Position numbers and translations under genes: made by a program. Shown here piece by piece: positions 1-64,000 of a stretch of 64,000 nt of DNA. Under the pieces are notes generated by a model, which made no database searches, was not told the DNA's origin, and saw only the letters and a program-made list of their open reading frames with translations. Position 1 is the stretch's first letter, and the number at the start of each line of letters is the position of its first letter. The stretch spans positions 62,001-126,000 of the forward strand of contig NZ_WMBB01000001.1 of NCBI RefSeq assembly GCF_009708175.1, written 5' to 3'. The stretch is from Nocardia aurantiaca. GTDB lineage: Bacteria > Actinomycetota > Actinomycetes > Mycobacteriales > Mycobacteriaceae.

Positions 1-2
1 TC

Positions 3-1418
3 ATCTTCTCCGTGCTGACGGTCATCGGCATCACGGTGATGGGTGGCTATTACGTCAAGGTGCCGGCCATGTTCGGCATCGGGCGCTACGGCGTGACCGT
101 GCGGCTGCCGGCCACCGGCGGGCTGTACGAGCACGCCAACGTCGCCTACCGCGGCACCAATGTCGGCAAGGTGCAAGACGTCATCCTGACCCCGGCCGGC
201 GTGGACGCGAAGCTGTCCATCGACAGCGATTACAAGATCCCGCAGGACGTCGACGCCTGGGTGCGCAGCGTGTCCGCGGTGGGTGAGCAGTACGTCGATC
301 TGGTTCCGGTCGATAATCCCAAGGGCGGCAATCTGTCCGACGGTTCGGTGATCCCGGTCGAGCGCACCAAGCTCCCGCAGGATGTCGGCAGCCTGCTCGA
401 TCAGACCGACCGGCTGCTGAACAGTGTCGCCGACACCAAGCTGAAGCAGGTCATCGACGACGCCTTCACCGCGTTCAACGGCGCGGGACCGGACCTGCAG
501 CGCTTCCTCGACTCCGCGACCCTGCTGGTGCAGGAGGCGAAGAACAACACCGACGCCACCAAGGACCTGATCGAGAAGATCGGCCCACTGCTGGACACGC
601 AGGTCAAGTCCGACGACGCCATCCGCGGCTGGACCAAGGATCTGGCGACGGTCACCGACCAGCTGCGCGAGCATGATCCCGCACTGCGCAACGTCGTCGA
701 GAAGACGCCGGGTGCGGTCTCTCGGGCGACCCAGCTCTTCCAGGATCTGAAGCCCACGCTGCCGTTGCTCGCGCGCAATCTGGTGAGCGTCGGCCAGGTC
801 GGCTACACCTACAACCCCGGCATCGAGCAGCTGCTCGTGATCTTTCCGCCGCTCATCGCGGGTCTGCTGACCGTCGCGACCGGCGGGCCCACCGAGTACG
901 GCGCGATGGTGGACTTCATGGTCAGCGTCAATGATCCACAGGGCTGCACGACCGGGTTCCTCACCCCGGACCAGCGCCGCTCGCCGGCGTTGCTGGACCA
1001 CCCGGACACCCCGAAGGGTTTGTACTGCAAGGTTTCCCAGAACGCCCCGCAGGCGGTCCGCGGTATTCGCAATACGCCGTGCATGGAGGTTCCCGGCAAG
1101 CGCGCGCCCACGCCCGAATTGTGCCGTGACAGCGAGGGTTACGTGCCCGAGGGCGACAACCCGCCGTTCGGTAAGCCGAATCCGGTGGACAAGGACGGGA
1201 ACCCGACCAGCGGCACTGCGCCGAGCTCCTACACCACCCCGTCCAGCGCATCCACCGAGGCCCAGCCCGCATCCGTCCAGACCCAGCCGTACGATCCGCG
1301 CACGGGTGAATTCCTCGGACCGGACGGACGCACGTATCGTCAGGCGAACATCGACAGCAAGGGTTCCGGGGTAGTCCCGGCTACTTTGACAGCAATGGTC
1401 CAGGAGCAGGTGAAATGA
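3..1418 (+). CDS. MCE family protein, MceF-like (5' end outside window)
   Basis: Cell-envelope subunit of an Mce lipid importer. The frame is open to the left edge, with codons in frame before the first GTG at 12, so the N-terminus is missing and the visible sequence begins in a hydrophobic anchor. An MCE domain follows, seen as GGLYEHANVAYRGTNVGKV and VSAVGEQYVDLVP. Next comes a long helical region (about residues 120-260) and a Pro/Ser/Thr-rich tail ending YDPRTGEFLGPDGRTY. No lipobox is visible. Its place as the last mce gene, followed by two mce-associated genes with 4-nt overlaps, suggests the F position. Which mce locus this is cannot be told. Confidence 0.88.
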   Translation: MFSVLTVIGITVMGGYYVKVPAMFGIGRYGVTVRLPATGGLYEHANVAYRGTNVGKVQDVILTPAGVDAKLSIDSDYKIPQDVDAWVRSVSAVGEQYVDLVPVDNPKGGNLSDGSVIPVERTKLPQDVGSLLDQTDRLLNSVADTKLKQVIDDAFTAFNGAGPDLQRFLDSATLLVQEAKNNTDATKDLIEKIGPLLDTQVKSDDAIRGWTKDLATVTDQLREHDPALRNVVEKTPGAVSRATQLFQDLKPTLPLLARNLVSVGQVGYTYNPGIEQLLVIFPPLIAGLLTVATGGPTEYGAMVDFMVSVNDPQGCTTGFLTPDQRRSPALLDHPDTPKGLYCKVSQNAPQAVRGIRNTPCMEVPGKRAPTPELCRDSEGYVPEGDNPPFGKPNPVDKDGNPTSGTAPSSYTTPSSASTEAQPASVQTQPYDPRTGEFLGPDGRTYRQANIDSKGSGVVPATLTAMVQEQVK

Positions 1419-2236
1419 GCGATTCGAGTGTGGTGAGAAACCGGACACGACGGCGGGCTGTGCGCTCGGAAGGGCCCCCGCCGGAGGAGAAGGGGACCGC
1501 CGCACCGGCGTTCGAGGCCACCGTGCCCGCACCGGACAAGGTGGGCGCTGCCGAAGCCGTACAGGCGGATGGCGGCGTCATCGCGCCGAACGCGGAGTCG
1601 GCCGACGACTCGGCGCCGGTGGAGGTGACCGGGTGGGGCGACGTCCCCACCGCGGACGCGAAGCCGTCGGACTCCCCGCAGGAGTCCGCCGAGGACGCCG
1701 TGACCGCTGCTCCCGAATCCGAAGCGCCCGCAGTCGCTTCGGCCGACGGTGGCAGCCTCTGGATGCGAGTCGTCGCGGTCGCCGCCCTGGTGCTCGCCGT
1801 GGTCGTGGTGGGTGGCACCGTATGGGCCGCGCACCAGCGCAGCACGCTCTCCGATCAGGACGCGCTGCGCGCGGACTACGTGCAGGCCGCCAAACAGGCC
1901 ATGCTCAACATCACCAATATCAGCGCAGACACCGCCCAGGACGACATCAACCGGGTGCTCGCGGTGACCTCCGGCGATCTCCAGAAGGAGTACACCGACC
2001 GTAAGGACGACTACGCGGGCATCGTGCAGAAGGCTCAGGTCCGGGCCAAGGGCGAGGTCGTCGAGGCCGCTCTGCAGTCTTCCGACGACCACTCCGCGAT
2101 CGTGCTCGTCGCGGTCAAGCAGACGCTCACCAATGCGGGCGTGGACGGACCGCAGCAGCGGCAGTACCGATTCAAGGTGACGCTGTCCCGGGACGACAAG
2201 GGCATCACCGCGACCGGAATGGAGATGACGGTATGA
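1415..2236 (+). CDS. Mce-associated membrane protein
   Basis: 273 aa. The ATG overlaps the stop of the mceF-like gene (ATGA), so the two are translationally coupled. The first ~115 residues are acidic, Ala/Pro/Glu-rich and probably disordered. A single membrane segment lies at about residues 118-138, followed by an extracytoplasmic domain of ~130 residues with the SDTAQDDINRVLAVTSGDL-type helix typical of proteins encoded just after mceF. Such proteins are thought to stabilise or couple Mce complexes; that role is family knowledge, not visible here. Confidence 0.8.
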   Translation: MSDSSVVRNRTRRRAVRSEGPPPEEKGTAAPAFEATVPAPDKVGAAEAVQADGGVIAPNAESADDSAPVEVTGWGDVPTADAKPSDSPQESAEDAVTAAPESEAPAVASADGGSLWMRVVAVAALVLAVVVVGGTVWAAHQRSTLSDQDALRADYVQAAKQAMLNITNISADTAQDDINRVLAVTSGDLQKEYTDRKDDYAGIVQKAQVRAKGEVVEAALQSSDDHSAIVLVAVKQTLTNAGVDGPQQRQYRFKVTLSRDDKGITATGMEMTV

Positions 2237-2724
2237 GCAAGCGCCGGCGCGATCTGATACTCATGGTCTCTGCCCTCGTCGTATTCGCCGCCGCCCTCGG
2301 CGTCGGCGGCTGGATCGGCTACGGCTACTGGCAGGACAGCCACGTCGACAAGGCCCGCGAGCGGTCCGTCGTGGTGGCCAAGCGGACCGTGGAGGGCATG
2401 TTCGGCTACAACTTCCGGACCATCGACACCACCATGCCCAAGGTGTGCGACGACATGACCTCGACCTTCCGCAACGACTGGATGAAGGTCACCAATACCG
2501 TCCTCGCGCCCGCCGCGAAGGAGAAGGAACTCGTCGTCGAAGCCACCGCCGTGGAAACCGGTGTGATCAAGGCGGATTCGAAGCACGTCGAGGTCATGGT
2601 CTACCTGAACCAGAAGAGCGCGGGCAAGGATCCGTCCAAGGGCACCTACGACGCGAGTCGGCTGCGTGTGAAGCTGGACGACAGCGATGGCCGCTGGCTC
2701 GTATCGGACGTCAACCCGATCTGA
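2233..2724 (+). CDS. Mce-associated membrane protein, short
   Basis: 163 aa, again starting in an ATGA overlap with the preceding gene. One N-terminal membrane anchor (residues ~9-31) is followed by an extracytoplasmic domain resembling that of its upstream neighbour. The two are probably diverged paralogues, as commonly found in pairs at the end of mce operons. It is the last gene of the operon: a hairpin follows and the next gene is convergent. Confidence 0.78.
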   Translation: MSKRRRDLILMVSALVVFAAALGVGGWIGYGYWQDSHVDKARERSVVVAKRTVEGMFGYNFRTIDTTMPKVCDDMTSTFRNDWMKVTNTVLAPAAKEKELVVEATAVETGVIKADSKHVEVMVYLNQKSAGKDPSKGTYDASRLRVKLDDSDGRWLVSDVNPI

Positions 2725-2749
2725 GCCCGGTCCCCTCGATCCCTCCCCA

Positions 2750-2780
2750 GAACGCGCGCGGCCCTCGGCCACGCGCGTTC
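2750..2780. terminator. hairpin ending the mce operon
   Basis: 9-bp perfect stem (GAACGCGCG / CGCGCGTTC) with a GC-rich loop, lying between the convergent mce-associated gene and the alpha/beta hydrolase gene. It lacks a strong U tract, as is usual in actinobacteria. Confidence 0.55.
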
Positions 2781-2840
2781 CTTTGTTGCGGGACCTCGAT
2801 CGGGCACACCGCCCACGCGGGCTGATCGGAGCCCTTCACA

Positions 2841-3860
2841 TCAGCGATCGAATCCATGTTCACCGAGCCACTCGATCATGGCATCGAATCCATCGACGCC
2901 GTTCAGCTCATGCGCGATGCTGTGGCCCGCGCCGGCCTGAACGTACGTACTGGGCACCGCTTGGGGGCTGAAGTACATCCGCTGCGTCTCCCGCACGGTC
3001 GCCGCGTCACACGATCGATGCTCGGGCGGGGTGCAGAAGAGCCAATCGTGCTCGCCGACCACCAGAAGTGTCGGCACCGCAATAGGATTCATGATCTGCG
3101 CGAGTGTCACCGTGGTGGGCGTCGCGATTTCGCCGACCGTGTCGGTCCCACGACGCCGATCATCCGCGGCGAGGACCTCCGGGTCGACATTGTCCGGTTG
3201 GTAGAAGATCGCCATGCCGCCGGGCCGCATCGTCAGATAGCCGGGCGGGATCGGTTGTCCGTCCGCGTAATTCGCCGACGTGTGTCGTGCCAGCAGTTCG
3301 GTGGACGGGAGCAGTCCGGGCATATTCATCCAACCGGTGCCGATGATTCCGTCGACATCGCGATAGGTCGCCGCCTCCAGTTCGGTCACGACGGTTCCGA
3401 AGGAATGGCCGACGGTGACGATTCGCGACCAGGGGTTCACCAAGTCGCCGCGGCGTGCCGCCTGGACGATCTGGTGGAGGACGTCCGCATTGGACAGCGC
3501 CGTGACATCGGTCCCCGCCGGGCGGGCGCTGCGGCCGGAGCCGATGCGGTCGATGGCGAGGGTGGAGTATCCCTCCGCGGCGGCACGCCGCACGTAGGAA
3601 TAGCGCTTGTCGAATTCTGGTGGATCCCAATAGAAATGGTCATAAATGAGGCCGTGCACCAGCACCTGCAGGGTGGCCGACGGACCGGCGTCGGGGTTGC
3701 AGAGCCGGCCGTACACGGTGTACGCGGACCCGGCCACCGTGACCGGGATATCCATATCGCGGCAGGCCGAGCCGGTATCGGCATTCGCGTTCCCCGGCAC
3801 CATCAGGCCTGCCAGCATTGCGGCGCTCGCGACCGCGATTCGTCCCCACCCCGACTTCAC
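2841..3860 (-). CDS. exported alpha/beta hydrolase
   Basis: 339 aa from a GTG at 3860, chosen because GGGAGG stands just upstream and the N-terminus then reads as a signal peptide (VKSGWGRIAVASAAMLAGLM...GNANA). The frame is open further upstream but without a ribosome site. Alpha/beta hydrolase fold with nucleophile elbow GHSFG, a later GEHDW acid region and AGHSIAHE as the histidine. Probably a secreted esterase or lipase; substrate unknown. A KstR-type operator lies 55 bp upstream of the start, suggesting control with lipid or sterol genes. Confidence 0.8.
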   Translation of the reverse strand: MKSGWGRIAVASAAMLAGLMVPGNANADTGSACRDMDIPVTVAGSAYTVYGRLCNPDAGPSATLQVLVHGLIYDHFYWDPPEFDKRYSYVRRAAAEGYSTLAIDRIGSGRSARPAGTDVTALSNADVLHQIVQAARRGDLVNPWSRIVTVGHSFGTVVTELEAATYRDVDGIIGTGWMNMPGLLPSTELLARHTSANYADGQPIPPGYLTMRPGGMAIFYQPDNVDPEVLAADDRRRGTDTVGEIATPTTVTLAQIMNPIAVPTLLVVGEHDWLFCTPPEHRSCDAATVRETQRMYFSPQAVPSTYVQAGAGHSIAHELNGVDGFDAMIEWLGEHGFDR

Positions 3861-3915
3861 GACATCCTCCCCTGCCTGGCCCCGCGGCCCTGTTCGGCCG
3901 CCGAAGCCACAGAAA

Positions 3916-3929
3916 TGTAACACGTTCTA
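3916..3929. promoter_or_regulatory. KstR-type operator
   Basis: TGTAACACGTTCTA fits the TnnAACnnGTTnnA palindrome published for KstR, the TetR-family repressor of sterol and lipid catabolism in mycobacteria and rhodococci. It lies in the 139-bp gap between the acyl-CoA synthetase stop and the hydrolase start, so it would control the hydrolase. The sequence match is seen; the regulator's identity is inferred. Confidence 0.6.
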
Positions 3930-3999
3930 CACGCGTGGATTCGATGGTCCGTCAACCGCGATCTGCGGGACCGGGCGGGCCGGAATCCGCCGTGTGCGG

Positions 4000-5511
4000 T
4001 CATCGGCGCGAAGACAGTTCGCGCAACCGGTGTTTGAGGACCTTTCCGCTCGCGGAGATCGGCAGGGCGTCGATGAAGTCGATTCCGCGCGGTACCTTGT
4101 AGCCGGCCAGCCGCACCGCCACATGGTTCCTGAGTTCATCGGGAGTGACCGGCATGGTGGGCCGCGGTACCACGAACGCGTGCACCCGTTCGCCCCACAG
4201 GTCGTCAGGTAGGCCGATCACGGCGCACGATGACACGGCCGGATGGGTGGCCAGGGCAGCCTCCACCTCACCGGAGTAGACGTTCTCGCCACCGGTGATG
4301 ATCATGTCCTTGATGCGGTCCACGATGTAGATGAAGCCGTCGTCGTCCATGGATGCCGCATCGCCGGTGTGAAACCAGTTCTCCCGTAGCACTTCCGCGG
4401 TCTCCGCCGGGCGATTGAAGTAACCCCGCATGACGCCGTCGCCGCGCACGGCGAGCTCCCCGACCCGGCCGCGTGGAAGTTCATTCCCGGCGGGATCCAC
4501 AATGCGCGCCTCGCACTGCGGTACCGCGCGCCCGGCCGAGCGCAGTCGTCGCCCGCCCACGCGGTGATCGTTGCGGGTCAATGCGGTAACGATCGCTGTT
4601 TCGGTGGTGCCGTAACCCTGGACGAATCCCGCGGTGGGAAAGGCCTTCGCGGATCGCTCCAGCAGGTCCGGTGTGATCGGAGCGGCGCCGTAGCCGAGAG
4701 CCCACAGGCTGCTGGTGTCGAACGCGTCGAAGCCAGGGTGGTCGAGCAGCATTCGCAGCATGGTCGGGACGAGGGTCAGGCTGGTGACCCGGTGCTGTTC
4801 GATCGCTCGCAGCACCGCGGGCGGATCGAACGAGGGCAGGAATACCACGGTGCCGCCCAGATAGAGCTGAGTCAGCCAGCACGACAGCGCCGCGATATGG
4901 AACATGGGCGCGGTGAGCAGTGAGGTGCCGCCCGCGAAGGCGGTGTCATGACTGATCGCCGATGTCATCAGATTTCGATGAGTCATCAGCACGCCCTTGG
5001 CCGACCCGGTGGTGCCACTGGTGTACAACAGCGATGCCGGTGTTTGCTCGCCGATCCGCATATCCGCGACCGGTCGAGCTGCGCCGATGCCCTCTTCGTA
5101 GCTCGACATACCCGTCGGCGCCGCGCCATCTCCGCAGTACACGACATGGCGCCGGTGGGCGGTGAGGACTTCGGCCGCGGTGTCCGCGGTGGTGTCGTCG
5201 ACCAGTAGCACCCGAGGCTCCGCGTCACGAAGCGCATGCGCGATTTCGCCCGCACTCCAGCGGATATTGAGTGGATTGACGACGGCGCCGCACCACCACG
5301 CGGCCAGGAACGTCTCATGGTAACGATCGGAATTCCGCGCGAGGATGGCGACCCGGTCCCCGGTCTGGACGCCGAGTTCTCGAAACACACTGGCGAGTCG
5401 AGAGACTCGGTGGAATACCTCCCGAGTCGTCCGTGTCCGGTCCCCGGAGATCGTCATCGGCAGGTCGGGTGTCTGTTGTAGTGCGCGATGCAGGGATTGA
5501 GTCAGATACAT
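4000..5511 (-). CDS. AMP-dependent acyl-CoA synthetase (FadD-like)
   Basis: 503 aa from the ATG at 5511, preceded by AAAGG. Activates a carboxylic acid as acyl-AMP and then acyl-CoA. All adenylate-forming motifs are present: YTSGTTGSAKG (163-173), GYGTTETA (299-306), the TGD and DRIKD hinge region (382-402), GGENVYSGEVE, and the catalytic lysine K490 in SASGKVLK. Length and layout are those of medium/long-chain FadD enzymes. It is divergent from the hydrolase-SDR fusion gene across a control region carrying a KstR-type operator. Substrate not predictable. Confidence 0.87.
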   Translation of the reverse strand: MYLTQSLHRALQQTPDLPMTISGDRTRTTREVFHRVSRLASVFRELGVQTGDRVAILARNSDRYHETFLAAWWCGAVVNPLNIRWSAGEIAHALRDAEPRVLLVDDTTADTAAEVLTAHRRHVVYCGDGAAPTGMSSYEEGIGAARPVADMRIGEQTPASLLYTSGTTGSAKGVLMTHRNLMTSAISHDTAFAGGTSLLTAPMFHIAALSCWLTQLYLGGTVVFLPSFDPPAVLRAIEQHRVTSLTLVPTMLRMLLDHPGFDAFDTSSLWALGYGAAPITPDLLERSAKAFPTAGFVQGYGTTETAIVTALTRNDHRVGGRRLRSAGRAVPQCEARIVDPAGNELPRGRVGELAVRGDGVMRGYFNRPAETAEVLRENWFHTGDAASMDDDGFIYIVDRIKDMIITGGENVYSGEVEAALATHPAVSSCAVIGLPDDLWGERVHAFVVPRPTMPVTPDELRNHVAVRLAGYKVPRGIDFIDALPISASGKVLKHRLRELSSRR

Positions 5512-5687
5512 TGCGGTCGATTGCCTTTCGAGCCACAGTTGAACTGGTGAATTGCAGCGGCTCGGAATGGGCTGGCGATGTGAGGGATGCATCGAGGCCT
5601 GGTACGGGCGGGTAATGAAAACCGCAGGGCCACTGCGCGTTTGATTACACCATCCCGTGAGTTCGTCGGCAAGGTGAGCGATCGGCC

Positions 5688-5701
5688 GTGATGTACGTCA
5701 C
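5688..5701. promoter_or_regulatory. CRP/GlxR-like palindrome
   Basis: GTGATGTACGTCAC fits GTGAnnnnnnTCAC, the core of actinobacterial Crp/GlxR sites. It lies 12 bp from the KstR-type operator in the control region between the divergent synthetase and hydrolase-SDR genes. Confidence 0.4.
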
Positions 5702-5712
5702 TATGTGTTGCT

Positions 5713-5726
5713 TGGAACATGTTCTA
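5713..5726. promoter_or_regulatory. KstR-type operator
   Basis: TGGAACATGTTCTA is a perfect TnnAACnnGTTnnA palindrome, 62 bp upstream of the hydrolase-SDR start and 202 bp upstream of the divergent acyl-CoA synthetase start. Placed to act on the plus-strand operon and possibly on both sides. Confidence 0.65.
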
Positions 5727-5787
5727 TCTACGACTCTGGATTGCGGTGGCGGCATTTCCTTGCCGGTTCCAAAATCTGGGGGTGGCA

Positions 5788-7743
5788 ATGCTTTCTATTT
5801 TTGATGCGCAGAAATCCGATCTGCGCGCATCGAAGGCTCTGGCGGCCATGCGTAATGGCCTCGAAATCGTCCGTTATGGGAAACTGCGCGGCGGCAACGA
5901 GCCGACTCCATACGAAGTGGTGGAACGGCGGCCGATGTATCGGTTGCGTCGTTATTCCGTTCCTGAGAGCTCGGACACGGCGAATCGCCCTGCGGTGCTG
6001 ATGATCCCGGCCCTCATGCTGACGGCGGATCTCTACGATCTCGATGCCGAAGATGGCGCGGTGGCGATGCTCGGCGCGGCCGGTGTCGACCCGTGGGTGA
6101 TCGACTTCGGCTCGCCGGCACACGAGGAAGGCGGCTGGCAGCGAGACATCGCCGACCATGTATTGGCGGTCAGCGATGCCATCGACACGGTGAGTCGGGT
6201 GACCGGCCGTGACGTGCACCTGCTCGGCTGGTCGCAGGGTGGCATGTTCGCCTATCAAGCCGCTGCCTACCGGCGTGGCACGGGGGTGGCCGGCATCATC
6301 ACCTGCGGCAGTCCGGTCGACACCGACTCGGCGGGGCTGCCGTGGCGGGTGTCACCGGAGGTGCTGGTGCGGACCGCCGACTTCCTGGCCGACCGGGTCG
6401 TCAGCCGGATGCGTGTCAGCGACCGGACCCTGCGCATGTGGTTCAAATTGCTGGACCCGGTGGGAAATGCGCAGCGGCGACTCGCATTTCTCCGACAATT
6501 GCACGACCGCGAGGCATTGCTGCCCGATGAGCGCCGGCGGCGCTTTCTCGCGAAGGATGGATGGGTCGGGTATCCGGGTCCGGCCATCGCGGACCTGCTG
6601 CGGCAGTTCGTGGCGGACAACAGTCTGCTGTCGGGCAGTTTCGTACTTCGCGACCGCCTTGTCACGCTGTCGGCTCTGACCTGCCCGATCCTCGCCATCG
6701 CCGGCAAGTACGACACCATCGGCACCCCGACGGCGGTGCGTGCGATCGGCCGGTCGGCGCGGCAGGCGAGGGTGTACGAAATCGAGGCCGTGGCAAGCCA
6801 TTTCGGTTTGGTGGCCGGCAGCGGTGCGGTCAACGTCACCTGGCCGGCCGCCGCTGCCTGGATCAACTGGATCGATGGCGACGGGGCTCGTCCGGCCGGC
6901 ATTCGTGACGTCGCCGCCACCTCATCGCAGTCGGCTCCCGACAGCGTGGAGCGGCACGGCGGTGCGCTGTCCGGGCGGCATGTCCTGATCACCGGCGGCT
7001 CGTCGGGCATCGGCCGGGCCACGGCGCTGGCCGCGGCGGCCGAAGGCGCCACCGTGCTGCTGATCGCGCGCCGCGGCCCCGAACTCGAGCAGGTGGTCGG
7101 CAACATTCGAGACGGCGGCGGCGACTCGTACGGTTATCAGTGCGACATCACCGATTCCGAATCGGTCGAACTCGTCGTCAAGGCGATTCTCGACGAGCAC
7201 GGCAAGGTCGACATGCTGGTCAACAATGCCGGCAGGTCGATTCGGCGACCACTGCATCTGTCGACCGAACGCCTGCACGACTTCGAACGCACCATGGCGG
7301 TCAACTACTTCGGTGCATTGCGAATGACGTTGGCCTTCTTGCCGCAGATGCGGGAACGCCGATTCGGGCACATCGTCAACGTCAGCACCGGTGCCGTACA
7401 GGCGGGTGTGCCGCGATTCTCGGCGTATCTGGCCAGCAAGGCGGCTCTGAACAAGTTCTCGGAGGTCGCGGCGGCGGAAACGCTCGCCGACGGCATCACC
7501 TTCACCACCGTCCATATGCCGCTCGTCGATACGCCGATGATCGCTCCGAACGATTACCGGGCCTTCAAGGTTCGAACACCCGAATGGGCCGCCGGCCAGA
7601 TTCTGAAGGCACTGGTCGACCGCCCCAAACGAATCACGATGACGAAGGCGGCGCTGTGGGAGACCTGGGGATTGGTGGCGCCCCGGCAGAAGGATCGAAT
7701 GATGAATCGGCGTTTTCTCGACTCGTTCGACAGCACACACTGA
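5788..7743 (+). CDS. fusion of PhaC/lipase-like alpha/beta hydrolase and short-chain dehydrogenase
   Basis: 651 aa. The ATG at 5788 follows a GGGGG/GGTGG stretch; an ATG at 5719 is in frame but lies inside the operator, so it was rejected. Residues ~40-380 are an alpha/beta hydrolase of the PHA-synthase-like type with nucleophile S149 in GWSQG (serine, not the cysteine of true PHA synthases), then AGKYDTIG and ASHFG. Residues ~392-651 are a classical SDR: TGGSSGIG cofactor loop, NNAG, and YLASK active site near residue 547. The pairing suggests acyl or keto-lipid processing in two steps. Followed within 40 bp by a related SDR gene. Confidence 0.85.
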   Translation: MLSIFDAQKSDLRASKALAAMRNGLEIVRYGKLRGGNEPTPYEVVERRPMYRLRRYSVPESSDTANRPAVLMIPALMLTADLYDLDAEDGAVAMLGAAGVDPWVIDFGSPAHEEGGWQRDIADHVLAVSDAIDTVSRVTGRDVHLLGWSQGGMFAYQAAAYRRGTGVAGIITCGSPVDTDSAGLPWRVSPEVLVRTADFLADRVVSRMRVSDRTLRMWFKLLDPVGNAQRRLAFLRQLHDREALLPDERRRRFLAKDGWVGYPGPAIADLLRQFVADNSLLSGSFVLRDRLVTLSALTCPILAIAGKYDTIGTPTAVRAIGRSARQARVYEIEAVASHFGLVAGSGAVNVTWPAAAAWINWIDGDGARPAGIRDVAATSSQSAPDSVERHGGALSGRHVLITGGSSGIGRATALAAAAEGATVLLIARRGPELEQVVGNIRDGGGDSYGYQCDITDSESVELVVKAILDEHGKVDMLVNNAGRSIRRPLHLSTERLHDFERTMAVNYFGALRMTLAFLPQMRERRFGHIVNVSTGAVQAGVPRFSAYLASKAALNKFSEVAAAETLADGITFTTVHMPLVDTPMIAPNDYRAFKVRTPEWAAGQILKALVDRPKRITMTKAALWETWGLVAPRQKDRMMNRRFLDSFDSTH

Positions 7744-7783
7744 GTGGCCGATGGTATTGGGTAAGTGGGGAATTGAGGTCGTA

Positions 7784-8734
7784 GTGAGTCTCGACAGGTA
7801 CCGCGCGCTCATGGCGTGGGTGAACGAAGGACGATTCGGCCCCTGGGCGCCGGCGATCCAATCCGGAATCGTCCGGTGGCTCTTCGAGGCGCGCAGTCAC
7901 CGCGGGCGTCGGCCGGGGCGAGCCGCGGCACAGGTCACCGAGATCGCGGGCCGGCGAATCCTGATCACCGGTGGGTCGTCCGGAATCGGCCGGGCGACGG
8001 CGCTGCGGTTGGCGGGACTCGGAGCCGACGTGGTCGTCGTGGCCCGCAGATCCGCGGAGCTGCAGGAACTCTGCGACGAGATCGTCCGGACAGGCGGCCG
8101 GGCCGCGGCCATCGCGTGCGACCTGACCGACGAGGCCGCGGTCGCCGGTCTCTCCGAGCGGTTGATCGCTGAGTGGGGCGGTGTCGACGTCTTGATCAAT
8201 AACGCCGGTCGTTCGATTCGTCGCAGCGTGGTCGAGACGTTGGGGCGCCATGCGGACGAGCTGCCCGAGAACTCGCGGCTCCTACACGATTTCGAGCGCA
8301 CGATGGCGGTCAATTACTTCGGCGCCATCGCGCTCACGCTCCGCCTGCTGCCGACGATGCTGGCGAGCGGGGGAGGGCACATCGTGAATGTCGGCACGGC
8401 CGGCGTGCAGATCGGGACGATGCCCAAGTTCTCGGCCTACGGCGGGTCGAAGGCCGCGCTGGTCGCGTTCGGTCGCAGCTTGGATACCGAATTGAGCGGC
8501 CGTGGAATCACGGTGACCGCGGTGCATTATCCGCTGGTACAGACACCCATGATCGGTGGCACCGAAAACTACAGAGGATTGCCCGCGCTGACACCGGAAG
8601 AGGCCGCGGAGTGGCTGGTGACGGCGATCCGGACCAGACCGGTCGCAGTGTATCCACGCTTCGCCGGAATCCTGCGGGCTCTCGGCACCCTATCGCCCCG
8701 GTGGGCCGATCGTATGGTCCTGGCGGCGGCCTGA
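7784..8734 (+). CDS. short-chain dehydrogenase/reductase
   Basis: 316 aa from the GTG at 7784, preceded by GAGG with good spacing; an in-frame ATG at 7751 has no clear ribosome site. About 50 residues precede a classical SDR fold: TGGSSGIG, NNAG, YGGSK. The stretch HDFERTMAVNYFGA is shared exactly with the SDR half of the upstream fusion, so the two are probably products of a local duplication. Probably co-transcribed with it. Substrate unknown, likely a lipid keto or hydroxy group by context. Confidence 0.85.
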   Translation: MSLDRYRALMAWVNEGRFGPWAPAIQSGIVRWLFEARSHRGRRPGRAAAQVTEIAGRRILITGGSSGIGRATALRLAGLGADVVVVARRSAELQELCDEIVRTGGRAAAIACDLTDEAAVAGLSERLIAEWGGVDVLINNAGRSIRRSVVETLGRHADELPENSRLLHDFERTMAVNYFGAIALTLRLLPTMLASGGGHIVNVGTAGVQIGTMPKFSAYGGSKAALVAFGRSLDTELSGRGITVTAVHYPLVQTPMIGGTENYRGLPALTPEEAAEWLVTAIRTRPVAVYPRFAGILRALGTLSPRWADRMVLAAA

Positions 8735-8847
8735 CGAGCGGGACGGCCGGTCCCGCAGTGAGATTCGCGACGCGGCTGGTACCCGCGTACAACTCGATCT
8801 AGGCTCCCTGGCGGAAATTACTAGATCTGAGTAGTCAGGATCGAACC

Positions 8848-9795
8848 GTGGGTAGCTCAACGACGCCGTGGACCGCCGACAACATACCGGATCTCCACGG
8901 TCGCACCGCGATTGTCACGGGGGCCAGCGCGGGGCTTGGGCTGGAGACCGCGCGGCGGCTGGCCGAGCACGGGGCCCAGGTGGTGCTGGCCTGCAGGAAT
9001 GCCGAGAAGGCCGCGGCGGCAGCCGAAGTCATCCGAGGGAGTGCGCCCGATGCCGAATTGCCGTTCGTCGAGCTGGATCTGGCATCGCAGGAGTCGGTGC
9101 GCAAGGCCGCGGTACGGCTGCACGACGACTTCGACCGGATCGATCTGCTGGTGAACAATGCGGGGACGTTGAACCGGGAGCGGTCGGTGACGGCGGATGG
9201 GTTCGAGACCACCTTCGCGACAAATCATTTGGGGCCGTTCGCGTTCACCGGGCTGGTGCTGGATCTGCTGCAGGCCGCGCCGCAGGGGCGAGTGGTGACG
9301 GTCTCGAGTGGTTCGCCGTCGCAGCGGGGGACCTCGTTCGAGCTCGACGACCTGTTCTACGAGCGACGCAAGTACAAGGCGCTGGCGGTTTACGCCCAGT
9401 CCAAGTTGGCCAATGCGCTGTTCGCGTTCGAGCTGCAGCGGCGGCTCAACGGGACCGGGTCCAGGCTGATCTCGGTCGGGGTGCATCCGGGGGCGGCGGA
9501 GTCGGACTTCGCCCAGAATCTCGGTCCCGCGGTGGCTTTCCTGTCGCGGCCGCAGATACGGTGGGTGTTCCGGGTCTTCATGCAGACCGTCGAGATGGGG
9601 GCGCTGCCGGCGCTGCGCGCGGCCACCGATCCCGGTGTGCGCGGCGGGGAGTTCTTCGGGCCCAGCGGTGTCAGCAAGGGGTATCCGGTCGAGAACCAGG
9701 CGGGGGAGCAGGCCCGCGATCCGGAGCTGGCGGCGAAGTTGTGGGCAGAGTCCGAACGGCTCACCGAGGTCACCTACCGGTTCGAGGACGCTTAG
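8848..9795 (+). CDS. short-chain dehydrogenase, retinol-dehydrogenase-like
   Basis: 315 aa from a GTG with CAGGA upstream. NAD(P)-dependent oxidoreductase of the family that includes protochlorophyllide and retinol dehydrogenase-like SDRs: TGASAGLG cofactor loop, LACRN after beta-2 (NADP preference), NNAGTLN, and YAQSK active site. It is more distant from the two preceding SDRs than they are from each other. The 113-bp gap before it could hold its own promoter. A strong bidirectional terminator follows. Confidence 0.85.
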   Translation: MGSSTTPWTADNIPDLHGRTAIVTGASAGLGLETARRLAEHGAQVVLACRNAEKAAAAAEVIRGSAPDAELPFVELDLASQESVRKAAVRLHDDFDRIDLLVNNAGTLNRERSVTADGFETTFATNHLGPFAFTGLVLDLLQAAPQGRVVTVSSGSPSQRGTSFELDDLFYERRKYKALAVYAQSKLANALFAFELQRRLNGTGSRLISVGVHPGAAESDFAQNLGPAVAFLSRPQIRWVFRVFMQTVEMGALPALRAATDPGVRGGEFFGPSGVSKGYPVENQAGEQARDPELAAKLWAESERLTEVTYRFEDA

Positions 9796-9807
9796 CGCAC
9801 ACACGGC

Positions 9808-9838
9808 GAACGCCCCCTGGAAGATCCAGGGGGCGTTC
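9808..9838. terminator. bidirectional terminator
   Basis: Perfect 13-bp stem (GAACGCCCCCTGG / CCAGGGGGCGTTC) with a 5-nt loop, between the convergent SDR gene and otsA. Confidence 0.85.
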
Positions 9839-9852
9839 GTGTTTGGGCCGGT

Positions 9853-11334
9853 TCAGCGGCTCACGTCCGGATCCACATCGTCGTCGGACAGCAGTGCGCT
9901 GCCCGCCACCCGGTCGGTGGCCAGGGCGTCGAGGAAGGCGCGCGCCCAGCGGTCGACGTCATGGGAGAGAACCTGACGCCGCAGGGAGCGCATGCGGCGG
10001 CGACGGGTGTCGCGGTCGTCGTCGATCGCGCCGATCAGGGCGTCCTTGACGCTGTCGAGGTCATGCGGGTTGCACAGGTAGGCCTGCCGCAATTCCGCCG
10101 CCGCACCGGTGAATTCGCTCAGCACCAGCGCGCCGTTGAGGCTGCCCTGGCAGGCCACGTACTCCTTGGCGACCAGGTTCATGCCGTCGCGCAGCGGGGT
10201 CACCACCATGACGTCGGCGGCCACGAAGAACGCGATGAGCTCGTCGCGCGGGATCGGGCGGTGCAGGTAATGCACCACCGGATAGCCCACCCGGGAGAAC
10301 TCGCCATTGATCCGACCCACCTGGCGCTCGATATCGCCGCGCATCTGCTTGTAGGACTCGACTCGCTCGCGGCTCGGCGTGGCCAGCTGCACCATCACCG
10401 TGTCCGCCGGATCGACCCGACCGTCGTGCAGGAGTTCCTCCAGCGCGGCCAGCCGGATGTCGATGCCCTTGGTGTAGTCCAGGCGGTCCACACCCAGCAG
10501 GATCGTCTTCGGATTGCCCAGCTCCGCACGGATTTTCGCGGCACGCTCCCGCACGCTGCGGCGGCGCGAGTACTCGTCCAGCTCCGTGGAGGTGATCGAG
10601 ATCGGGAATGCGCCCACCCGCACGGTGCGGAAACCCACCTGCACCACACCGAGTTTCGAGCGGACACCCACATTACCGCGCGAAGTCGGCTGTCCCGCCA
10701 GCCTTCTGGCCAGGTACAGGAAATTCTGCGCGCCGCCGGGCAGGTGGAAGCCGATCAGGTCGGCGCCCAGCAGGCCCTCGACGATTTCGGTGCGCCACGG
10801 CATCTGCATGAACAGTTCCACCGGCGGGAACGGAATGTGCAGGAAGAAGCCGATGGTCAGGTCCGGGCGCAGCATGCGCAGCATCTTGGGCACCAGCTGC
10901 AGCTGGTAGTCCTGCACCCACACCGTCGCGCCCTCGGCGGCCACCTTGGCGGTGTACTCGGCGAAGCGGCGGTTCACCTGCACATACGCCTGCCACCACT
11001 GGCGGTCGTAGACCGGCCGCACGATCACGTCGTGATACAGCGGCCACAGCGTCGCGTTGGAGAAGCCCTCGTAGTAGTCGGCGACCTCATCGCCCGACAG
11101 CGGCACCGGATGCAGTTCCAGACCGTCCTCGACGATCGGATCCAGATCCACATCGGGCACGCCGGCCCAGCCGACCCAGGCGCCCTTGTTATTGCGCAAC
11201 ACCGGTTCCAGCGCGGTCACCAGGCCGCCGGGGCTGCGCTTCCAGCGGGTGGTCCCATCGGGTAGTCGCTCCAGGTCGACCGGAAGCCGGTTGGCGACGA
11301 CGACGAAACCGGAGCCGGAGCTATCCGGGTGCAC
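9853..11334 (-). CDS. otsA: alpha,alpha-trehalose-phosphate synthase
   Basis: 493 aa, GTG start. GT20 glycosyltransferase making trehalose 6-phosphate from a nucleotide-glucose donor and glucose 6-phosphate. Recognisable landmarks are NRLPV at the N-terminus, [19 protein letters not shown] and [10 protein letters not shown], all in the usual order and at full length. Trehalose is both a compatible solute and the head group of trehalose mycolates in these bacteria. The start lies 3 nt after the stop of a small upstream gene, so the two are probably coupled. No otsB (phosphatase) is next to it. Confidence 0.95.
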
Positions 11335-11337
11335 GGG

Positions 11338-11505
11338 TCATTCGCCTCGCGTCGGACCGATGCCCAGCATGGACAACAGCATGCGGCATTCGTCGGCGTC
11401 GGTGGCGTAGGCGGCCACCACACGCTGGGCCTGACGAGCGGTTTCGTCGGCGAGCGGCTCCAGATCGTCGTCCGCGATGTCGTTTGCGCCGGTCTTCGCG
11501 GCCAT
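11338..11505 (-). CDS. small conserved-looking protein upstream of otsA
   Basis: 55 aa from the ATG at 11505 (MAAKTGANDIADDD...), which is preceded by a purine-rich site; the longer upstream frame does not look coding. Acidic N-terminus, then a predicted helix ending in MLLSMLGIGPTRGE. No domain recognised. The 3-nt spacing to otsA suggests a shared transcript and coupling, perhaps a regulator or partner of OtsA, but this is only context. Confidence 0.65.
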   Translation of the reverse strand: MAAKTGANDIADDDLEPLADETARQAQRVVAAYATDADECRMLLSMLGIGPTRGE

Positions 11506-11722
11506 CTCATATCCTCTCGGGGAAGTCTGCTCGGTGCGAGAAGTCCATCGTATCTGCCAGGAAAGTCGCGGCCGTCCGCTGCGTGCATTGCGAGCCCTAA
11601 CCGCAATGCTCACCGGTCGGCGGTCGAAACGGCGAGCCGTGTCGTCGGCATGAGCGAAACGTTCCGGTCCTGGGTACCTATACGGTGAACGAACCATACG
11701 AGTCGATGAAGGGGTCGCAAGC

Positions 11723-12556
11723 ATGCCGTTGGCGACGGTGAACGGAATCTCGCTGAACTACCAGGTCAAGGGAGATAGGTCCAAGGGCACCGACGTCAAG
11801 GGGTCCGCGCCGCTGGTAGTCATGATCATGGGCACCGGCAGCGGGGGGCGGGTGTGGGAACTGCACCAGGTGCCCGCGCTGGTGGCCGCCGGGTACCGAG
11901 TCTGCACCTTCGACAATCGCGGCATCGCACCGTCTTTCGAATCGCCGAACGGGATCACCATCGACGACCTGGTGCGCGACACCGCCGCCCTCATCGAATT
12001 CCTCGACGAGGGACCGGCATTGGTGGTCGGGCAGTCCATGGGCGCTCGGGTGGCGCAGGAACTCGCGCTCGCCCGGCCGGACCTGGTGCGCAAGGCCGTG
12101 TTCATGGCCGGACACGCCCGGCTCGACCAGTTCCAGAAGACGCTGTCGCTCGGCGAGCACGAACTCGACGCCTCCGGCGTGCAGTTGCCCGCCAAGTACG
12201 AGGCCGCCATGTCGGCCATCATGAACCTGTCCCCGGCCACCATGGCCGACCCGCACGCCGCCCGCGACTGGCTCGACCTGTTCGAGTTCACCGGCGGCCC
12301 GGTTTCGCCCGGAGTGCGGGCTCAGCGACGCATGGACCACGACTTCGACCGCACGGCCGCCTACAAGGCCATCACCGTGCCCTGCCTGTCCGTGGGCTTC
12401 TCGGACGACCGGATGATCCCGCCCTACCTTTCGCGCGAAGTCGCCGATATCATTCCTGGAGCCCGCTACCAGGAGGTCCCCGACGCTGGACACTTCGGCT
12501 ACCTGGAACAACCGGAGGCCGTCAACAAGATCCTCCTCGAATTCTTCGTTGCCTGA
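11723..12556 (+). CDS. alpha/beta hydrolase
   Basis: 277 aa, cytoplasmic (no signal peptide). Complete catalytic triad landmarks: GQSMGA nucleophile elbow (about residue 111), SDDRMIPP acid region and DAGHFGY histidine near the C-terminus. MIMGTGSGGRVW supplies the oxyanion region. The overall form is that of small esterases, enol-lactonases and thioesterase-like hydrolases. It lies upstream of an mbtH-like gene, with a hairpin between them, so a shared role is uncertain. Confidence 0.8.
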   Translation: MPLATVNGISLNYQVKGDRSKGTDVKGSAPLVVMIMGTGSGGRVWELHQVPALVAAGYRVCTFDNRGIAPSFESPNGITIDDLVRDTAALIEFLDEGPALVVGQSMGARVAQELALARPDLVRKAVFMAGHARLDQFQKTLSLGEHELDASGVQLPAKYEAAMSAIMNLSPATMADPHAARDWLDLFEFTGGPVSPGVRAQRRMDHDFDRTAAYKAITVPCLSVGFSDDRMIPPYLSREVADIIPGARYQEVPDAGHFGYLEQPEAVNKILLEFFVA

Positions 12557-12563
12557 ATGAAGT

Positions 12564-12592
12564 GCAGGTAACCGCCCAGCGGTAACACCTGC
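12564..12592 (+). terminator. imperfect hairpin after the hydrolase gene
   Basis: GCAGGT and ACCGC pair with GCGGT and ACCTGC around a short loop, with a 2-nt bulge. Lies 8 bp after the hydrolase stop. Confidence 0.45.
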
Positions 12593-12694
12593 CTTGCTAG
12601 GGTCGAATCAACGTCGGGGGTCGTTCCGTACACTTCGGTGGCTGGACGATCCGTCTACGTCCCCGTACACAGCGCCAGTATCCAGTGAGGTGAA

Positions 12695-12937
12695 ATGAGC
12701 ACCAATCCCTTCGATGATGAAGACGGCCGGTTCTTCGTCCTGGTCAACGATGAGGAACAGCACTCCCTGTGGCCGGCCTTCGCCGAGGTTCCGGCGGGTT
12801 GGCGAGTCGTGTTCGGCGAGGACAGCCGCGCCGCGTGCGTCGAGTACGTCGAGAAGAACTGGACCGATATGCGTCCGAAGAGCCTGCGTGACGCCATGGC
12901 GGCGGACGACGCGGCTCGTCAGGCGGCTCAGTCCTGA
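12695..12937 (+). CDS. MbtH-like protein
   Basis: 80 aa with a GAGGTGA ribosome site. The MbtH signature is complete: [32 protein letters not shown] and [10 protein letters not shown]. MbtH proteins bind and activate adenylation domains of nonribosomal peptide synthetases. No NRPS gene is in this window, so it must act in trans on a distant cluster or be a leftover. It stands alone, with a strong terminator right after it. Confidence 0.95.
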
Positions 12938-12975
12938 CACCCTGCGGTTAGTCCGATACTGCGCGAACGGCTTCT

Positions 12976-13018
12976 GAACGCGGCCGGGCGACGCCACAAG
13001 CGTCGCCCGGCCGCGTTC
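12976..13018. terminator. strong bidirectional terminator
   Basis: Perfect 19-bp stem with a 5-nt loop (CACAA) between mbtH and the convergent HNH ORF. Confidence 0.88.
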
Positions 13019-13073
13019 CGGTCCGTTGTGCAGTATCCCCTCCGAACGGGACGGTGGCCTTCTGTGCCTGGGC

Positions 13074-13403
13074 TCACCGAGCCGTAGCGGTCCTCGGTCG
13101 GTACGACTGCCCGCTTGCGTATCTCTCACGCCGAGAGTGCCTACCGTTGCCTCGGTTCCGGCTCTTGTACGCCGGTAGTTGAGAGTCGGAGTTCGGGCAG
13201 ATGAGCCGCAGGTTCTCCCGTCGGTCGTGAATGGGATCGCCGTCAATGTGGTCGAGGACGAATGCGAGCGGCCGTTCGCACCATTCGCTCGCGATGCCAC
13301 AGACGGCGCAAGTACGGCCTCGAGCTTCGGCCGAGCAATCACGGAGATAATGCCCTTGGTGGCCGCGTACTCGGGCCTCACCCGCATTCGGCCACAGCGG
13401 CAT
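13074..13403 (-). CDS. small HNH endonuclease-like protein, possibly degenerate
   Basis: 109 aa. CAVCG, LDHIDGD, ENLRLICPN and the basic tail RNRGNGRHSRRERYASGQSY fit a family of small mobile HNH proteins. The last zinc-binding position, normally CPNC, reads CPNS, and the N-terminal part before CAVCG is short with no good ribosome site. An in-frame stop lies 13 codons upstream of the ATG. It may be a decayed homing-type gene. Position: convergent with mbtH and 170 bp from tRNA-Thr. Confidence 0.55.
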   Translation of the reverse strand: MPLWPNAGEARVRGHQGHYLRDCSAEARGRTCAVCGIASEWCERPLAFVLDHIDGDPIHDRRENLRLICPNSDSQLPAYKSRNRGNGRHSRRERYASGQSYRPRTATAR

Positions 13404-13575
13404 CCCACACGCAATAGCGCCGCCGGCTCGACAAACACCGCGTCACAGCCTTTGCCTCACCTCACTCCGTGGACGCCACCGATATTGTCGGAGGATCATT
13501 CAGGGGGCCGCACGACACCGGAAACCCGGTGTTGCACGGTCAACTTGGCCCGTTATGATGGCAACCGCTTCACCC

Positions 13576-13647
13576 GCCTCCTTAGCTCAGTGGTAGAGCA
13601 CCGCTCTTGTAAAGCGAAGGTCGTCAGTTCAATCCTGACAGGGGGCT
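13576..13647 (+). tRNA. tRNA-Thr(TGT)
   Basis: Full cloverleaf: 7-bp acceptor stem (GCCTCCT / AGGGGGC), D arm GCTC...GAGC, anticodon loop CTTGTAA with TGT at 13608-13610, T arm GTCAG TTCAATC CTGAC, discriminator T. The CCA end is not encoded. The top anticodon-stem pair is a C-A mismatch. Confidence 0.95.
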
Positions 13648-13683
13648 CGACAGGCAGCCTGGCTGCCCAGAACAGCAGTCGAG

Positions 13684-13724
13684 CGTGTGGGGCCGAGGCA
13701 AAACCTCGGCCCCACACGTTTTTC
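13684..13724 (+). terminator. terminator of tRNA-Thr
   Basis: 14-bp stem (GTGTGGGGCCGAGG / CCTCGGCCCCACAC) followed by GTTTTTCC: a classical intrinsic terminator with a T run, unusual in this GC-rich window. Confidence 0.9.
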
Positions 13725-13898
13725 CGGGTTTGGGCCGGCCCCGAGAGCCGAGAGGCGCAGACCGCGGGTCTGGGGCGGAGCCGCGGGAGTTTCGGGGGTC
13801 GGGCGCGGATCCCCTGAGAGCATCGAGAGTTCATCCTTCCCAGGAAACTCCCAGGGAAGGGTCAGGTTCTTCGCGGCGGCGGCGCAGAATATGAGGTC

Positions 13899-14636
13899 AT
13901 GACAGGTGTGCCCGTTCAGCCGCGCGAACCGGAGGCGAGGGTGCTCGTCGTTGACGATGAGCCGATGATCGTCGAGCTGCTATCGGTGAGTCTGCGATAT
14001 CAGGGATTCGAGGTCGCGAGTGCCGCGAGTGGCACCGAGGGGCTGGACAAGGCGAAGACCTTCCGGCCGGACGCGCTGATCATCGATGTGATGATGCCCG
14101 GAATGGATGGGTTCGGGCTGCTGCGGCGGCTACGGGCCGACGGCATCGACTCGCCCGTGCTGTTCCTGACCGCGCGGGACGACGTGGACGACAAGATCAC
14201 CGGGCTGACGCTGGGGGCGGACGACTACGTCACCAAGCCGTTCAGTCTCGAGGAGGTGGTCGCGCGGCTACGGGTGATTCTGCGACGGGCCGGGCGGTCG
14301 GCGCCGGAGACCAAGTCGTCGCGGCTGCGGTTCGCCGATATCGAACTCGATGACGACACGCACGAGGTGTGGAAGGCCGGGGAGCCGGTTTCGCTGTCGC
14401 CGACCGAGTTCACGCTGCTGCGGTACTTCCTGGTCAACGCGGGCACGGTGCTGAGCAAGCCGCGGATCCTGGACCACGTGTGGCGCTACGACTTCGGCGG
14501 CGAGGTCGGCGTCGTCGAGACGTATGTGTCCTACCTGCGCAAGAAGGTCGACACCGGGCCGGATCGGCTGATTCACACGCTGCGCGGGGTCGGATACGTC
14601 ATGCGGGAACCGCGCGGTAAGACGGCCGCGACGTGA
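13899..14636 (+). CDS. phoP: response regulator PhoP
   Basis: 245 aa OmpR-class regulator. Receiver domain: acidic pair D19/D20, phosphoacceptor D63 (IIDVMMPGMDGF), T91 and K113 (YVTKPF). Winged-helix DNA-binding domain ~142-238 with LSPTEFTLLRYF, ILDHVWRYDFGG and RKKVDTG...LRGVGYVMREP. The sequence is very close to M. tuberculosis PhoP, which controls complex lipid, acid-stress and secretion genes. Its stop overlaps the kinase start (GTGA), so the pair is coupled. It lies 251 bp after tRNA-Thr; no clear PhoP box was seen upstream. Confidence 0.93.
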   Translation: MTGVPVQPREPEARVLVVDDEPMIVELLSVSLRYQGFEVASAASGTEGLDKAKTFRPDALIIDVMMPGMDGFGLLRRLRADGIDSPVLFLTARDDVDDKITGLTLGADDYVTKPFSLEEVVARLRVILRRAGRSAPETKSSRLRFADIELDDDTHEVWKAGEPVSLSPTEFTLLRYFLVNAGTVLSKPRILDHVWRYDFGGEVGVVETYVSYLRKKVDTGPDRLIHTLRGVGYVMREPRGKTAAT

Positions 14637-16126
14637 ACGCCGCCGAGGTGGCGCGAACCGTGCGCGGCAGGCTCGCCGCCGGGCTCGCCGCGGTGCCGCT
14701 GCGCACCACCCTGGTGCTGGCTCTGGTCTCGCTGGTCGGATTCGGGCTGCTGGTCTCCGGCATCGCGGTCACCTCGCTCATGCGCAATGTCCTGGTCGAA
14801 CGCATCGATCGGCAGCTCTACGACGCCGCCCACAGCTGGGCCGCGCCCGGCGCGCAACGCCCCGAACCGCTGCCCACCGTGCGCGGGCGGGAACGGCCGC
14901 CGCACCTGTACTGGGTGCAGGTGTGGGATTCGGCGGGGCAGATCACGCTGAGCCTGTCGGCCGGAGCACAGCAGCCCGAGGTGCCCGCGGACCTGGGTAC
15001 CCGTCCGGAGACCGTCGGCTCGGTCGGCGCGTCCACCGAGGAGTGGCGGGTGCTGCGGACCGTCAACGAGTACGGCACCAGCATCATCGCGCTGCGCATG
15101 GACGAGACGAATTCGCTGCTGGACAAGCTGATCGTGCTGCAGCTGGTGATCGGTGCGCTGGTGCTGGCGGCGCTGGCCGCGGTGGCGCGCATCGTGATCC
15201 GGCGCAGTCTGCGGCCGCTGCGAGAGGTCGAGCGCACGGCGGCCGCCATCGCGGGCGGTGACCTGCATCAGCGAGTTCCGGTGCGTGGCACCGACACCGA
15301 GGTCGATCACCTCTCGCAGTCGCTGAACACCATGCTGACCCAGATCCAGCAGGCCTTCGCCGCCACCGAGGCCTCGGAGGAGGCGGCGCGGCGCTCCGAG
15401 GCCAAGATGCGACGTTTCGTGGCCGATGCCAGCCACGAACTGCGCACCCCGCTCACCACCATCAAGGGCTTCTCGGAGCTGTACCGGCAGGGCGCGATCA
15501 CCGATCCGGACATGCTCATGGACCGCATCGAACGCGAGTCCAAGCGGATGGGTTTGCTGGTCGAGGACCTGCTCATGCTGGCCCGGCTGGACGCGCAGCG
15601 ACCGGTGGAACGGCGTCCGCTGGACCTGCTCATGCTGGCCAGCGATGCCGTGCACAGTGCGCGCGCGCTGGCGGCGGCCCAGCATCCGGAGGGGCCGGAA
15701 CGCAAGATCGACCTCGAAATCCGGCCCGGCCCCGGCACTTTGGAGATGCTCGGCGACGAGGCGCGGCTGCGACAGGTGCTGGCCAACCTGATCAACAACG
15801 CGCTGGTGCACACCCCGCCCGACGCGGAGGTGACGGTGCGGCTCACCCCGGCCGCCGACGAGGTGCTCATCGAGGTCGCCGACACCGGGCCGGGACTGGA
15901 GGTCGAACAGGCCGAGCGGGTCTTCGAACGCTTCTATCGCACCGACGTGTCCCGCAGCCGGGTCAGCGGCGGTACGGGACTGGGACTTTCGATCGTGCAG
16001 GCGCTGGTCGACGCGCACGGTGGCACGGTGTCGGTGACCAGCGCGCCGGGGGAGGGCACCACCTTCACCGTGCGGCTGCCACGCGAGCTGCCCCGCCAGC
16101 CCGGGCCGTCGTTGGCGTCCGGCTGA
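14633..16126 (+). CDS. phoR: sensor histidine kinase PhoR
   Basis: 497 aa, GTG start overlapping phoP. Two membrane segments (~25-47 and ~163-187) flank an extracytoplasmic sensor domain of ~115 residues. HAMP linker follows, then the phosphoacceptor H268 in [16 protein letters not shown], and an ATPase domain with NLINNALVH (N box), ADTGPGL and GTGLGLSI (G boxes). Complete and partnered with PhoP. Its last 42 bases, including the TGA, are the first unit of a tandem repeat that continues into the intergenic region. Confidence 0.93.
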
Positions 16127-16206
16127 GAGCTGCCCCGCCGCTTCGCGCCATTCAGCGCCCGGCCGAGAGCTGCCCCGCCGCTTCGCGCCATTCAGCGCCC
16201 GGCTGA
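16085..16206. repeat. tandem repeat of the phoR 3' end
   Basis: Three units each starting GAGCTGCCCCGCC: 16085-16126 (the last codons and stop of phoR), 16127-16166 and 16167-16206. Units 2 and 3 are nearly identical to each other (40 bp). Unit 3 again ends in CGGCTGA. Confidence 0.85.
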
Positions 16207-16210
16207 AAGT

Positions 16211-16307
16211 CGTCCTGGGTTGTGCATGCGTGCCGGCGGTTGGGAGCCGAACCGATGCTGGGCGTACCCCAGGAGTTATCCCGATCGGCACGAGATCAGT
16301 TGTCACG
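16211..16307 (-). repeat. family A dispersed repeat, copy 1
   Basis: Read on the minus strand: ACAACTGATCTCGTGCCGAT, a GGATAACTCC core, then TCGGTTCGGCTCCCAACCGC and CGGCACGCATGC. See the finding on family A for all copies. Confidence 0.75.
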
Positions 16308-16360
16308 TTTCGATCGGCACGAGATCAGTGGTGACATTTCGATCGGCACGAGATCCGATG
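16282..16360. repeat. 29-bp direct repeat, three copies
   Basis: CGATCGGCACGAGATC recurs at 16282, 16311 and 16340, a period of 29 bp; the first unit overlaps the end of family A copy 1. Confidence 0.8.
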
Positions 16361-16429
16361 CTTCGGCCCCGCCGGCGCCGGGGTCGGCGACCGGCGGGCA
16401 CGGGAACGTCGGGATCCTCAGCTCACTCC

Positions 16430-16488
16430 GGGACGTTCGCGAGCTCTCTGCGGGACGTTCGCGAGCTCACTGCGGGACGTTCGCGCCG
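16430..16488. repeat. 22-bp tandem repeat at the 3' end of the HIT gene
   Basis: GGGACGTTCGCGAGCTCWCTGC at 16430 and 16452, with the third unit at 16474 lying in the coding end of the HIT gene. Each unit repeats the gene's last codons and stop (reading ANVPQ-stop or like). Confidence 0.82.
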
Positions 16489-16892
16489 TAGCCGAGGTCG
16501 CGCAGGGCCTGCTTGATCATGGCCTGCGCCTCGTCGAGGGATTCCTTGCTGGGCTCCGGGTCCGCCCCGGAGATGTCGAAGTCGCCCAGGTGGAAGGCCG
16601 GGAAGACATGCATGTGCAGGTGCGGGACCTCGAGGCCCGCGATGAGCAGGCCCGCACGCGGGGCGTCCCACGCGGCCCGCACCGCTTGGCCGATCCTCTG
16701 GGCGACAGCGGTCATGCGCGCGAAGGTGTCCGGATCGACGTCCTGCCACTGGTCGATCTCCTTGCGCGGCACCACCAGCGTGTGCCCCTGCGTCACCGGG
16801 GCGATCGTGAGGAAGGCGACGAATTCGTCGTCCTCCCAGACGAACCGTCCCGGCAGCTGACCGTCGATGATTGCGGAGAAAACAGAAGCCAT
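16467..16892 (-). CDS. HIT family protein
   Basis: 141 aa from the ATG at 16892; the longer frame upstream runs into a dispersed repeat and was rejected. Histidine-triad nucleotide hydrolase or transferase: HLHMHVFP active-site motif, [14 protein letters not shown] and the N-terminal [19 protein letters not shown] are typical. It occupies the position held by Rv0759c next to phoPR in M. tuberculosis. Likely acts on a nucleoside phosphoramidate or similar; physiological substrate unknown. Confidence 0.9.
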
Positions 16893-16940
16893 GCCGGGGA
16901 CATTACGCTCTGCCGCCTCGCCCCTGCGTCCCTCCGAACC

Positions 16941-17056
16941 TCTGCGCACGGCGGGTAGCCGTCGACCGCTGGGCGTGCGTGCCTGCGTTGGGAGCCGAAC
17001 CGATTTTGGACGTGCCCGATGAGTTACCCCCATCGGAACGGAATCAGTTGTCGCGA
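16941..17056 (-). repeat. family A dispersed repeat, copy 2
   Basis: Between the divergent HIT gene and purD. GTTGGGAGCCGAACCGAT, GAGTTACCCCCATCGG and AATCAGTTGTCGCG match copy 1 in the same orientation. Confidence 0.7.
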
Positions 17057-17123
17057 CCCGTACGGGCTTCCCGGGTGCGGAGCCGCCGGTTGGGTGATGC
17101 GGTCACCCTCTAAGCTGTCTGCC

Positions 17124-18407
17124 GTGCGCGTACTCGTGATCGGTTCCGGAGCTCGTGAACATGCCCTCGTCCTGGCACTGCGCAAGGACCCGTCGGTATC
17201 CGCGGTGTACGCGGCTCCCGGCAATGCCGGCATCGCCCAGCACGCCGAGGTGCGTGCGGTGGACGCCACCTCCGGGGAGGAGGTGACGGCGCTCGCCCAG
17301 GAGCTGGGCGTCGATCTCGTGGTGATCGGACCCGAGGTGCCGCTGGTGCTCGGGGTGGCCGACGCCGTGCGCGCCGCCGGGATACCGGCGTTCGGCCCGT
17401 CCGCCGCTGCCGCGCGGATCGAGGGTTCGAAGGCCTTCGCCAAGGACGTGATGAACGCGGCCGGGGTACGCACCGCGCACAGCGAGATCGTGGATCACCC
17501 GGGCGAATTGGATGCGGCGCTGGACCGTTTCGGACCGACCTGGGTGGTCAAGGACGACGGCCTGGCCGCCGGCAAGGGCGTCGTGGTGACCCCGGACCGG
17601 TCGGTGGCCCGCGAGCACGGCGCCGAACTGCTCGAGCAGGGCCACCCGGTGCTGCTGGAGTCCTTCCTCGACGGACCCGAGGTATCGCTGTTCTGCCTGG
17701 TCGACGGCGAGACCGTGGTGCCGCTGCTACCCGCCCAGGACCACAAGCGGGTCGGCGACGGCGACACCGGCCCGAACACCGGCGGTATGGGCGCGTACAC
17801 GCCGCTGCCGTGGCTGCCGGACGAGACCTTGCAGGCGATCGTCGACGATGTGGTGAAACCCGTTGCGGCCGAGATGGTTCGCCGGGGCGTGCCGTTCAGC
17901 GGCCTGCTGTACGCGGGCCTCGCCATCGGGCAGACCGGGCCCGCGGTGGTCGAATTCAACTGTCGTTTCGGCGATCCCGAGACCCAGGCCGTGCTGGCCA
18001 TGCTGGACAGCCCGCTCGGTGAACTGCTGTATGCGACCGCCACCGGCACCCTGGACCAGGTGGCCGCGCCGCGTTGGAAGGACGGCGCCGCCGTCGCCGT
18101 CGTGCTGGCAGCCGAGAACTACCCGGCCCGGCCGCGCAGCGGCGATGTGATCACCGGGGCCGAATCCAGTGGCACCGGAACCGAATCCGAGGTGCTGCAC
18201 GCGGGCACCGCCCAGCGTGAGGACGGCGCGCTGGTGTCGGCGGGCGGCCGCGTGCTCGCCATTGTCGGCCAGGGCCCGGATCTCGCCCAGGCGCGCAAGA
18301 ACGCCTACGACCGGCTGGCCGGAATCAAGCTGCCGGGCGGCCACTTCCGCACCGACATCGCCCTGGCCGCCACCGAGGGCCGCATCTCCGTCCCCACCCC
18401 CGCCTGA
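17124..18407 (+). CDS. purD: phosphoribosylamine-glycine ligase
   Basis: 427 aa from the GTG at 17124 ([14 protein letters not shown]); the upstream extension lies in repeat DNA. Second step of purine synthesis: 5-phosphoribosylamine + glycine + ATP to GAR. The N-terminal glycine loop [10 protein letters not shown]-grasp core ([25 protein letters not shown]) and [10 protein letters not shown] are all present and length is normal. Alone on its strand between repeats; the 3' flank carries a 20-bp tandem array. Confidence 0.95.
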
Positions 18408-18420
18408 AGGCGACTGCCGA

Positions 18421-18516
18421 CCGAAGTCCGGATGGCGCGCCCGAAGTCCGGATGGCGCGCCTGAAATCTGGATGGCGCGCCCGAAATCCGAATGACGCGC
18501 CCGAAATCCGAATGCC
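18421..18516. repeat. 20-bp tandem repeat, five units
   Basis: CCGAAGTCCGGATGGCGCGC at 18421 and 18441, then diverging units at 18461, 18481 and a partial one at 18501. Exact 20-bp spacing. Confidence 0.9.
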
Positions 18517-18522
18517 AGCGGG

Positions 18523-18708
18523 AGAACTGATTTCGTACCGATTCGGGTAACTCCTCGGGTACGCCCGAAGGTGTTTCGGTCCCGAACCGCCCGCACGCGT
18601 CGCGATGGCCGACGGCTCCCGAGTCGTGCGCTGAAGTCCGGGGAGGCGGAGCAGTGCCGCCGACGGTCGACGGCTCCCCAGCCGTGCGCTCGAGTCGCGG
18701 GGAGGCGG
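18523..18708 (+). repeat. family A dispersed repeat, copy 3 (3' half duplicated)
   Basis: GAACTGATTTCGTACCGATT, GGGTAACTCCTCGGGTACGC, then the 3' module GACGGCTCCCGAGTCGTGCG ... GGGGAGGCGG, which is repeated once more at 18660-18708. Confidence 0.75.
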
Positions 18709-18714
18709 GGGAGT

Positions 18715-20121
18715 TCAGCCGAGGATGATGCCGCGCTGTGCCAGCCACGGCTGCGGGTCGACGTGCTGACCGTTGATGATGATCTCGAAATGCAGGTGCG
18801 GGCCGGTGGAGTCGCCGCGGTTGCCGATGCGTGCGATCTGCAGACCCGCCGGGACGCGTTCGCCGACCGACACCGAGAAGTCGTACATGTGGCCGTAGAC
18901 GGAGATAGTGCCGTCGTCGTGGCGGATGCGCACCCACAGGCCGAAACCCTGGGCCGGGCCCGCGTCGATGACGGTGCCCGCCGCGACCGCGTAGATCGGT
19001 GAGCCGAGCGGTGCGGCGATGTCGATTCCCGCGTGGAAGGTGCCCCAGCGCGCCCCGAACCCCGAGGTGAAGACGCCCTTCGCGGGCAGCGCGAACCCGC
19101 CGATGCCCGGAATCACGAAGCCCGGCGGCAGTGTGGCGTCCGGCGACGGCGCCATCCACGGCTGGGGCTGCCCGGCCACCGCCGCGGCGGCCTCCGCCTT
19201 GGCCCGCTCCAGTGTGGCCGCGGCCGCCGCCGAGACCACCGCCTGCTCCCGGAGATGCTCACCGTTGTTGATGGCGTCCAGATACCGCTTGGACGTCTCC
19301 GTGGTGGCCTGCACCTGCAACGGATATCGCACCGGAACCCGCAGCGCCACACCGGGACCCACCGGGGCGTCGGTCGGCAGCAACCCGAGCGCCCCGTCCG
19401 CGCTCGCGAACACCAGCACCGCGACCATGCCGCCGATCAGCACCCGATGCCGAATACTCCACGCCCGCACGACAGGCCACTGCCGCCGCGCTTCCTCCCG
19501 CCCCCGCCGCACCATCTCGACGGCCTCGGCCCACGACCGCGGGCGCCGGGCCCAGAGCTCGATCGCCCGGCCCCGCGCTATCGGCGCATATACCCGCAGC
19601 CAGGCGGCCACCTGCCCCGCGAGCCGAATCACCAACCGCCTGGCCCGTTTCAACGTGTCCCCGGCCGGTGACGGCTCGTCCGCGAATGCCAGCTGCGACC
19701 GCACACCCGGCGTGTAGCTGTCCGCCGCGCCGAACCCGCCGCGCCGCATCCACTTCCGCCCGCCGCTCGGGGCGGCCGCACCGAGCCAGGAGCCATGGGC
19801 CGGCGCCGTGTCCGGATCGGCTTCCGGTGCGGTGACCGCCTCCTCGGCGTCCGCGGCAGGATCTTGCGGATCGAGGAGGGTGTCCACCGCTCCCGCGATC
19901 GATGCTTCGTCACCGCCCGGCGTGCTCACCTCGGCGCTGTCGGTCTGCGGCGCGCGCCGACGCTTTCGGAGTACGGCCCGCGCCGCGCGCTCCGGCTTGC
20001 GGCCGGTGGGCCGGGCGGGCTGTTCCGTCGTGGGTGGGGTGGGTTCGGGTGGGTGTGCGTCGGCCGCCGCGGTGTTCCCGGTGGTTGCTGGTCCCCCCTG
20101 CACAGCCGCCTCCTCAGGCAT
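18715..20121 (-). CDS. M23 (LytM) family metallopeptidase, membrane-anchored
   Basis: 468 aa. Long Pro/Ala/acidic N-terminal region (~1-200) presumably cytoplasmic, a membrane segment near 228-248 (VLIGGMVAVLVFASADG), a helical linker, then a C-terminal peptidase M23 domain from about residue 350: SGFGARWGTFHAGIDIAAP and GPHLHFE supply the zinc ligands and catalytic histidine, with YAVAAGTVIDAG and YGHMYDFSV. It would cleave or bind peptidoglycan peptides outside the membrane. Resembles mycobacterial Rv0950c-type proteins. Divergent from the aminotransferase gene, 53 bp apart. Confidence 0.87.
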   Translation of the reverse strand: MPEEAAVQGGPATTGNTAAADAHPPEPTPPTTEQPARPTGRKPERAARAVLRKRRRAPQTDSAEVSTPGGDEASIAGAVDTLLDPQDPAADAEEAVTAPEADPDTAPAHGSWLGAAAPSGGRKWMRRGGFGAADSYTPGVRSQLAFADEPSPAGDTLKRARRLVIRLAGQVAAWLRVYAPIARGRAIELWARRPRSWAEAVEMVRRGREEARRQWPVVRAWSIRHRVLIGGMVAVLVFASADGALGLLPTDAPVGPGVALRVPVRYPLQVQATTETSKRYLDAINNGEHLREQAVVSAAAAATLERAKAEAAAAVAGQPQPWMAPSPDATLPPGFVIPGIGGFALPAKGVFTSGFGARWGTFHAGIDIAAPLGSPIYAVAAGTVIDAGPAQGFGLWVRIRHDDGTISVYGHMYDFSVSVGERVPAGLQIARIGNRGDSTGPHLHFEIIINGQHVDPQPWLAQRGIILG

Positions 20122-20174
20122 TCGGGTGGCCGTTCCCGGACAGGCGGGGGAGCGGGTGCTCTACCGTCTGTCGA

Positions 20175-21347
20175 GTGCGTATCGAATCTCGCCGGTCGAC
20201 CATTCCACCTTTTTACGTGATGGACGTCTGGAAAGCAGCAGCTGAACGGGCCCGGACACACGGAGATGTGCTGGTGCTGGCCGCGGGGCAGCCGTCCACG
20301 CCCGCTCCGCAAGCGGTTTTGCGGGCTACCAGAGCGGCCATGGATTCCGAATTGCTGGGATATACCGAGACATTCGGGACCCTGGCGCTGCGGGAGGCCA
20401 TCGCGGAACACCACCGGAGCACCTACGGGGTGCGGGTGGACGCGGATGACGTCGTGGTGACCACCGGTTCCTCGGGCGCGTTCACGCTCATCTTCCTGGC
20501 GGCCTTCGACCCCGGCGACACCGTGGTGGTGGCTCGGCCGGGTTATCCGGCCTATCGGAACACGCTGAGGGCGCTGGGCTGCGATGTCGTGGAGCTGGAC
20601 TGCGGCCCGCAGACTCGGTTCCAGCCGACCGTGGCCATGCTGGAGGCGCTGCCGGAACCGCCCGCGGGCCTGATCGTGGCGAGCCCGGCGAATCCGACCG
20701 GGACCATGATCGCGCCGCAGGAGCTGGCCGCGCTGGCCCGCTGGTGCGACGAGCATGGGACGCTGCTGATCTCCGACGAGATCTATCACGGCATCGTCTA
20801 TGGGGCTGGGTTTGCCTCGAGTCCCGAGCCGACCTCCTCGGCCTGGGAGACCTCGCGCGAGTCGGTGGTCATCGGCTCGGTGTCCAAATACTTCTCGATG
20901 ACGGGCTGGCGGTTGGGCTGGATGCTGGCGCCGGAATCGTTGCGCCCGGCGCTGCAGCGGCTGGCCTCCAATATGACCGTGTGTCCGCCGGCTATCTCTC
21001 AGTTCGCGGCGGTGCACGCGTTCGGCGCGGAGGCCAAGGCCGAACTGGACGGTCACGTCCGGCGCTATGCGGAGAATCGCCAGCTGCTGCTGTCGGGTCT
21101 GCCCAAGCTCGGCATCACCGATCTCGCCCCCGCCGACGGTGCGTTCTACGCCTATGCGGATATCGCTCACCTGACCGATGATTCGATGCGCTGGTGCACC
21201 GAGGTGCTCGACGCCACCGGTGTGGCACTGGCTCCCGGCATCGACTTCGATACGCGCAACGGCCATCACACGGTTCGCTTCTCGTTCGCCGGAGCGGGCG
21301 CCGACATCGAAGAGGCACTCGACCGGTTGGAACGGTATTTGGCCTGA
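20175..21347 (+). CDS. PLP-dependent aminotransferase, class I/II
   Basis: 390 aa from the GTG at 20175 (VRIESRRSTIPPFYVMDVWKAA); the longer frame to 19902 overlaps the divergent peptidase gene and was rejected. Fold type I aminotransferase: GYTETFGTLALREAIAEH, ASPANPTGTM, ISDEIYHGIVY and the PLP-lysine motif SVSKYFSMTGWRLGW. Aspartate-aminotransferase-like; substrate pair not predictable. Stop is 69 bp before a TetR gene on the same strand, possibly in one unit. Confidence 0.88.
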   Translation: MRIESRRSTIPPFYVMDVWKAAAERARTHGDVLVLAAGQPSTPAPQAVLRATRAAMDSELLGYTETFGTLALREAIAEHHRSTYGVRVDADDVVVTTGSSGAFTLIFLAAFDPGDTVVVARPGYPAYRNTLRALGCDVVELDCGPQTRFQPTVAMLEALPEPPAGLIVASPANPTGTMIAPQELAALARWCDEHGTLLISDEIYHGIVYGAGFASSPEPTSSAWETSRESVVIGSVSKYFSMTGWRLGWMLAPESLRPALQRLASNMTVCPPAISQFAAVHAFGAEAKAELDGHVRRYAENRQLLLSGLPKLGITDLAPADGAFYAYADIAHLTDDSMRWCTEVLDATGVALAPGIDFDTRNGHHTVRFSFAGAGADIEEALDRLERYLA

Positions 21348-21416
21348 TCTGCCAAGGAGATTGAGCGCGGTGGGCAAAATGAACACAGCGCCGGTGATGA
21401 CTGGCACGATTGCACG

Positions 21417-22022
21417 GTGACCACTGTGACGACTCCGAAAGGCGAACGGCGTCGCCAAGCGCTGGTTTGTGCCGCCGCCGAGCTACTGCTCGAAGGCGGC
21501 TTCGAAGCGGTTCGGCATCGCTCCGTGGCTACCCGGGCGGATCTGCCGCTCGCGTCTACCACCTACTACTTCGAATCGCTGGAGGATCTGATCGCGCGTG
21601 CGGTCGAGTTCTCCGGCAATGCCGAACTGGAGGCCATGCGCCGCCGCGTGGGTGAGGTGACGCATCGCCGGCGTGGCGCGGAGGCCACCGTGGAACTGGT
21701 GCTGGATCTATTGGTGGGACCGGAGATTCAGGACGAGGATGCTCGGGGTCAGCTGATCGCCCGCTACGAACGGTCGGTCGCCTCGGCCCGCCATCCGGAA
21801 TTACGAGAGGTCCAGCTGCGACTACGCGCCCAGCTCGATGAGCTGCTCACCGACGTGCTGCGCCGCAGCGACCGCGTGGTGCGCGCCGAACAGACCCGCC
21901 GCTTGGTGGCGGTAGTCGATGGGGCGGTGGTGACCGCGCTCGGTGAACTCGACCCGCAGCCCCGCCGCATGGCGCGGGGCGCGCTCCTGGAGATCATCGA
22001 CATCGTCGCCCCACCGGCATAG
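21417..22022 (+). CDS. TetR family transcriptional regulator
   Basis: 201 aa, GTG start. N-terminal TetR DNA-binding domain (RRRQALVCAAAELLLEGGFEAVRHRSVATRADLP with YYFESLEDLI). The C-terminal ligand domain is variable and does not identify an effector. It lies directly upstream of purB, the place of Rv0775 in M. tuberculosis. Targets unknown. Confidence 0.85.
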   Translation: MTTVTTPKGERRRQALVCAAAELLLEGGFEAVRHRSVATRADLPLASTTYYFESLEDLIARAVEFSGNAELEAMRRRVGEVTHRRRGAEATVELVLDLLVGPEIQDEDARGQLIARYERSVASARHPELREVQLRLRAQLDELLTDVLRRSDRVVRAEQTRRLVAVVDGAVVTALGELDPQPRRMARGALLEIIDIVAPPA

Positions 22023-22385
22023 CGGTACCCGGTTCCAAGGATCTTTGGGCTCTGCTCACAGATCCGCGGCGCAAGCGCGGGGAGACGGAGCGCTCGTTCT
22101 GGACTGAGCAGAGCGGAGGGCGGGAAGAACGAGACCTCCAGCGTCGCGAGCCCGCGCGGAGCGCAGCGGAGGGCAATTGGGCGCGGTGTGTTGGTTTGTC
22201 GCTGATCCCCGAAGTTCGCGGCGCGTCTCGTTCTGGACTGAGTGGAGCGGGGGAGCGAAGCGGAGGGAAGAACGAGACTCCCAGCGCCGCGAACCCGCCC
22301 GCAGCGAAGCGGAGGGCAAATTAGACACAGCACCCGCCCGGAGCGCAGCGGAGGGCAGAAAACACAGCCGGTAAACTGCGCAGAC
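22023..22385. other. intergenic region filled by family B repeats
   Basis: 363 bp between the TetR gene and purB with no gene. Nearly all of it is family B sequence. The purB start follows directly, so its promoter must lie in or beside repeat DNA. Confidence 0.75.
22061..22368 (+). repeat. family B dispersed repeat, two to three adjacent copies
   Basis: GGGAAGAACGAGAC occurs at about 22122 and 22265, each followed by a CCAGCGYCGCGA stretch and then AGCGGAGGGCAA at about 22166 and 22308. A third partial end (GAGCGCAGCGGAGGGCAGAA, then ACACAG) closes at 22368. Confidence 0.8.
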
Positions 22386-23807
22386 GTGAGTCTTGTGCCG
22401 AACGTCCTCGCCACCCGCTATGCCAGCCCGGAGCTGGTTCATCTGTGGTCGCCCGAGAACAAGATCGTACTCGAGCGGCGGTTGTGGCTGGAGGTGCTGC
22501 GGGCGCAGGCCGAGCTGGGGGTGGATGTCCCGGCGGGGGTGATCGAGGACTACGAGCGGGTCATCGATCGGGTGGATCTGACGTCGATCGCGGAGCGGGA
22601 GCGGGTCACCCGCCACGACGTGAAGGCGCGGATCGAGGAGTTCAACGCGCTCGCGGGGCATGAGCACGTGCACAAGGGGATGACCTCGCGCGATCTCACC
22701 GAGAATGTGGAGCAACTGCAGATCCGGTTGTCGCTTCAGCATGTGTACGGTCACGGCGTGGCCATCGCGGCCCGGCTGGCCGAGCGGGCGGCGCAGTACC
22801 AGACGCTGGTGATGGCGGGACGCTCGCACAACGTGGCTGCGCAGGCCACCACCCTCGGCAAGCGATTCGCTTCCGCCGCAGACGAATTGCTCATCGCGCT
22901 GACCCGGTTGCGCGAGCTCATCGACCGATACCCGTTGCGCGGCATCAAGGGTCCGATGGGCACCGCCCAGGACATGCTGGACCTGCTCGGCGGCGACGGG
23001 GCCAAGCTGGCGCAGCTGGAGCAGAAGGTGGCCCGGCACCTGGGCTTCGCCGATGTCTTCACCAGTGTGGGCCAGATCTACCCCCGCTCCCTGGATCACG
23101 ATGTGCTCTCCGCCTTGGTGCAGGTGGGCGCGGGCCCGTCCTCGTTCGCGCACACCATTCGCCTGATGGCGGGCCACGAGCTGGTCACCGAGGGCTTCCA
23201 GCCCGGTCAGGTGGGCTCCTCGGCCATGCCGCACAAGATGAACACCCGCTCCTGCGAGCGTGTCAACGGTCTGCAGGTGGTGTTGCGCGGCTACGGCTCC
23301 ATGGCGGCCGAGCTGGCGGGCGCGCAGTGGAACGAGGGTGACGTGTTCTGCTCGGTGGTGCGCCGCGTGGCGCTGCCGGACGCCTTCTTCGCCATCGACG
23401 GCATGATGGAGACCTTCCTGACCGTGCTGGCCGAGTTCGGCGCGTACCCGGCCGTGGTCGAGCGCGAGCTCAACCGCTACCTGCCGTTCCTGGCCACCAC
23501 GCGCATCCTGATGGCGGCCGTGCGCGCGGGCGTGGGCCGCGAGACCGCCCATGAGGTCATCAAGGAGCACGCGGTGGCGGTGGCGCTGGCCATGCGTGAG
23601 CTGGGTCGCGAGCCGGATCTGCTGGACCGCTTGGCCGCCGACGACCGCATGCCGCTGGATCGGGCCGGCTTGGACGCGGCGCTGGCCGACCGCTCCGCCT
23701 TCATCGGCGCGGCCGAGGCCCAGACGGCGGACGTGATCGCGCAGGTGCAGAAGCTGGTGGACGCCAACCCGGAGGCCGCCCGCTACACCCCCTCCCCGAT
23801 CCTGTAG
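22386..23807 (+). CDS. purB: adenylosuccinate lyase
   Basis: 473 aa from the GTG at 22386 (VSLVPNVLATRYAS), chosen because the frame upstream is repeat DNA. Fumarase/aspartase superfamily; cleaves SAICAR to AICAR and adenylosuccinate to AMP. Landmarks: SPELVHLWSPENKI, HEHVHKGMTSRDLTEN, GRSHNVAAQATTLGKRF, and the signature loop GSSAMPHKMNTRSCER. Full length. A hairpin follows, then a second HIT gene on the same strand. Confidence 0.95.
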   Translation: MSLVPNVLATRYASPELVHLWSPENKIVLERRLWLEVLRAQAELGVDVPAGVIEDYERVIDRVDLTSIAERERVTRHDVKARIEEFNALAGHEHVHKGMTSRDLTENVEQLQIRLSLQHVYGHGVAIAARLAERAAQYQTLVMAGRSHNVAAQATTLGKRFASAADELLIALTRLRELIDRYPLRGIKGPMGTAQDMLDLLGGDGAKLAQLEQKVARHLGFADVFTSVGQIYPRSLDHDVLSALVQVGAGPSSFAHTIRLMAGHELVTEGFQPGQVGSSAMPHKMNTRSCERVNGLQVVLRGYGSMAAELAGAQWNEGDVFCSVVRRVALPDAFFAIDGMMETFLTVLAEFGAYPAVVERELNRYLPFLATTRILMAAVRAGVGRETAHEVIKEHAVAVALAMRELGREPDLLDRLAADDRMPLDRAGLDAALADRSAFIGAAEAQTADVIAQVQKLVDANPEAARYTPSPIL

Positions 23808-23826
23808 GGAGCGAACCACTCTCGCT

Positions 23827-23861
23827 CTCGCCCCCGGTTCCGCGCTGGAGCCGGGGGCGAG
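23827..23861 (+). terminator. hairpin after purB
   Basis: 11-bp stem CTCGCCCCCGG / CCGGGGGCGAG with a 13-nt loop, 20 bp after the purB stop. Confidence 0.65.
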
Positions 23862-23886
23862 TGCGTTCGGCGGCTAGGCTGCGGGC

Positions 23887-24321
23887 ATGAATCCTTACAC
23901 GATCTTCTCCGACATCGTCGCCGGTCGGGCACCGTCCTCGAAGGTGTTCGAGGATGAGGATGTGTTGGCGTTCATGGACATTCGGCCGGTGACGCCCGGC
24001 CATGTGCTGGTGATTCCGAAGAAGCCGGCCCGCAGTCTCGCGGAGCTGGATCCGGCCTTGGGCGGCAAGCTGTTTCAAGTCGGGCAGCGGATCGCGGCGG
24101 GACTGCGGGAGTCGGAAGTGGGCTGTGACGGCGTGAATTTCTTTCTGGCCGACGGGGTGACCGCCGGTCAGGAGGTGTTCCATGTGCACCTGCACGTGAT
24201 TCCGCGCACCCCGGGGGATGGTTTCGGGTTGCGGGCGCGGCCGACCACGCCGGCGCGCGCGGACCTCGATTACCTGGCGGGATCGATTCGGGGCGCGTTG
24301 ACCCGGATCGCCGCCGATTGA
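23887..24321 (+). CDS. HIT family protein (second in window)
   Basis: 144 aa. Histidine triad HVHLHVIP near residue 101, IFSDIVAGRAPSSKVFEDEDVLAFMDIRPVTPGHVLVIPKK at the N-terminus. This is the Hint-like bacterial HIT form, distinct in sequence from the HIT protein beside phoPR. Nucleoside phosphoramidate hydrolase activity is typical for the family; substrate unknown. Confidence 0.92.
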   Translation: MNPYTIFSDIVAGRAPSSKVFEDEDVLAFMDIRPVTPGHVLVIPKKPARSLAELDPALGGKLFQVGQRIAAGLRESEVGCDGVNFFLADGVTAGQEVFHVHLHVIPRTPGDGFGLRARPTTPARADLDYLAGSIRGALTRIAAD

Positions 24322-24453
24322 TAGCGCAACGGTATTACCATATCTGAACCGTCTGGTTTGCCAAGGACACGCCAAAACGGCATTTCCCCGCGCCGCGTCG
24401 ACCACTCGAGTTACGTTTGAAAGCGATTGTGGTGGGCTGATGAAGGTGGGGGC

Positions 24454-25413
24454 ATGCGTAGAAGAGTCGTTGCCGCAGCTGTTTTGACAATCGCCGCAGG
24501 TTTGCTGTACCCGGTGGCCGTGCCGCCGGCAATCGCGCGCGCGGCACAGGTGGTCCGGGTCGACGAGCTGAGCGCCACCCGCTCGGCGATCTTCATCGAC
24601 TCCGCGGCCATGGGACGCACCGTTGAGGTGCAAGTGCTGCACCCCGCCGGCGGCGGTGACCGCCCCAGCTACTACCTCCTCGACGGCCTCGATCCGGGCG
24701 CGGCCCAGAGCACCTGGACCAATGCCACCGACGCCGAATCCTTCTTCCGGGGCAAGGACCTGAATGTGGTGCTGCCCATGGGCGGCCAGGCCAGTTACTA
24801 CACGGACTGGGTCGCCGACGATCCGCGCTTCGGCCGCTATCGGTGGGAAACCTTTCTGACACAAGAACTTCCGCCCATCATCGACGACTACTTCGCTGGT
24901 AACGGAGTGAACGCCATCGGCGGCCTCTCGATGGGCGGCATCGCGGCTTTCGTCCTGGCCGTGCGGCATCCGGAGCTCTACCGGGCGGTGGCGGGCTACA
25001 GTGCCTGCCCGGACACGACGATCGCGCAGGGCGCCATGATGTTCTCGGTGGCGAATCGCGGCGGCAATCCGCTCAATATGTGGGGTGCGCCGGGCAGTGC
25101 GGCGTGGACGGAACATAATCCGGCGGTGCGGACCGAGGCGCTGCGCGGCAAGACCATCTTCCTGTCCACCGGCACCGGCCTGCCCGGCCCACATGAGCTG
25201 GAGATCAAGCCGCAGCTGCCGGAGAACATCTTCTTCGGCGGGCCCATCGAATTCGGGGTGGACGCCTGTGTCACCTCGTTCGAGCAGCGGCTGCGGGCGG
25301 TGAACATCCCGGCGCGGGTGGAGCACTCGCCGGTCGGCACGCACTCGTGGTCGTACTGGCAGGACACCCTGCATGAGTCGTGGCCGACGATCGGCGGTGC
25401 GATAGGGGCTTGA
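24454..25413 (+). CDS. exported esterase, antigen 85/esterase D-like fold
   Basis: 319 aa from the ATG at 24454 with a GGTGGGGG site. Signal peptide MRRRVVAAAVLTIAAGLLYP...AIARA. PF00756-type esterase: YYLLDGLD, VVLPMGGQASYYTDW, WETFLTQELPPIIDDYF, nucleophile GLSMGG, and HSPVGTHSWSYW supplying the histidine. These match mycolyltransferase/esterase proteins of mycolic-acid bacteria, so a role in envelope mycolate or lipid ester handling is plausible. Whether it transfers mycolates or only hydrolyses esters cannot be told. Confidence 0.87.
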   Translation: MRRRVVAAAVLTIAAGLLYPVAVPPAIARAAQVVRVDELSATRSAIFIDSAAMGRTVEVQVLHPAGGGDRPSYYLLDGLDPGAAQSTWTNATDAESFFRGKDLNVVLPMGGQASYYTDWVADDPRFGRYRWETFLTQELPPIIDDYFAGNGVNAIGGLSMGGIAAFVLAVRHPELYRAVAGYSACPDTTIAQGAMMFSVANRGGNPLNMWGAPGSAAWTEHNPAVRTEALRGKTIFLSTGTGLPGPHELEIKPQLPENIFFGGPIEFGVDACVTSFEQRLRAVNIPARVEHSPVGTHSWSYWQDTLHESWPTIGGAIGA

Positions 25414-25416
25414 ACA

Positions 25417-25436
25417 GCCCGAATCAGGCTTCGGGC
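25417..25436. terminator. short bidirectional hairpin
   Basis: GCCCGAA / TTCGGGC around a 6-nt loop at the junction of the convergent esterase and DUF397 genes; overlaps the DUF397 stop. Confidence 0.55.
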
Positions 25437-25639
25437 CGGTTGAATTCGCCGTCCTTGGCCCCGGCCACGAAGGCCTCCCACTCGCCGGGGGTGAAGATCA
25501 GCACCGGGCCGTCGGGATTGCGAGAGTCCCGCAGTCCGATATTGCCACTGGACAGAAAGGCGATCTCGACGCCGTCGGCGCTGTCGTCACCGCGTCGCCA
25601 TACCGCGTCGGCATCGATTACGCGGTTTTTCGCTTCCAC
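25424..25639 (-). CDS. DUF397 domain protein
   Basis: 71 aa from a GTG at 25639 with GGGGAGG upstream. GVEIAFL, GLRDSRNPDGPVLIFTPGEWEAFVAGAKDGEF is the DUF397 signature. DUF397 proteins normally follow an XRE/DUF5753 regulator and act with it as a toxin-antitoxin-like or developmental pair in actinomycetes. No such partner is found upstream here. Confidence 0.88.
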   Translation of the reverse strand: MEAKNRVIDADAVWRRGDDSADGVEIAFLSSGNIGLRDSRNPDGPVLIFTPGEWEAFVAGAKDGEFNRPEA

Positions 25640-26126
25640 TGTCGGCCTCCCCTGAATGCGTACCAGCAGGACTGGTCGGTGATGTAGATCGCACTCATAA
25701 TGCCAGGGTTTGTGAAGGGTTCGGATCGGATATTCCATCTTCTGTCAGCGGAAGGAGGTATGTGGTGCGCACCCGATGGTCCCCGCAACGAGCGGCTCCG
25801 GTCTCCGACAGCTGTGCGGTGGTTCCGGAGCGCTTCACGGTGGAATTGGCCCACAGTATTCTCCGGATCCACCGAAGTTGCCCAACCGACCAGTGTGCTC
25901 GTCGCAAGGCCGCCGTCTTCTACCTCTACGAGCAGCGCCAGGTCGCCCAGTCGCGTCGGCGCCAGGTGCGGTAGCAGGTCAGCGCGCGGCCCCCGGAATC
26001 TGCCCGGCGCAGCAGTCGCACACGACGATGGCGGCACCCGGCGCCGGGGCGAGCACCGAACCCGGGCCCGCCCGGCACCGCCGGGTCTCGGGCCCGCGGT
26101 GGGACAGCGCTACTAACGTGGACCCC
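25640..26126. other. non-coding or unresolved gap upstream of DUF397 and ptrB
   Basis: 487 bp between the divergent DUF397 and ptrB starts. Open frames exist on both strands, but none shows a recognisable domain or good ribosome site. Possibly a decayed partner of the DUF397 gene plus the ptrB promoter. Confidence 0.4.
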
Positions 26127-28283
26127 ATGGCTTTGGACAGTGGGAGCGCGACCTCAGTTAACGGCGCGGTGGTGGCGCCGATCGCCAAGCGGGTGCCGAA
26201 GGAGCGCGTGCACCACGGAGATGTCGTCATCGACGAGTACGAGTGGCTGCGGGACAAGGAGAACCCCGAGGTCATCGCGTATCTGGAGGCGGAGAACGCC
26301 TACACCGACGCGCAGACCGCGAAGCTGGCCCCGCTGCGCGAGAAGATCTTCGAGGAGATCAAGGGCCGCACGCAGGAAACCGATCTCTCACTGCCGACCC
26401 GCATGGGGGACTACTGGTACTACTCGCGCACCTTCGAGGGCAAGCAGCACGGCGTGCACTGCCGCTGCCCGATCGCTGATCCCGACGATTGGACCCCGCC
26501 CAAGCTGGAGGCCGACGTCGAGATTCCGGGCGAGGAGGTGGTGCTGGATTCCAACGAGCTGGCCGCGGGCCACGATTTCTTCGCCTTGGGCGCCTACTCC
26601 ATCAGCCACGCCGGCGATCTGCTCGCGTACTCGGTGGACACCGTCGGCAACGAGCGGTACACGCTGCGCGTCAAGAATCTGCGCACCGGCGAACTGCTGA
26701 GCGACGAGATCCCGAATATCGCGCCGGGCGCGACCTGGTCGCTGGACGGCACCCACCTCTTCTATCAGACCCTCGACGACTCCTGGCGGCCCGACAGCGT
26801 ATGGCGGCATCGCCTGGGCGCCGAGCAGGCCGCCGATGTGCGGGTCTTCCATGAGGCGGACGAGAGCTTCTGGGTCAGCATCGGCGCGACGCGCTCGGAG
26901 CGGTACCTGGTCATCATGACCGGCTCCAAGATCACCACCGAGAACTGGATCCTCGAGGCGGACAATCCGGAGGGCGAGTTCCGGGTGCTCATGCCGCGTC
27001 GCGAGGGCGTCGAGTACTCCGCCGAGCACGCCGTCATCGGCGGCGAGGACAAGCTGCTCATCCTGCACAACGATGTGGTGGACGGGGTGAAGGCGGTCAA
27101 CTTCGTGCTGGCCGAGGCCCCGCTGTCGAATCCGTCCGATATGACCATCCTGATCCCGCACCGCGACGACGTCCGACTCGAGGACATCGACGCCTTCTCC
27201 GACAAGCTGGTGCTGAGCTACCGGCGCGAGGCGCTGCCGCGAGTCGCGGTGTGGCCGTTGACCGCCGAGGGCTACGGCGAGCTGAAGGACATCGACTTCG
27301 ATCTGGCCCTGTTCTCGGCCGGGCTCAGCTCGAACCCGGAGTGGGAGCAGCCCATGCTGCGCATCGGGCTCACCTCCTTCATCACCCCCACCCAGATCTT
27401 CGACTACGTGCCCCAGACCGGTGAGCTGCTGCTGCGCAAGGAGCAGGTCGTGCTGGGCGGCTACGACGCCGACGACTATGTGCAGCAGCGGGATTGGACG
27501 GTGACCGCGGACGGCACCCGGGTGCCGGTCTCACTGGTGATGCGCCGGGACGCGGTCGCGGGCCCGAAGCCGTTGCTGCTCTACGGGTACGGCTCCTACG
27601 AGGCCGCCATCGACCCGTACTTCTCGGTGGCGCGGCTGTCGCTGCTGGACCGGGGCATGGTGTTCGCGGTGGCGCACGTGCGCGGCGGCGGTGAGATGGG
27701 CCGGCTGTGGTACGAGCACGGGAAGACGCTCAGCAAGAAGAACACTTTCACCGACTTCGTCTCGGTCGCACGGCATCTGGTGGATACCGGGGTGACCGCG
27801 CCGGATCGCATGGTGGCCGACGGCGGCAGCGCGGGCGGCCTGCTCATGGGAGCGGTGGCCAATATCGCGCCCGAGCTGTTCGCGGGCATCCTGTCCAATG
27901 TCCCGTTCGTGGACCCGCTGACCTCCATCCTGGATCCGTCCCTGCCGCTCACCGTCACCGAATGGGACGAGTGGGGTAATCCCCTGGAGGACAAGGAAGT
28001 CTACGAGTACATGAAGTCCTACTCGCCCTACGAGAACGTGACGGCGCAGGACTATCCGGCCATGCTGGCCATCACCGGCCTCAACGACACCCGTGTGCTG
28101 TACGTGGAGCCTGCCAAGTGGGTGGCCAAGCTGCGCGCCACCAAGACCGGCGACTCGCAGCTCATCCTCAAGACCGAGATGAGCGCGGGCCACGGCGGTG
28201 TCAGCGGCCGCTACGAGAAGTGGAAGGAAGTCGCCTTCGAGTTCGCCTGGGTCCTCGATACCGTGGGGCTGGCCAACCCGTAG
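26127..28283 (+). CDS. ptrB: oligopeptidase B / prolyl oligopeptidase, S9 family
   Basis: 718 aa from the ATG at 26127; the frame extends to 25776 but that part is low-quality. N-terminal beta-propeller (~70-410) starting HGDVVIDEYEWLRDKENPEV, then the S9 catalytic domain. Nucleophile serine in DGGSAGGLLMGAVAN, HVRGGGEMGRLWYEHGK upstream, and histidine in SAGHGGVSGRYEKW. Cytosolic endopeptidase for short peptides with basic residues. Single intact gene here, whereas the M. tuberculosis counterpart is split (Rv0781/Rv0782). Confidence 0.93.
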   Translation: MALDSGSATSVNGAVVAPIAKRVPKERVHHGDVVIDEYEWLRDKENPEVIAYLEAENAYTDAQTAKLAPLREKIFEEIKGRTQETDLSLPTRMGDYWYYSRTFEGKQHGVHCRCPIADPDDWTPPKLEADVEIPGEEVVLDSNELAAGHDFFALGAYSISHAGDLLAYSVDTVGNERYTLRVKNLRTGELLSDEIPNIAPGATWSLDGTHLFYQTLDDSWRPDSVWRHRLGAEQAADVRVFHEADESFWVSIGATRSERYLVIMTGSKITTENWILEADNPEGEFRVLMPRREGVEYSAEHAVIGGEDKLLILHNDVVDGVKAVNFVLAEAPLSNPSDMTILIPHRDDVRLEDIDAFSDKLVLSYRREALPRVAVWPLTAEGYGELKDIDFDLALFSAGLSSNPEWEQPMLRIGLTSFITPTQIFDYVPQTGELLLRKEQVVLGGYDADDYVQQRDWTVTADGTRVPVSLVMRRDAVAGPKPLLLYGYGSYEAAIDPYFSVARLSLLDRGMVFAVAHVRGGGEMGRLWYEHGKTLSKKNTFTDFVSVARHLVDTGVTAPDRMVADGGSAGGLLMGAVANIAPELFAGILSNVPFVDPLTSILDPSLPLTVTEWDEWGNPLEDKEVYEYMKSYSPYENVTAQDYPAMLAITGLNDTRVLYVEPAKWVAKLRATKTGDSQLILKTEMSAGHGGVSGRYEKWKEVAFEFAWVLDTVGLANP

Positions 28284-28292
28284 CGGGGGAGT

Positions 28293-28342
28293 CCGGAACA
28301 TGCGGCGGTGACGGGCGATTCCGCCACGGCCGCATGTTCCGG
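28293..28342. terminator. bidirectional terminator ptrB/gad
   Basis: 14-bp stem CCGGAACATGCGGC / GCCGCATGTTCCGG with a 22-nt loop between convergent genes. Confidence 0.75.
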
Positions 28343-28451
28343 CTCTACCGGGGGCGTGCGGAACTACCGCTGTGCTGAGGTGCTTCCGTACCGGAGCCTT
28401 TTCGCCGGGGGCCGGTGGAAAGCCCTGCGGCGGCTGAACTCTCGGCCGCGC

Positions 28452-29945
28452 TCACTTCTTGCCCATCGTGGCCTTGCCCGCGGCGGTCTTGGACTTCTTG
28501 GCCGCGGGCTTCTTGTCATCGGATTTCGCCCGGCTGTCCCGTTTCACCCCGGCCGCCATGAGATCCGCGGTGGAGACGGCGGGATTGGCGTCATGGGTGA
28601 ATCCGCCCGCTTCCTCGCGGGTGAGCGAGGTCTCGAGCGGGTGCCGGTCGAGCACTTGCATGCTGCGCGCCAGGTCGGTCAGCAGCAGATCGGCCATGTC
28701 GTGGGTGAATCCGTGCCGCAGCACCGCGCGCATGATGGTCTCGTCCTCGCGGTCGGCCGGGAGCGGGTAGGCGGCGATGAGCCAGCCGCGGGTGCGCAGC
28801 CGGTCGGACAGGTCGTACAGCTCGAGCTTCGACGTGGCCGCCGCTTTCCAGGACACCGCGGTGATGCCGCGATGCGGGTCGCAGTCGTGGATGAGCTCGA
28901 ACGGCCCGGCCTCGGCGAGCCCCTTGGCCAGATGCTGCCCGGCGCTATAGATAGCGGTCTGGACGTTGCGGTAGCCGATGCGGCCGAGCCGGATGAACTC
29001 GTAGTACTGGGTGATCGCCTGTGCGCCGGGCCGCGAGAAGTTCAGGTTGAAGGTGGGCATATTGCCGCCGAGGTAGTCGACATTGAAGATGAGCTCTTCG
29101 GGCAGGTCCTCCTTGGTGCGCCAGATGGCCCAGCCCGCGCCCAGCGGGGCGAGACCGGTCTTGTGGCCGGAGGCGTTGATGGACTTCACCCGGGGAAGCC
29201 GGAAATCCCAGGAGATCTCGGGCGCGCAGAAGGGCGCGAGGAAGCCTCCGCTGGCCGCGTCCACGTGGATCGGGATGTCGAGCCCGGTCGTGGCCTGCAG
29301 CTCGTCGAGCGCCTTGCTGACGCCCTCGACGTCTTCGAACAGGCCGGTGAAGGTCTGACCGAAGGTGGGCACCACCATGATGGTGTTCTCGTCGCAGTAG
29401 GCGGCGATGTCGTCGGGGTGCATGGTGTAGCGCTCGCCGCGCAAGGGGATCTGGCGGATCTCGACGTCGAAGTAGCGCGCGAACTTCTCCCAGCACACCT
29501 GGACCGGTCCGCAGACGAAATTGGGGATGCCCGTGCCGCCGCGCCTGCGCCAGCGGAACTTCGCGGCCAGCCCGCCCAACATGGCGGCCTCGCTGGAGCC
29601 GATGGTGGAGGTGCCGAGGGTGTTCATGGGATCGGGGGAATGCCACAGGTCGGCGAGCATGTGCACGCAGCGCTGCTCGATTTCTGCGGTCTGCGGGTAC
29701 TCGTCCTTGTCGACGATGTTCTTGTCGAGGCATTCGCTCATCAGCCGCCGGGCCTGGTCGTCGATCCAGGTGGTGCAGAAGGTGGCCAGGTTCATTCGGG
29801 AGACGCCGTCGAGCAGCAGTTCGTCGTGCACGATCTGATAGGCGACCTGCGGGAAGATCTCGTGTTCCGGGAAACCCCGGTGCGGTGCGGAGCGTTTGAT
29901 GCCGGGCATCGCGAAGACGTCGTCGGGTTCCGAAATGCCGGTCAT
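28452..29945 (-). CDS. gadB: glutamate decarboxylase
   Basis: 497 aa from the ATG at 29945, preceded by GGAGG; a GTG-like start 7 codons earlier was rejected. PLP-dependent group II decarboxylase making GABA from glutamate: FCTTWIDDQARRLMSECLDKNIVDKDEYPQT, LGTSTIGSSEAAMLGGLA, HVDAASGGFLAPF and PLP-lysine SINASGHKTGLAPLG. Acid resistance or GABA metabolism. The last ~30 residues are a Lys/Ala-rich tail (DDKKPAAKKSKTAAGKA...), unlike the usual His-ending tail. No antiporter gene is adjacent. Confidence 0.93.
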   Translation of the reverse strand: MTGISEPDDVFAMPGIKRSAPHRGFPEHEIFPQVAYQIVHDELLLDGVSRMNLATFCTTWIDDQARRLMSECLDKNIVDKDEYPQTAEIEQRCVHMLADLWHSPDPMNTLGTSTIGSSEAAMLGGLAAKFRWRRRGGTGIPNFVCGPVQVCWEKFARYFDVEIRQIPLRGERYTMHPDDIAAYCDENTIMVVPTFGQTFTGLFEDVEGVSKALDELQATTGLDIPIHVDAASGGFLAPFCAPEISWDFRLPRVKSINASGHKTGLAPLGAGWAIWRTKEDLPEELIFNVDYLGGNMPTFNLNFSRPGAQAITQYYEFIRLGRIGYRNVQTAIYSAGQHLAKGLAEAGPFELIHDCDPHRGITAVSWKAAATSKLELYDLSDRLRTRGWLIAAYPLPADREDETIMRAVLRHGFTHDMADLLLTDLARSMQVLDRHPLETSLTREEAGGFTHDANPAVSTADLMAAGVKRDSRAKSDDKKPAAKKSKTAAGKATMGKK

Positions 29946-30521
29946 GTGGCCTCCGATCTCAGGCACGGCAAGGGTTGCCGCAAAGATGGTAGCCAGCCCT
30001 CCACGATCGAAACTGGTTCAGCGAGCCACCGTTTCGCAATAAAGAAATAGTTGCTGAAAGGTTACTATTCAGCACTATGGACTATCAGCATGTCATAGGT
30101 AGGTGAGGTCCGCCATGACGCCGCACATCGGGGAGGGCGCGGTCGTCAACCACATTCCCGGCTCGGCCGCAGCCGGTCTGCCGGATGTGGCCCCCGGCCG
30201 ATGCTCGATCGCCGACCGGAGCGCCGGATCTGGAGCAGCCGGTTTCACGTCGCCGGACCCGCAGACCATCGCCGACTCGCTGGGCGAGGATGGCGGGCAG
30301 GCCCTCCCCGCTCATCCCCGCACGCTACGAGGCCCATCACCGAGGTGGCCGGTGGTCCCGGGAGTCGGCCCGTCGTCGCCGACGCCGATGTCCGCACGGC
30401 TACCGCGCTCGCCGTCGAAACCCATGCCCGGACAAGCTCGCGTCGTACCTGGACACCATCGGTCACCTGAAGAAAGGTGAGAGCGTGAAACCCGATACCG
30501 CCAAGTGATCAGGAGACTTTC
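29946..30521. other. unresolved gap between gad and the M20 dipeptidase
   Basis: 576 bp. The part near gad (30020-30110) is locally AT-rich and carries an inverted repeat. From about 30115 to 30508 all three plus frames are open in pieces (for example ending DKLASYLDTIGHLKKGESV before the dipeptidase), with a GAGG site before the ATG at 30115. No domain is recognised; it may be a frameshifted gene remnant. Confidence 0.4.
30052..30074. promoter_or_regulatory. inverted repeat in AT-rich control region
   Basis: TGCTGAA - 9 nt - TTCAGCA, perfect 7-bp arms, 107 bp upstream of the gad start. Operator-like; regulator unknown. Confidence 0.35.
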
Positions 30522-31925
30522 ATGGCCACAACCGCAGGGGTGCAGGAGGATTCGCGGGTCGCCGCGTTGCGCGCCGCCGTCAAGGCACTCATGCCGCGTG
30601 CGAAAAGCGACCTCGCGCAGCTCGTTTCGTTCAAGTCGGTGTACGACGCCCGGCAGTTCCCGATCGAGGAGTGCGAGCGCACCGCGCAGTGGGTCGCCGA
30701 CGCCTTCGAGGCCGAGGGGCTCACCGACGTCGGGCTGCACCGGACGCCGGACGGCAGCAATGCCGTGGTGGCGCGCAGCCAGACCCCGGCCGGTGCGCCC
30801 ACCGTCATGCTGTACTGCCACTACGACGTGCAGCCGCCACTCGACGACGCCGCCTGGAAGACGCCGGTCTGGGAGCTCACCGAGCGGGACGGCCGCTGGT
30901 ACGGGCGCGGCGCGGCCGACTGCAAGGGCAATATCGTCATGCACCTGACCGCGCTGCGGGCGCTGCGCAGGGTACACGGCGACGACTTCCCGGTCGGGCT
31001 GGTACTGGTCTCTGAGGGCTCCGAAGAGCAGGGCACCGGCGGCCTGGAGGAGTTCGTGCCCGGCAATGTCGAACTGCTGCGCGCCGACACCCTGCTGATC
31101 GGCGACTGCGGCAATTTCGCGGCCGGCGTCCCCACCTTCACCCAGACTCTGCGCGGCAATGTGAATGTGGTCGTCACTGTCGAAACCCTCTCCGGCCCCA
31201 TGCATTCCGGCATGTTCGGCGGTCCCGCCCCGGATGCCCTGGCCGCCATGATCCACCTGCTGGGGACCCTGCGCGACGCCGACGGCAACACCACCGTCGA
31301 CGGCTTGCGCAATGACCAGGTCTGGGCCGGGCACGAGTATCCGGCGAACCAATTCCGTTCCGACGCGGGCGTTCTCGATGGCGTCGACCTGATCGGCGGC
31401 GGCGAGGTGGCCGACATGCTGTGGGCGCGGCCCGCTCTGACGGTGCTCGGCATGGATGTCCCGCCGGTGGTCGGTTCGTCGGCCGCCATCCAGCCCAGGT
31501 CCCGGGCCCGGCTCAACCTGCGCATCCCGCCGGGGATCGAGCCGGGCCAGGCGCTGAAAGCCCTGACCGCCCACCTGAAGTCGCACGCGCCGTGGCACGC
31601 GAGGGTGACCGTGGAGACCGAGGCCACCGGGTCGCCCTTCGTCGGCAGCACCGACGGCCCCGCCCGGCAGGCCATGGCGGCGGCCATGGAGGCCGCCTAC
31701 GGTCGCCCCGCCACCACCGCGGGGCAGGGCGGGTCGATCCCGTTGTGCAATGTCTTCGCCGACACCTACCCGGACGCGGAGATCATGCTCATCGGCGTGG
31801 AGGAACCGCGGTGCCTGATCCACGCGCCCAATGAGAGCGTCGATCCCACCGAGATCGAGAACATGGCACTGGCCGAGGCGCTGTTCCTGGCCTCGTTCGC
31901 GACGAATCCGCCTCGGCCGCAGTAG
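30522..31925 (+). CDS. M20 family dipeptidase
   Basis: 467 aa with an AGGAGA site. Zinc metallopeptidase of the PepV/CNDP-like group: CHYDVQP, WYGRGAADCKGN (bridging Asp), VSEGSEEQGTGG (catalytic Glu pair), and C-terminal AGQGGSIPLCN. A dimerisation domain lies between. Cytoplasmic; cleaves dipeptides or related amides. With ptrB and the M18 enzyme it is one of three soluble peptidases in this region. Confidence 0.9.
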   Translation: MATTAGVQEDSRVAALRAAVKALMPRAKSDLAQLVSFKSVYDARQFPIEECERTAQWVADAFEAEGLTDVGLHRTPDGSNAVVARSQTPAGAPTVMLYCHYDVQPPLDDAAWKTPVWELTERDGRWYGRGAADCKGNIVMHLTALRALRRVHGDDFPVGLVLVSEGSEEQGTGGLEEFVPGNVELLRADTLLIGDCGNFAAGVPTFTQTLRGNVNVVVTVETLSGPMHSGMFGGPAPDALAAMIHLLGTLRDADGNTTVDGLRNDQVWAGHEYPANQFRSDAGVLDGVDLIGGGEVADMLWARPALTVLGMDVPPVVGSSAAIQPRSRARLNLRIPPGIEPGQALKALTAHLKSHAPWHARVTVETEATGSPFVGSTDGPARQAMAAAMEAAYGRPATTAGQGGSIPLCNVFADTYPDAEIMLIGVEEPRCLIHAPNESVDPTEIENMALAEALFLASFATNPPRPQ

Positions 31926-31941
31926 GTTCCACAGCTCGCGC

Positions 31942-31970
31942 CGCCGGGCGGCGGCCGCTCCCGCCCGGCG
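31942..31970. terminator. hairpin between dipeptidase and MBL genes
   Basis: 10-bp stem CGCCGGGCGG / CCGCCCGGCG between convergent genes, 16 bp after the dipeptidase stop. Confidence 0.6.
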
Positions 31971-31978
31971 CCGCGGTA

Positions 31979-32623
31979 TCAGAATTCGGCGTGATCCTCG
32001 GGTTCGATGATCGTGAATTCGGTATTGGCGGGACCCATTTCGCTCAACCGGCCGAAATAGATGCCCTGAGCTTCGGGAGTGATGATGCCGTAGTGGATCG
32101 GGAACGCGGCGCGCGGATTTACCGCCCGCAGATAATCCACGGCCTCACTGATGCGCATCCACGGTGCGACCGCGGGAATGGCGAGAACATCCACCGGAGT
32201 CGGCGGCACCCAGAGTGAATCTCCAGGATGGACGAGTTGCGAGGGATCGTCCGGAGTGCCGAGTTGGAAGACGGTGTTGTCGATAACGGGGATCTCGGGG
32301 TGGATGACCGCGTGTCGGCCACCGCCGCCGGTTATTTGGACATCGCCGACTTCGATAACATTTCCGGCGTGAACCGCTTCCCACGGCTCACCCCGCAGCA
32401 GCGCGGTCTGCGGATCGCACAGGAGTCTGGCCTGCGGATTCGCCTCGATCAGCGCCTCGATCCGGTTCGGGCAGATGTGATCGGGATGCTGATGCGTGAC
32501 CGCGATGGCGGTCAATCCGGTGAGGCCTTCGAATCCGTGCGAGAAACTGCCCGGATCGAACAGGATCTTGCTGCCGTTGAGTTCGACGAGTATGCAGGAA
32601 TGTCCGAAATGGGCTATGCGCAT
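31979..32623 (-). CDS. MBL-fold metal-dependent hydrolase
   Basis: 214 aa. MRIAHFGHSCILVE at the N-terminus and THQHPDH (~43-49) show a UlaG-like metallo-beta-lactamase fold, with GGGGRHAVIH, LVHPGDS and FPIHYG giving later metal-site residues. Holds the place of Rv0786c upstream of purSQ in M. tuberculosis. Substrate unknown. Divergent from purS across a family B repeat. Confidence 0.87.
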   Translation of the reverse strand: MRIAHFGHSCILVELNGSKILFDPGSFSHGFEGLTGLTAIAVTHQHPDHICPNRIEALIEANPQARLLCDPQTALLRGEPWEAVHAGNVIEVGDVQITGGGGRHAVIHPEIPVIDNTVFQLGTPDDPSQLVHPGDSLWVPPTPVDVLAIPAVAPWMRISEAVDYLRAVNPRAAFPIHYGIITPEAQGIYFGRLSEMGPANTEFTIIEPEDHAEF

Positions 32624-32977
32624 GGATCAACGGTAGCTGTGTTCGACTGCCCTCCGCTTCCCTCGGGCAAGCCGCAGGGAGGTGGAGGCGGCCGCGGCCG
32701 TCGAGTCTCCTTCTTCCCTCCTCCGCTCCTCCGAGGCGCAGGTCTATGGAGCCGTTCGCTCCCCCGCTCCAAGCGCGGGGAGGCGGAGCGCGGTCCAGAA
32801 CGAGCGCTCCGCCCCCGTGCTCGGGCCGCGAACCTGCGGCGATCGATCCCTGTGGTGGGCGCCACTTCGTGCCTGCCCCGCCGGTACGTGGGCGTCGAGT
32901 GCCATCTACGCTGGTCGTAGATTCCCGCTCGGATTCGCATGTGCCGGGCGGCCGCCCCATCAGTTGAGGAGCAACGC
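32624..32977. other. intergenic region between MBL gene and purS
   Basis: 354 bp. The first ~215 bp are a family B repeat in minus orientation; the rest presumably holds the purSQ promoter. A GAGGAGC ribosome site precedes purS. Confidence 0.7.
32638..32850 (-). repeat. family B dispersed repeat, inverted copy
   Basis: Minus strand reads CGCGCTTGGAGCGGGGGAGC, GACCTGCGCCTCGGAGGAGC, GGGAAGAAGGAGACT and TGCGGCTTGCCCGAGGGAAG, matching the copy at 34005. Confidence 0.82.
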
Positions 32978-33211
32978 GTGGCACGTGTCGTGGTCGAGGT
33001 GATGCCGAAGGCCGAGATCCTGGATCCGCAGGGACAAGCCATTGTCGGCGCGCTGGGGCGTCTCGGGCACCCCGGCATCTCGGATGTGCGGCAGGGCAAG
33101 CGATTCGAACTCGACGTCGATGACAATGTCAGCGACGCCGAACTCGAGCAGATCGCCGAATCGCTGCTGGCCAATGTCGTGATCGAGGACTGGAAGGTCG
33201 TCCGGCTGTGA
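32978..33211 (+). CDS. purS: FGAM synthase subunit PurS
   Basis: 77 aa from the GTG at 32978 with a GAGGAG site. [20 protein letters not shown] and [16 protein letters not shown] are diagnostic. Bridges PurQ and the small PurL and channels ammonia in the ATP-dependent FGAR to FGAM step. Its stop overlaps the purQ start by 4 nt. Confidence 0.95.
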
Positions 33212-33885
33212 GCGCCCGCATCGGTGTGATCACCTTCCCGGGCACGCTCGACGACGTCGACGCCGCCCGCGCGGTGAAACTGGCCGGATCCGAACCGGTT
33301 TCGCTCTGGCACGCCGACGCCGACCTGAAGCAGGTCGACGCGGTCGTGGTCCCCGGCGGCTTCTCCTACGGCGACTACCTGCGCGCCGGCGCCATCGCGT
33401 CGATGGCCCCGGTCATGGCCGAGGTCATCAAGGCCGCCGAGCACGGCATGCCGATCCTGGGCATCTGCAACGGTTTCCAGATCCTGTGCGAGGCGGGCCT
33501 GTTGCCGGGCGCGCTGACCCGCAACGAGGGACTGCACTTCGTCTGCCGTGACCAGTGGCTGACCGTCGAGCGGACCGACACCGCCTGGACCACTCGCTAC
33601 GAGCCGGGCGCCCAGATCCTCATCCCCGTCAAGAACGCCGAGGGCCGCTACCAGGCGTCCGCCGACGTGCTCGACGAACTCGAGGGCGAGGGCCGCGTGG
33701 TGTTCCGCTACGCGGGCGGCAACCCGAACGGCTCGCAGCGCGATATCGCCGGCATCACCTCGGCCAACCGCCGGGTCGTCGGCCTGATGCCGCACCCCGA
33801 GCACGCCACCGAGCCGCTCACCGGCCCCAGTGACGACGGCCTCGGCCTCTTCTTGTCCGTCCTCGACAGCCTGGTCTCCGCCTGA
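33208..33885 (+). CDS. purQ: FGAM synthase glutaminase subunit PurQ
   Basis: 225 aa, GTG overlapping purS. Class I glutamine amidotransferase: nucleophile C87 in [11 protein letters not shown], with H196 and E198 in [10 protein letters not shown]. Provides ammonia to PurL. The C-terminal codons (SVLDSLVSA-stop) are the first unit of an imperfect tandem repeat that continues for ~117 bp after the stop. Confidence 0.95.
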
Positions 33886-34002
33886 TTCGTCCTTGTCGGT
33901 GCTGGATGGACAACCTGGTCTCCGCCTGATCGGTTCTTGTCGGTCTGGACAGCGCCTGATTCATCCATGTCGGTCCTGGACAGCCTGGTCTCCGCCGGAT
34001 TC
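33851..34002. repeat. imperfect tandem repeat of the purQ 3' end
   Basis: Four units of 30-44 bp starting near 33851 (coding), 33890, 33934 and 33964, each built on YTTGTCGGTCCTGGACAGCC-like sequence and ending GCCTGAT or GCCGGAT. Unit 3 is internally shortened. Confidence 0.85.
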
Positions 34003-34004
34003 TC

Positions 34005-34145
34005 CCCGCGCTTGGAGCGGGGGAGCGAACGGCTCCGTAGACCTGCGCCTCGGAGGAGCGGAGCGAGGGAAGAACGAGACTTCCAGGGCCGCGACCGCCT
34101 CCCTGCGGCTTGCCCGGAGCCAAGCGGAGGGCAAATCAAACACAG
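34005..34145 (+). repeat. family B dispersed repeat
   Basis: CGCGCTTGGAGCGGGGGAGC, GACCTGCGCCTCGGAGGAGC, GGGAAGAACGAGACTTCCAG, CTGCGGCTTGCCCGGAGCCA, GCGGAGGGCAAATCAAACAC in order. Its right edge includes the stop and last two codons of the minus-strand sensor gene. Confidence 0.85.
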
Positions 34146-35209
34146 ATCCCGTCCAGGATCTCGAAGTCGACGCCGCCCGCCCTGGCCAGCCAGGTCGGGC
34201 GGATCGCCTGATTGCCCTCGAAACCGACCCCGCCCCACGGGGTTTCGATGACGGGCCGGTCCGTGACCGCGGCCTGGATTTGCCGCACATCGAGGGATCC
34301 GGCCAGCTCGGCCATGCCGCGCAGGGTGTGGATGGCCTCGTAGCTGGTATTGCTGAAATTGGTGAGTGAAGGCGCGAACCAGCCGTGCAGCTTGTGATAG
34401 CGGTCCAAGCGCTCCCGGTCGTGCGGCCCGTTCACGAAGAACCCGGACGGCACGAACAGATTGCGGTTCGCGCCGCCGCCCGCGGCCAGCAGCACGTTCT
34501 CGTCCACCGCCGGGCTCACCCGCACCTGCTGATCGGACCGCCCGGTCCGCGAGAATTGCAGGTTGAAGCGGGCGACGTCCGCGCCCACCAGTAGCACGAT
34601 GATCCCGTCGGCCTGGTCGAGCCGGGGGTCGCCGAGGAACCGGCGGAAGTCGCGGGTTCCCATGGGTACGAACATCTCCAGTGCAACGAGGTCCGGATCC
34701 AGCAGCGCAGCCCGCACGGCCTGCGCGGTGCGCCGGGGCCACACATAGTCATTGCCGATGATCGCCCAGCGCCGGGCCTCGAAGGACCGGCGCAGCCAGT
34801 CCAGGGCGGGCACGATCTGGTGCTCAGGGTCCGCGCCGATCATGAACAGCCCGTCCGGGTGCGATGTCTGACCCTCGTGATCGGTGGCGAACAGATACGG
34901 CACCCGCCCGGCCGTCACCCGCTCCACCGCCCGCCGCACCGCCGAGGTGTGCCAGCCGGTCACCGCCCGCACCATGCCGGTGGCCAGCAGCGCCGCCACC
35001 TCTCCGGCCACCACGTCAGGTTCACAGCCGCCGTCAATGTGGGTGACGCGCAATTCCCTTCCCAGAATTCCGGAGCTGGAGTTGATTTCTTCCAACGCCA
35101 GAGAAATGGCCGCTTCACACGACGGTCCGAAGATACCGCCGGGACCCTGCTGGGGAACTATGTTGATGATCTCGAGAGTATTCTCGGGATTCCCGTCGAA
35201 CGGGGACAT
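34136..35209 (-). CDS. AmiC-like periplasmic-binding-fold sensor (cytoplasmic)
   Basis: 357 aa with GAGGGGAAGGG before the ATG. Type I periplasmic-binding fold, branched-chain amino acid/amide type: IVPQQGPGGIFGPSCEAAISLALEEIN, VTGWHTSAVRRAVERV, AIIGNDYVWPRRTAQAVRAAL. There is no signal peptide or lipobox, and the closest form known to me is AmiC, the cytoplasmic amide sensor of amidase operons, rather than a transport binding protein. Divergent from a MarR gene 47 bp away. The final Cys-Val and TGA are inside a family B repeat. Confidence 0.78.
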   Translation of the reverse strand: MSPFDGNPENTLEIINIVPQQGPGGIFGPSCEAAISLALEEINSSSGILGRELRVTHIDGGCEPDVVAGEVAALLATGMVRAVTGWHTSAVRRAVERVTAGRVPYLFATDHEGQTSHPDGLFMIGADPEHQIVPALDWLRRSFEARRWAIIGNDYVWPRRTAQAVRAALLDPDLVALEMFVPMGTRDFRRFLGDPRLDQADGIIVLLVGADVARFNLQFSRTGRSDQQVRVSPAVDENVLLAAGGGANRNLFVPSGFFVNGPHDRERLDRYHKLHGWFAPSLTNFSNTSYEAIHTLRGMAELAGSLDVRQIQAAVTDRPVIETPWGGVGFEGNQAIRPTWLARAGGVDFEILDGICV

Positions 35210-35256
35210 CGGTTACCCTTCCCCTCGTTCTGGCGGTTTTATGACGGGCGGGAAAT

Positions 35257-35694
35257 ATGGCGACAATCCTAGGTGGATTTTCCACCTTGCATGGAGCCCT
35301 CCGAGCGGCCGAGCGGAGTTGGCTTCGTCACCTGGACGCCGCATTGTGTACCAGGCGGCTCACCGCCGACCAGTGGTGCATGCTCTCCAATCTGTCCGCT
35401 GACGTCGGCATCACCATGAGTGAGCTGGCCGCCCGGGCACAGCTGCCGCCCTCCTCGGCCACCCGGCACGCCGACCAGCTCGCCGAGCGCGGCTTCATCT
35501 TCCGGGTCGCCGCGGCCGACGATCGCCGCCGCATCCTGATCGGCCTGAGCCGGCGCGGCGAGGAGCTCGTCGAGCAGATGCGCGCCGAAGAGGCGCGGGC
35601 CGAGGCGGAAATGCGCCGCAGTCTCGGAAGCGACGACTATCTGGAACTGGTCCGGCTGCTGAGCCGGGTCGCCGAGGCTCCGGTTCCGGAATAG
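35257..35694 (+). CDS. MarR family transcriptional regulator
   Basis: 145 aa, GGGCGGG site before the ATG. Winged helix: LTADQWCMLSNLSADVGITMSELAARAQLPPSSATRHADQLAERGFIFRVAAADDRRRILIGLSRRG. A perfect inverted repeat (AGGTGGA-TTT-TCCACCT, 35271-35287) lies within the first codons and could be an autoregulatory operator or an mRNA hairpin. Shares a 47-bp promoter gap with the AmiC-like sensor, so the two may form one sensing unit. Confidence 0.87.
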   Translation: MATILGGFSTLHGALRAAERSWLRHLDAALCTRRLTADQWCMLSNLSADVGITMSELAARAQLPPSSATRHADQLAERGFIFRVAAADDRRRILIGLSRRGEELVEQMRAEEARAEAEMRRSLGSDDYLELVRLLSRVAEAPVPE

Positions 35695-35720
35695 CTGCTG
35701 ACGCCCGGCGGTATCCCCAC

Positions 35721-35850
35721 GTGACAACTGATCTAGCAAGGATCGGGGTAACTTCCCGGGTACCCCAAGATCGGGTTGGCACTCGACGTAGGTGCCGGAT
35801 GCCACCCCGCCGACGGCTCCCAGCTGCCCGCTGGAGGCTCGGGGAGGCGG
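35721..35850 (+). repeat. family A dispersed repeat, copy 4
   Basis: GTGACAACTGATCTAGCAAG, GGGGTAACTTCCCGGGTACC, GACGGCTCCCAGCTGCCCGC and GGGGAGGCGG, between the MarR gene and the M18 aminopeptidase. Confidence 0.75.
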
Positions 35851-35863
35851 ATAAGCTCGACCC

Positions 35864-37198
35864 ATGCCCGTTGCCGAGACCACCGCGACCGCCGCCGGCC
35901 TGTGTGAATTCATCGATGCCTCCCCGTCGCCATTCCACGTCTGCCGCACTGTCGCAGCGGAACTCGACGATCACGGCTTCACCCGGTTGTCCGAATCGGC
36001 GCCCTGGCCCGCCGGCGGCGCGGGCCGCTACTACGTGGTGCGCGGCGGTTCGCTGGTGGCGTGGGCCGATGGCGGCCCGAGTGCGTCCACCGGTTTCCAT
36101 GCCGGACAGGCCACCCCGTTCCGGGTGGTCGGCGCCCACACCGACAGCCCCAACCTGCGCGTCAAGCAACATCCGGACCTGGCCGTAGCGGGCTGGCAGC
36201 TGGTCGGGCTGGAACCCTACGGCGGGGCCTGGTTGAACTCGTGGCTGGACCGGGACCTCGGCATTTCCGGACGACTGTCGGTCCGCGACGGAAATGCGGT
36301 GCGGGAGCAGCTGATTCGCATCGACGAACCGATTCTGCGGGTGCCGCAGCTGGCCATCCACCTCTCCGAGGACCGGCGCGGGGTACAGCTGGATCCGCAG
36401 CAGCATGTGAACGCGGTGTGGGGGGTCGGCAGCGAGCCGCGCTCCTTCCTGGCATTCATCGCCGAGCGTTTCGGCCTCGAGCCGGACGCCGTGCTCGGCT
36501 GGGAGCTCATGACCCATGATCTGGCGCCCTCCACGCTGATCGGGCGTGACCTGGACCTGATCAGCGCGCCTCGGCTCGACAATCAGGGCACCTGCTACGC
36601 GGGGTTGTGCGCCTTCCTGGCCGCCATCGCCGCACCCGGTGCGGCGGTGCCCGTACTGGCCATGTTCGATCATGAGGAGGTCGGCAGCCAGTCCGACCGG
36701 GGCGCCCAGTCCGGGCTGCTGCCCGAGGTGCTGGAGCGCATCGTGCTCGCCCGCGGCGGCGGTCGCGCGGAATACCTGGCGGCCCTGGCCGGTTCGGTGT
36801 GCGCCTCCGGCGACATGGCGCACGCGACGCACCCGAACTACCCGGACCGGCACGAGCCCCGGCACCGCATCGAGGTGAACGGCGGGCCGGTGCTCAAGGT
36901 CAATCAGAATCTGCGCTACGCCACCGACGCTACCGGCGCGGGCGCCTTCGCCCTGGCCTGCGCGCAGGCGAATGTTCCGCTGCAGCGCTACGTGCACCGG
37001 GCCGACCTGCCCTGCGGCTCGACCATCGGGCCGATGACCGCGGCCCGCACCGGCATGCCCACCGTGGATGTCGGCGCGGCCCAGCTGGCCATGCACTCGG
37101 CGCGCGAAATGATGGGCGCCGCAGACGTTCCCGCCTACGCTTCGGCGCTGGCGGCCTTCTTGACCGCCTCTCCGGGCCTTCAGCGCGCGGCCTGGTAG
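35864..37198 (+). CDS. apeB: M18 family aminopeptidase
   Basis: 444 aa. Di-zinc aminopeptidase of the aspartyl-aminopeptidase family: [26 protein letters not shown] (first zinc His-Thr-Asp), [11 protein letters not shown] (catalytic Glu), [18 protein letters not shown] and the C-terminal [31 protein letters not shown]. Complete. Equivalent to Rv0800 in the M. tuberculosis order. It starts 13 bp after a family A repeat. Confidence 0.94.
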
Positions 37199-37291
37199 CC
37201 GTCGCGGCTTTCGCGCGCAGGCGGTCGGAGGCCGAACCGATTCCGGGCGTGCCCCGGGAGTTACCGCAATGCTCGCGAAATCAGTTGTCGC
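37199..37291 (-). repeat. family A dispersed repeat, copy 5
   Basis: GGAGGCCGAACCGATTCCGG, CCCCGGGAGTTACCGCAATG and GAAATCAGTTGTCGCC, minus orientation, filling the gap between convergent aminopeptidase and mannosyltransferase genes. Confidence 0.72.
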
Positions 37292-37312
37292 CTTGGGCAT
37301 CCCGTATGGGAT

Positions 37313-38638
37313 CTAAGCGTTCAGCGCGTCGGCTCTGGCCGGGTCCGGCTTCGTCTGATAGGTCAAAGCGGCCGCCACGAAGATCGCCAGGGTGAACAGC
37401 ACGTAGCTGTTGCCGATGATCTGCTGCCACCAGTTCCAGGTGAGTTCGCGATCGTGGTCGTGCGGGAGCAGCCACATGGGCCCGATGGCGAACATGACCA
37501 CGGCCAGCCCCACCGCGGTGAGGAACCACGGATTGCGGCGGCCGCGGGCGATGGCGTCGGCGGCCACGATCAGCGCGGGCGCGATCCACACCCAGTGATG
37601 CGACCAGGAGACCGGGGACACCAGCAGCACCGCGGCGGCATTCACCATGAGGGCGGCCACGGTGGCGCCGGCATCCAGCAGGCGCTTCATCCACAGCGCG
37701 GCGAGGGCCACGGCTGCCACCGACAGCACCAGCCAGATCAGCGTCGACATCGAGGTGGAGTAGCCCAGCCGGAACACGAAACCCTTGATCGACTGGTTGC
37801 CCGCGTACCAGGGTGGGCCGATGCGTCCGGTGTCGGACAGCGTGTGGAACCAGTACTGCGGCGAATCGTGCGGGAACAGCACGAAACCCACCGCGACGGC
37901 GCCGATGGCGGACGCGACCAGGGTGATCGCGCCCTTCCAGTCCTTGCGCAGCAGGAAGTAGAGGAGATAGCCGCCCGGGGTCAGCTTCACCGAGACCGCG
38001 ATGCCGATCAGCATGCCGCGCGGCCAGAATGGCTTGCGCACCAGACAATCCAGCGCCACCGCGGCCATCAGCACCAGGTTGATCTGCCCGAACCCGTAGG
38101 TCTGGCGGATCGGCTCCAGCAATTGCAGCAGCCCCACCGACGCGAGGACGCTCGCGAGCCGGGTCTGCCACGCCATGCTCGGCCGGATCCGGTCCAGTAC
38201 GACCCATAGCGTCGCCCCGAGCGAGGCGACGGAGACCGCGAGCACCGCCCACTCGGCGATACCCAGCGGCATGATGGCCAGCGGTGCGAAGAACAGGGCG
38301 GCCAGCGGCGGATACGTGAACGGCAGTCCGAGCCCGTACACCGGCGGCATCGGCCCGTACAGATCCTTGCCGTCCAGCCAGGCCCGCGCGCCGTTCCGAT
38401 ACACCTGCAAGTCGATGTATCCGTGCCAGAACTTGGCCTGGTAGCTGATCATGGCGGACACCGCGAACAGCGCGACCGCGATCGCCAGCAGCTGTCCCTG
38501 CCGCCGCGTCAGCCCTCCAGGCGTGGTCACGGGCTTCTCGGTCGGATCCGCGACCCCGGATCGATCGTTCACCGCCACAGAGTAGCGGGTGACCGGGCCC
38601 GCGTCGGTCGGCGGCCTGTAGCCCGAAGTGCCCGGCAT
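37313..38638 (-). CDS. GT87 polyprenyl-phosphate-mannose-dependent mannosyltransferase
   Basis: About 441 aa from the ATG at 38638; a GTG at 38572 (VNDRSGVADP) is an equally possible start, and neither has a clear ribosome site. GT-C membrane enzyme of the DUF2029/GT87 family with about ten membrane segments. KFWHGYIDLQVYRNGARAWLDGKDLY carries the catalytic Asp in the first extracytoplasmic loop. Family members (PimE, Rv2181) add alpha-mannose to PIM, lipomannan or lipoarabinomannan. Which linkage this one makes is unknown. Confidence 0.85.
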   Translation of the reverse strand: MPGTSGYRPPTDAGPVTRYSVAVNDRSGVADPTEKPVTTPGGLTRRQGQLLAIAVALFAVSAMISYQAKFWHGYIDLQVYRNGARAWLDGKDLYGPMPPVYGLGLPFTYPPLAALFFAPLAIMPLGIAEWAVLAVSVASLGATLWVVLDRIRPSMAWQTRLASVLASVGLLQLLEPIRQTYGFGQINLVLMAAVALDCLVRKPFWPRGMLIGIAVSVKLTPGGYLLYFLLRKDWKGAITLVASAIGAVAVGFVLFPHDSPQYWFHTLSDTGRIGPPWYAGNQSIKGFVFRLGYSTSMSTLIWLVLSVAAVALAALWMKRLLDAGATVAALMVNAAAVLLVSPVSWSHHWVWIAPALIVAADAIARGRRNPWFLTAVGLAVVMFAIGPMWLLPHDHDRELTWNWWQQIIGNSYVLFTLAIFVAAALTYQTKPDPARADALNA

Positions 38639-38676
38639 CACACCACCGGCGACCCGAGTTCGTATGTCAAGGAGGC

Positions 38677-38803
38677 GGCCGATTTCGTATCGATTGGGGT
38701 AACTCCCTGGGTATGGCCGAAATCGGTGTGGCGCCCGGCCGCCGGCACGCGTGCATGAATGGTGACCGCTCTCAGCCGTGCGCCCAAGTCCCGGGGAGGC
38801 GGG
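38677..38803 (+). repeat. family A dispersed repeat, copy 6
   Basis: CCGATTTCGTATCGATTGGG, GTAACTCCCTGGGTATGGCC, GAAATCGGTGTGGCGCCCGG, CCGCCGGCACGCGTGC and CCCAAGTCCCGGGGAGGCGG, in the gap between the GT87 gene and purL. Confidence 0.78.
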
Positions 38804-38923
38804 GGAGCAGGCGGGGTAAAGGCGCGATTTGCAGGCAATTAGACTCGGGCCGTATTTCGCCGACATCCAGCAACGCCGGCTCTCGCTTCCGACCTGCCCG
38901 GCCGAAAGGACTCTGGTATTCCC

Positions 38924-41218
38924 GTGACCAGCCACGTCGATACCGTCAGCAACGCCGCGGCCACCCCGGACAATCCGCAGCCCTACAAGGAACTCGGCCT
39001 CAAGGATGACGAGTATGCCCGGATCAAGGAGATCCTGGGCCGGCGTCCGACCGATGCCGAGCTCGCCATGTACTCGGTGATGTGGTCGGAGCACTGCTCG
39101 TACAAGTCCTCCAAGGTGCACCTGCGCTACTTCGGTGAGACCACCACCGAGGAGATGAAGAAGTCAATGCTCGCGGGCATCGGCGAGAACGCGGGTGTGG
39201 TGGACATCGGCGACGGCTGGGCGGTCACCTTCAAGGTCGAATCGCACAACCACCCGTCCTATGTGGAGCCCTACCAGGGTGCGGCCACCGGCGTCGGCGG
39301 CATCGTGCGCGACATCATGGCCATGGGCGCGCGCCCGATCGCGGTCATGGACCAGCTGCGCTTCGGTGCGGCCGACCACCCGGACACCCGGCGCGTGGTC
39401 GACGGCGTGGTGCGCGGCGTCGGCGGCTACGGCAACTCGCTGGGCCTGCCCAACGTGGGCGGCGAGACCGTATTCGACTCCTCCTACCAGGGCAATCCGC
39501 TGGTGAACGCGCTGTGCGCGGGCGTCATGCGGGTCGAGGACCTGCATCTGGCCTTCGCCTCCGGCCAGGGCAACAAGATCATCCTGTTCGGCGCGCGCAC
39601 CGGCCTCGACGGCATCGGCGGCGTATCCGTGCTGGCCTCGGACACCTTCTCCGGTGACGAATCCGGTTCCGGCCGTAAGAAACTGCCCAGCGTGCAGGTC
39701 GGCGACCCGTTCGCCGAGAAGGTCCTCATCGAGTGCTGTCTCGAGCTGTACCACGCCGGACTCGTGGTGGGCATCCAGGACCTCGGCGGCGCCGGACTGT
39801 CCTGCGCCACCTCCGAACTCGCGGCGGCCGGCGACGGCGGCATGCACATCGACTTGGACCGGGTGCCGCTGCGCGCCGCCAATATGACTCCCGCCGAGAT
39901 CCTTTCGAGCGAGTCGCAGGAGCGCATGTGCGCGGTCGTCACCCCCGAGAACGTGGACGCCTTCATGGCCGTGTGCGAGAAGTGGGATGTCACGGCCACC
40001 GTCATCGGTGAGGTCACCGACGGCGAGCGCCTGGTCATCACCTGGCACGGTGAAACCGTGGTGGACGTGCCGCCGCGCACCGTCGCCCACCAGGGCCCGG
40101 TCTACGAGCGCCCGGTGGAGCGGCCCGCGGATCAGGATGCGCTGAACGCGGATTCGGCCGCCCGCCTGAACCGGCCGAAGACCGGCGACGAACTGCGTGC
40201 CACCCTGCTGAAGATGCTGGCCAGCCCGCAGCTGTGCTCCCGCAAGTGGATTACCGAGCAGTACGACCGCTACGTGCGCGGCAACACCGTGCTCGCCGAG
40301 AACGCCGACGCCGGTGTCATCCGCATCGACGAGGAGACCGGCCGCGGCATCGCCCTGGCCACCGACGCCTCGGGCCGCTACACCAAGCTGGATCCCTATA
40401 CCGGCGCGCAGCTGGCGCTGGCCGAGGCCTTCCGCAATGTCGCCGTCACCGGCGCCACCCCGAAGGCCGTCACCAACTGCCTCAACTTCGGTTCGCCCGA
40501 GGACCCGGGCGTCATGTGGCAGTTCCAGCAGGCCGTCCGCGGTCTGGCGGACGGGTGTGCGGCGCTGGGCATTCCGGTCACCGGCGGCAACGTGTCCTTC
40601 TACAATCAGACCGGCCAGACCGCCATCCTGCCGACCCCGGTGGTCGGCGTCCTGGGCGTCATCGACGATGTGCACCGCCGCATTCCGACCGGCCTGGGCA
40701 CCGAGCCGGGCGAGACCCTCATCCTGCTCGGCGAGACCCGCGACGAGCTGGACGGCTCCATCTGGGCGCAGGTCGAGCACGACCACCTCGGCGGCCTGCC
40801 GCCCAAGGTCGACCTCGCCCGCGAGCAGCTCATCTCGGAGATCCTCACCTCGGGTTCGCGTGACGGCATGATCTCCGCCGCCCACGACGTCTCCGAGGGC
40901 GGCCTGATCCAGACCGTCGTGGAGGCCGCGCTGGCCGGCGAAACCGCTTGCCGCGTCCTCATTCCGGAGGGCGCCGACCCGTTCGTCACCCTGTTCTCCG
41001 AGTCCGCGGGCCGCGTGCTGGTGGCCGTGCCGCGCTCGGAGGAGACCCGCTTCACCAAGATGTGCGACGCCCGCGGCCTGCCGTGGGTGCGCATCGGCGT
41101 CGTCGACGACGGTTCGGATTCGGTCGAGGTGCAGGGTCAGTTCAGCGTGAAGCTGGACGAGTTGCGCGCCGCCCACGAGGGCACGCTGCCCGCCCTGTTC
41201 GGGGCGTTCGAGCACTGA
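38924..41218 (+). CDS. purL: FGAM synthase large subunit PurL
   Basis: 764 aa, GTG start. Small PurL form that needs PurS and Pur[23 protein letters not shown] carries the active-site histidine region; [60 protein letters not shown] and [10 protein letters not shown] mark the two AIR-synthase-like halves. Full length. Separated by 5 kb from purSQ, with peptidase and regulator genes between. Confidence 0.96.
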
Positions 41219-41263
41219 TTCCCGAGCGCTGAACTGATCCGGCCGCCAGGCCGTGGACATACC

Positions 41264-41300
41264 GAGAGCCCGCCGGTTTCCCCTCACTACGGCGGGCTCT
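41264..41300. terminator. bidirectional terminator purL/YiaAB
   Basis: 11-bp stem AGAGCCCGCCG / CGGCGGGCTCT followed by TTGT, between convergent genes. Confidence 0.75.
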
Positions 41301-41326
41301 TGTCGTCCCCGCGGTCGGGGGCTCGG

Positions 41327-41614
41327 TCAGTTGATCTTGAACGGATCGTGCTCGGCCATCAGCTTTTCCATCCGGGCCTCGTCGATGCGGTGGTGCACCT
41401 TGGAGGACTCGTGCTGATCGCGAATCACCTTCGCGAGAGTGAAGCAGCTGCTGACCAGGAACAGCGTTGCCATCAACAGGAATCCGCGCTGCCAGATGTC
41501 CAGCGGCAAGTAGACGATGCCGATGATCAAGGCGGAGAAGCTGATTCCGAAGGCGATCATGGCCTGAGCCAGAAACGCGTTGGTGCTCTTGGTGTGTGCG
41601 CTCGGAGTGCTCAT
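41327..41614 (-). CDS. YiaA/YiaB-type small membrane protein
   Basis: 95 aa from the ATG at 41614 (MSTPSAHTKSTN). Two membrane helices in the YiaAB arrangement: AFLAQAMIAFGISFSALIIGIVYLPLDIWQRGFLLMATLFLVSSCFTLAKVIRDQHE. Function of this family is unknown. Another in-frame ATG is two codons upstream. Divergent from the large membrane hydrolase gene. Confidence 0.8.
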   Translation of the reverse strand: MSTPSAHTKSTNAFLAQAMIAFGISFSALIIGIVYLPLDIWQRGFLLMATLFLVSSCFTLAKVIRDQHESSKVHHRIDEARMEKLMAEHDPFKIN

Positions 41615-41659
41615 GGTCATCGAGTCTGGTGCGCACGCCGCCGCATCGACCGAGTACAT

Positions 41660-41671
41660 CTACTCGAGTAG
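41660..41671. promoter_or_regulatory. 12-bp palindrome
   Basis: CTACTCGAGTAG, followed at once by GCCGAGTAG, in the 151-bp divergent gap. Operator-like, regulator unknown. Confidence 0.3.
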
Positions 41672-41765
41672 GCCGAGTAGATGCAACGCCCGACACGCCG
41701 GTGCGATGGCCCCTCTCACACCCAGGGGTCCCCGGATCGCGGCCGGCTGCGTCCATACTTGACGG

Positions 41766-43556
41766 GTGCTGGACTCCGCCGACGCCTTCACCAGGCTGCG
41801 CACGCGCGGCTCGGTGGTGTATCGGCGTGGCGCGCTGCTGTTCCGGAACGGGTGGGGACGCAAGATCGCGGTGTTCGCGCGGAAGGTCGAGGCCATCATC
41901 GACCTCAACCACACCGGGCTGGTACTGGCGACCATCTTCTTCGCCTGGTCGGTGACCCCCTCGCTGGTACCGCGCGACTGGCTGTTCCAAGGCTTGATCT
42001 CCGGCCTCAACGCTGCCATCGGATACGGCGTGGGGTGTGTGCTGCTGTGGGCGTTCCGCAAGTGGCTCCGGCCGCGGATCAAGATGGCCACCCCGTCGGA
42101 GTGGGTGCGGTATCTGATCAAGGTCTTCGTGGTCGTCGCCTGCATTCTGGTGGCGGCCTACATGCTGGTGCTGTCCGCGGACTGGCAACGCGAACTCACC
42201 GGCCTCATGGGGATGGAGGGCACCACCCGCGCCGCGTATCTGCGCACGGGCGCGCTGAGTTTCGCGGTCGGCGCGCTGGTGGTAGCGGTCTATCGCACGC
42301 TGCGCGAGGTCGTGCGGTTCCTGGCCCGGATGCTCAGCCGCTGGGTGAGGGTGCCGCCCGCGCTCGCGCCCGCTGCCGGCGCACTGCTGCTCACCGTGCT
42401 CATCGTGACGCTGTTCAACGGTGTCGCCACCCGCGCCTTCTTCGCGGTCGCCAACTCGGCGTTCAGCGTGCGCAACGACAAGATGACCGAATACGCGGTG
42501 CAGCCCACCAAGCCCGAGCGCTCCGGCAGCCCGGCCTCCCTGGCCAAATGGGAGACGCTGGGGTCGGAGGGCCGCTGGTTCGTCTCGCACGGACCCGACC
42601 CGCTGCTGATCAGCGCCGTCACCAGAAAGCCCGCGCGCGAACCGATCCGGGTGTACGTGGGCTTGAAGTCGGCGAGCGCGGACACCACCGAGGAGGATCT
42701 GGCGGTCGCCGAACTCGAACGCACGGGGGCCTTCGACCGCAAGGTGCTGGTACTGGCCACCACCACCGGCACCGGCTGGGTGAACGGGGAAGCCGCGGCC
42801 GCCATCGAATACATGTGGGGCGGCGATACCGCCATCGTGGCGTCGCAGTACTCGTATCTGCCCAGCGTGCTGTCGTTCCTGGCGGACCGGCAGAAGGTGG
42901 CGATCAACGGCAGGACGATGTTCGACGCCGTCTACGCGCATTGGTCGCAGCGGCCGCCCGAGCATCGGCCCAAACTGCTGGTGTACGGGGAGAGCCTGGG
43001 CTCGCAGGGCTCCGAATCCGCCTTCGACGGCCTGGCCGACCTGCGCTCGAAGGTGGACGGCGCGCTGTGGGTCGGCCCGCCCAACTCGAATCGCCTGTGG
43101 CAGCAGTTCGTTCAACGCCGCGATCCGGGCACCCGCGAGGTGGACCCCATCTACGCCGACGGGCTGGTGGTCCGATTCGCCGCCACCGCCGCCGATCTGA
43201 ACAAGCCCTCGGCCGATTGGCGCAAACCGCGTATCGCGTACCTCCAGCACCCCTCCGACCCCATTGTCTGGTGGTCCCCGGATCTCATCTTCTCCCAACC
43301 GGATTGGCTGTCCGAGCCGCGTGGCGCGGATGTCTCGCCGCAGATGCGCTGGTGGCCTTTCGTCACCTTCTGGCAGGTCGTCGCGGATCTCACCAATGCC
43401 CAGGGCGTCAGCGACGGCCACGGCCACCGCTACGGCTCCCTGGTCCTCGACGGCTGGGCCGCGATCGCCGCGCCACCGGACTGGGACCAGGACCTCGCCG
43501 AACGCATTCGCACCCAGATCGAACTCGCGGAGGCCTACGAGCGGGCGGTGAAATAG
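41766..43556 (+). CDS. membrane-anchored alpha/beta hydrolase (PF10081 type)
   Basis: 596 aa, GTG start. N-terminal integral membrane part with about four or five helices (residues ~45-230; VTPSLVPRDWLFQGLISGLNAAIGYGVG is typical), then an alpha/beta hydrolase domain with GESLGSQG as nucleophile elbow and WVGPPNSN, YLQHPSDPIVWW, DVSPQMRWWPFVTFWQV further on. Resembles mycobacterial Rv1069c. Substrate unknown, probably lipid. The CPBP protease gene starts 2 nt after its stop. Confidence 0.85.
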   Translation: MLDSADAFTRLRTRGSVVYRRGALLFRNGWGRKIAVFARKVEAIIDLNHTGLVLATIFFAWSVTPSLVPRDWLFQGLISGLNAAIGYGVGCVLLWAFRKWLRPRIKMATPSEWVRYLIKVFVVVACILVAAYMLVLSADWQRELTGLMGMEGTTRAAYLRTGALSFAVGALVVAVYRTLREVVRFLARMLSRWVRVPPALAPAAGALLLTVLIVTLFNGVATRAFFAVANSAFSVRNDKMTEYAVQPTKPERSGSPASLAKWETLGSEGRWFVSHGPDPLLISAVTRKPAREPIRVYVGLKSASADTTEEDLAVAELERTGAFDRKVLVLATTTGTGWVNGEAAAAIEYMWGGDTAIVASQYSYLPSVLSFLADRQKVAINGRTMFDAVYAHWSQRPPEHRPKLLVYGESLGSQGSESAFDGLADLRSKVDGALWVGPPNSNRLWQQFVQRRDPGTREVDPIYADGLVVRFAATAADLNKPSADWRKPRIAYLQHPSDPIVWWSPDLIFSQPDWLSEPRGADVSPQMRWWPFVTFWQVVADLTNAQGVSDGHGHRYGSLVLDGWAAIAAPPDWDQDLAERIRTQIELAEAYERAVK

Positions 43557-43558
43557 CC

Positions 43559-44200
43559 GTGCTCGCCGTCGCCCGCCCGCTACTGCGCCCGAAAGTCCTT
43601 GCCGCCGTGACGCTGCCGCTGGTGTGGAGCAACTACCTGCTCCCGGCCCTGCGCCTGGATGTGCGCGGCCGCACGGCCGCCAACACCGCCTTCGCCGCGG
43701 CCTACACCCGGATTTTCCGTGGTGAGCCGAACTGGCTCTCCCGCCGGGGCTTCCGGGCCGGAGTCCTCGCCGCCGCGGTGGTCCTGTCCGGTTACGGTGC
43801 GGCTTTGGTGGTTCCGTCCACCCGCCGCCACCTCGCCGGGCTCGCCGACCGCGGCCCTGGCGTCTCCACCGTGGAATGGACCGCCCTCCACATTCCCGGT
43901 GGCACCGTCCTGAGCGAAGAACTCGTCTACCGATCCACCCTGACCCCGCTCCTGGAGCGGGCGGCCGCTCGCCCCGAAACGGGCCTGGGCGCACTGGTTT
44001 TCGGTCTCTCGCACATACAACCGGCCCGCGCCGCGGCCGATCCCGTCTCAGCCACCGTGGCGCTCACCACCGGCGGCGGCCTGGTCTTCGACCTGCTGCG
44101 CCGCCGCACCGGCAGCGCCACGGCTCCTGCCTTGCTGCATGTGGCCCTCAACGCGGGCGGGGCCGTCGCCCCACGCCTGGCGCGCCGCTTGCGGGTCTAG
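43559..44200 (+). CDS. CPBP family intramembrane glutamic protease
   Basis: 213 aa from a GTG at 43559, directly after the membrane hydrolase, so probably co-transcribed. Conserved CPBP/Abi motifs: paired glutamates E120/E121 with R125 (SEELVYRSTLTPL), then FGLSHIQPA (H152) and a last HVALN. Several membrane helices. Family members process prenylated proteins, bacteriocins or regulators; target unknown. A very long frame upstream of this start is only a shadow of the hydrolase gene. Confidence 0.8.
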   Translation: MLAVARPLLRPKVLAAVTLPLVWSNYLLPALRLDVRGRTAANTAFAAAYTRIFRGEPNWLSRRGFRAGVLAAAVVLSGYGAALVVPSTRRHLAGLADRGPGVSTVEWTALHIPGGTVLSEELVYRSTLTPLLERAAARPETGLGALVFGLSHIQPARAAADPVSATVALTTGGGLVFDLLRRRTGSATAPALLHVALNAGGAVAPRLARRLRV

Positions 44201-44341
44201 AGGGAAGCTCGTCGGTCATCCCGGCATGCTATTGGCCGGGATCCGCGCGGTCGGTGGGATTCCGGCCGACAGCGCGCCGGAATGGCGAGGGGAGAATCCC
44301 CTGTCAGGTGTCTGGATATTCACCGGCGGTAGCCTCGCGGC

Positions 44342-44728
44342 ATGGCGCGACGAGGAGCGGTTGATCCGGCCGAGGTGCGGGCGGCGGTGGCTGCGGTGGG
44401 TGACTGGCTGCGGGACGATTCCAGTCCCGCTCCCGCGCGGGCCGAACTCGCGACGGCGGTGCGGGGGACCGCGCGGGCGCTGGCCGCGGACGCGCCGGGG
44501 CATTCGGTGGAGGTACGGGTGCCGCCGTTCGTGGCGGTGCAGTGCATCGAGGGGCCGCGGCATACGCGGGGGACGCCGCCGAACGTGGTCGAAACGGATC
44601 CGCGCACTTGGCTTTTGCTGGCCACCGGGCTGCTCGGCTTCGAGCAGGCGCACGAGTCCGGTGCGCTGAGCGCCTCCGGCAGCCGCGCCGGCGAGGTGGC
44701 GCGGTGGCTGCCGGTCGCGCAGCTGTGA
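44342..44728 (+). CDS. sterol-carrier-family protein
   Basis: 128 aa. Matches the Rv0807-type family found just upstream of purF: DPAEVRAAVAAVGDWL, VEVRVPPFVAVQCIEGPRHTRGTPPNVVETDPRTWLLLATGLLGFEQA. The SCP2-like assignment comes from the family label, not from visible lipid-binding residues. Function unknown. Confidence 0.75.
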   Translation: MARRGAVDPAEVRAAVAAVGDWLRDDSSPAPARAELATAVRGTARALAADAPGHSVEVRVPPFVAVQCIEGPRHTRGTPPNVVETDPRTWLLLATGLLGFEQAHESGALSASGSRAGEVARWLPVAQL

Positions 44729-44770
44729 CGTCGCCGGGCGAGCGCGGCAGCGGCCGCCCCGCCACGGCGG

Positions 44771-46135
44771 TCAGGCTTCGGTGGTCTTGGCGTGCTTGCC
44801 GCTGCCGGCAGGCTCGGCGGGCCTGCGTTCCAATCCTTTTCGGTCGTAGTAGGGCGTGATGATCAGCCCGAAGACGACGCCGATGGCCAGCCCGAGCGCG
44901 GCCATCCAGAAGCCCCGCGTCAGGCCCGCGTGGCCGTTGCCGTTGAAGTAGAGGATGGAGCGCGTCCCCAGGAACACCTGGTGCATGGGCTCGAACTTGG
45001 CCAGCCAGCCGAAGTACTTGGGGGTGGCCTCGATCGGAATGGTGCCGCCGGAGGACGGCAGGCCCAGGATGATGAAGACGGTCAGATTGATGATCAGGCC
45101 GGCCGTACCGACCGCGGCCAGCGTCGAGGAACAGGTGAAGCCGACGGCGATGATCACGAGGGCGCCGAAGAGGAACAGCAGCAGCGGTTTGTCGATCGGC
45201 ATGCCGAGCGCCGCCGCTATGCCCTCCAGCACCGCCGAGACCACCACCGCCATCACCGCGATCGCAGACCACTTGACGAGCAGTGTCCTCAGCCGCGAAA
45301 TGGACGCACGCGGATAGTGCACGTACCACGGCCCCCACTCGGTCGGCAGGAAGCCGAGGGCCGAATCGATGAGCTGGTGAATGATCATCGCGCCCACCAT
45401 GCCGACCAGTAGGAGCAGCAGGCTGTAGAAGAACGCGGTCAGTCCCTCACCGGAACCGCCCGGCAACGGCCGGAATTGGTCGACCACGATGTTCAGCGGC
45501 TGGGCCAGCACCAGGCGGGTGGCCGCGGACAGTTCGGTGGGGGGCGCGCCCGGCGGTGGCGTCAACTGCTTGTTCACCTGCTCGGTCAGCTGCCGCCCGA
45601 CCTGGTCGTTGACCTGGGTGAGCGCCTGCGTTCCGAACTTCTGCACCACGGCGGTGGTGAACGCGCCGGTACGCGGATTGGTCTGCAGCGTCAGCACCGG
45701 CTTGGAGATATCGCCCGGCACCACACTGCCGACGCCGAGAATGCCCAGACGCTTGGAGAAGTCGCCGGGAATGATGATGGTGCCGTACACCTGCGCCGAC
45801 TGCATCTGCAACTGCGCCTCGTTGATGCCGAGCACGCGCAGATCGATCTTGTCCGAAGGCACGGCCTGCTGGAGTCCGGCCGAGACCTGTTCGCCGAAGT
45901 TGACGTGCCGGACCTGATCGCCGGTCTTGATGTCGTCGCCGACATCCTGATTCACCAGCGCGATCGGGAAGTCGTGCAGATTCTTCTCCGGATCGACCAC
46001 GTAGTCGAGATACATGACGCCCAGCAGCGAGGCCAGCAGGGTGACCACCACGATCGGGGCCGCCCACCTGATCGGGCTCAGATGCCTGCGTCGTGGACTG
46101 GTTTCCGCACTGCCGTTGCTGTCCGTGGTCGCCAC
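44771..46135 (-). CDS. YhgE/Pip-like or DUF3533 membrane protein
   Basis: 454 aa. One N-terminal membrane segment (~25-48), a large extracytoplasmic domain (~50-235) including the YGTIIIPGDFSKRL stretch seen in YhgE/Pip proteins, then five C-terminal membrane helices of the ABC-2 permease type. Such proteins export small molecules or act as phage or toxin receptors. No ATPase partner is adjacent. Divergent from purF, 113 bp apart. Confidence 0.78.
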   Translation of the reverse strand: MATTDSNGSAETSPRRRHLSPIRWAAPIVVVTLLASLLGVMYLDYVVDPEKNLHDFPIALVNQDVGDDIKTGDQVRHVNFGEQVSAGLQQAVPSDKIDLRVLGINEAQLQMQSAQVYGTIIIPGDFSKRLGILGVGSVVPGDISKPVLTLQTNPRTGAFTTAVVQKFGTQALTQVNDQVGRQLTEQVNKQLTPPPGAPPTELSAATRLVLAQPLNIVVDQFRPLPGGSGEGLTAFFYSLLLLLVGMVGAMIIHQLIDSALGFLPTEWGPWYVHYPRASISRLRTLLVKWSAIAVMAVVVSAVLEGIAAALGMPIDKPLLLFLFGALVIIAVGFTCSSTLAAVGTAGLIINLTVFIILGLPSSGGTIPIEATPKYFGWLAKFEPMHQVFLGTRSILYFNGNGHAGLTRGFWMAALGLAIGVVFGLIITPYYDRKGLERRPAEPAGSGKHAKTTEA

Positions 46136-46248
46136 GGTCGAACGCTAACAGCAAACGGCGTGCCATCTCCGTTATCCCAACGGTGGGTTGCCTGGCGGTT
46201 ACCCGTAGAATGGCGGTCGCCCCCAGCCCGCCGAACAGGGAGCAAACG

Positions 46249-47814
46249 GTGAATCTCCCCTCCGCCACCACCACCTCCGACCAGGACGAGAACGAACCGC
46301 GCGAAGAATGCGGTGTGTTCGGTGTCTGGGCGCCGGGCGAAGATGTGGCAAAGCTCACGTATTACGGACTTTACGCATTGCAGCACCGTGGTCAGGAGGC
46401 GGCGGGCATCGCCGTCGCCGACGGCTCGCAGGTGCTGGTGTTCAAGGATCTCGGCCTGGTGAGCCAGGTCTTCGACGAACAGACCCTGGCCGCCATGCCC
46501 GGCCACGTCGCCGTCGGTCACTGTCGCTACTCCACCACGGGTTCCACCACGTGGGAGAACGCGCAGCCGATCTTCCGCACCACCGCCGTCGGGACCGGAA
46601 TCGCACTGGGCCACAACGGAAACCTGGTCAACACCGCCGAATTGAGTACGCGGGCACGAGAACTCGGACTGGTCACCGGCCGCTTGGCGGGGAATGTGGC
46701 CGCCACCTCCGACTCCGATGTGATGACTGCGCTGCTGGCGCACGCCGCCGCCGACAAGAGCATCGAGCAGGCGGCCATGGAGCTGCTGCCGACGCTGCGC
46801 GGCGCCTTCTGCCTCACCTTCATGGACGAGCACACCCTCTACGCCGCCCGCGACCCGCACGGGGTGCGCCCGCTGTGCCTGGGCCGGCTGGACCGCGGCT
46901 GGGTGGTCGCCAGCGAGACCGCCGCCCTCGACATCGTCGGCGCGTCCTTCGTGCGCGAGATCGAGCCGGGTGAACTGCTGGCCATCGACGCGGACGGGGT
47001 CCGCTCGCTGCGCTTCGCCAATCCGACGCCCAAGGGCTGCGTCTTCGAATTCGTGTACCTGGCCCGGCCCGACTCCACCATTTCGGGTCGCTCGGTGCAC
47101 GCCACCCGCGTCGACATCGGCCGCCGTCTGGCCGCCGAGCATCCGATCGACGCCGACCTGGTCATCCCGGTGCCGGAGTCCGGCACCCCGGCCGCCGTCG
47201 GCTACGCGCAGGGCTCCGGAGTGCCCTACGGCCAAGGCCTGATGAAGAACGCCTACGTGGGCCGCACCTTCATCCAGCCCAGCCAGACCATCCGTCAGCT
47301 CGGAATCCGGTTGAAGCTCAATCCACTGCGCGAGGTGATCCGCGGCAAGCGGCTCGTCGTGGTGGACGACTCCATCGTGCGCGGCAACACCCAGCGGGCC
47401 CTGATCCGCATGCTCCGTGAGGCGGGCGCGTTGGAGATCCACGTGCGCATCGCCTCCCCGCCGGTCAAGTGGCCCTGCTTCTACGGCATCGACTTCGCCT
47501 CGCGCGCGGAGCTGATCGCCAATGGCGCGGGCCCCGACAGCATCGAAGGTGAGAGCCTCGACGACATGGTGGAGGGCGTGCGCCGCTCCATCGGCGCGGA
47601 CAGCCTCGGCTACATCTCGATCGAGGGCATGATCGCCGCCACCGAGCAGCCGCGTTCGCGGCTGTGCTGCGCCTGCTTCGACGGCGATTACCCGATCCCG
47701 CTGCCGGTGGAATCCGCCATCGGCAAGAACGTGCTCGAGGGCATGCTGTCGGGCACGACCGAAACCGAGCTGCTGGCGGACAATGCCAATGCCTCGGCCC
47801 TGAGCCGCCCGTAA
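46249..47814 (+). CDS. purF: amidophosphoribosyltransferase
   Basis: 521 aa from the GTG at 46249, preceded by AGGGAG; an upstream ATG at 46210 is less likely. First committed step of purine synthesis. The class II glutaminase nucleophile C21 lies in REECGVFGVW after a short propeptide to be removed. PRPP motif VVVDDSIVRGNTQRALI, and C-terminal cysteines (CCACFDGDYPIPLP) with others fit the Fe-S-containing type. The hairpin after it marks the end of the unit. Confidence 0.95.
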   Translation: MNLPSATTTSDQDENEPREECGVFGVWAPGEDVAKLTYYGLYALQHRGQEAAGIAVADGSQVLVFKDLGLVSQVFDEQTLAAMPGHVAVGHCRYSTTGSTTWENAQPIFRTTAVGTGIALGHNGNLVNTAELSTRARELGLVTGRLAGNVAATSDSDVMTALLAHAAADKSIEQAAMELLPTLRGAFCLTFMDEHTLYAARDPHGVRPLCLGRLDRGWVVASETAALDIVGASFVREIEPGELLAIDADGVRSLRFANPTPKGCVFEFVYLARPDSTISGRSVHATRVDIGRRLAAEHPIDADLVIPVPESGTPAAVGYAQGSGVPYGQGLMKNAYVGRTFIQPSQTIRQLGIRLKLNPLREVIRGKRLVVVDDSIVRGNTQRALIRMLREAGALEIHVRIASPPVKWPCFYGIDFASRAELIANGAGPDSIEGESLDDMVEGVRRSIGADSLGYISIEGMIAATEQPRSRLCCACFDGDYPIPLPVESAIGKNVLEGMLSGTTETELLADNANASALSRP

Positions 47815-47827
47815 CCGCAAGGCCTTC

Positions 47828-47868
47828 CGGTGCCCGTTCGCGTAATCGCGGACGGGCACCGTGCTTTT
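47828..47868 (+). terminator. terminator of purF
   Basis: 15-bp stem CGGTGCCCGTTCGCG / CGCGGACGGGCACCG with TAAT loop and a TGCTTTTCC tail. Confidence 0.88.
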
Positions 47869-48069
47869 CCCGCACCGAACCGGGAAATCCGCTGGCGCAG
47901 TTGCGACGTGGGCGTCGCCGGGCCGAGGGCTCGATTTGTATACCGATTGTTCGGAAACGCAACATGCCGGTTATAACCGGTCGATACTGTGCCCAGCCAA
48001 AGGATGTCCACCGCGGCGCGGCGGGCCCGCGACCCGGCCGCTGCGCTGCGTTTCGAGAGCAGGGCAGTG

Positions 48070-49656
48070 ATGCGCGCGAAAAAAGTTGCGGCAGTCGGAT
48101 TCGCAGGACTGACGGTGCTGGCGATAGCCGGATGCGGATCCGGCAAGACCGGAGGCGGCGGCGGGGGAGCCGGAATCCTGGTCGGCACCACCGACAAGAT
48201 CACCTCCCTGGATCCCGCCAAGGCCTACGACAACGGATCACTACTGGCGGAAACCCAGGTCTACCAGTTCCTTCTGAATTTCCCCGCCGGCGAGGCCGTC
48301 CCGAAACCCGATGCGGCCGACAAGTGCGAGTTCACCGCCCCGACCGTGTACACCTGCACGCTGAAACCGGGTTTGAAATTCGCCAACGGTGACCCCCTCA
48401 CCGCGCACAGCGTGAAATTCTCCTTCGACCGCATGGTGAAGATCGACGATCCGCAGGGCCCGAAGGCCCTGCTGGACAACCTCGATCACACCGACGCCCC
48501 GGACGACAAGACCGTCAACTTCACTCTGAAGATGGCCAATGACCAGACCTTCCCGGCCATCCTGCCCACCCAGGCGGCGGCCATCGTGGACGAGAAGGTG
48601 TTCCCGGCCGACAGGGTGCTCGCCGACGAGGACATCGTGAAGGCGAAGCCGTTCTCCGGGCCGTACGCCATCACCAGCTACGACAAGAACAAGCTGGTCG
48701 AATACCAGTCCAACCCGGATTACAACGGGCTGTTCGGCAAGCCGAAGACCGATACCGTCACGGTGAAGTACTACGCCGAGGCCGCGAACCTGAAACTCGA
48801 TGTGCAGCAGGGCAATATCGACGTCGCCTGGCACACCCTCACCCCGACCGACCTGGACTCGCTGAAGACCAGCGACAAGGTGACCGTGCACCAGGCGCCC
48901 GGCGGCGACACCCGCTACATCGTGTTCAACCTCAACACCCAGCCCGGCGGCAATCCCGCACAGAAGCTGGCAGTTCGCAAGGCCGTCACCACCGCGGTCG
49001 ACCGGGAAGCCCTGGCCACCACCGTCTTCAAGGGCACCTGGGCGCCGCTGTACTCGCCGGTGCCCAAGGGCGTTCCGGGCGCGACCGAGCCCATCAAGGA
49101 CATCTACGGGGCCAAACCGAACAAGGACGCGGCCGCCAAGTTCCTCGCCGACGCGGGCGTGGCCACGCCGGTCGAACTGAACCTGCAGTACACCACCGAG
49201 CACTACGGCACCGTCAGCTCCGAGGAGTACGCCGCCATCAAGAGCCAGCTCGAGGCCACCGGACTGTTCACGGTGAACCTGCAGTCCACCGAATGGGTCG
49301 CCTATCAGAAGGCCCGCTCCACCGACGGCTATCCGGTGTTCCAGTTCGGCTGGTTCCCCGACTATCCGGACGCCGACGACTACCTGCGGCCCTTCTTCAC
49401 CGAGGACAACTTCCTGCGCAACCACTTCGGTGATCCGAAGATCACCGCGGAGCTGAACGCCGAACTGACCGAACCGGATCCGGCCAAACGGGCCGCCGCG
49501 CTGGCAACGGTGCAGCACGACCTGATGGCCGACTACCTGCCCATCGTGCCGCTGCTCACCGGTAACCAGATCGCGGTGGCGGGCAAGAACATCCAGGGTG
49601 TGGACCAGACCCTGGACCCATCCTCCAAGTTCCGCTTCGGCGTGCTGAGCAAGTAG
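48070..49656 (+). CDS. ABC transporter substrate-binding lipoprotein, family 5 (DppA-like)
   Basis: 528 aa from the ATG at 48070. Lipoprotein signal MRAKKVAAVGFAGLTVLAIAGC with the lipobox cysteine at 22, then a Gly-rich linker. Family 5 binding protein: ITSLDPAKAYDNGS, HSVKFSFDRM, GPYAITSYDKNKLVEY. First gene of a four-gene oligopeptide/nickel-type import operon with the permeases and ATPase downstream. Ligand (peptide, metal chelate or other) not predictable. Confidence 0.92.
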   Translation: MRAKKVAAVGFAGLTVLAIAGCGSGKTGGGGGGAGILVGTTDKITSLDPAKAYDNGSLLAETQVYQFLLNFPAGEAVPKPDAADKCEFTAPTVYTCTLKPGLKFANGDPLTAHSVKFSFDRMVKIDDPQGPKALLDNLDHTDAPDDKTVNFTLKMANDQTFPAILPTQAAAIVDEKVFPADRVLADEDIVKAKPFSGPYAITSYDKNKLVEYQSNPDYNGLFGKPKTDTVTVKYYAEAANLKLDVQQGNIDVAWHTLTPTDLDSLKTSDKVTVHQAPGGDTRYIVFNLNTQPGGNPAQKLAVRKAVTTAVDREALATTVFKGTWAPLYSPVPKGVPGATEPIKDIYGAKPNKDAAAKFLADAGVATPVELNLQYTTEHYGTVSSEEYAAIKSQLEATGLFTVNLQSTEWVAYQKARSTDGYPVFQFGWFPDYPDADDYLRPFFTEDNFLRNHFGDPKITAELNAELTEPDPAKRAAALATVQHDLMADYLPIVPLLTGNQIAVAGKNIQGVDQTLDPSSKFRFGVLSK

Positions 49657-49660
49657 TCGG

Positions 49661-50764
49661 ATGGTCACCACCACCGACCCCGAGGGCGGGCCGGCGACCC
49701 CGGCCCGCCCGGCGGGAAAGCGATTGCGCGGCGGCGAAACCCGCTACGGCGCACTGGCGCGATACCTCGGCATGCGCGCGCTGCTCATCATCCCCACCAC
49801 CTGGATCCTGGTGACCCTGGTGTTCTTCCTGATGCGGGTGATCGGCGACCCCATCACCGCCGCGCAGGGCGGGCGGCTCACCCCCGAGGAATTGCATAGG
49901 CGTAAAGAGGCGGCCGGGCTCACCCGGCCCATCGCGACGCAGTACCGGGACTACCTGTCCGGGCTGCTGCGCGGGGATTTCGGCCGCTCCCAGGACAATC
50001 GGGCCATCAGCGATGTCATCGTCACCTACGGCGCGGCCACGCTGGAGCTGGTGTTCTGGTCGCTCCTCGTGGCCTTCGCGGTGGGCGTGCCGCTGGGCAG
50101 ATACGCGGCCACCAAACGGGATTCGGCCGCCGATGTGAGCCTGCGGCTGTTCGCCATCCTGGTGTACGCGGCACCGGTGTTCTTCGTCGGCCTGCTGCTC
50201 AAGCTGATCTTCGCGGTGAAGCTGGGCTGGCTGCCGGTCGCCGGGCGGGCCGGCACGAATGTCGAGCTGCAACTTCAGCACGTGTCACCCAAGACCAACA
50301 TCATGATCGTCGACGCGATCCTGTACGGCGATACCGGGAACATCGTCGACGTGCTGAAACACGCGGTGCTCCCGGCCATCGCGCTGGGGCTGCTCACCGC
50401 CGGCGTATTCCTGCGGCTGGTGCGGATCAACCTGATCCAGACCCTGCGCTCGGGATATGTGGAGGCCGCCCGGGCGCGCGGGCTGTCAGACCGCGTGGTC
50501 ACCGGGCGGCACGCCTTCCGGAATGCCCTCATCCCGGTGGTCACCGTCATGGGCATGCAGATCGCCATGATGCTCGGCGGCGCGGTGCTCACCGAGACCA
50601 CCTTCGAATGGAAGGGATTGGGCTACCAGCTCGCCTCCTACCTGCAGGCGCGCGACTTCGTGGCGGTGCAGGGCATCGTCGCGTTCATCGCCATCGTGGT
50701 CGCGATCATGAGCTTTCTGGTGGACCTGATCGTGGCGCTGATCGACCCGAGGGTGAGGTTCTGA
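49661..50764 (+). CDS. ABC transporter permease, DppB-like
   Basis: 367 aa, starting 4 bp after the binding-protein stop. Membrane permease with N-terminal YLGMRALLIIPTTWILVTLVFFLMRVIGDP, the glycine-rich SGLLRGDFGRS loop, and the EAA-type loop YVEAARARGLSDRVVTGRHAFRNALIP. Six membrane segments. Its TGA shares one base with the next ATG (TGATG). Confidence 0.92.
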   Translation: MVTTTDPEGGPATPARPAGKRLRGGETRYGALARYLGMRALLIIPTTWILVTLVFFLMRVIGDPITAAQGGRLTPEELHRRKEAAGLTRPIATQYRDYLSGLLRGDFGRSQDNRAISDVIVTYGAATLELVFWSLLVAFAVGVPLGRYAATKRDSAADVSLRLFAILVYAAPVFFVGLLLKLIFAVKLGWLPVAGRAGTNVELQLQHVSPKTNIMIVDAILYGDTGNIVDVLKHAVLPAIALGLLTAGVFLRLVRINLIQTLRSGYVEAARARGLSDRVVTGRHAFRNALIPVVTVMGMQIAMMLGGAVLTETTFEWKGLGYQLASYLQARDFVAVQGIVAFIAIVVAIMSFLVDLIVALIDPRVRF

Positions 50765-51789
50765 TGACGATCATCGAAACGGGCGTCTCGGCGCCGGTGC
50801 CGCCCAGCCGTTCCCGGCTCCGCCTCCCCGGAACGGCCCTGGTGCGCATGACCTCCGGGCTCCAGCGATTCACGCTGCTGCTCGGGGTCGTGCTGGTGGC
50901 GGGCTTCATCCTGGTCGCGCTCCTCGCGCCGCTGCTCGCGCCCTACGGATTCGCGCAGAACGCCTCCGACGGCGTCGACTTCGCGCGGCAGCAAGCGCCC
51001 TCGGCGGCGCACTGGTTCGGCACCTCGGTGCGCGGCGAGGACGTGTTCTCCCGCGTCCTCTTCGGTGCCCGCACGGCGCTGTCGGTGATCGCGGTGTCGC
51101 TGGTGCTGTCGCTGATCGCCGGCGTGCCGCTGGGCCTGGTGTCCGGGTACCTCGGGCGCTGGGTGGACCGGGTGCTGGTGCTGTTCATGGACGCCATGTA
51201 CGCGTTCCCGTCGCTGCTGTTGGCCATCGTGGTCTCGATCGTGGTGTCGGGCGGGCAGTCCAGCAGCTTCGGCGGCATCCTGTCGGCGGCCATCGCCATC
51301 ACCGTCATCTTCGTGCCGCAGTACTTCCGGGTGGTGCGCAATGCCACCATCTCGGTGAAACAGGAACCGTACGTGGACGCCGCACGGGTCACGGGCGCGT
51401 CCACGGCGCGAATCCTGTTCCGGCACATTCTCGCCAATGTCACCCAGTCGCTGCCGGTGCTCATCACCCTCAACGGCGCGGAGGCCATCCTCACGCTGGC
51501 CGGACTGGGGTTCCTCGGCTTCGGCATCGAACCCACACAGGCCGCCGAATGGGGCTACGACCTCAACAAGGCCCTCGCCGACGTCTCCAACGGCATCTGG
51601 TGGACGGGGGTCTTCCCCGGCGTCGCCATCGTGACCGTGGTGCTCGGCATGACCCTGGTCGGCGAGAGCCTCAACGAGGTGCTCAACCCGCTGCTGCGCA
51701 CCCGACGCGCGGCCACCGCCGCCGCGACCGACACCGCGCCCACCGAAGCCGCGCCCACCGAAGCCGCGCAGGAGGACGGCCATGCCTGA
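50764..51789 (+). CDS. ABC transporter permease, DppC-like
   Basis: 341 aa from the ATG in the TGATG overlap at 50764. LLAPLLAPYGFAQN, HWFGTSVRGEDVFSRVLFGARTAL and the EAA loop YVDAARVTGASTARILFRHILANV are typical of the second Dpp/Opp permease. The C-terminus is Ala/Thr/Glu-rich with a short duplication (APTEA APTEA). Overlaps the ATPase start by 8 nt. Confidence 0.92.
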   Translation: MTIIETGVSAPVPPSRSRLRLPGTALVRMTSGLQRFTLLLGVVLVAGFILVALLAPLLAPYGFAQNASDGVDFARQQAPSAAHWFGTSVRGEDVFSRVLFGARTALSVIAVSLVLSLIAGVPLGLVSGYLGRWVDRVLVLFMDAMYAFPSLLLAIVVSIVVSGGQSSSFGGILSAAIAITVIFVPQYFRVVRNATISVKQEPYVDAARVTGASTARILFRHILANVTQSLPVLITLNGAEAILTLAGLGFLGFGIEPTQAAEWGYDLNKALADVSNGIWWTGVFPGVAIVTVVLGMTLVGESLNEVLNPLLRTRRAATAAATDTAPTEAAPTEAAQEDGHA

Positions 51790-53494
51790 ACCCGTACTGT
51801 CCTTCGAATCCCTCACCGTCACCTTCGCGACCGACGCCGGTGCCGTGACGGCCGTGAAAGAGGTTTCGTACCAGGTGTTCCCGGGCGAGGTGCTGGCCGT
51901 GGTCGGCGAATCCGGGTCCGGCAAATCGGTGAGCTCCCGCACCGCCATGGGACTGCTGCCGCCCACCGCGAGCGTGCGCGGGCACGTCCTGCTCGGGACC
52001 CGAGCGGTCACCACGATGAGCGAGAAGGAACTCACCGCGTTGCGCGGCGGGGCCGTCTCCATGGTGTTCCAGGAGCCGGGCGCGGCACTGGACCCCCTGT
52101 TCACCGTCGGCTTCCAGATCGGCGAGGCGCTGCGCGCGCACTCGGGCATGAAGCGGAAACCGGCCCGTGCCAGGGCGATAGAGCTGCTGCGCGCGGTCGG
52201 CCTGCCCGATCCAGAGGCCCGGGTCGACTACTACCCGCACCAGCTCTCCGGCGGCCAGAAGCAACGCGTGGTGATCGCCATCGCCATCGCGTGCGAACCC
52301 AGGGTGATCATCGCCGACGAACCCACCACCGCGCTCGACGTCACCGTGCAGGCCGAAATCCTGGAACTGCTGCGGGACCTGCGCGACCGGCTCGGCGCGG
52401 CAATCGTGCTCATCACCCACAATATGGGCGTGGTCGCCGACCTCGCCGACCGCGTGGTGGTGATGCGCGACGGACGCATCGTCGAAGAGGCCACGGTGGA
52501 CCGGCTTTTCGCCGAACCTCAGCACGAGTACACCCGTGCGTTGCTGGCCGCGGTGCCGAAACTGCATGTGCTGCCGGATAACTGGGAGGCCGCCGACGTC
52601 GAGACCGACTCCGCGCCCGTGGCCGGCGCCGCCCTGGCGAGAACCATTGTCCGCGAGCCCATCCCGGCCGATGCCGCCACCGTGCTCGAGGTCTCCGGCC
52701 TGGTGGTGGAATTCCCGGCCCCGTTCGGCCGCCCGTCCTTCCGGGCCGTGAACGACGTCGGCCTGGCCCTGCGCCACGGCGAAACCCTCGGCCTGGTAGG
52801 CGAATCCGGCTCCGGCAAGTCCACCATCGGCCGCTGCGTGGCCGGCCTGCAACGCCCCACCGCCGGCAGCGTGCGGGTGCTCGGCACCGATATCGCCGGG
52901 CTCTCCGAACGGAAGTTGCGGCCCCTCCGCCGCCGCTTCGGCTTCGTCTTCCAGGATCCGGCCACCTCCCTCAACCCGCGCCTCACCATCGGCGAGTGCG
53001 TGGCCGAACCGCTGCTGGTGCACAAACAGGCCAAGGGCGCGGCCGCCCGCGAGCGCGTCCGCCGCCTCCTCGACGACGTACAACTCCCGGCCGGAGTGGA
53101 AAAGCGCTATCCGCACGAACTTTCCGGAGGCCAGCGCCAGCGCGTCAGCCTGGCCCGGGCCCTGGTGCTCAATCCCGACCTGCTGGTCGCCGACGAGCCC
53201 ACCAGCGCCCTGGACGTCTCGGTGCAGGCCCGGGTACTCGAGCTGTTCGCCGAACTCCAGCGCGAGTGCGGCTGGGCCTGCCTGTTCATCAGCCACGACC
53301 TCGCCGTGGTGGATCAGCTGGCCGACCGGATCGTGGTGCTGCGCAATGGAACCGTCATCGAAGAGGGCAGCAATGACGACATCCTGCGCAGCCCACGCGA
53401 GGACTACACCCGCCGCCTGGTAGCCGCCGTCCCCGTCCCCGACCCTGCTGAACAACGCCGCCGCCGTATGGGCACGCGACAACCGATTTCGTAA
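51782..53494 (+). CDS. ABC transporter ATPase, fused DppD-DppF type
   Basis: 570 aa with two complete ATPase domains. First: GESGSGKSVSS Walker A, LSGGQKQRV signature, VIIADEPTTALDV Walker B. Second (from ~300): GESGSGKSTIG, LSGGQRQRV, LLVADEPTSALDV. The fused form replaces separate DppD and DppF, as in mycobacterial dppD. The last codons (Gln-Pro-Ile-Ser and TAA) fall in a partial family A repeat, so the native C-terminus may have been altered by it. Confidence 0.93.
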   Translation: MPEPVLSFESLTVTFATDAGAVTAVKEVSYQVFPGEVLAVVGESGSGKSVSSRTAMGLLPPTASVRGHVLLGTRAVTTMSEKELTALRGGAVSMVFQEPGAALDPLFTVGFQIGEALRAHSGMKRKPARARAIELLRAVGLPDPEARVDYYPHQLSGGQKQRVVIAIAIACEPRVIIADEPTTALDVTVQAEILELLRDLRDRLGAAIVLITHNMGVVADLADRVVVMRDGRIVEEATVDRLFAEPQHEYTRALLAAVPKLHVLPDNWEAADVETDSAPVAGAALARTIVREPIPADAATVLEVSGLVVEFPAPFGRPSFRAVNDVGLALRHGETLGLVGESGSGKSTIGRCVAGLQRPTAGSVRVLGTDIAGLSERKLRPLRRRFGFVFQDPATSLNPRLTIGECVAEPLLVHKQAKGAAARERVRRLLDDVQLPAGVEKRYPHELSGGQRQRVSLARALVLNPDLLVADEPTSALDVSVQARVLELFAELQRECGWACLFISHDLAVVDQLADRIVVLRNGTVIEEGSNDDILRSPREDYTRRLVAAVPVPDPAEQRRRRMGTRQPIS

Positions 53495-53513
53495 TGTTCG
53501 GGGTAACTCCCCC
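53475..53513 (+). repeat. family A dispersed repeat, copy 7 (5' part only)
   Basis: CGCGACAACCGATTTCGTAA then TGTTCGGGGTAACTCCCC, followed directly by a fuller copy. Includes the stop codon of the ABC ATPase gene. Confidence 0.78.
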
Positions 53514-53530
53514 AGATGTCGTCTCGGTAC

Positions 53531-53660
53531 GCGACAACTGATTTCGTCACATTCGGGGCAACTCCCCGGGTATGTCCAAAATTGTCTCGGCCCCAACCGC
53601 CGGCACGCGTGCCCGACAGTCAACGGCGCTCGAGCTGTGCGCCGAAGTCCCGGGGAGGCG
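53531..53660 (+). repeat. family A dispersed repeat, copy 8
   Basis: GCGACAACTGATTTCGTCAC, CGGGGCAACTCCCCGGGTAT, CCAACCGCCGGCACGCGTGC, GCGCTCGAGCTGTGCGCCGA and AGTCCCGGGGAGGCGG. One of the most complete copies. Confidence 0.82.
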
Positions 53661-53731
53661 GCGGAGCCGGGGGAGGGGGAGCGGTACCGGGGGAGGCGGG
53701 GGAGCCCGGGGAGGCGGGGGAGGACTGCTAC
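53648..53731 (+). repeat. G-rich low-complexity run upstream of purM
   Basis: Repeated CGGGGAGGCGG / GGGGGAGG units on the plus strand, growing out of the end of family A copy 8. Many runs of three or more G could form a G-quadruplex. Confidence 0.65.
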
Positions 53732-53780
53732 CGTGAGCAGGCATCTATCCACCCGATTCGGCTTGGAGCTCTCCCCGACA

Positions 53781-54860
53781 ATGACTGAACAGACCCCCAG
53801 TGGTGCCGGTGCCTCGTACGCGGCGGCCGGCGTCGACATCGAAGCCGGTGACCGCGCAGTCGAACTGTTCGCTCCCCTGGCCAAGAAGGCCAGCCGCCCC
53901 GAAGTGCAGGGCGGACTCGGCGGCTTCGCAGGACTGTTCGCACTGAAGGGCGGCTACAAGGAGCCCCTGCTCGCCGCCTCCACCGACGGCGTCGGCACCA
54001 AGATCGCGGTCGCCCAAGCCCTCGACAAGCACGACACCGTCGGCCTGGACCTGGTCGCCATGGTGGTGGACGACCTGGTGGTCTGCGGCGCCGAACCGCT
54101 GTTCCTGCAGGACTACATCGCCGTCGGCAAGGTGGTCCCGGAACGGGTCGCGCAGATCGTTTCCGGCATCGCCGAGGGCTGTGTCATCGCGGGCTGCGCC
54201 CTGCTGGGCGGCGAGACCGCCGAACACCCGGGCCTCATGGGCATCGACGACTACGACCTGTCCGCCACCGGCGTCGGCGTGGTGGAGGCGGACGCCGTGC
54301 TCGGCCCGGACCGCGTCCGCCCCGGCGACGTGGTGATCGGCATGGGAGCCTCGGGCCTGCACTCCAACGGCTACTCGCTGGCCCGCAAGGTGCTGCTCGA
54401 CATCGACCGCATGTCCCTCACCGGGCACGTCGAGGAGTTCGGCCGCACCCTCGGCGAGGAACTGCTCGAGCCGACCAAGATCTACGCCAAGGACTGCCTG
54501 GCCCTGATCGCCGAGACCGACGTGCGCACCTTCTGCCACGTGACGGGTGGCGGGCTGGCCGCCAACCTGGCCCGCGTGCTTCCCGCCGGCCTGGTCGCCG
54601 AGCTGGATCGCGGCACCTGGAACCCGGCCCCGGTCTTCAAGATGATCGCCCAGCGCGGCCGCGTCGAGCGCGCCGAGATGGAGAAGACCTTCAACATGGG
54701 CGTCGGCATGGTCGCGGTCGTCGCCCCCGAGGACGCCGACCGCGCCCTCGCCGTCCTCACCGCCCGCCACATCGACTGCTGGACCCTCGGTACGGTAAAG
54801 AAGGCCAAGGACGCCGACGCCGCCCGCGCGGTGCTCATGGGAGACCACCCGCGCTTTTGA
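53781..54860 (+). CDS. purM: phosphoribosylformylglycinamidine cyclo-ligase
   Basis: 359 aa from the ATG at 53781; the frame upstream is repeat DNA. Converts FGAM to AIR. SYAAAGVDIEAGDRAVE, LLAASTDGVGTKIAVA, AMVVDDLVVCGAEPLFLQDYIAVGK, GGETAEHPG and MGVGMVAV are all as expected. Follows purF in the M. tuberculosis order, but here the Dpp operon and repeats lie between them. Confidence 0.95.
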   Translation: MTEQTPSGAGASYAAAGVDIEAGDRAVELFAPLAKKASRPEVQGGLGGFAGLFALKGGYKEPLLAASTDGVGTKIAVAQALDKHDTVGLDLVAMVVDDLVVCGAEPLFLQDYIAVGKVVPERVAQIVSGIAEGCVIAGCALLGGETAEHPGLMGIDDYDLSATGVGVVEADAVLGPDRVRPGDVVIGMGASGLHSNGYSLARKVLLDIDRMSLTGHVEEFGRTLGEELLEPTKIYAKDCLALIAETDVRTFCHVTGGGLAANLARVLPAGLVAELDRGTWNPAPVFKMIAQRGRVERAEMEKTFNMGVGMVAVVAPEDADRALAVLTARHIDCWTLGTVKKAKDADAARAVLMGDHPRF

Positions 54861-54880
54861 GCGCGTTCGAGCCACAATAG

Positions 54881-54919
54881 AAGGGCCCCGGCCGCTCTGA
54901 TGAGCAGCCGGGGCCTTTC
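54881..54919 (+). terminator. terminator of purM
   Basis: Stem around GGCCCCGGC / GCCGGGGCC with TTTCGTTTCG after it, 20 bp past the purM stop. Confidence 0.8.
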
Positions 54920-54994
54920 GTTTCGCCGGTCGAGCCGGGTGAGACTCTGTCGCCGCAGGGCAGGTGGAACTACCTGCTCCCAAAGTCGGATCGT

Positions 54995-55066
54995 CACCCA
55001 ACCGCCGGCACGCATACGAAACCGGATACGGCTCCCAAGCTGTGCGCCAAAGACGCGGAGAGGCGG
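54995..55066 (+). repeat. family A dispersed repeat, copy 9 (3' part)
   Basis: CACCCAACCGCCGGCACGCA, ACGGCTCCCAAGCTGTGCGC and GCGGAGAGGCGGGG; the 5' half is missing or unrecognisable. With the flanking terminators it fills the 318-bp gap between purM and the DUF3073 gene. Confidence 0.65.
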
Positions 55067-55119
55067 GGAGCCGCCGGTGTCATTCGGGCGAACCTTCAGC
55101 GGCAGACCTCGGCGCAAAT

Positions 55120-55167
55120 CGACGTGCTAAGGGGGAGGCCAATGAAGGCCTCCCCCTTAGCACGTCG
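55120..55167. terminator. long perfect hairpin after the DUF3073 gene
   Basis: 21-bp perfect stem (arms 55120-55140 and 55147-55167, containing GCTAAGGGGGAGGCC) with a 6-nt AATGAA loop; lies 12 bp past the DUF3073 stop on the minus strand. Confidence 0.85.
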
Positions 55168-55178
55168 ATAATCCGAGG

Positions 55179-55388
55179 TCAGCGACGCCAGTCGTCGTAG
55201 TCGTCTTCGTCCCAGCCCGATCGAGACTCGCTCGCGTCGTGCTCGTCCGAAAGCACACCACTCCGCTGCGTGTCGGAGGGACTCCCCGACAACTCACGCT
55301 GAAGGCTCGCGAAGTCGGTCGACGGCGAGCTGTACTTCAGCTCTCGTGCAACCTTGGTCTGCTTTGCCTTAGCCCGGCCACGGCCCAT
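55179..55388 (-). CDS. DUF3073 family protein
   Basis: 69 aa. MGRGRAKAKQTKVARELKYSSP is the DUF3073 signature; the C-terminal half is acidic, ending WDEDDYDDWRR. Equivalent in sequence and place to Rv0810c beside purM. Small, charged, function unknown. An AT-rich promoter-like stretch (ATTAATTCGAA near 55445-55455) lies upstream. Confidence 0.92.
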   Translation of the reverse strand: MGRGRAKAKQTKVARELKYSSPSTDFASLQRELSGSPSDTQRSGVLSDEHDASESRSGWDEDDYDDWRR

Positions 55389-55528
55389 GGCTGACCCCCT
55401 CGCGTCACTGCGGGGCGGCCTGGGGTGGGTTTGGCGGCCCCGTTCGAATTAATACTCTTCCTGACGAACACTTTAGCGTGTGTCCGGCGGTCGCGCTTCC
55501 AGGAGTGGGGGATAAACGTCCCGGGGCG

Positions 55529-55550
55529 GGGCCCGGCGCTGACCGGGCCC
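55529..55550 (-). terminator. hairpin after the asparaginase gene
   Basis: 8-bp stem GGGCCCGG / CCGGGCCC, loop CGCTGA, 24 bp beyond the asparaginase stop. Confidence 0.6.
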
Positions 55551-55574
55551 TCGGGAAAGCACGCCGACCGGCGG

Positions 55575-56537
55575 CTACAGCACCCCGGGAATCGCTCGGA
55601 TGATGCCCACCCGGGCTCCGCCTCCGAGCACCGCGGGGGCCGCCAGCTCGGCGTGCTCGTCGGTCCACTCCACGCCCATACGCTGGAGAATGGCCAGCGT
55701 CAGCGGAAGGCGTGCGCGATCGGCGCCGTCGTCGATCTTGTAGGCGAAGGCCGAACCGTCCGGCAGCGCACCGGCGTGCACCCCGTCGGCGCCGATCTTG
55801 CACACCAGGCCCGGTGTCGCGCTCATCACGCGGAAATCGGGACCGTCCGTGCCGGAAATCACTCGCGGATGCGCGCGGATCGCGTCCGCGACCCGACGTT
55901 CCGGAGTGCCCGGGGCCGCGGTGGCGAAGGCCGCGTAGGCGCGGGCCAGGTTCACCAGCGACACCGGCACGATGGGCAGCCCGCAGCCGTCGATGCCCAG
56001 ATCGGTCTCCGGCTCACCGGTCACGTCGGCGATGGTCTCCAGCACGGCCTGCTGCAGCGGATGCCCGACCTCGAGGTAGCCGCGGGTCGGCCAATCGTTG
56101 ATCTTGCAGGTGGCGAGCATGGCGGCATGCTTGCCGGAGCAGTTCATGTAGATGCGGCGGGCGGCCTGCGCGCGGTCGCTCCCGGCCAGCACCCGGGCCC
56201 GGGCCTGCTCCTCGAACGGCAGATCCGGCGGGCACTCGAGGTCGTCCTCGGTGCAGCCGAAGCGGTCCAGCAGCCGCTGCACCAGCCGCAGGTGATCCGC
56301 TTCGCCGAAGTGCGAGGCGGTGGCGATGGCCAGCTCGGCGTCATCGGCGGGCTCGAAACCGTTGCGCAGCAAGGTGAGCGCCTGCATCGGCTTATTGGTG
56401 GAGCGCGGGAAGATCGGGCCGTGCACCGCGCCCACCTCGACCAGCGGTTCGCCGTCCGGGCGTAGCGCCACCGCCGACCCACGGTGCACACACTCGCGGA
56501 AACCGGACCGCACCACTTCGACCAGATCCATGCTCAA
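55575..56537 (-). CDS. L-asparaginase II-type (PF06089)
   Basis: 320 aa. The start is either TTG at 56537, well spaced from AAGGGG and overlapping the MOSC gene stop (TTGA), or ATG at 56531. EVVRSGFRECVHRGSAVAL, PIFPRSTNKPMQALTLL, ATASHFGEADHL, YMNCSGKHAAMLATC and GIDGCGLPIVPVSL identify the thermolabile asparaginase family, distinct from E. coli AnsA/AnsB. Hydrolyses asparagine or a related amide; cytoplasmic. Last gene of a ygfZ-MOSC-asparaginase unit. Confidence 0.9.
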   Translation of the reverse strand: MSMDLVEVVRSGFRECVHRGSAVALRPDGEPLVEVGAVHGPIFPRSTNKPMQALTLLRNGFEPADDAELAIATASHFGEADHLRLVQRLLDRFGCTEDDLECPPDLPFEEQARARVLAGSDRAQAARRIYMNCSGKHAAMLATCKINDWPTRGYLEVGHPLQQAVLETIADVTGEPETDLGIDGCGLPIVPVSLVNLARAYAAFATAAPGTPERRVADAIRAHPRVISGTDGPDFRVMSATPGLVCKIGADGVHAGALPDGSAFAYKIDDGADRARLPLTLAILQRMGVEWTDEHAELAAPAVLGGGARVGIIRAIPGVL

Positions 56538-57322
56538 GGCTGTGCCCCTTTCACGCGCGAGCGGAGCGCCGCGTGCTCACGCTCCGCGAGCGCTGTGTGG
56601 TGGAGCGGCTCCTCCGCGTTCGACCGCTCACGCGCGGAACTCCCTTCGAAAGTCATCGAGCGGGCCGCCGCGGCATGGCGGCGGCGGTGGCGGTCGATCT
56701 GCATGCGGACGTCGTCGGAGATGGTGGGCTCGGCCGTGGCCAGCACATCCAGGCGCTGCGGGTCCGCGCCGGTGAACAGGTCGCGAACGGTGACGCCGTG
56801 CCCGGGCACGTGCACCACCCGCGCCTCGTCGCCCGCGCCGATCGTGCCCTCGGTGAGCACACGCAGGTAGGCCCCCGTATTCGCCTGTGCGGTGAAGCGT
56901 TTCACCCACTGCGACTCACCGGCGTGCCACTGGAAGGTGGCGCACGGGACACGCGGGGCGGTCACCTCCAGGAGGGTATCGCCGACGATCCAGCGCTCGC
57001 CGATGACCGCGTCACTGACGGAAAGCCCTTCCAGGCGCAGGTTCTCCCCGAACCAGCCCGCGCGGAGCTCGCGGCCCAGCTCGGTGGCCCAGCGCCGGGC
57101 GTCCTCCTCGGCGTAGGCGTAGACCGCCTGATGCACGCCGCCGTGATGCTTGGTATCGCACACGTGATCGCCCTCCAGGCCCACTGCCCGGACCGGAACC
57201 CGGTGCGGCACCGGACGTTTGTCGATGGAGGTGCGGCCCACCTTGGACGATTTGGCGGGCACCTCCAGTTCGGCGTAGACCACGCAGACGGCCAGCACCC
57301 GGCCGACAGGGGCGGCGTTCAC
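56534..57322 (-). CDS. MOSC domain protein (YiiM-like)
   Basis: 262 aa from the GTG at 57322, which overlaps the ygfZ stop (GTGA). MOSC fold: SIDKRPVPHRVPVRAVGLEGDHVCDTKHHGGVHQAVYAY, WFGENLRLEGL, RVPCATFQWHAG with the conserved cysteine. YiiM-type proteins bind molybdenum cofactor and reduce N-hydroxylated compounds. The last ~35 residues are charged and poorly conserved-looking. Confidence 0.9.
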   Translation of the reverse strand: MNAAPVGRVLAVCVVYAELEVPAKSSKVGRTSIDKRPVPHRVPVRAVGLEGDHVCDTKHHGGVHQAVYAYAEEDARRWATELGRELRAGWFGENLRLEGLSVSDAVIGERWIVGDTLLEVTAPRVPCATFQWHAGESQWVKRFTAQANTGAYLRVLTEGTIGAGDEARVVHVPGHGVTVRDLFTGADPQRLDVLATAEPTISDDVRMQIDRHRRRHAAAARSMTFEGSSARERSNAEEPLHHTALAEREHAALRSRVKGAQP

Positions 57323-58434
57323 CGGCCGCGCAGCTTCTCGACGGCGAGCCGGCCGGCCTGCGGCTCGTCGTGCGCGGGCACCGAATCCGGGTCGATGGCC
57401 GCCGCGCACGGGCCCGCGACCAACGCGGTGTCGACGGGGATGGTGCGTTTGATCAGAGCCAGTGCGATCGGGCCGAGCTCGTAGTGGTCGATCACCGTGC
57501 CCAGCACGCCGACGGCGCGACCGCCCGCTGTCACCGGATCACCGGTCTCCGGGCGGGAATCCGCGGAACCGTCCAGGTGCAGCAGCACCAGGTGCCGGGG
57601 AGGCTTGCCGAGATTGTGCACGCGCGCCACGGTCTCCTGACCGCGGTAGCAGCCCTTGTTCAGGTGCACGGCGCCGTGTTCGCCGGGTCCGCCGATCCAG
57701 TTCACCTCATGCGGGATGGTGCGGTCGTCGGTGTCGATGCCGAGGCGCGGGCGCAGCGCGACCACCCGCAGCGCCTCGAACGCCCACAGGCCCGCGGCCG
57801 CCGCGCCCGCGTCACGCAGCCTCGTCCACCAAGTGGCGAGTTGGTCGCGGGGCACGAGGAGGTCGAAGGAGTCGGCGGTGGGCCAGGGCATGCGGCGCAG
57901 GAAGCCGCCGCCGGGCAGGGGCACCGCACGATAGGTCTCGGGAAGGGCTGCGACGCCGAGGTTTTCGGTGAGCTCGGCCACATCGGGGCCCAGCAGGCTC
58001 AGCACCGCATGGTCATTCGCGTCGACGGGCTCGGCGTCGGCCCAGAACACCATCTTCTGCAGGAAGCTCAGCAGCTCGGGTCCGCGCGGGCCCTCGGTGT
58101 CGATCCACACCGTGCCGTCCAGGTCGGTGAGCACGAAGTGGTTCAGCACCCGGCCGTTCAGATCCAGGTCGAGACTCTCCGCGGACTCCCCGTCGCCGAG
58201 GTCGGCGACCGCCTGGCTGGAGATGGTGTGCAGCCAGCTCAGCCGCTCCTTGCCGGTGATCGAGATGACGAACCGGTGGGACCGATCCACCACCGCGACC
58301 CGCTCGACCGCCGCGCGTTGCTCGCCGAAGGGATCGCCGTAATGCCACGCCACCGCGGCATCCGGTGACTCCGGCGGCCCCGCGACAGCCCCTGGAACCT
58401 GCAAGATCGGACTGGGCGCAACCGAGGAGGACAC
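57319..58434 (-). CDS. ygfZ: YgfZ/GcvT folate-binding iron-sulfur protein
   Basis: 371 aa, GTG start. The motif KGCYRGQETVAR (~278-289) with its conserved cysteine is diagnostic for YgfZ, a tetrahydrofolate-binding protein that supports Fe-S cluster enzymes. HRFVISITGKERLSWLHTISSQ at the N-terminus. Equivalent to Rv0811c. First gene of the minus-strand unit with MOSC and asparaginase; divergent from pabC. Confidence 0.93.
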   Translation of the reverse strand: MSSSVAPSPILQVPGAVAGPPESPDAAVAWHYGDPFGEQRAAVERVAVVDRSHRFVISITGKERLSWLHTISSQAVADLGDGESAESLDLDLNGRVLNHFVLTDLDGTVWIDTEGPRGPELLSFLQKMVFWADAEPVDANDHAVLSLLGPDVAELTENLGVAALPETYRAVPLPGGGFLRRMPWPTADSFDLLVPRDQLATWWTRLRDAGAAAAGLWAFEALRVVALRPRLGIDTDDRTIPHEVNWIGGPGEHGAVHLNKGCYRGQETVARVHNLGKPPRHLVLLHLDGSADSRPETGDPVTAGGRAVGVLGTVIDHYELGPIALALIKRTIPVDTALVAGPCAAAIDPDSVPAHDEPQAGRLAVEKLRGR

Positions 58435-58468
58435 GAGTCAACATTAACCCGCCACCCGGGACCGATCA

Positions 58469-58577
58469 GCCTCCCCGGGACTTCAGCGCACGGTTGGGAG
58501 CCGTTGCGGCTCTTGCACGTGTGCCGGCGCTGGGGTCCGAATCGATTTCGGGCGTGGCCGGTGGGTTACCCGGACTG
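58469..58577 (-). repeat. family A dispersed repeat, copy 10
   Basis: CCTCCCCGGGACTTCAGCGC, GGTTGGGAGCCGTTGCGGCT, CGTGTGCCGGCGCTGGGGTC and GAATCGATTTCGGGCGTGGC. Directly followed by copy 11 in the same orientation. Confidence 0.78.
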
Positions 58578-58587
58578 ATCCGCTTCC

Positions 58588-58703
58588 TCGGGACTTCGGC
58601 GTGCGGCTGGGAGCCGTCGCGGCCTTCGCATGCGTGCCGGCGGTTGAGCGCCGAATCGATGTCGGGTCTACCCGGTGAGTTACCCGGATCGTTGCGAGAT
58701 CGG
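58588..58703 (-). repeat. family A dispersed repeat, copy 11
   Basis: CTCGGGACTTCGGCGTGCGG, CTGGGAGCCGTCGCGGCCTT, GCATGCGTGCCGGCGGTTGA and GGTGAGTTACCCGGATCG, tandem with copy 10. Confidence 0.78.
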
Positions 58704-58901
58704 TCCGTCGCGTTGGGAGACGAAGTCCCGGGGCGGAACGAGCGATGGTGTCGTGATCGGGTCATGGGGCGGGGTGTGGTGGTGAGGCGGTTGTCGCGTT
58801 TGGGCCGGGGTAGGGGGCCATCGGGTGGTGGCGGGCGGGTTGACGGGTCGGGTGGCGCGGTATGGCCGCCGGGTCGGGCCATCTGTCATAGGGTCGAGGC
58901 C

Positions 58902-59828
58902 ATGGTGGAACGGGTTTTGGTGACACTCGACGGCGTGATCCGGGATCCGGACGCGCCGTTGTTGTATGCGGACGATATCGGCGTACTGCGTGGCGACGGC
59001 ATCTTCGAGACGGTGCTGGTGCGCGGCGGCGTGCCCTGTGCGCTGGAGTTGCATCTGGCGCGGCTGCGGCGGTCGGCGGAGGCCCTCGAATTGCCCGCGC
59101 CGGATCTGGACGCGTGGCGGTTCGCGGTGGAGTCGGCCGCCGAGCAGTGGGGTAGCGAGCGCGAGGGCACGCTGCGCATGGTGCTCACCCGGGGGCGTGA
59201 CGGCGATCATGGAAGGGGTGGTGAACGAACGGCTGTCAAGGGCGGGGATCTGGCCGGGGCCGAACCGGTGACGACCGGTTTCGTTTACGTGGTTCCGGTG
59301 CCCGAGCGCGTGAAAAAAGCTCGCACCGAGGGTGTTTCGGTGATCACGCTCTCACGCGGCATCTCCATCGATCTGGCGCAGAACGCGCCATGGCTGCTGC
59401 TGGGCGCGAAAACCCTGTCCTACGCGACGAATATGTCCGCGCTGCGGTTCGCCCAGCGCATGGGCGCCGACGATGTCATCTTCACCAGCACCGAGCATCG
59501 CGTGCTGGAGGGCCCGCGCTCGACAGTCGTTGTGCAGCGCGGGAATCAGCTCATCACCCCGCCCGCGCGCAATGGCGTGCTGCCCGGCACCACACAGCGG
59601 GCGCTGTTCGCGCAGGCGGAGAAGGCGGGCTGGGAGTGCCGGTACGAGCAGCTGTTCACCGCGGATCTGATCACCGCCGACGCGGTCTGGATGCTGTCCT
59701 CGATCACGCTGGCCGCGCGGGTCAATTCCCTGGACGGACTGCGCATGTCGGCGCCCGACAACGCCGAGGAGATCGTGGACATGGTGAATCGCGGGATCAC
59801 CCTGCCGGGGAGTCTCGCGGACTGGTGA
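58902..59828 (+). CDS. pabC: 4-amino-4-deoxychorismate lyase
   Basis: 308 aa from the ATG at 58902. Fold type IV PLP enzyme giving 4-aminobenzoate for folate: DDIGVLRGDGIFETVLVRGG, RMVLTRGRDG, catalytic lysine in LLLGAKTLSYATNMSALR, DDVIFTSTEHRVLEGPRSTV, LPGTTQRALF. An apparent loop of ~25 residues after LTRGRDG (HGRGGERTAVKGGDLAGAE) looks longer than usual. Same place as Rv0812. Its folate link matches the THF-binding YgfZ next door. Confidence 0.9.
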   Translation: MVERVLVTLDGVIRDPDAPLLYADDIGVLRGDGIFETVLVRGGVPCALELHLARLRRSAEALELPAPDLDAWRFAVESAAEQWGSEREGTLRMVLTRGRDGDHGRGGERTAVKGGDLAGAEPVTTGFVYVVPVPERVKKARTEGVSVITLSRGISIDLAQNAPWLLLGAKTLSYATNMSALRFAQRMGADDVIFTSTEHRVLEGPRSTVVVQRGNQLITPPARNGVLPGTTQRALFAQAEKAGWECRYEQLFTADLITADAVWMLSSITLAARVNSLDGLRMSAPDNAEEIVDMVNRGITLPGSLADW

Positions 59829-59916
59829 CCCGGCTCGAAGAGCTGTCGCTCGAGGGTCTTTCGCCCTGGCCGGTCCCCATTCCGCCCGAGCGCCGTAGGG
59901 ACCTTGGTGATCGATC

Positions 59917-60011
59917 TGTCACATTGTGGCAAATAATCCGCACACTGTGGTGCGGCGCATGTTGATCTGAAGACCAGTCGGCGTAGTGTCTGTTACTACG
60001 TCATGTCGTAG
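59917..60011 (+). promoter_or_regulatory. cydA control region with several palindromes
   Basis: In the 200-bp gap before cydA: TGTCACATTGTGGCA (59917-59931, 6 of 7 arm positions symmetric), CCGCACACTGTGGTGCGG (59938-59955, 6-bp arms), and CGTAG/CTACG half-sites at 59982, 59996 and 60007 forming overlapping inverted repeats. Operator-like and dense; cyd operons are controlled by redox or cAMP-type regulators in relatives. Confidence 0.55.
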
Positions 60012-60028
60012 ATCGGCAGGGAGGTCGG

Positions 60029-61504
60029 ATGAGCGTCGTAGACCTGGCGCGTTGGCAGTTCGGAATAACGACCGTCTATCACTTCATCCTGGTGCCACTC
60101 ACCATCGGCCTCGCTCCGCTCGTCGCGGGCATGCAGACCGCCTGGGTGATCACCGGCAAGGAGCATTGGCTCAGGCTCACAAAATTCTTCGGCAAGCTGT
60201 TCCTGATCAACTTCGCCCTCGGCGTCGCCACCGGCATCGTGCAGGAATTCCAGTTCGGCATGGGCTGGAGCGAATACTCCCGCTTCGTCGGCGACGTGTT
60301 CGGCGCACCGCTGGCCATGGAGGCGCTGGTCGCCTTCTTCATGGAATCGACCTTCCTGGGCCTGTGGATCTTCGGCTGGACCCGCCTGCCGCAGAAGGTG
60401 CACCTGGCCTGCATCTGGCTGGTCGCCATCGGTACCAACGCCTCCGCGTACTTCATCATCGCCGCCAACTCGTTCATGCAGCACCCGGTCGGCGCGAAGT
60501 TCAACCCCGACACCGGCCGCGCCGAGCTGCAGAGCATTTGGTCGGTACTCACCAACAACACCACACTCGCCGCCTTCCCACACGTGCTGGCCGGATCCTT
60601 CCTCACCGCAGGCACTTTCGTCGCCGGCATCGCCGGCTGGTGGATGGTGCGAAATGCCCGCAAGGCCAAGACCGACGGCACCGACGCGCCGCTCGAGGAC
60701 GCCCGCACCATGTGGCGGCCGAGCGCGCGGTTGGGCCTGTACGTGATCCTGATCGCCTCGGTCGCGCTCGTCTTCACCGGTGACATCCAGGGCAAGCTGA
60801 TGTTCAAGCAGCAGCCCATGAAGATGGCCTCGGCGGAATCGCTGTGCCACACCGCGACCGATCCGGACTTCTCCGTGCTGACCGTCGGCACCCACAACAA
60901 CTGCGACAGCGTCGACCACCTCATCGAGGTGCCCTACGTGCTGCCGTGGCTGGCCACCGGCGACTTCACCGGCGTCACGCTGAAGGGCGTCAAGGACCTG
61001 CAGGTCGAGTACAACCAGAAGTACGGCATCGGCGACTACCGGCCCAACCTGTTCGTGACCTACTGGTCCTTCCGCGCCATGATCGGCTTCATGGTGGGCC
61101 CGATCCTCTTGGCGCTGGCCGGATTCTGGGTCACCCGCCGCGGCCGCGTGCCCGATCAGGCCTGGTTCAAGTGGCTGTCGCTGCTCGCCATCGCAACGCC
61201 GTACCTGGGCAACATCTCCGGCTGGGTCTTCACCGAGATGGGCCGCCAGCCCTGGGTGGTCGCGCCCAACCCGACCGGCGACCAGCAGATTCGAATAACG
61301 GTGCAGCAGGGCGTCTCCGGGATCTCGGCCGGCACGGTGCTCACCTCGCTGATCATCTTCACGGCGCTCTACGGGTTGCTGGCCATCGCGTGGTTCTACC
61401 TGATGCGCCGCTACGTCGTCGCCGGACCCGACAAGGCGTCCACCGATTCGGGCGCCCCGAAGATGACCGGGGAGCCCGTCGAAAAGCTCTCCTTCGCCTA
61501 CTAG
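60029..61504 (+). CDS. cydA: cytochrome bd ubiquinol/menaquinol oxidase subunit I
   Basis: 491 aa, GGGAGG site. High-affinity terminal oxidase subunit with nine-odd membrane helices. The haem ligand histidine is H18 in FGITTVYHFILVPLTIG; GIVQEFQFGMGWSEYSRFVGDVFGAPLAMEAL and GWVFTEMGRQPWVV (quinol/haem region) are conserved. The Q loop is of the short type. Followed by cydB after 9 bp. Expected to be induced at low oxygen or when the bc1-aa3 branch fails. Confidence 0.96.
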   Translation: MSVVDLARWQFGITTVYHFILVPLTIGLAPLVAGMQTAWVITGKEHWLRLTKFFGKLFLINFALGVATGIVQEFQFGMGWSEYSRFVGDVFGAPLAMEALVAFFMESTFLGLWIFGWTRLPQKVHLACIWLVAIGTNASAYFIIAANSFMQHPVGAKFNPDTGRAELQSIWSVLTNNTTLAAFPHVLAGSFLTAGTFVAGIAGWWMVRNARKAKTDGTDAPLEDARTMWRPSARLGLYVILIASVALVFTGDIQGKLMFKQQPMKMASAESLCHTATDPDFSVLTVGTHNNCDSVDHLIEVPYVLPWLATGDFTGVTLKGVKDLQVEYNQKYGIGDYRPNLFVTYWSFRAMIGFMVGPILLALAGFWVTRRGRVPDQAWFKWLSLLAIATPYLGNISGWVFTEMGRQPWVVAPNPTGDQQIRITVQQGVSGISAGTVLTSLIIFTALYGLLAIAWFYLMRRYVVAGPDKASTDSGAPKMTGEPVEKLSFAY

Positions 61505-61513
61505 GAGCCGAGA

Positions 61514-62563
61514 ATGAGTCTCCCTGAATTCTGGTTTCTACTGATCGCGGTCCTGTTCACCGGCTATTTCGTGCTGGAGGGCTTCGACTTCGGCGTCGGC
61601 ATGCTGATGCCCGTCATCGGTCGCGGCGACGAGCAGAAGAGGCGGACCGTGCTCAACACCATCGGCCCGGTGTGGGACGGCAACGAGGTGTGGCTGCTCA
61701 CCGGCGGCGGCGCCATGTTCGCCGCCTTCCCGGAGTGGTACGCCAGCTTGTTCTCCGGCTTCTATCTGGCGCTGCTGCTCATCCTGGTCGGACTGATCAC
61801 GCGGGCGTGCGCCATCGAATGGCGCGGCAAGATCAACAATCCGCGCTGGCGCACCTGGTGCGACGTCGGCATCGCGCTCGGATCCTGGATTCCGGCGCTG
61901 GCCTGGGGCCTGGCCTTCGCGAACATCGTGCACGGCGTGAAGCTCAACGGGCACCGGCACATCGAGGGCACGGTGCTCGATCTGCTGAACCCGTACGGCA
62001 TCCTCGGCGGACTGGCCACGCTGCTGCTGTTCCTGCTGCACGGCGCGGTGTTCATCGCCCTGAAGACCGGCAACGAGGTGCGCGACGACGCCCAGCGCAT
62101 CATCCGGCTGCTCTTCGCGCCCACCGCCGTGGTGGTGGTGGCCTTCGGCCTGTGGACGCAGCTCGCCCACGGCAATGGCTGGACCTGGATTCCGCTGGTG
62201 CTGGCCGTGGTCGGCCTGGTGGTGGCGGGCCTCGCCGCCACGCAGGGCCGCGACGGCTGGGCGTTCACCGGCACCGCGGTCACCATCGCGTCGGCCACGG
62301 TGCTGCTGTTCGGGTCGCTGTTCCCGCATGTGCTGCCGTCCACCATCAATGACGCGTTCAGCCTCACCGTCGACGGCCGCAACGGCACCGTGGCGGCGTC
62401 CTCGACCCACTACACGCTGGTGGTGATGAGCTGGGTGGCGGTGGCACTGGTCCCGGTGGTGCTGATCTACCAGGCGTGGACGTACTGGGTATTCAGCAAG
62501 CGGCTCACCGTGGAGCAGATCCCGGCCCCGATCGGGCTCCCCATGGAATCCGCGCGGAGCTGA
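61514..62563 (+). CDS. cydB: cytochrome bd oxidase subunit II
   Basis: 349 aa with GGAG upstream. LPEFWFLLIAVLFTGYFVLEGFDFGVGML and NTIGPVWDGNEVWLLTGGGAMFAAFPEWYA are the CydB signature. About eight membrane helices. Partners CydA. A hairpin lies between it and cydD. Confidence 0.96.
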   Translation: MSLPEFWFLLIAVLFTGYFVLEGFDFGVGMLMPVIGRGDEQKRRTVLNTIGPVWDGNEVWLLTGGGAMFAAFPEWYASLFSGFYLALLLILVGLITRACAIEWRGKINNPRWRTWCDVGIALGSWIPALAWGLAFANIVHGVKLNGHRHIEGTVLDLLNPYGILGGLATLLLFLLHGAVFIALKTGNEVRDDAQRIIRLLFAPTAVVVVAFGLWTQLAHGNGWTWIPLVLAVVGLVVAGLAATQGRDGWAFTGTAVTIASATVLLFGSLFPHVLPSTINDAFSLTVDGRNGTVAASSTHYTLVVMSWVAVALVPVVLIYQAWTYWVFSKRLTVEQIPAPIGLPMESARS

Positions 62564-62569
62564 ACGGAG

Positions 62570-62606
62570 CGGGCGCGCCGAGATGTCCACGGGCCCGGCG
62601 TGCCCG
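62570..62606 (+). terminator. hairpin between cydB and cydD
   Basis: 11-bp stem CGGGCGCGCCG / CGGCGTGCCCG (one G-T wobble), 15-nt loop, no T run. Could attenuate transcription into cydD rather than end it. Confidence 0.4.
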
Positions 62607-62626
62607 TCTCACAGAGGAGATCGACC

Positions 62627-64000
62627 ATGGCACGACCGGTGGACCCGCGACTGTGGCGGCACGCCCGCTCCGCCCGCAGCTATCTCGGGCTGAGTGTGGG
62701 GCTGTCGCTGGTCACCACCGGCTGCATCGTGATCGCGGCGTTGGCGCTGGCCAGGGTGCTCGCGGGCGTCATCACCGCACCGGAGCACCGCCGAATCGGC
62801 TCCTGGACAGTGGAATTGGTGATCTTCGCGCTCGCGGTGCTGTGCCGGGTGGCCGCCACCTGGTGGCAGTCGCGGCTCGCGCATCGGGCAGGCGCGCAGG
62901 TCGTCGCCGAACTCGAGACCGCCGCGCTGAACGCCGGAGCCCAGCTGCCGCCGCGTGCGTTGGAGAGCCGCCGAACCGAACTCGCGGTCGTGGTCGGCTC
63001 GGGGCTGAGCGGACTGCGCGCCTATCTCGCGGGCTATCTCCCCGCCCTGCTGCTGGCCGCGCTCGTCCCGCCCGTGGTCTTGGCCATGATCGCCGCCCAC
63101 GACTGGGTTTCCGGCCTGATCATCCTCGTCACCCTGCCGCTGATCCCGATCTTCATGATCCTCATCGGCCTGCTCACCCAGGGCAAATCCGCCGACACCC
63201 TGGCCGCCACCACGCGCCTGTCCGATCAGCTCCTCGACCTGTTCGCGGGCATGCCGACCCTGCGCGCCCTGGGCCGCGAGACGGGCCGCCCGGCCTCGGG
63301 CGCCGCCGGAGCGTGGGCCGTGAGCACGAACACGGCCGATGCCGAGGGCGACCATGGTGCGAGGCAGGACGACTCACCGCGCAGCATGGCCGGCCGAGTC
63401 CGTGAGCTCGGCGATGTGCTGCACCGCCGGACGATGTCGGCGCTGCGCCTGGCGTTCCTGTCCTCCATGGTCCTGGAGATGCTGGCCACCCTCTGCGTGG
63501 CCTTGGTCGCGGTCTCCATCGGCATGCGCCTGGTCTTCGGGCACATGGGGCTGTACGCGGGCCTGCTCGCCCTCATCCTCGCCCCCGAGGTCTACCTCCC
63601 GCTGCGCGCGGTCGGCGAACGGTTCCACGCCGCGCAGGACGGAATGGCCGCCGCCGACAAGGCCTTCGCGATCCTCGAGCCCGGGGCGGAGCAGGCCCCG
63701 ATCACCGAAGCCGGGTCGCCCGCGCCGCAGCGGACTCCCGCGACGCACCGAAACCTGCACGGCCACATCGACATCCGCGACCTCGCGGTGCGCTCTCGCG
63801 ACGGGAGCGCACCCGCAGGGCTGTCCGCCACCCTCCGTCCCAGCACGGTCACCGCCCTGACCGGTCCGAACGGCTGCGGCAAATCGACCGCGCTGCAGGC
63901 CATCCTGGGACTGCTCACCCCGGACGCCGGAAACGTGCTCGTCGACGGCGTCCCCGTCGCCGCGCTGGACCTCGACGACTGGTGGTCCCGCATCGCCTGG
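62627..64000 (+). CDS. cydD: ABC exporter CydD (3' end outside window)
   Basis: 458 codons visible, ATG with GAGGAGA, open to the right edge. Type IV ABC exporter subunit needed for assembly of cytochrome bd (thiol/haem-linked export). Membrane domain ~20-330 with several helices; FAGMPTLRALGRE is the conserved coupling region; Walker A GPNGCGKST near residue 420. Between ALGRE and the LHRRTM segment there is a ~40-residue hydrophilic stretch (TNTADAEGDHGARQDDSPRS) longer than usual in CydD. A CydC gene or fused half would lie beyond the window. Confidence 0.92.
   Translation, partial: MARPVDPRLWRHARSARSYLGLSVGLSLVTTGCIVIAALALARVLAGVITAPEHRRIGSWTVELVIFALAVLCRVAATWWQSRLAHRAGAQVVAELETAALNAGAQLPPRALESRRTELAVVVGSGLSGLRAYLAGYLPALLLAALVPPVVLAMIAAHDWVSGLIILVTLPLIPIFMILIGLLTQGKSADTLAATTRLSDQLLDLFAGMPTLRALGRETGRPASGAAGAWAVSTNTADAEGDHGARQDDSPRSMAGRVRELGDVLHRRTMSALRLAFLSSMVLEMLATLCVALVAVSIGMRLVFGHMGLYAGLLALILAPEVYLPLRAVGERFHAAQDGMAAADKAFAILEPGAEQAPITEAGSPAPQRTPATHRNLHGHIDIRDLAVRSRDGSAPAGLSATLRPSTVTALTGPNGCGKSTALQAILGLLTPDAGNVLVDGVPVAALDLDDWWSRIAW

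Follow-up and report, generated by a model that had tools for sequence, protein, structure and literature searches.

Genes and KstR-type sites beside a mce4-type operon

The stretch of DNA analysed here, called the window throughout, spans 64 kb and corresponds to C11:62001-126000 of the Nocardia aurantiaca genome. The yrbE/mce genes at its start continue from the upstream flank, where genes for a steroid 3-ketoacyl-CoA thiolase (NF005889 over cut-off) and a P450 lie just before the window begins. This flank also carries genes for an F420_Rv3520c-type enzyme (TIGR03559 over cut-off), an acyl-CoA synthetase (NF005863 over cut-off), an SDR (NF005862 over cut-off) and a small ferredoxin-like protein, as well as acyl-CoA-dehydrogenase-like genes, in an order that we take to match the mce4-containing cholesterol cluster of mycobacteria. 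Four genes, here called the module, lie between the last mas gene of the mce4-type operon and a gene that we presume from its sequence to be otsA; they code for a hydrolase, an acyl-CoA synthetase (FadD), a hydrolase-SDR fusion and a further SDR, termed SDR2 (Table 1).

Because the adjacent mce4-type operon ends the classical cholesterol cluster, the module is located at the edge of that cluster. The initial annotation had correctly noticed that an mce operon, now seen to be of the mce4 type, ends next door. Its placing of a sterol module apart from the classical genes is ruled out, since the module directly abuts mce4 at the end of the classical cluster.

Table 1. Features from the mce4-type operon to otsA, in window coordinates
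Feature	Position	Strand	Basis or remark
mce4-type operon end: mceF (to 1418) and two mas-type genes	1..2724	+	Family profiles
Alpha/beta hydrolase, StnA-like, probably exported	2841..3860	-	Pfam Abhydrolase_6 over cut-off
KstR-type operator 1	3916..3929		TGTAACACGTTCTA; exact consensus match; 20.2 bits
Acyl-CoA synthetase (FadD)	4000..5511	-	AMP-binding; NF004837 490 bits
KstR-type operator 2	5713..5726		TGGAACATGTTCTA; exact consensus match; 20.0 bits
Fusion: PHA-synthase-like hydrolase domain and SDR domain	5788..7743	+	Family profiles; structure match
SDR2, start uncertain (7751 or 7784)	7784..8734	+	adh_short; kept beside the fusion in G052
SDR3, neighbour, without a site of its own	8848..9795	+	NF004846 over cut-off
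otsA, conserved right border	9853..11334	-	Gene order in relatives

The consensus TnnAACnnGTTnnA, which fixes eight bases, has exactly two matches in the window, operators 1 and 2. Both had originally been described as perfect. They are so in the sense of an exact fit to the consensus, but neither is a perfect palindrome, as the arms differ at two positions in site 1 and at one position in site 2. The accompanying estimate that well under one such site should occur per window was borne out by 100 dinucleotide shuffles of the window, which gave a mean of 0.10 matches; at least two matches arose in 1 of the 100.

Sites were scored with a matrix of 18 positions built from 46 of the 47 M. smegmatis and M. 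tuberculosis KstR sites given in Table 3 of PMC1995591, the EMSA-negative Rv0223c site having been dropped. Operators 1 and 2 obtain the two highest scores in the window, and matches of at least 13 bits are expected 0.064 times per 64 kb of simulated sequence. The next match, at window positions 58906-58919 (GGTGGAACGGGTTTTGGT with flanks), scores 12.9 bits and does not fit the strict consensus. Read on the minus strand, 18 bases at operator 1, TAGAACGTGTTACATTTC, are identical to the published Rv3515c/Rv3516 site, which is listed as EMSA-positive in PMC1995591 and is itself among the matrix sites. Published KstR sites score between 18.4 and 32.5 bits under this matrix (median 26.0), so operators 1 and 2 are credible KstR sites but below average. 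That both scores fall towards the bottom of this range counts against the KstR reading.

The coordinates place both sites in intergenic DNA, as had been proposed. Operator 1 occupies the gap that separates the 3' end of fadD from the exported hydrolase gene, 55 bp from the start used here for the latter (3860), and operator 2 lies between the divergent fadD and fusion genes, at distances of 201 bp and 61 bp, respectively. An operator is thus found upstream of the hydrolase, fusion and fadD genes, and SDR2 follows closely behind the fusion gene, with which it probably forms one operon. The two sites do not bracket the cluster, as the initial annotation had put it; they flank fadD only. A distance of 201 bp is long for an operator, which is a point against the pairing of operator 2 with fadD. 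KstR2 was rejected as the source of operator identity, its published motif AnCAAGnnCTTGnT being unlike either site. A promoter scan, which is not informative here, found no sigma-70-like site.

KstR and its candidate sites across the genome

The whole genome (7,375,147 bases) contains 75 matches to TnnAACnnGTTnnA, versus 15 for the reversed pattern. With this many real matches, two per 64-kb window are not unusual by themselves, and it is their placement that matters. Sixty of the 75 sites were placed relative to genes (nine in C11:1-80000 and 51 elsewhere); the other 15 are without the TAGAAC half-site used for placing. Genes were called with a custom script that gives approximate borders, and three sites taken as extragenic overlap a called start (C9:121633, C11:726153 and C22:627589).

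Only 12 of the 60 placed sites fall inside a called gene (1 of 9 in C11:1-80000 and 11 of 51 elsewhere). The 11 of these that were scored reach at most 9.5 bits, and the twelfth, at C11:44564, is not among the matches of at least 8 bits. Among the 40 extragenic sites outside C11:1-80000, 37 score at least 10.6 bits and 29 at least 19.0 bits, and the remaining three are low (-9.7, 1.1 and 4.0 bits). The initial annotation had named random scatter of the motif in coding DNA as the outcome that would speak against its proposal. Such scatter is ruled out on the 60 of 75 sites that were placed, with no intragenic site reaching 10 bits.

Sites of this type adjoin several genes of steroid metabolism. 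They precede several operons of the cholesterol cluster, with a 26.4-bit match directly before the first yrbE gene, and they adjoin genes for the steroid thiolase, a 3-oxosteroid 1-dehydrogenase (NF005882 over cut-off), HsaA-like and HsaD-like proteins (both below the family cut-off), a protein with a KshA_C domain, and KstR itself. Matches at C11:2293, 42532 and 54455 (23.0, 23.1 and 26.4 bits, respectively) are missed by the strict TnnAACnnGTTnnA pattern. The existence of strong matches of this kind means that 75 is an undercount of KstR-type sites. At C22:458787-459015 (L036), three KstR-type sites occur within about 230 bp, between a gene for a GMC oxidoreductase and a divergent gene.

The genome encodes a single clear KstR orthologue (C22:605241-605888), which matches M. 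tuberculosis KstR chain 5ua2 at E 4e-82. A KstR-type site lies between kstR and a divergent gene for a protein of 698 aa. Each of the five relatives searched has one KstR match at E up to 1e-20, at 88-98% identity.

Distribution of the module and its sites in the genus

The fusion gene is rare. Among 148 genus genomes, one relative of the full-length protein was found (G052, 69% identical), and with the present genome included the full-length fusion occurs in 2 of 150 genus genomes. A search of 397 genomes of the order and 396 of the phylum, with three candidates scored per genome among the matches listed, returned the present genome alone at E up to 1e-150. In named genome contigs, the search yielded four loci, whose matches are confined to the SDR part and whose bins carry proteobacterial names.

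In G052 the module is found at the same locus but is rearranged relative to the present genome, with the order mas, SDR2, fusion, fadD, site, two-component system, otsA, and with SDR2, fusion and fadD all on one strand. Identities are 61% for SDR2, 66% and 77% for the two parts of the fusion, and 70% for FadD. The G052 site, TAGAACATGTTCTA, lies 183 bp before fadD, compared with 201 bp in the present genome. When the fadD upstream regions of the two genomes are aligned, the longest conserved block is the 12 bases TAGAACATGTTC, which lie within the operator. The two-component system of G052 (L093:14493-16687) comprises a histidine kinase and a response regulator, as judged by Pfam, and lies between the site and otsA, where the present genome has SDR3. 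This footprint of fadD, fusion and SDR2 is backed by G052 as the one other genome, which counts against the KstR reading.

Presence of the sites follows presence of the module. Both mas-otsA intervals that contain the module carry sites of at least 20 bits, whereas all 12 intervals lacking the module are free of any matrix match above 8.3 bits. This count (n=14) omits G099 (L102), which has otsA on the opposite side, G024 (L094), the contig of which starts within the interval, and L096, L097, L098, L099 and L108, which have no mas-otsA interval; L104 and L106 show a rearrangement at the otsA end itself. SDR3 stands beside mas in six fetched relatives that have neither module nor site, and we take it to be an older resident of the locus. 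At L094:77-330 of G024, beside mas, a 19.6-bit KstR-type site runs straight into a 3' remnant of the exported hydrolase gene. This reads as a deletion scar of the module, although the contig end may mislead.

The exported hydrolase has relatives that are not part of this locus. Its four closest (51-61% identical) sit elsewhere, and two of them have an upstream site (22.5 bits in G106 and 20.7 bits in G049), while the other two, in G071 (3.0 bits) and G059 (-4.5 bits), have none, a further point against the KstR reading. More distant relatives (37-43% identical) showed an upstream site in 0 of 20 cases, the best score being 0.3 bits; this set holds 20 of the 22 matches that rank after the four closest, with G076:C36 and G084 left out. 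The site therefore follows part of the close clade and not the whole hydrolase family.

Enzymes, regulator and a proposed role

The matrix scores, the enrichment of sites across the genome, the steroid genes adjoining other sites, the single KstR orthologue and the retention of the operators in relatives together make regulation of the module by KstR highly probable on sequence grounds. The earlier idea of a sterol- or lipid-responsive module with KstR-type operators is thus well supported as regards control and fails as regards separation from the classical genes. What emerges looks like a new, rare and accessory member of the known KstR regulon, and a local extension of it.

The KstR-rich region of mycobacteria is given as extending from Rv3492c to Rv3574 (Kendall et al. 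2007, PMC1995591). The present locus shares with that regulon the operator consensus, an orthologous repressor and the mce4/cholesterol region, and differs from it, judging by position, in having four module genes just beyond the Rv3492c-equivalent border. Titles and abstract openings in the open-licence literature yielded no description of the module and no KstR-controlled lipase or hydrolase, and no paper linking mce4 to a cholesteryl ester hydrolase was found in that literature. The literature basis also includes PMC3068626, PMC3388012, PMC4482099 and PMC7807495.

The hydrolase is probably exported, to judge from an N-terminal hydrophobic stretch. It matches StnA chains 5hdf/5hdp at E 5e-39, and S153, D272 and H313, in the expected Ser-Asp-His pattern, are invariant in five of five sequences. 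StnA, a family relative in which this pattern is kept, is described as the streptonigrin methylesterase and acts on an antibiotic precursor (PMC5225493), whereas the module hydrolase has a KstR-type site and adjoins mce4. FadD exceeds the cut-off of the long-chain-fatty-acid--CoA ligase family NF004837 (cut-off 476 bits) but fails that of the steroid-24-oyl-CoA synthetase family NF052580 (317 bits, cut-off 750), which counts against the reading preferred below.

The fusion is the least conventional of the four proteins. Its N-terminal domain matches PHA synthase (9knj, E 6e-13) as a relative and is akin to the N-terminal part of an acyl-CoA synthetase of about 990 aa that is present in most genus genomes among the matches listed. 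All 14 of the hydrolase domains compared share S149, D309 and H338. The likeness to the hydrolase-FadD protein of about 990 aa (NF005898, PRK07868) amounts to 53-58% identity with 12 aligned relatives and is confined to the shared N-terminal part (513 bits, cut-off 925); the fusion differs in that its C-terminal partner is an SDR, with FadD encoded by a gene of its own next door. The SDR domain of the fusion shares 59% identity with an SDR at C11:623581 and 55% with the C-terminal region of a reductase-like protein of 675 aa at C2:2211. The latter passes NF005539, a family that we take to be FCR1-type, while the fusion stays below its cut-off (370-373 bits, cut-off 549) and matches the C-terminal part of the model only. 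Since the tie between NF005539 and FCR1 is our own assumption, and a control search with this family gave a match in 0 of 14 well-known genomes, reductase activity of the fusion is put forward only as an inference. M. tuberculosis FCR1 and FCR2 are described as reducing acyl-CoA to aldehyde and alcohol (PMC3522743). One of the two, by size and layout as given there, resembles the fusion, the SDR-type reductase making up the C-terminal portion of a protein of roughly 650 aa; the fusion differs in having a PHA-synthase-like hydrolase as the N-terminal partner. For SDR2, no solved-structure match was found at E up to 1e-25.

On balance we consider it likely that both sites are operators for the host KstR, and that through them an accessory lipid module shares the sterol-released repression of the adjacent mce4, for ester-lipid salvage. 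Binding, repression and the chemistry of the module, as outlined here, are what we infer from these features. Operator 1 would serve the exported esterase gene, and operator 2 both the fusion-SDR2 transcript and, probably, fadD. KstR would block the module promoters as long as inducer is absent. Sterol side-chain intermediates are the inducer of KstR. As they accumulate, KstR would leave the DNA and the module would be made together with Mce4. The exported enzyme may then cleave ester lipids present alongside sterols, steryl esters for example, while Mce4 would import the sterol and FadD would activate the freed acids. The fusion and SDR2 might hydrolyse acyl thioesters or reduce them towards aldehyde or alcohol. 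Salvage of ester lipids beside Mce4 is perhaps the role of the module, a proposal reached by reasoning from its setting. A narrower version, in which the esterase frees sterol for Mce4 while FadD and the fusion divert acyl groups into reduced storage lipids, so that the whole is a steryl-ester salvage unit, is rather unlikely.

A serious competitor, with somewhat less than an even chance, is that KstR controls the module for a purpose other than ester salvage, such as making or altering an envelope or storage lipid, or processing a steroid side product, and that the link to growth on sterols is one of timing alone. FadD and SDR are both broad families, StnA, the nearest relative of the hydrolase with a solved structure, is a methylesterase from an antibiotic pathway, and the SDR domain of the fusion resembles the organism's own 675-aa reductase-like protein. 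The acyl-CoA reductases of M. tuberculosis, moreover, are described as making wax esters (PMC3522743). Against this, the hydrolase's own site and the adjacent sterol importer weakly favour sterol-linked uptake.

It is very unlikely that another TetR-family regulator with a near-identical operator controls the module. Such proteins are numerous in the genome (59 matches at E up to 0.001), and behind a weaker site of the same type (C22:454544) there is a TetR gene. The two sites, however, fall within the score range of published KstR sites and group with the sites beside steroid genes, and the next TetR relative of KstR in the genome is merely 33% identical (E 2.6e-12). Still less probable is that the sites are chance matches or functionless relics, as their low-end scores, patchy presence and the apparent scar in G024 might suggest, given the 0.10 matches expected per window, the 12-base operator block kept in an otherwise diverged G052 upstream region, and the presence of sites with the module and their absence without it.

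Under the preferred reading of KstR control, a well-studied sterol regulon would gain concrete, testable lipid enzymes right next to the sterol importer. Should the exported enzyme cleave steryl esters, a step upstream of Mce4 would come under the same switch. In G052, G059, G106 and G024, about 94-100 kb separate the kstR gene itself from the mas gene, both being on one contig. In the present genome kstR (C22) and mas (C11) are on different contigs, an arrangement that would fit this spacing were the end of C22 to adjoin the beginning of C11.
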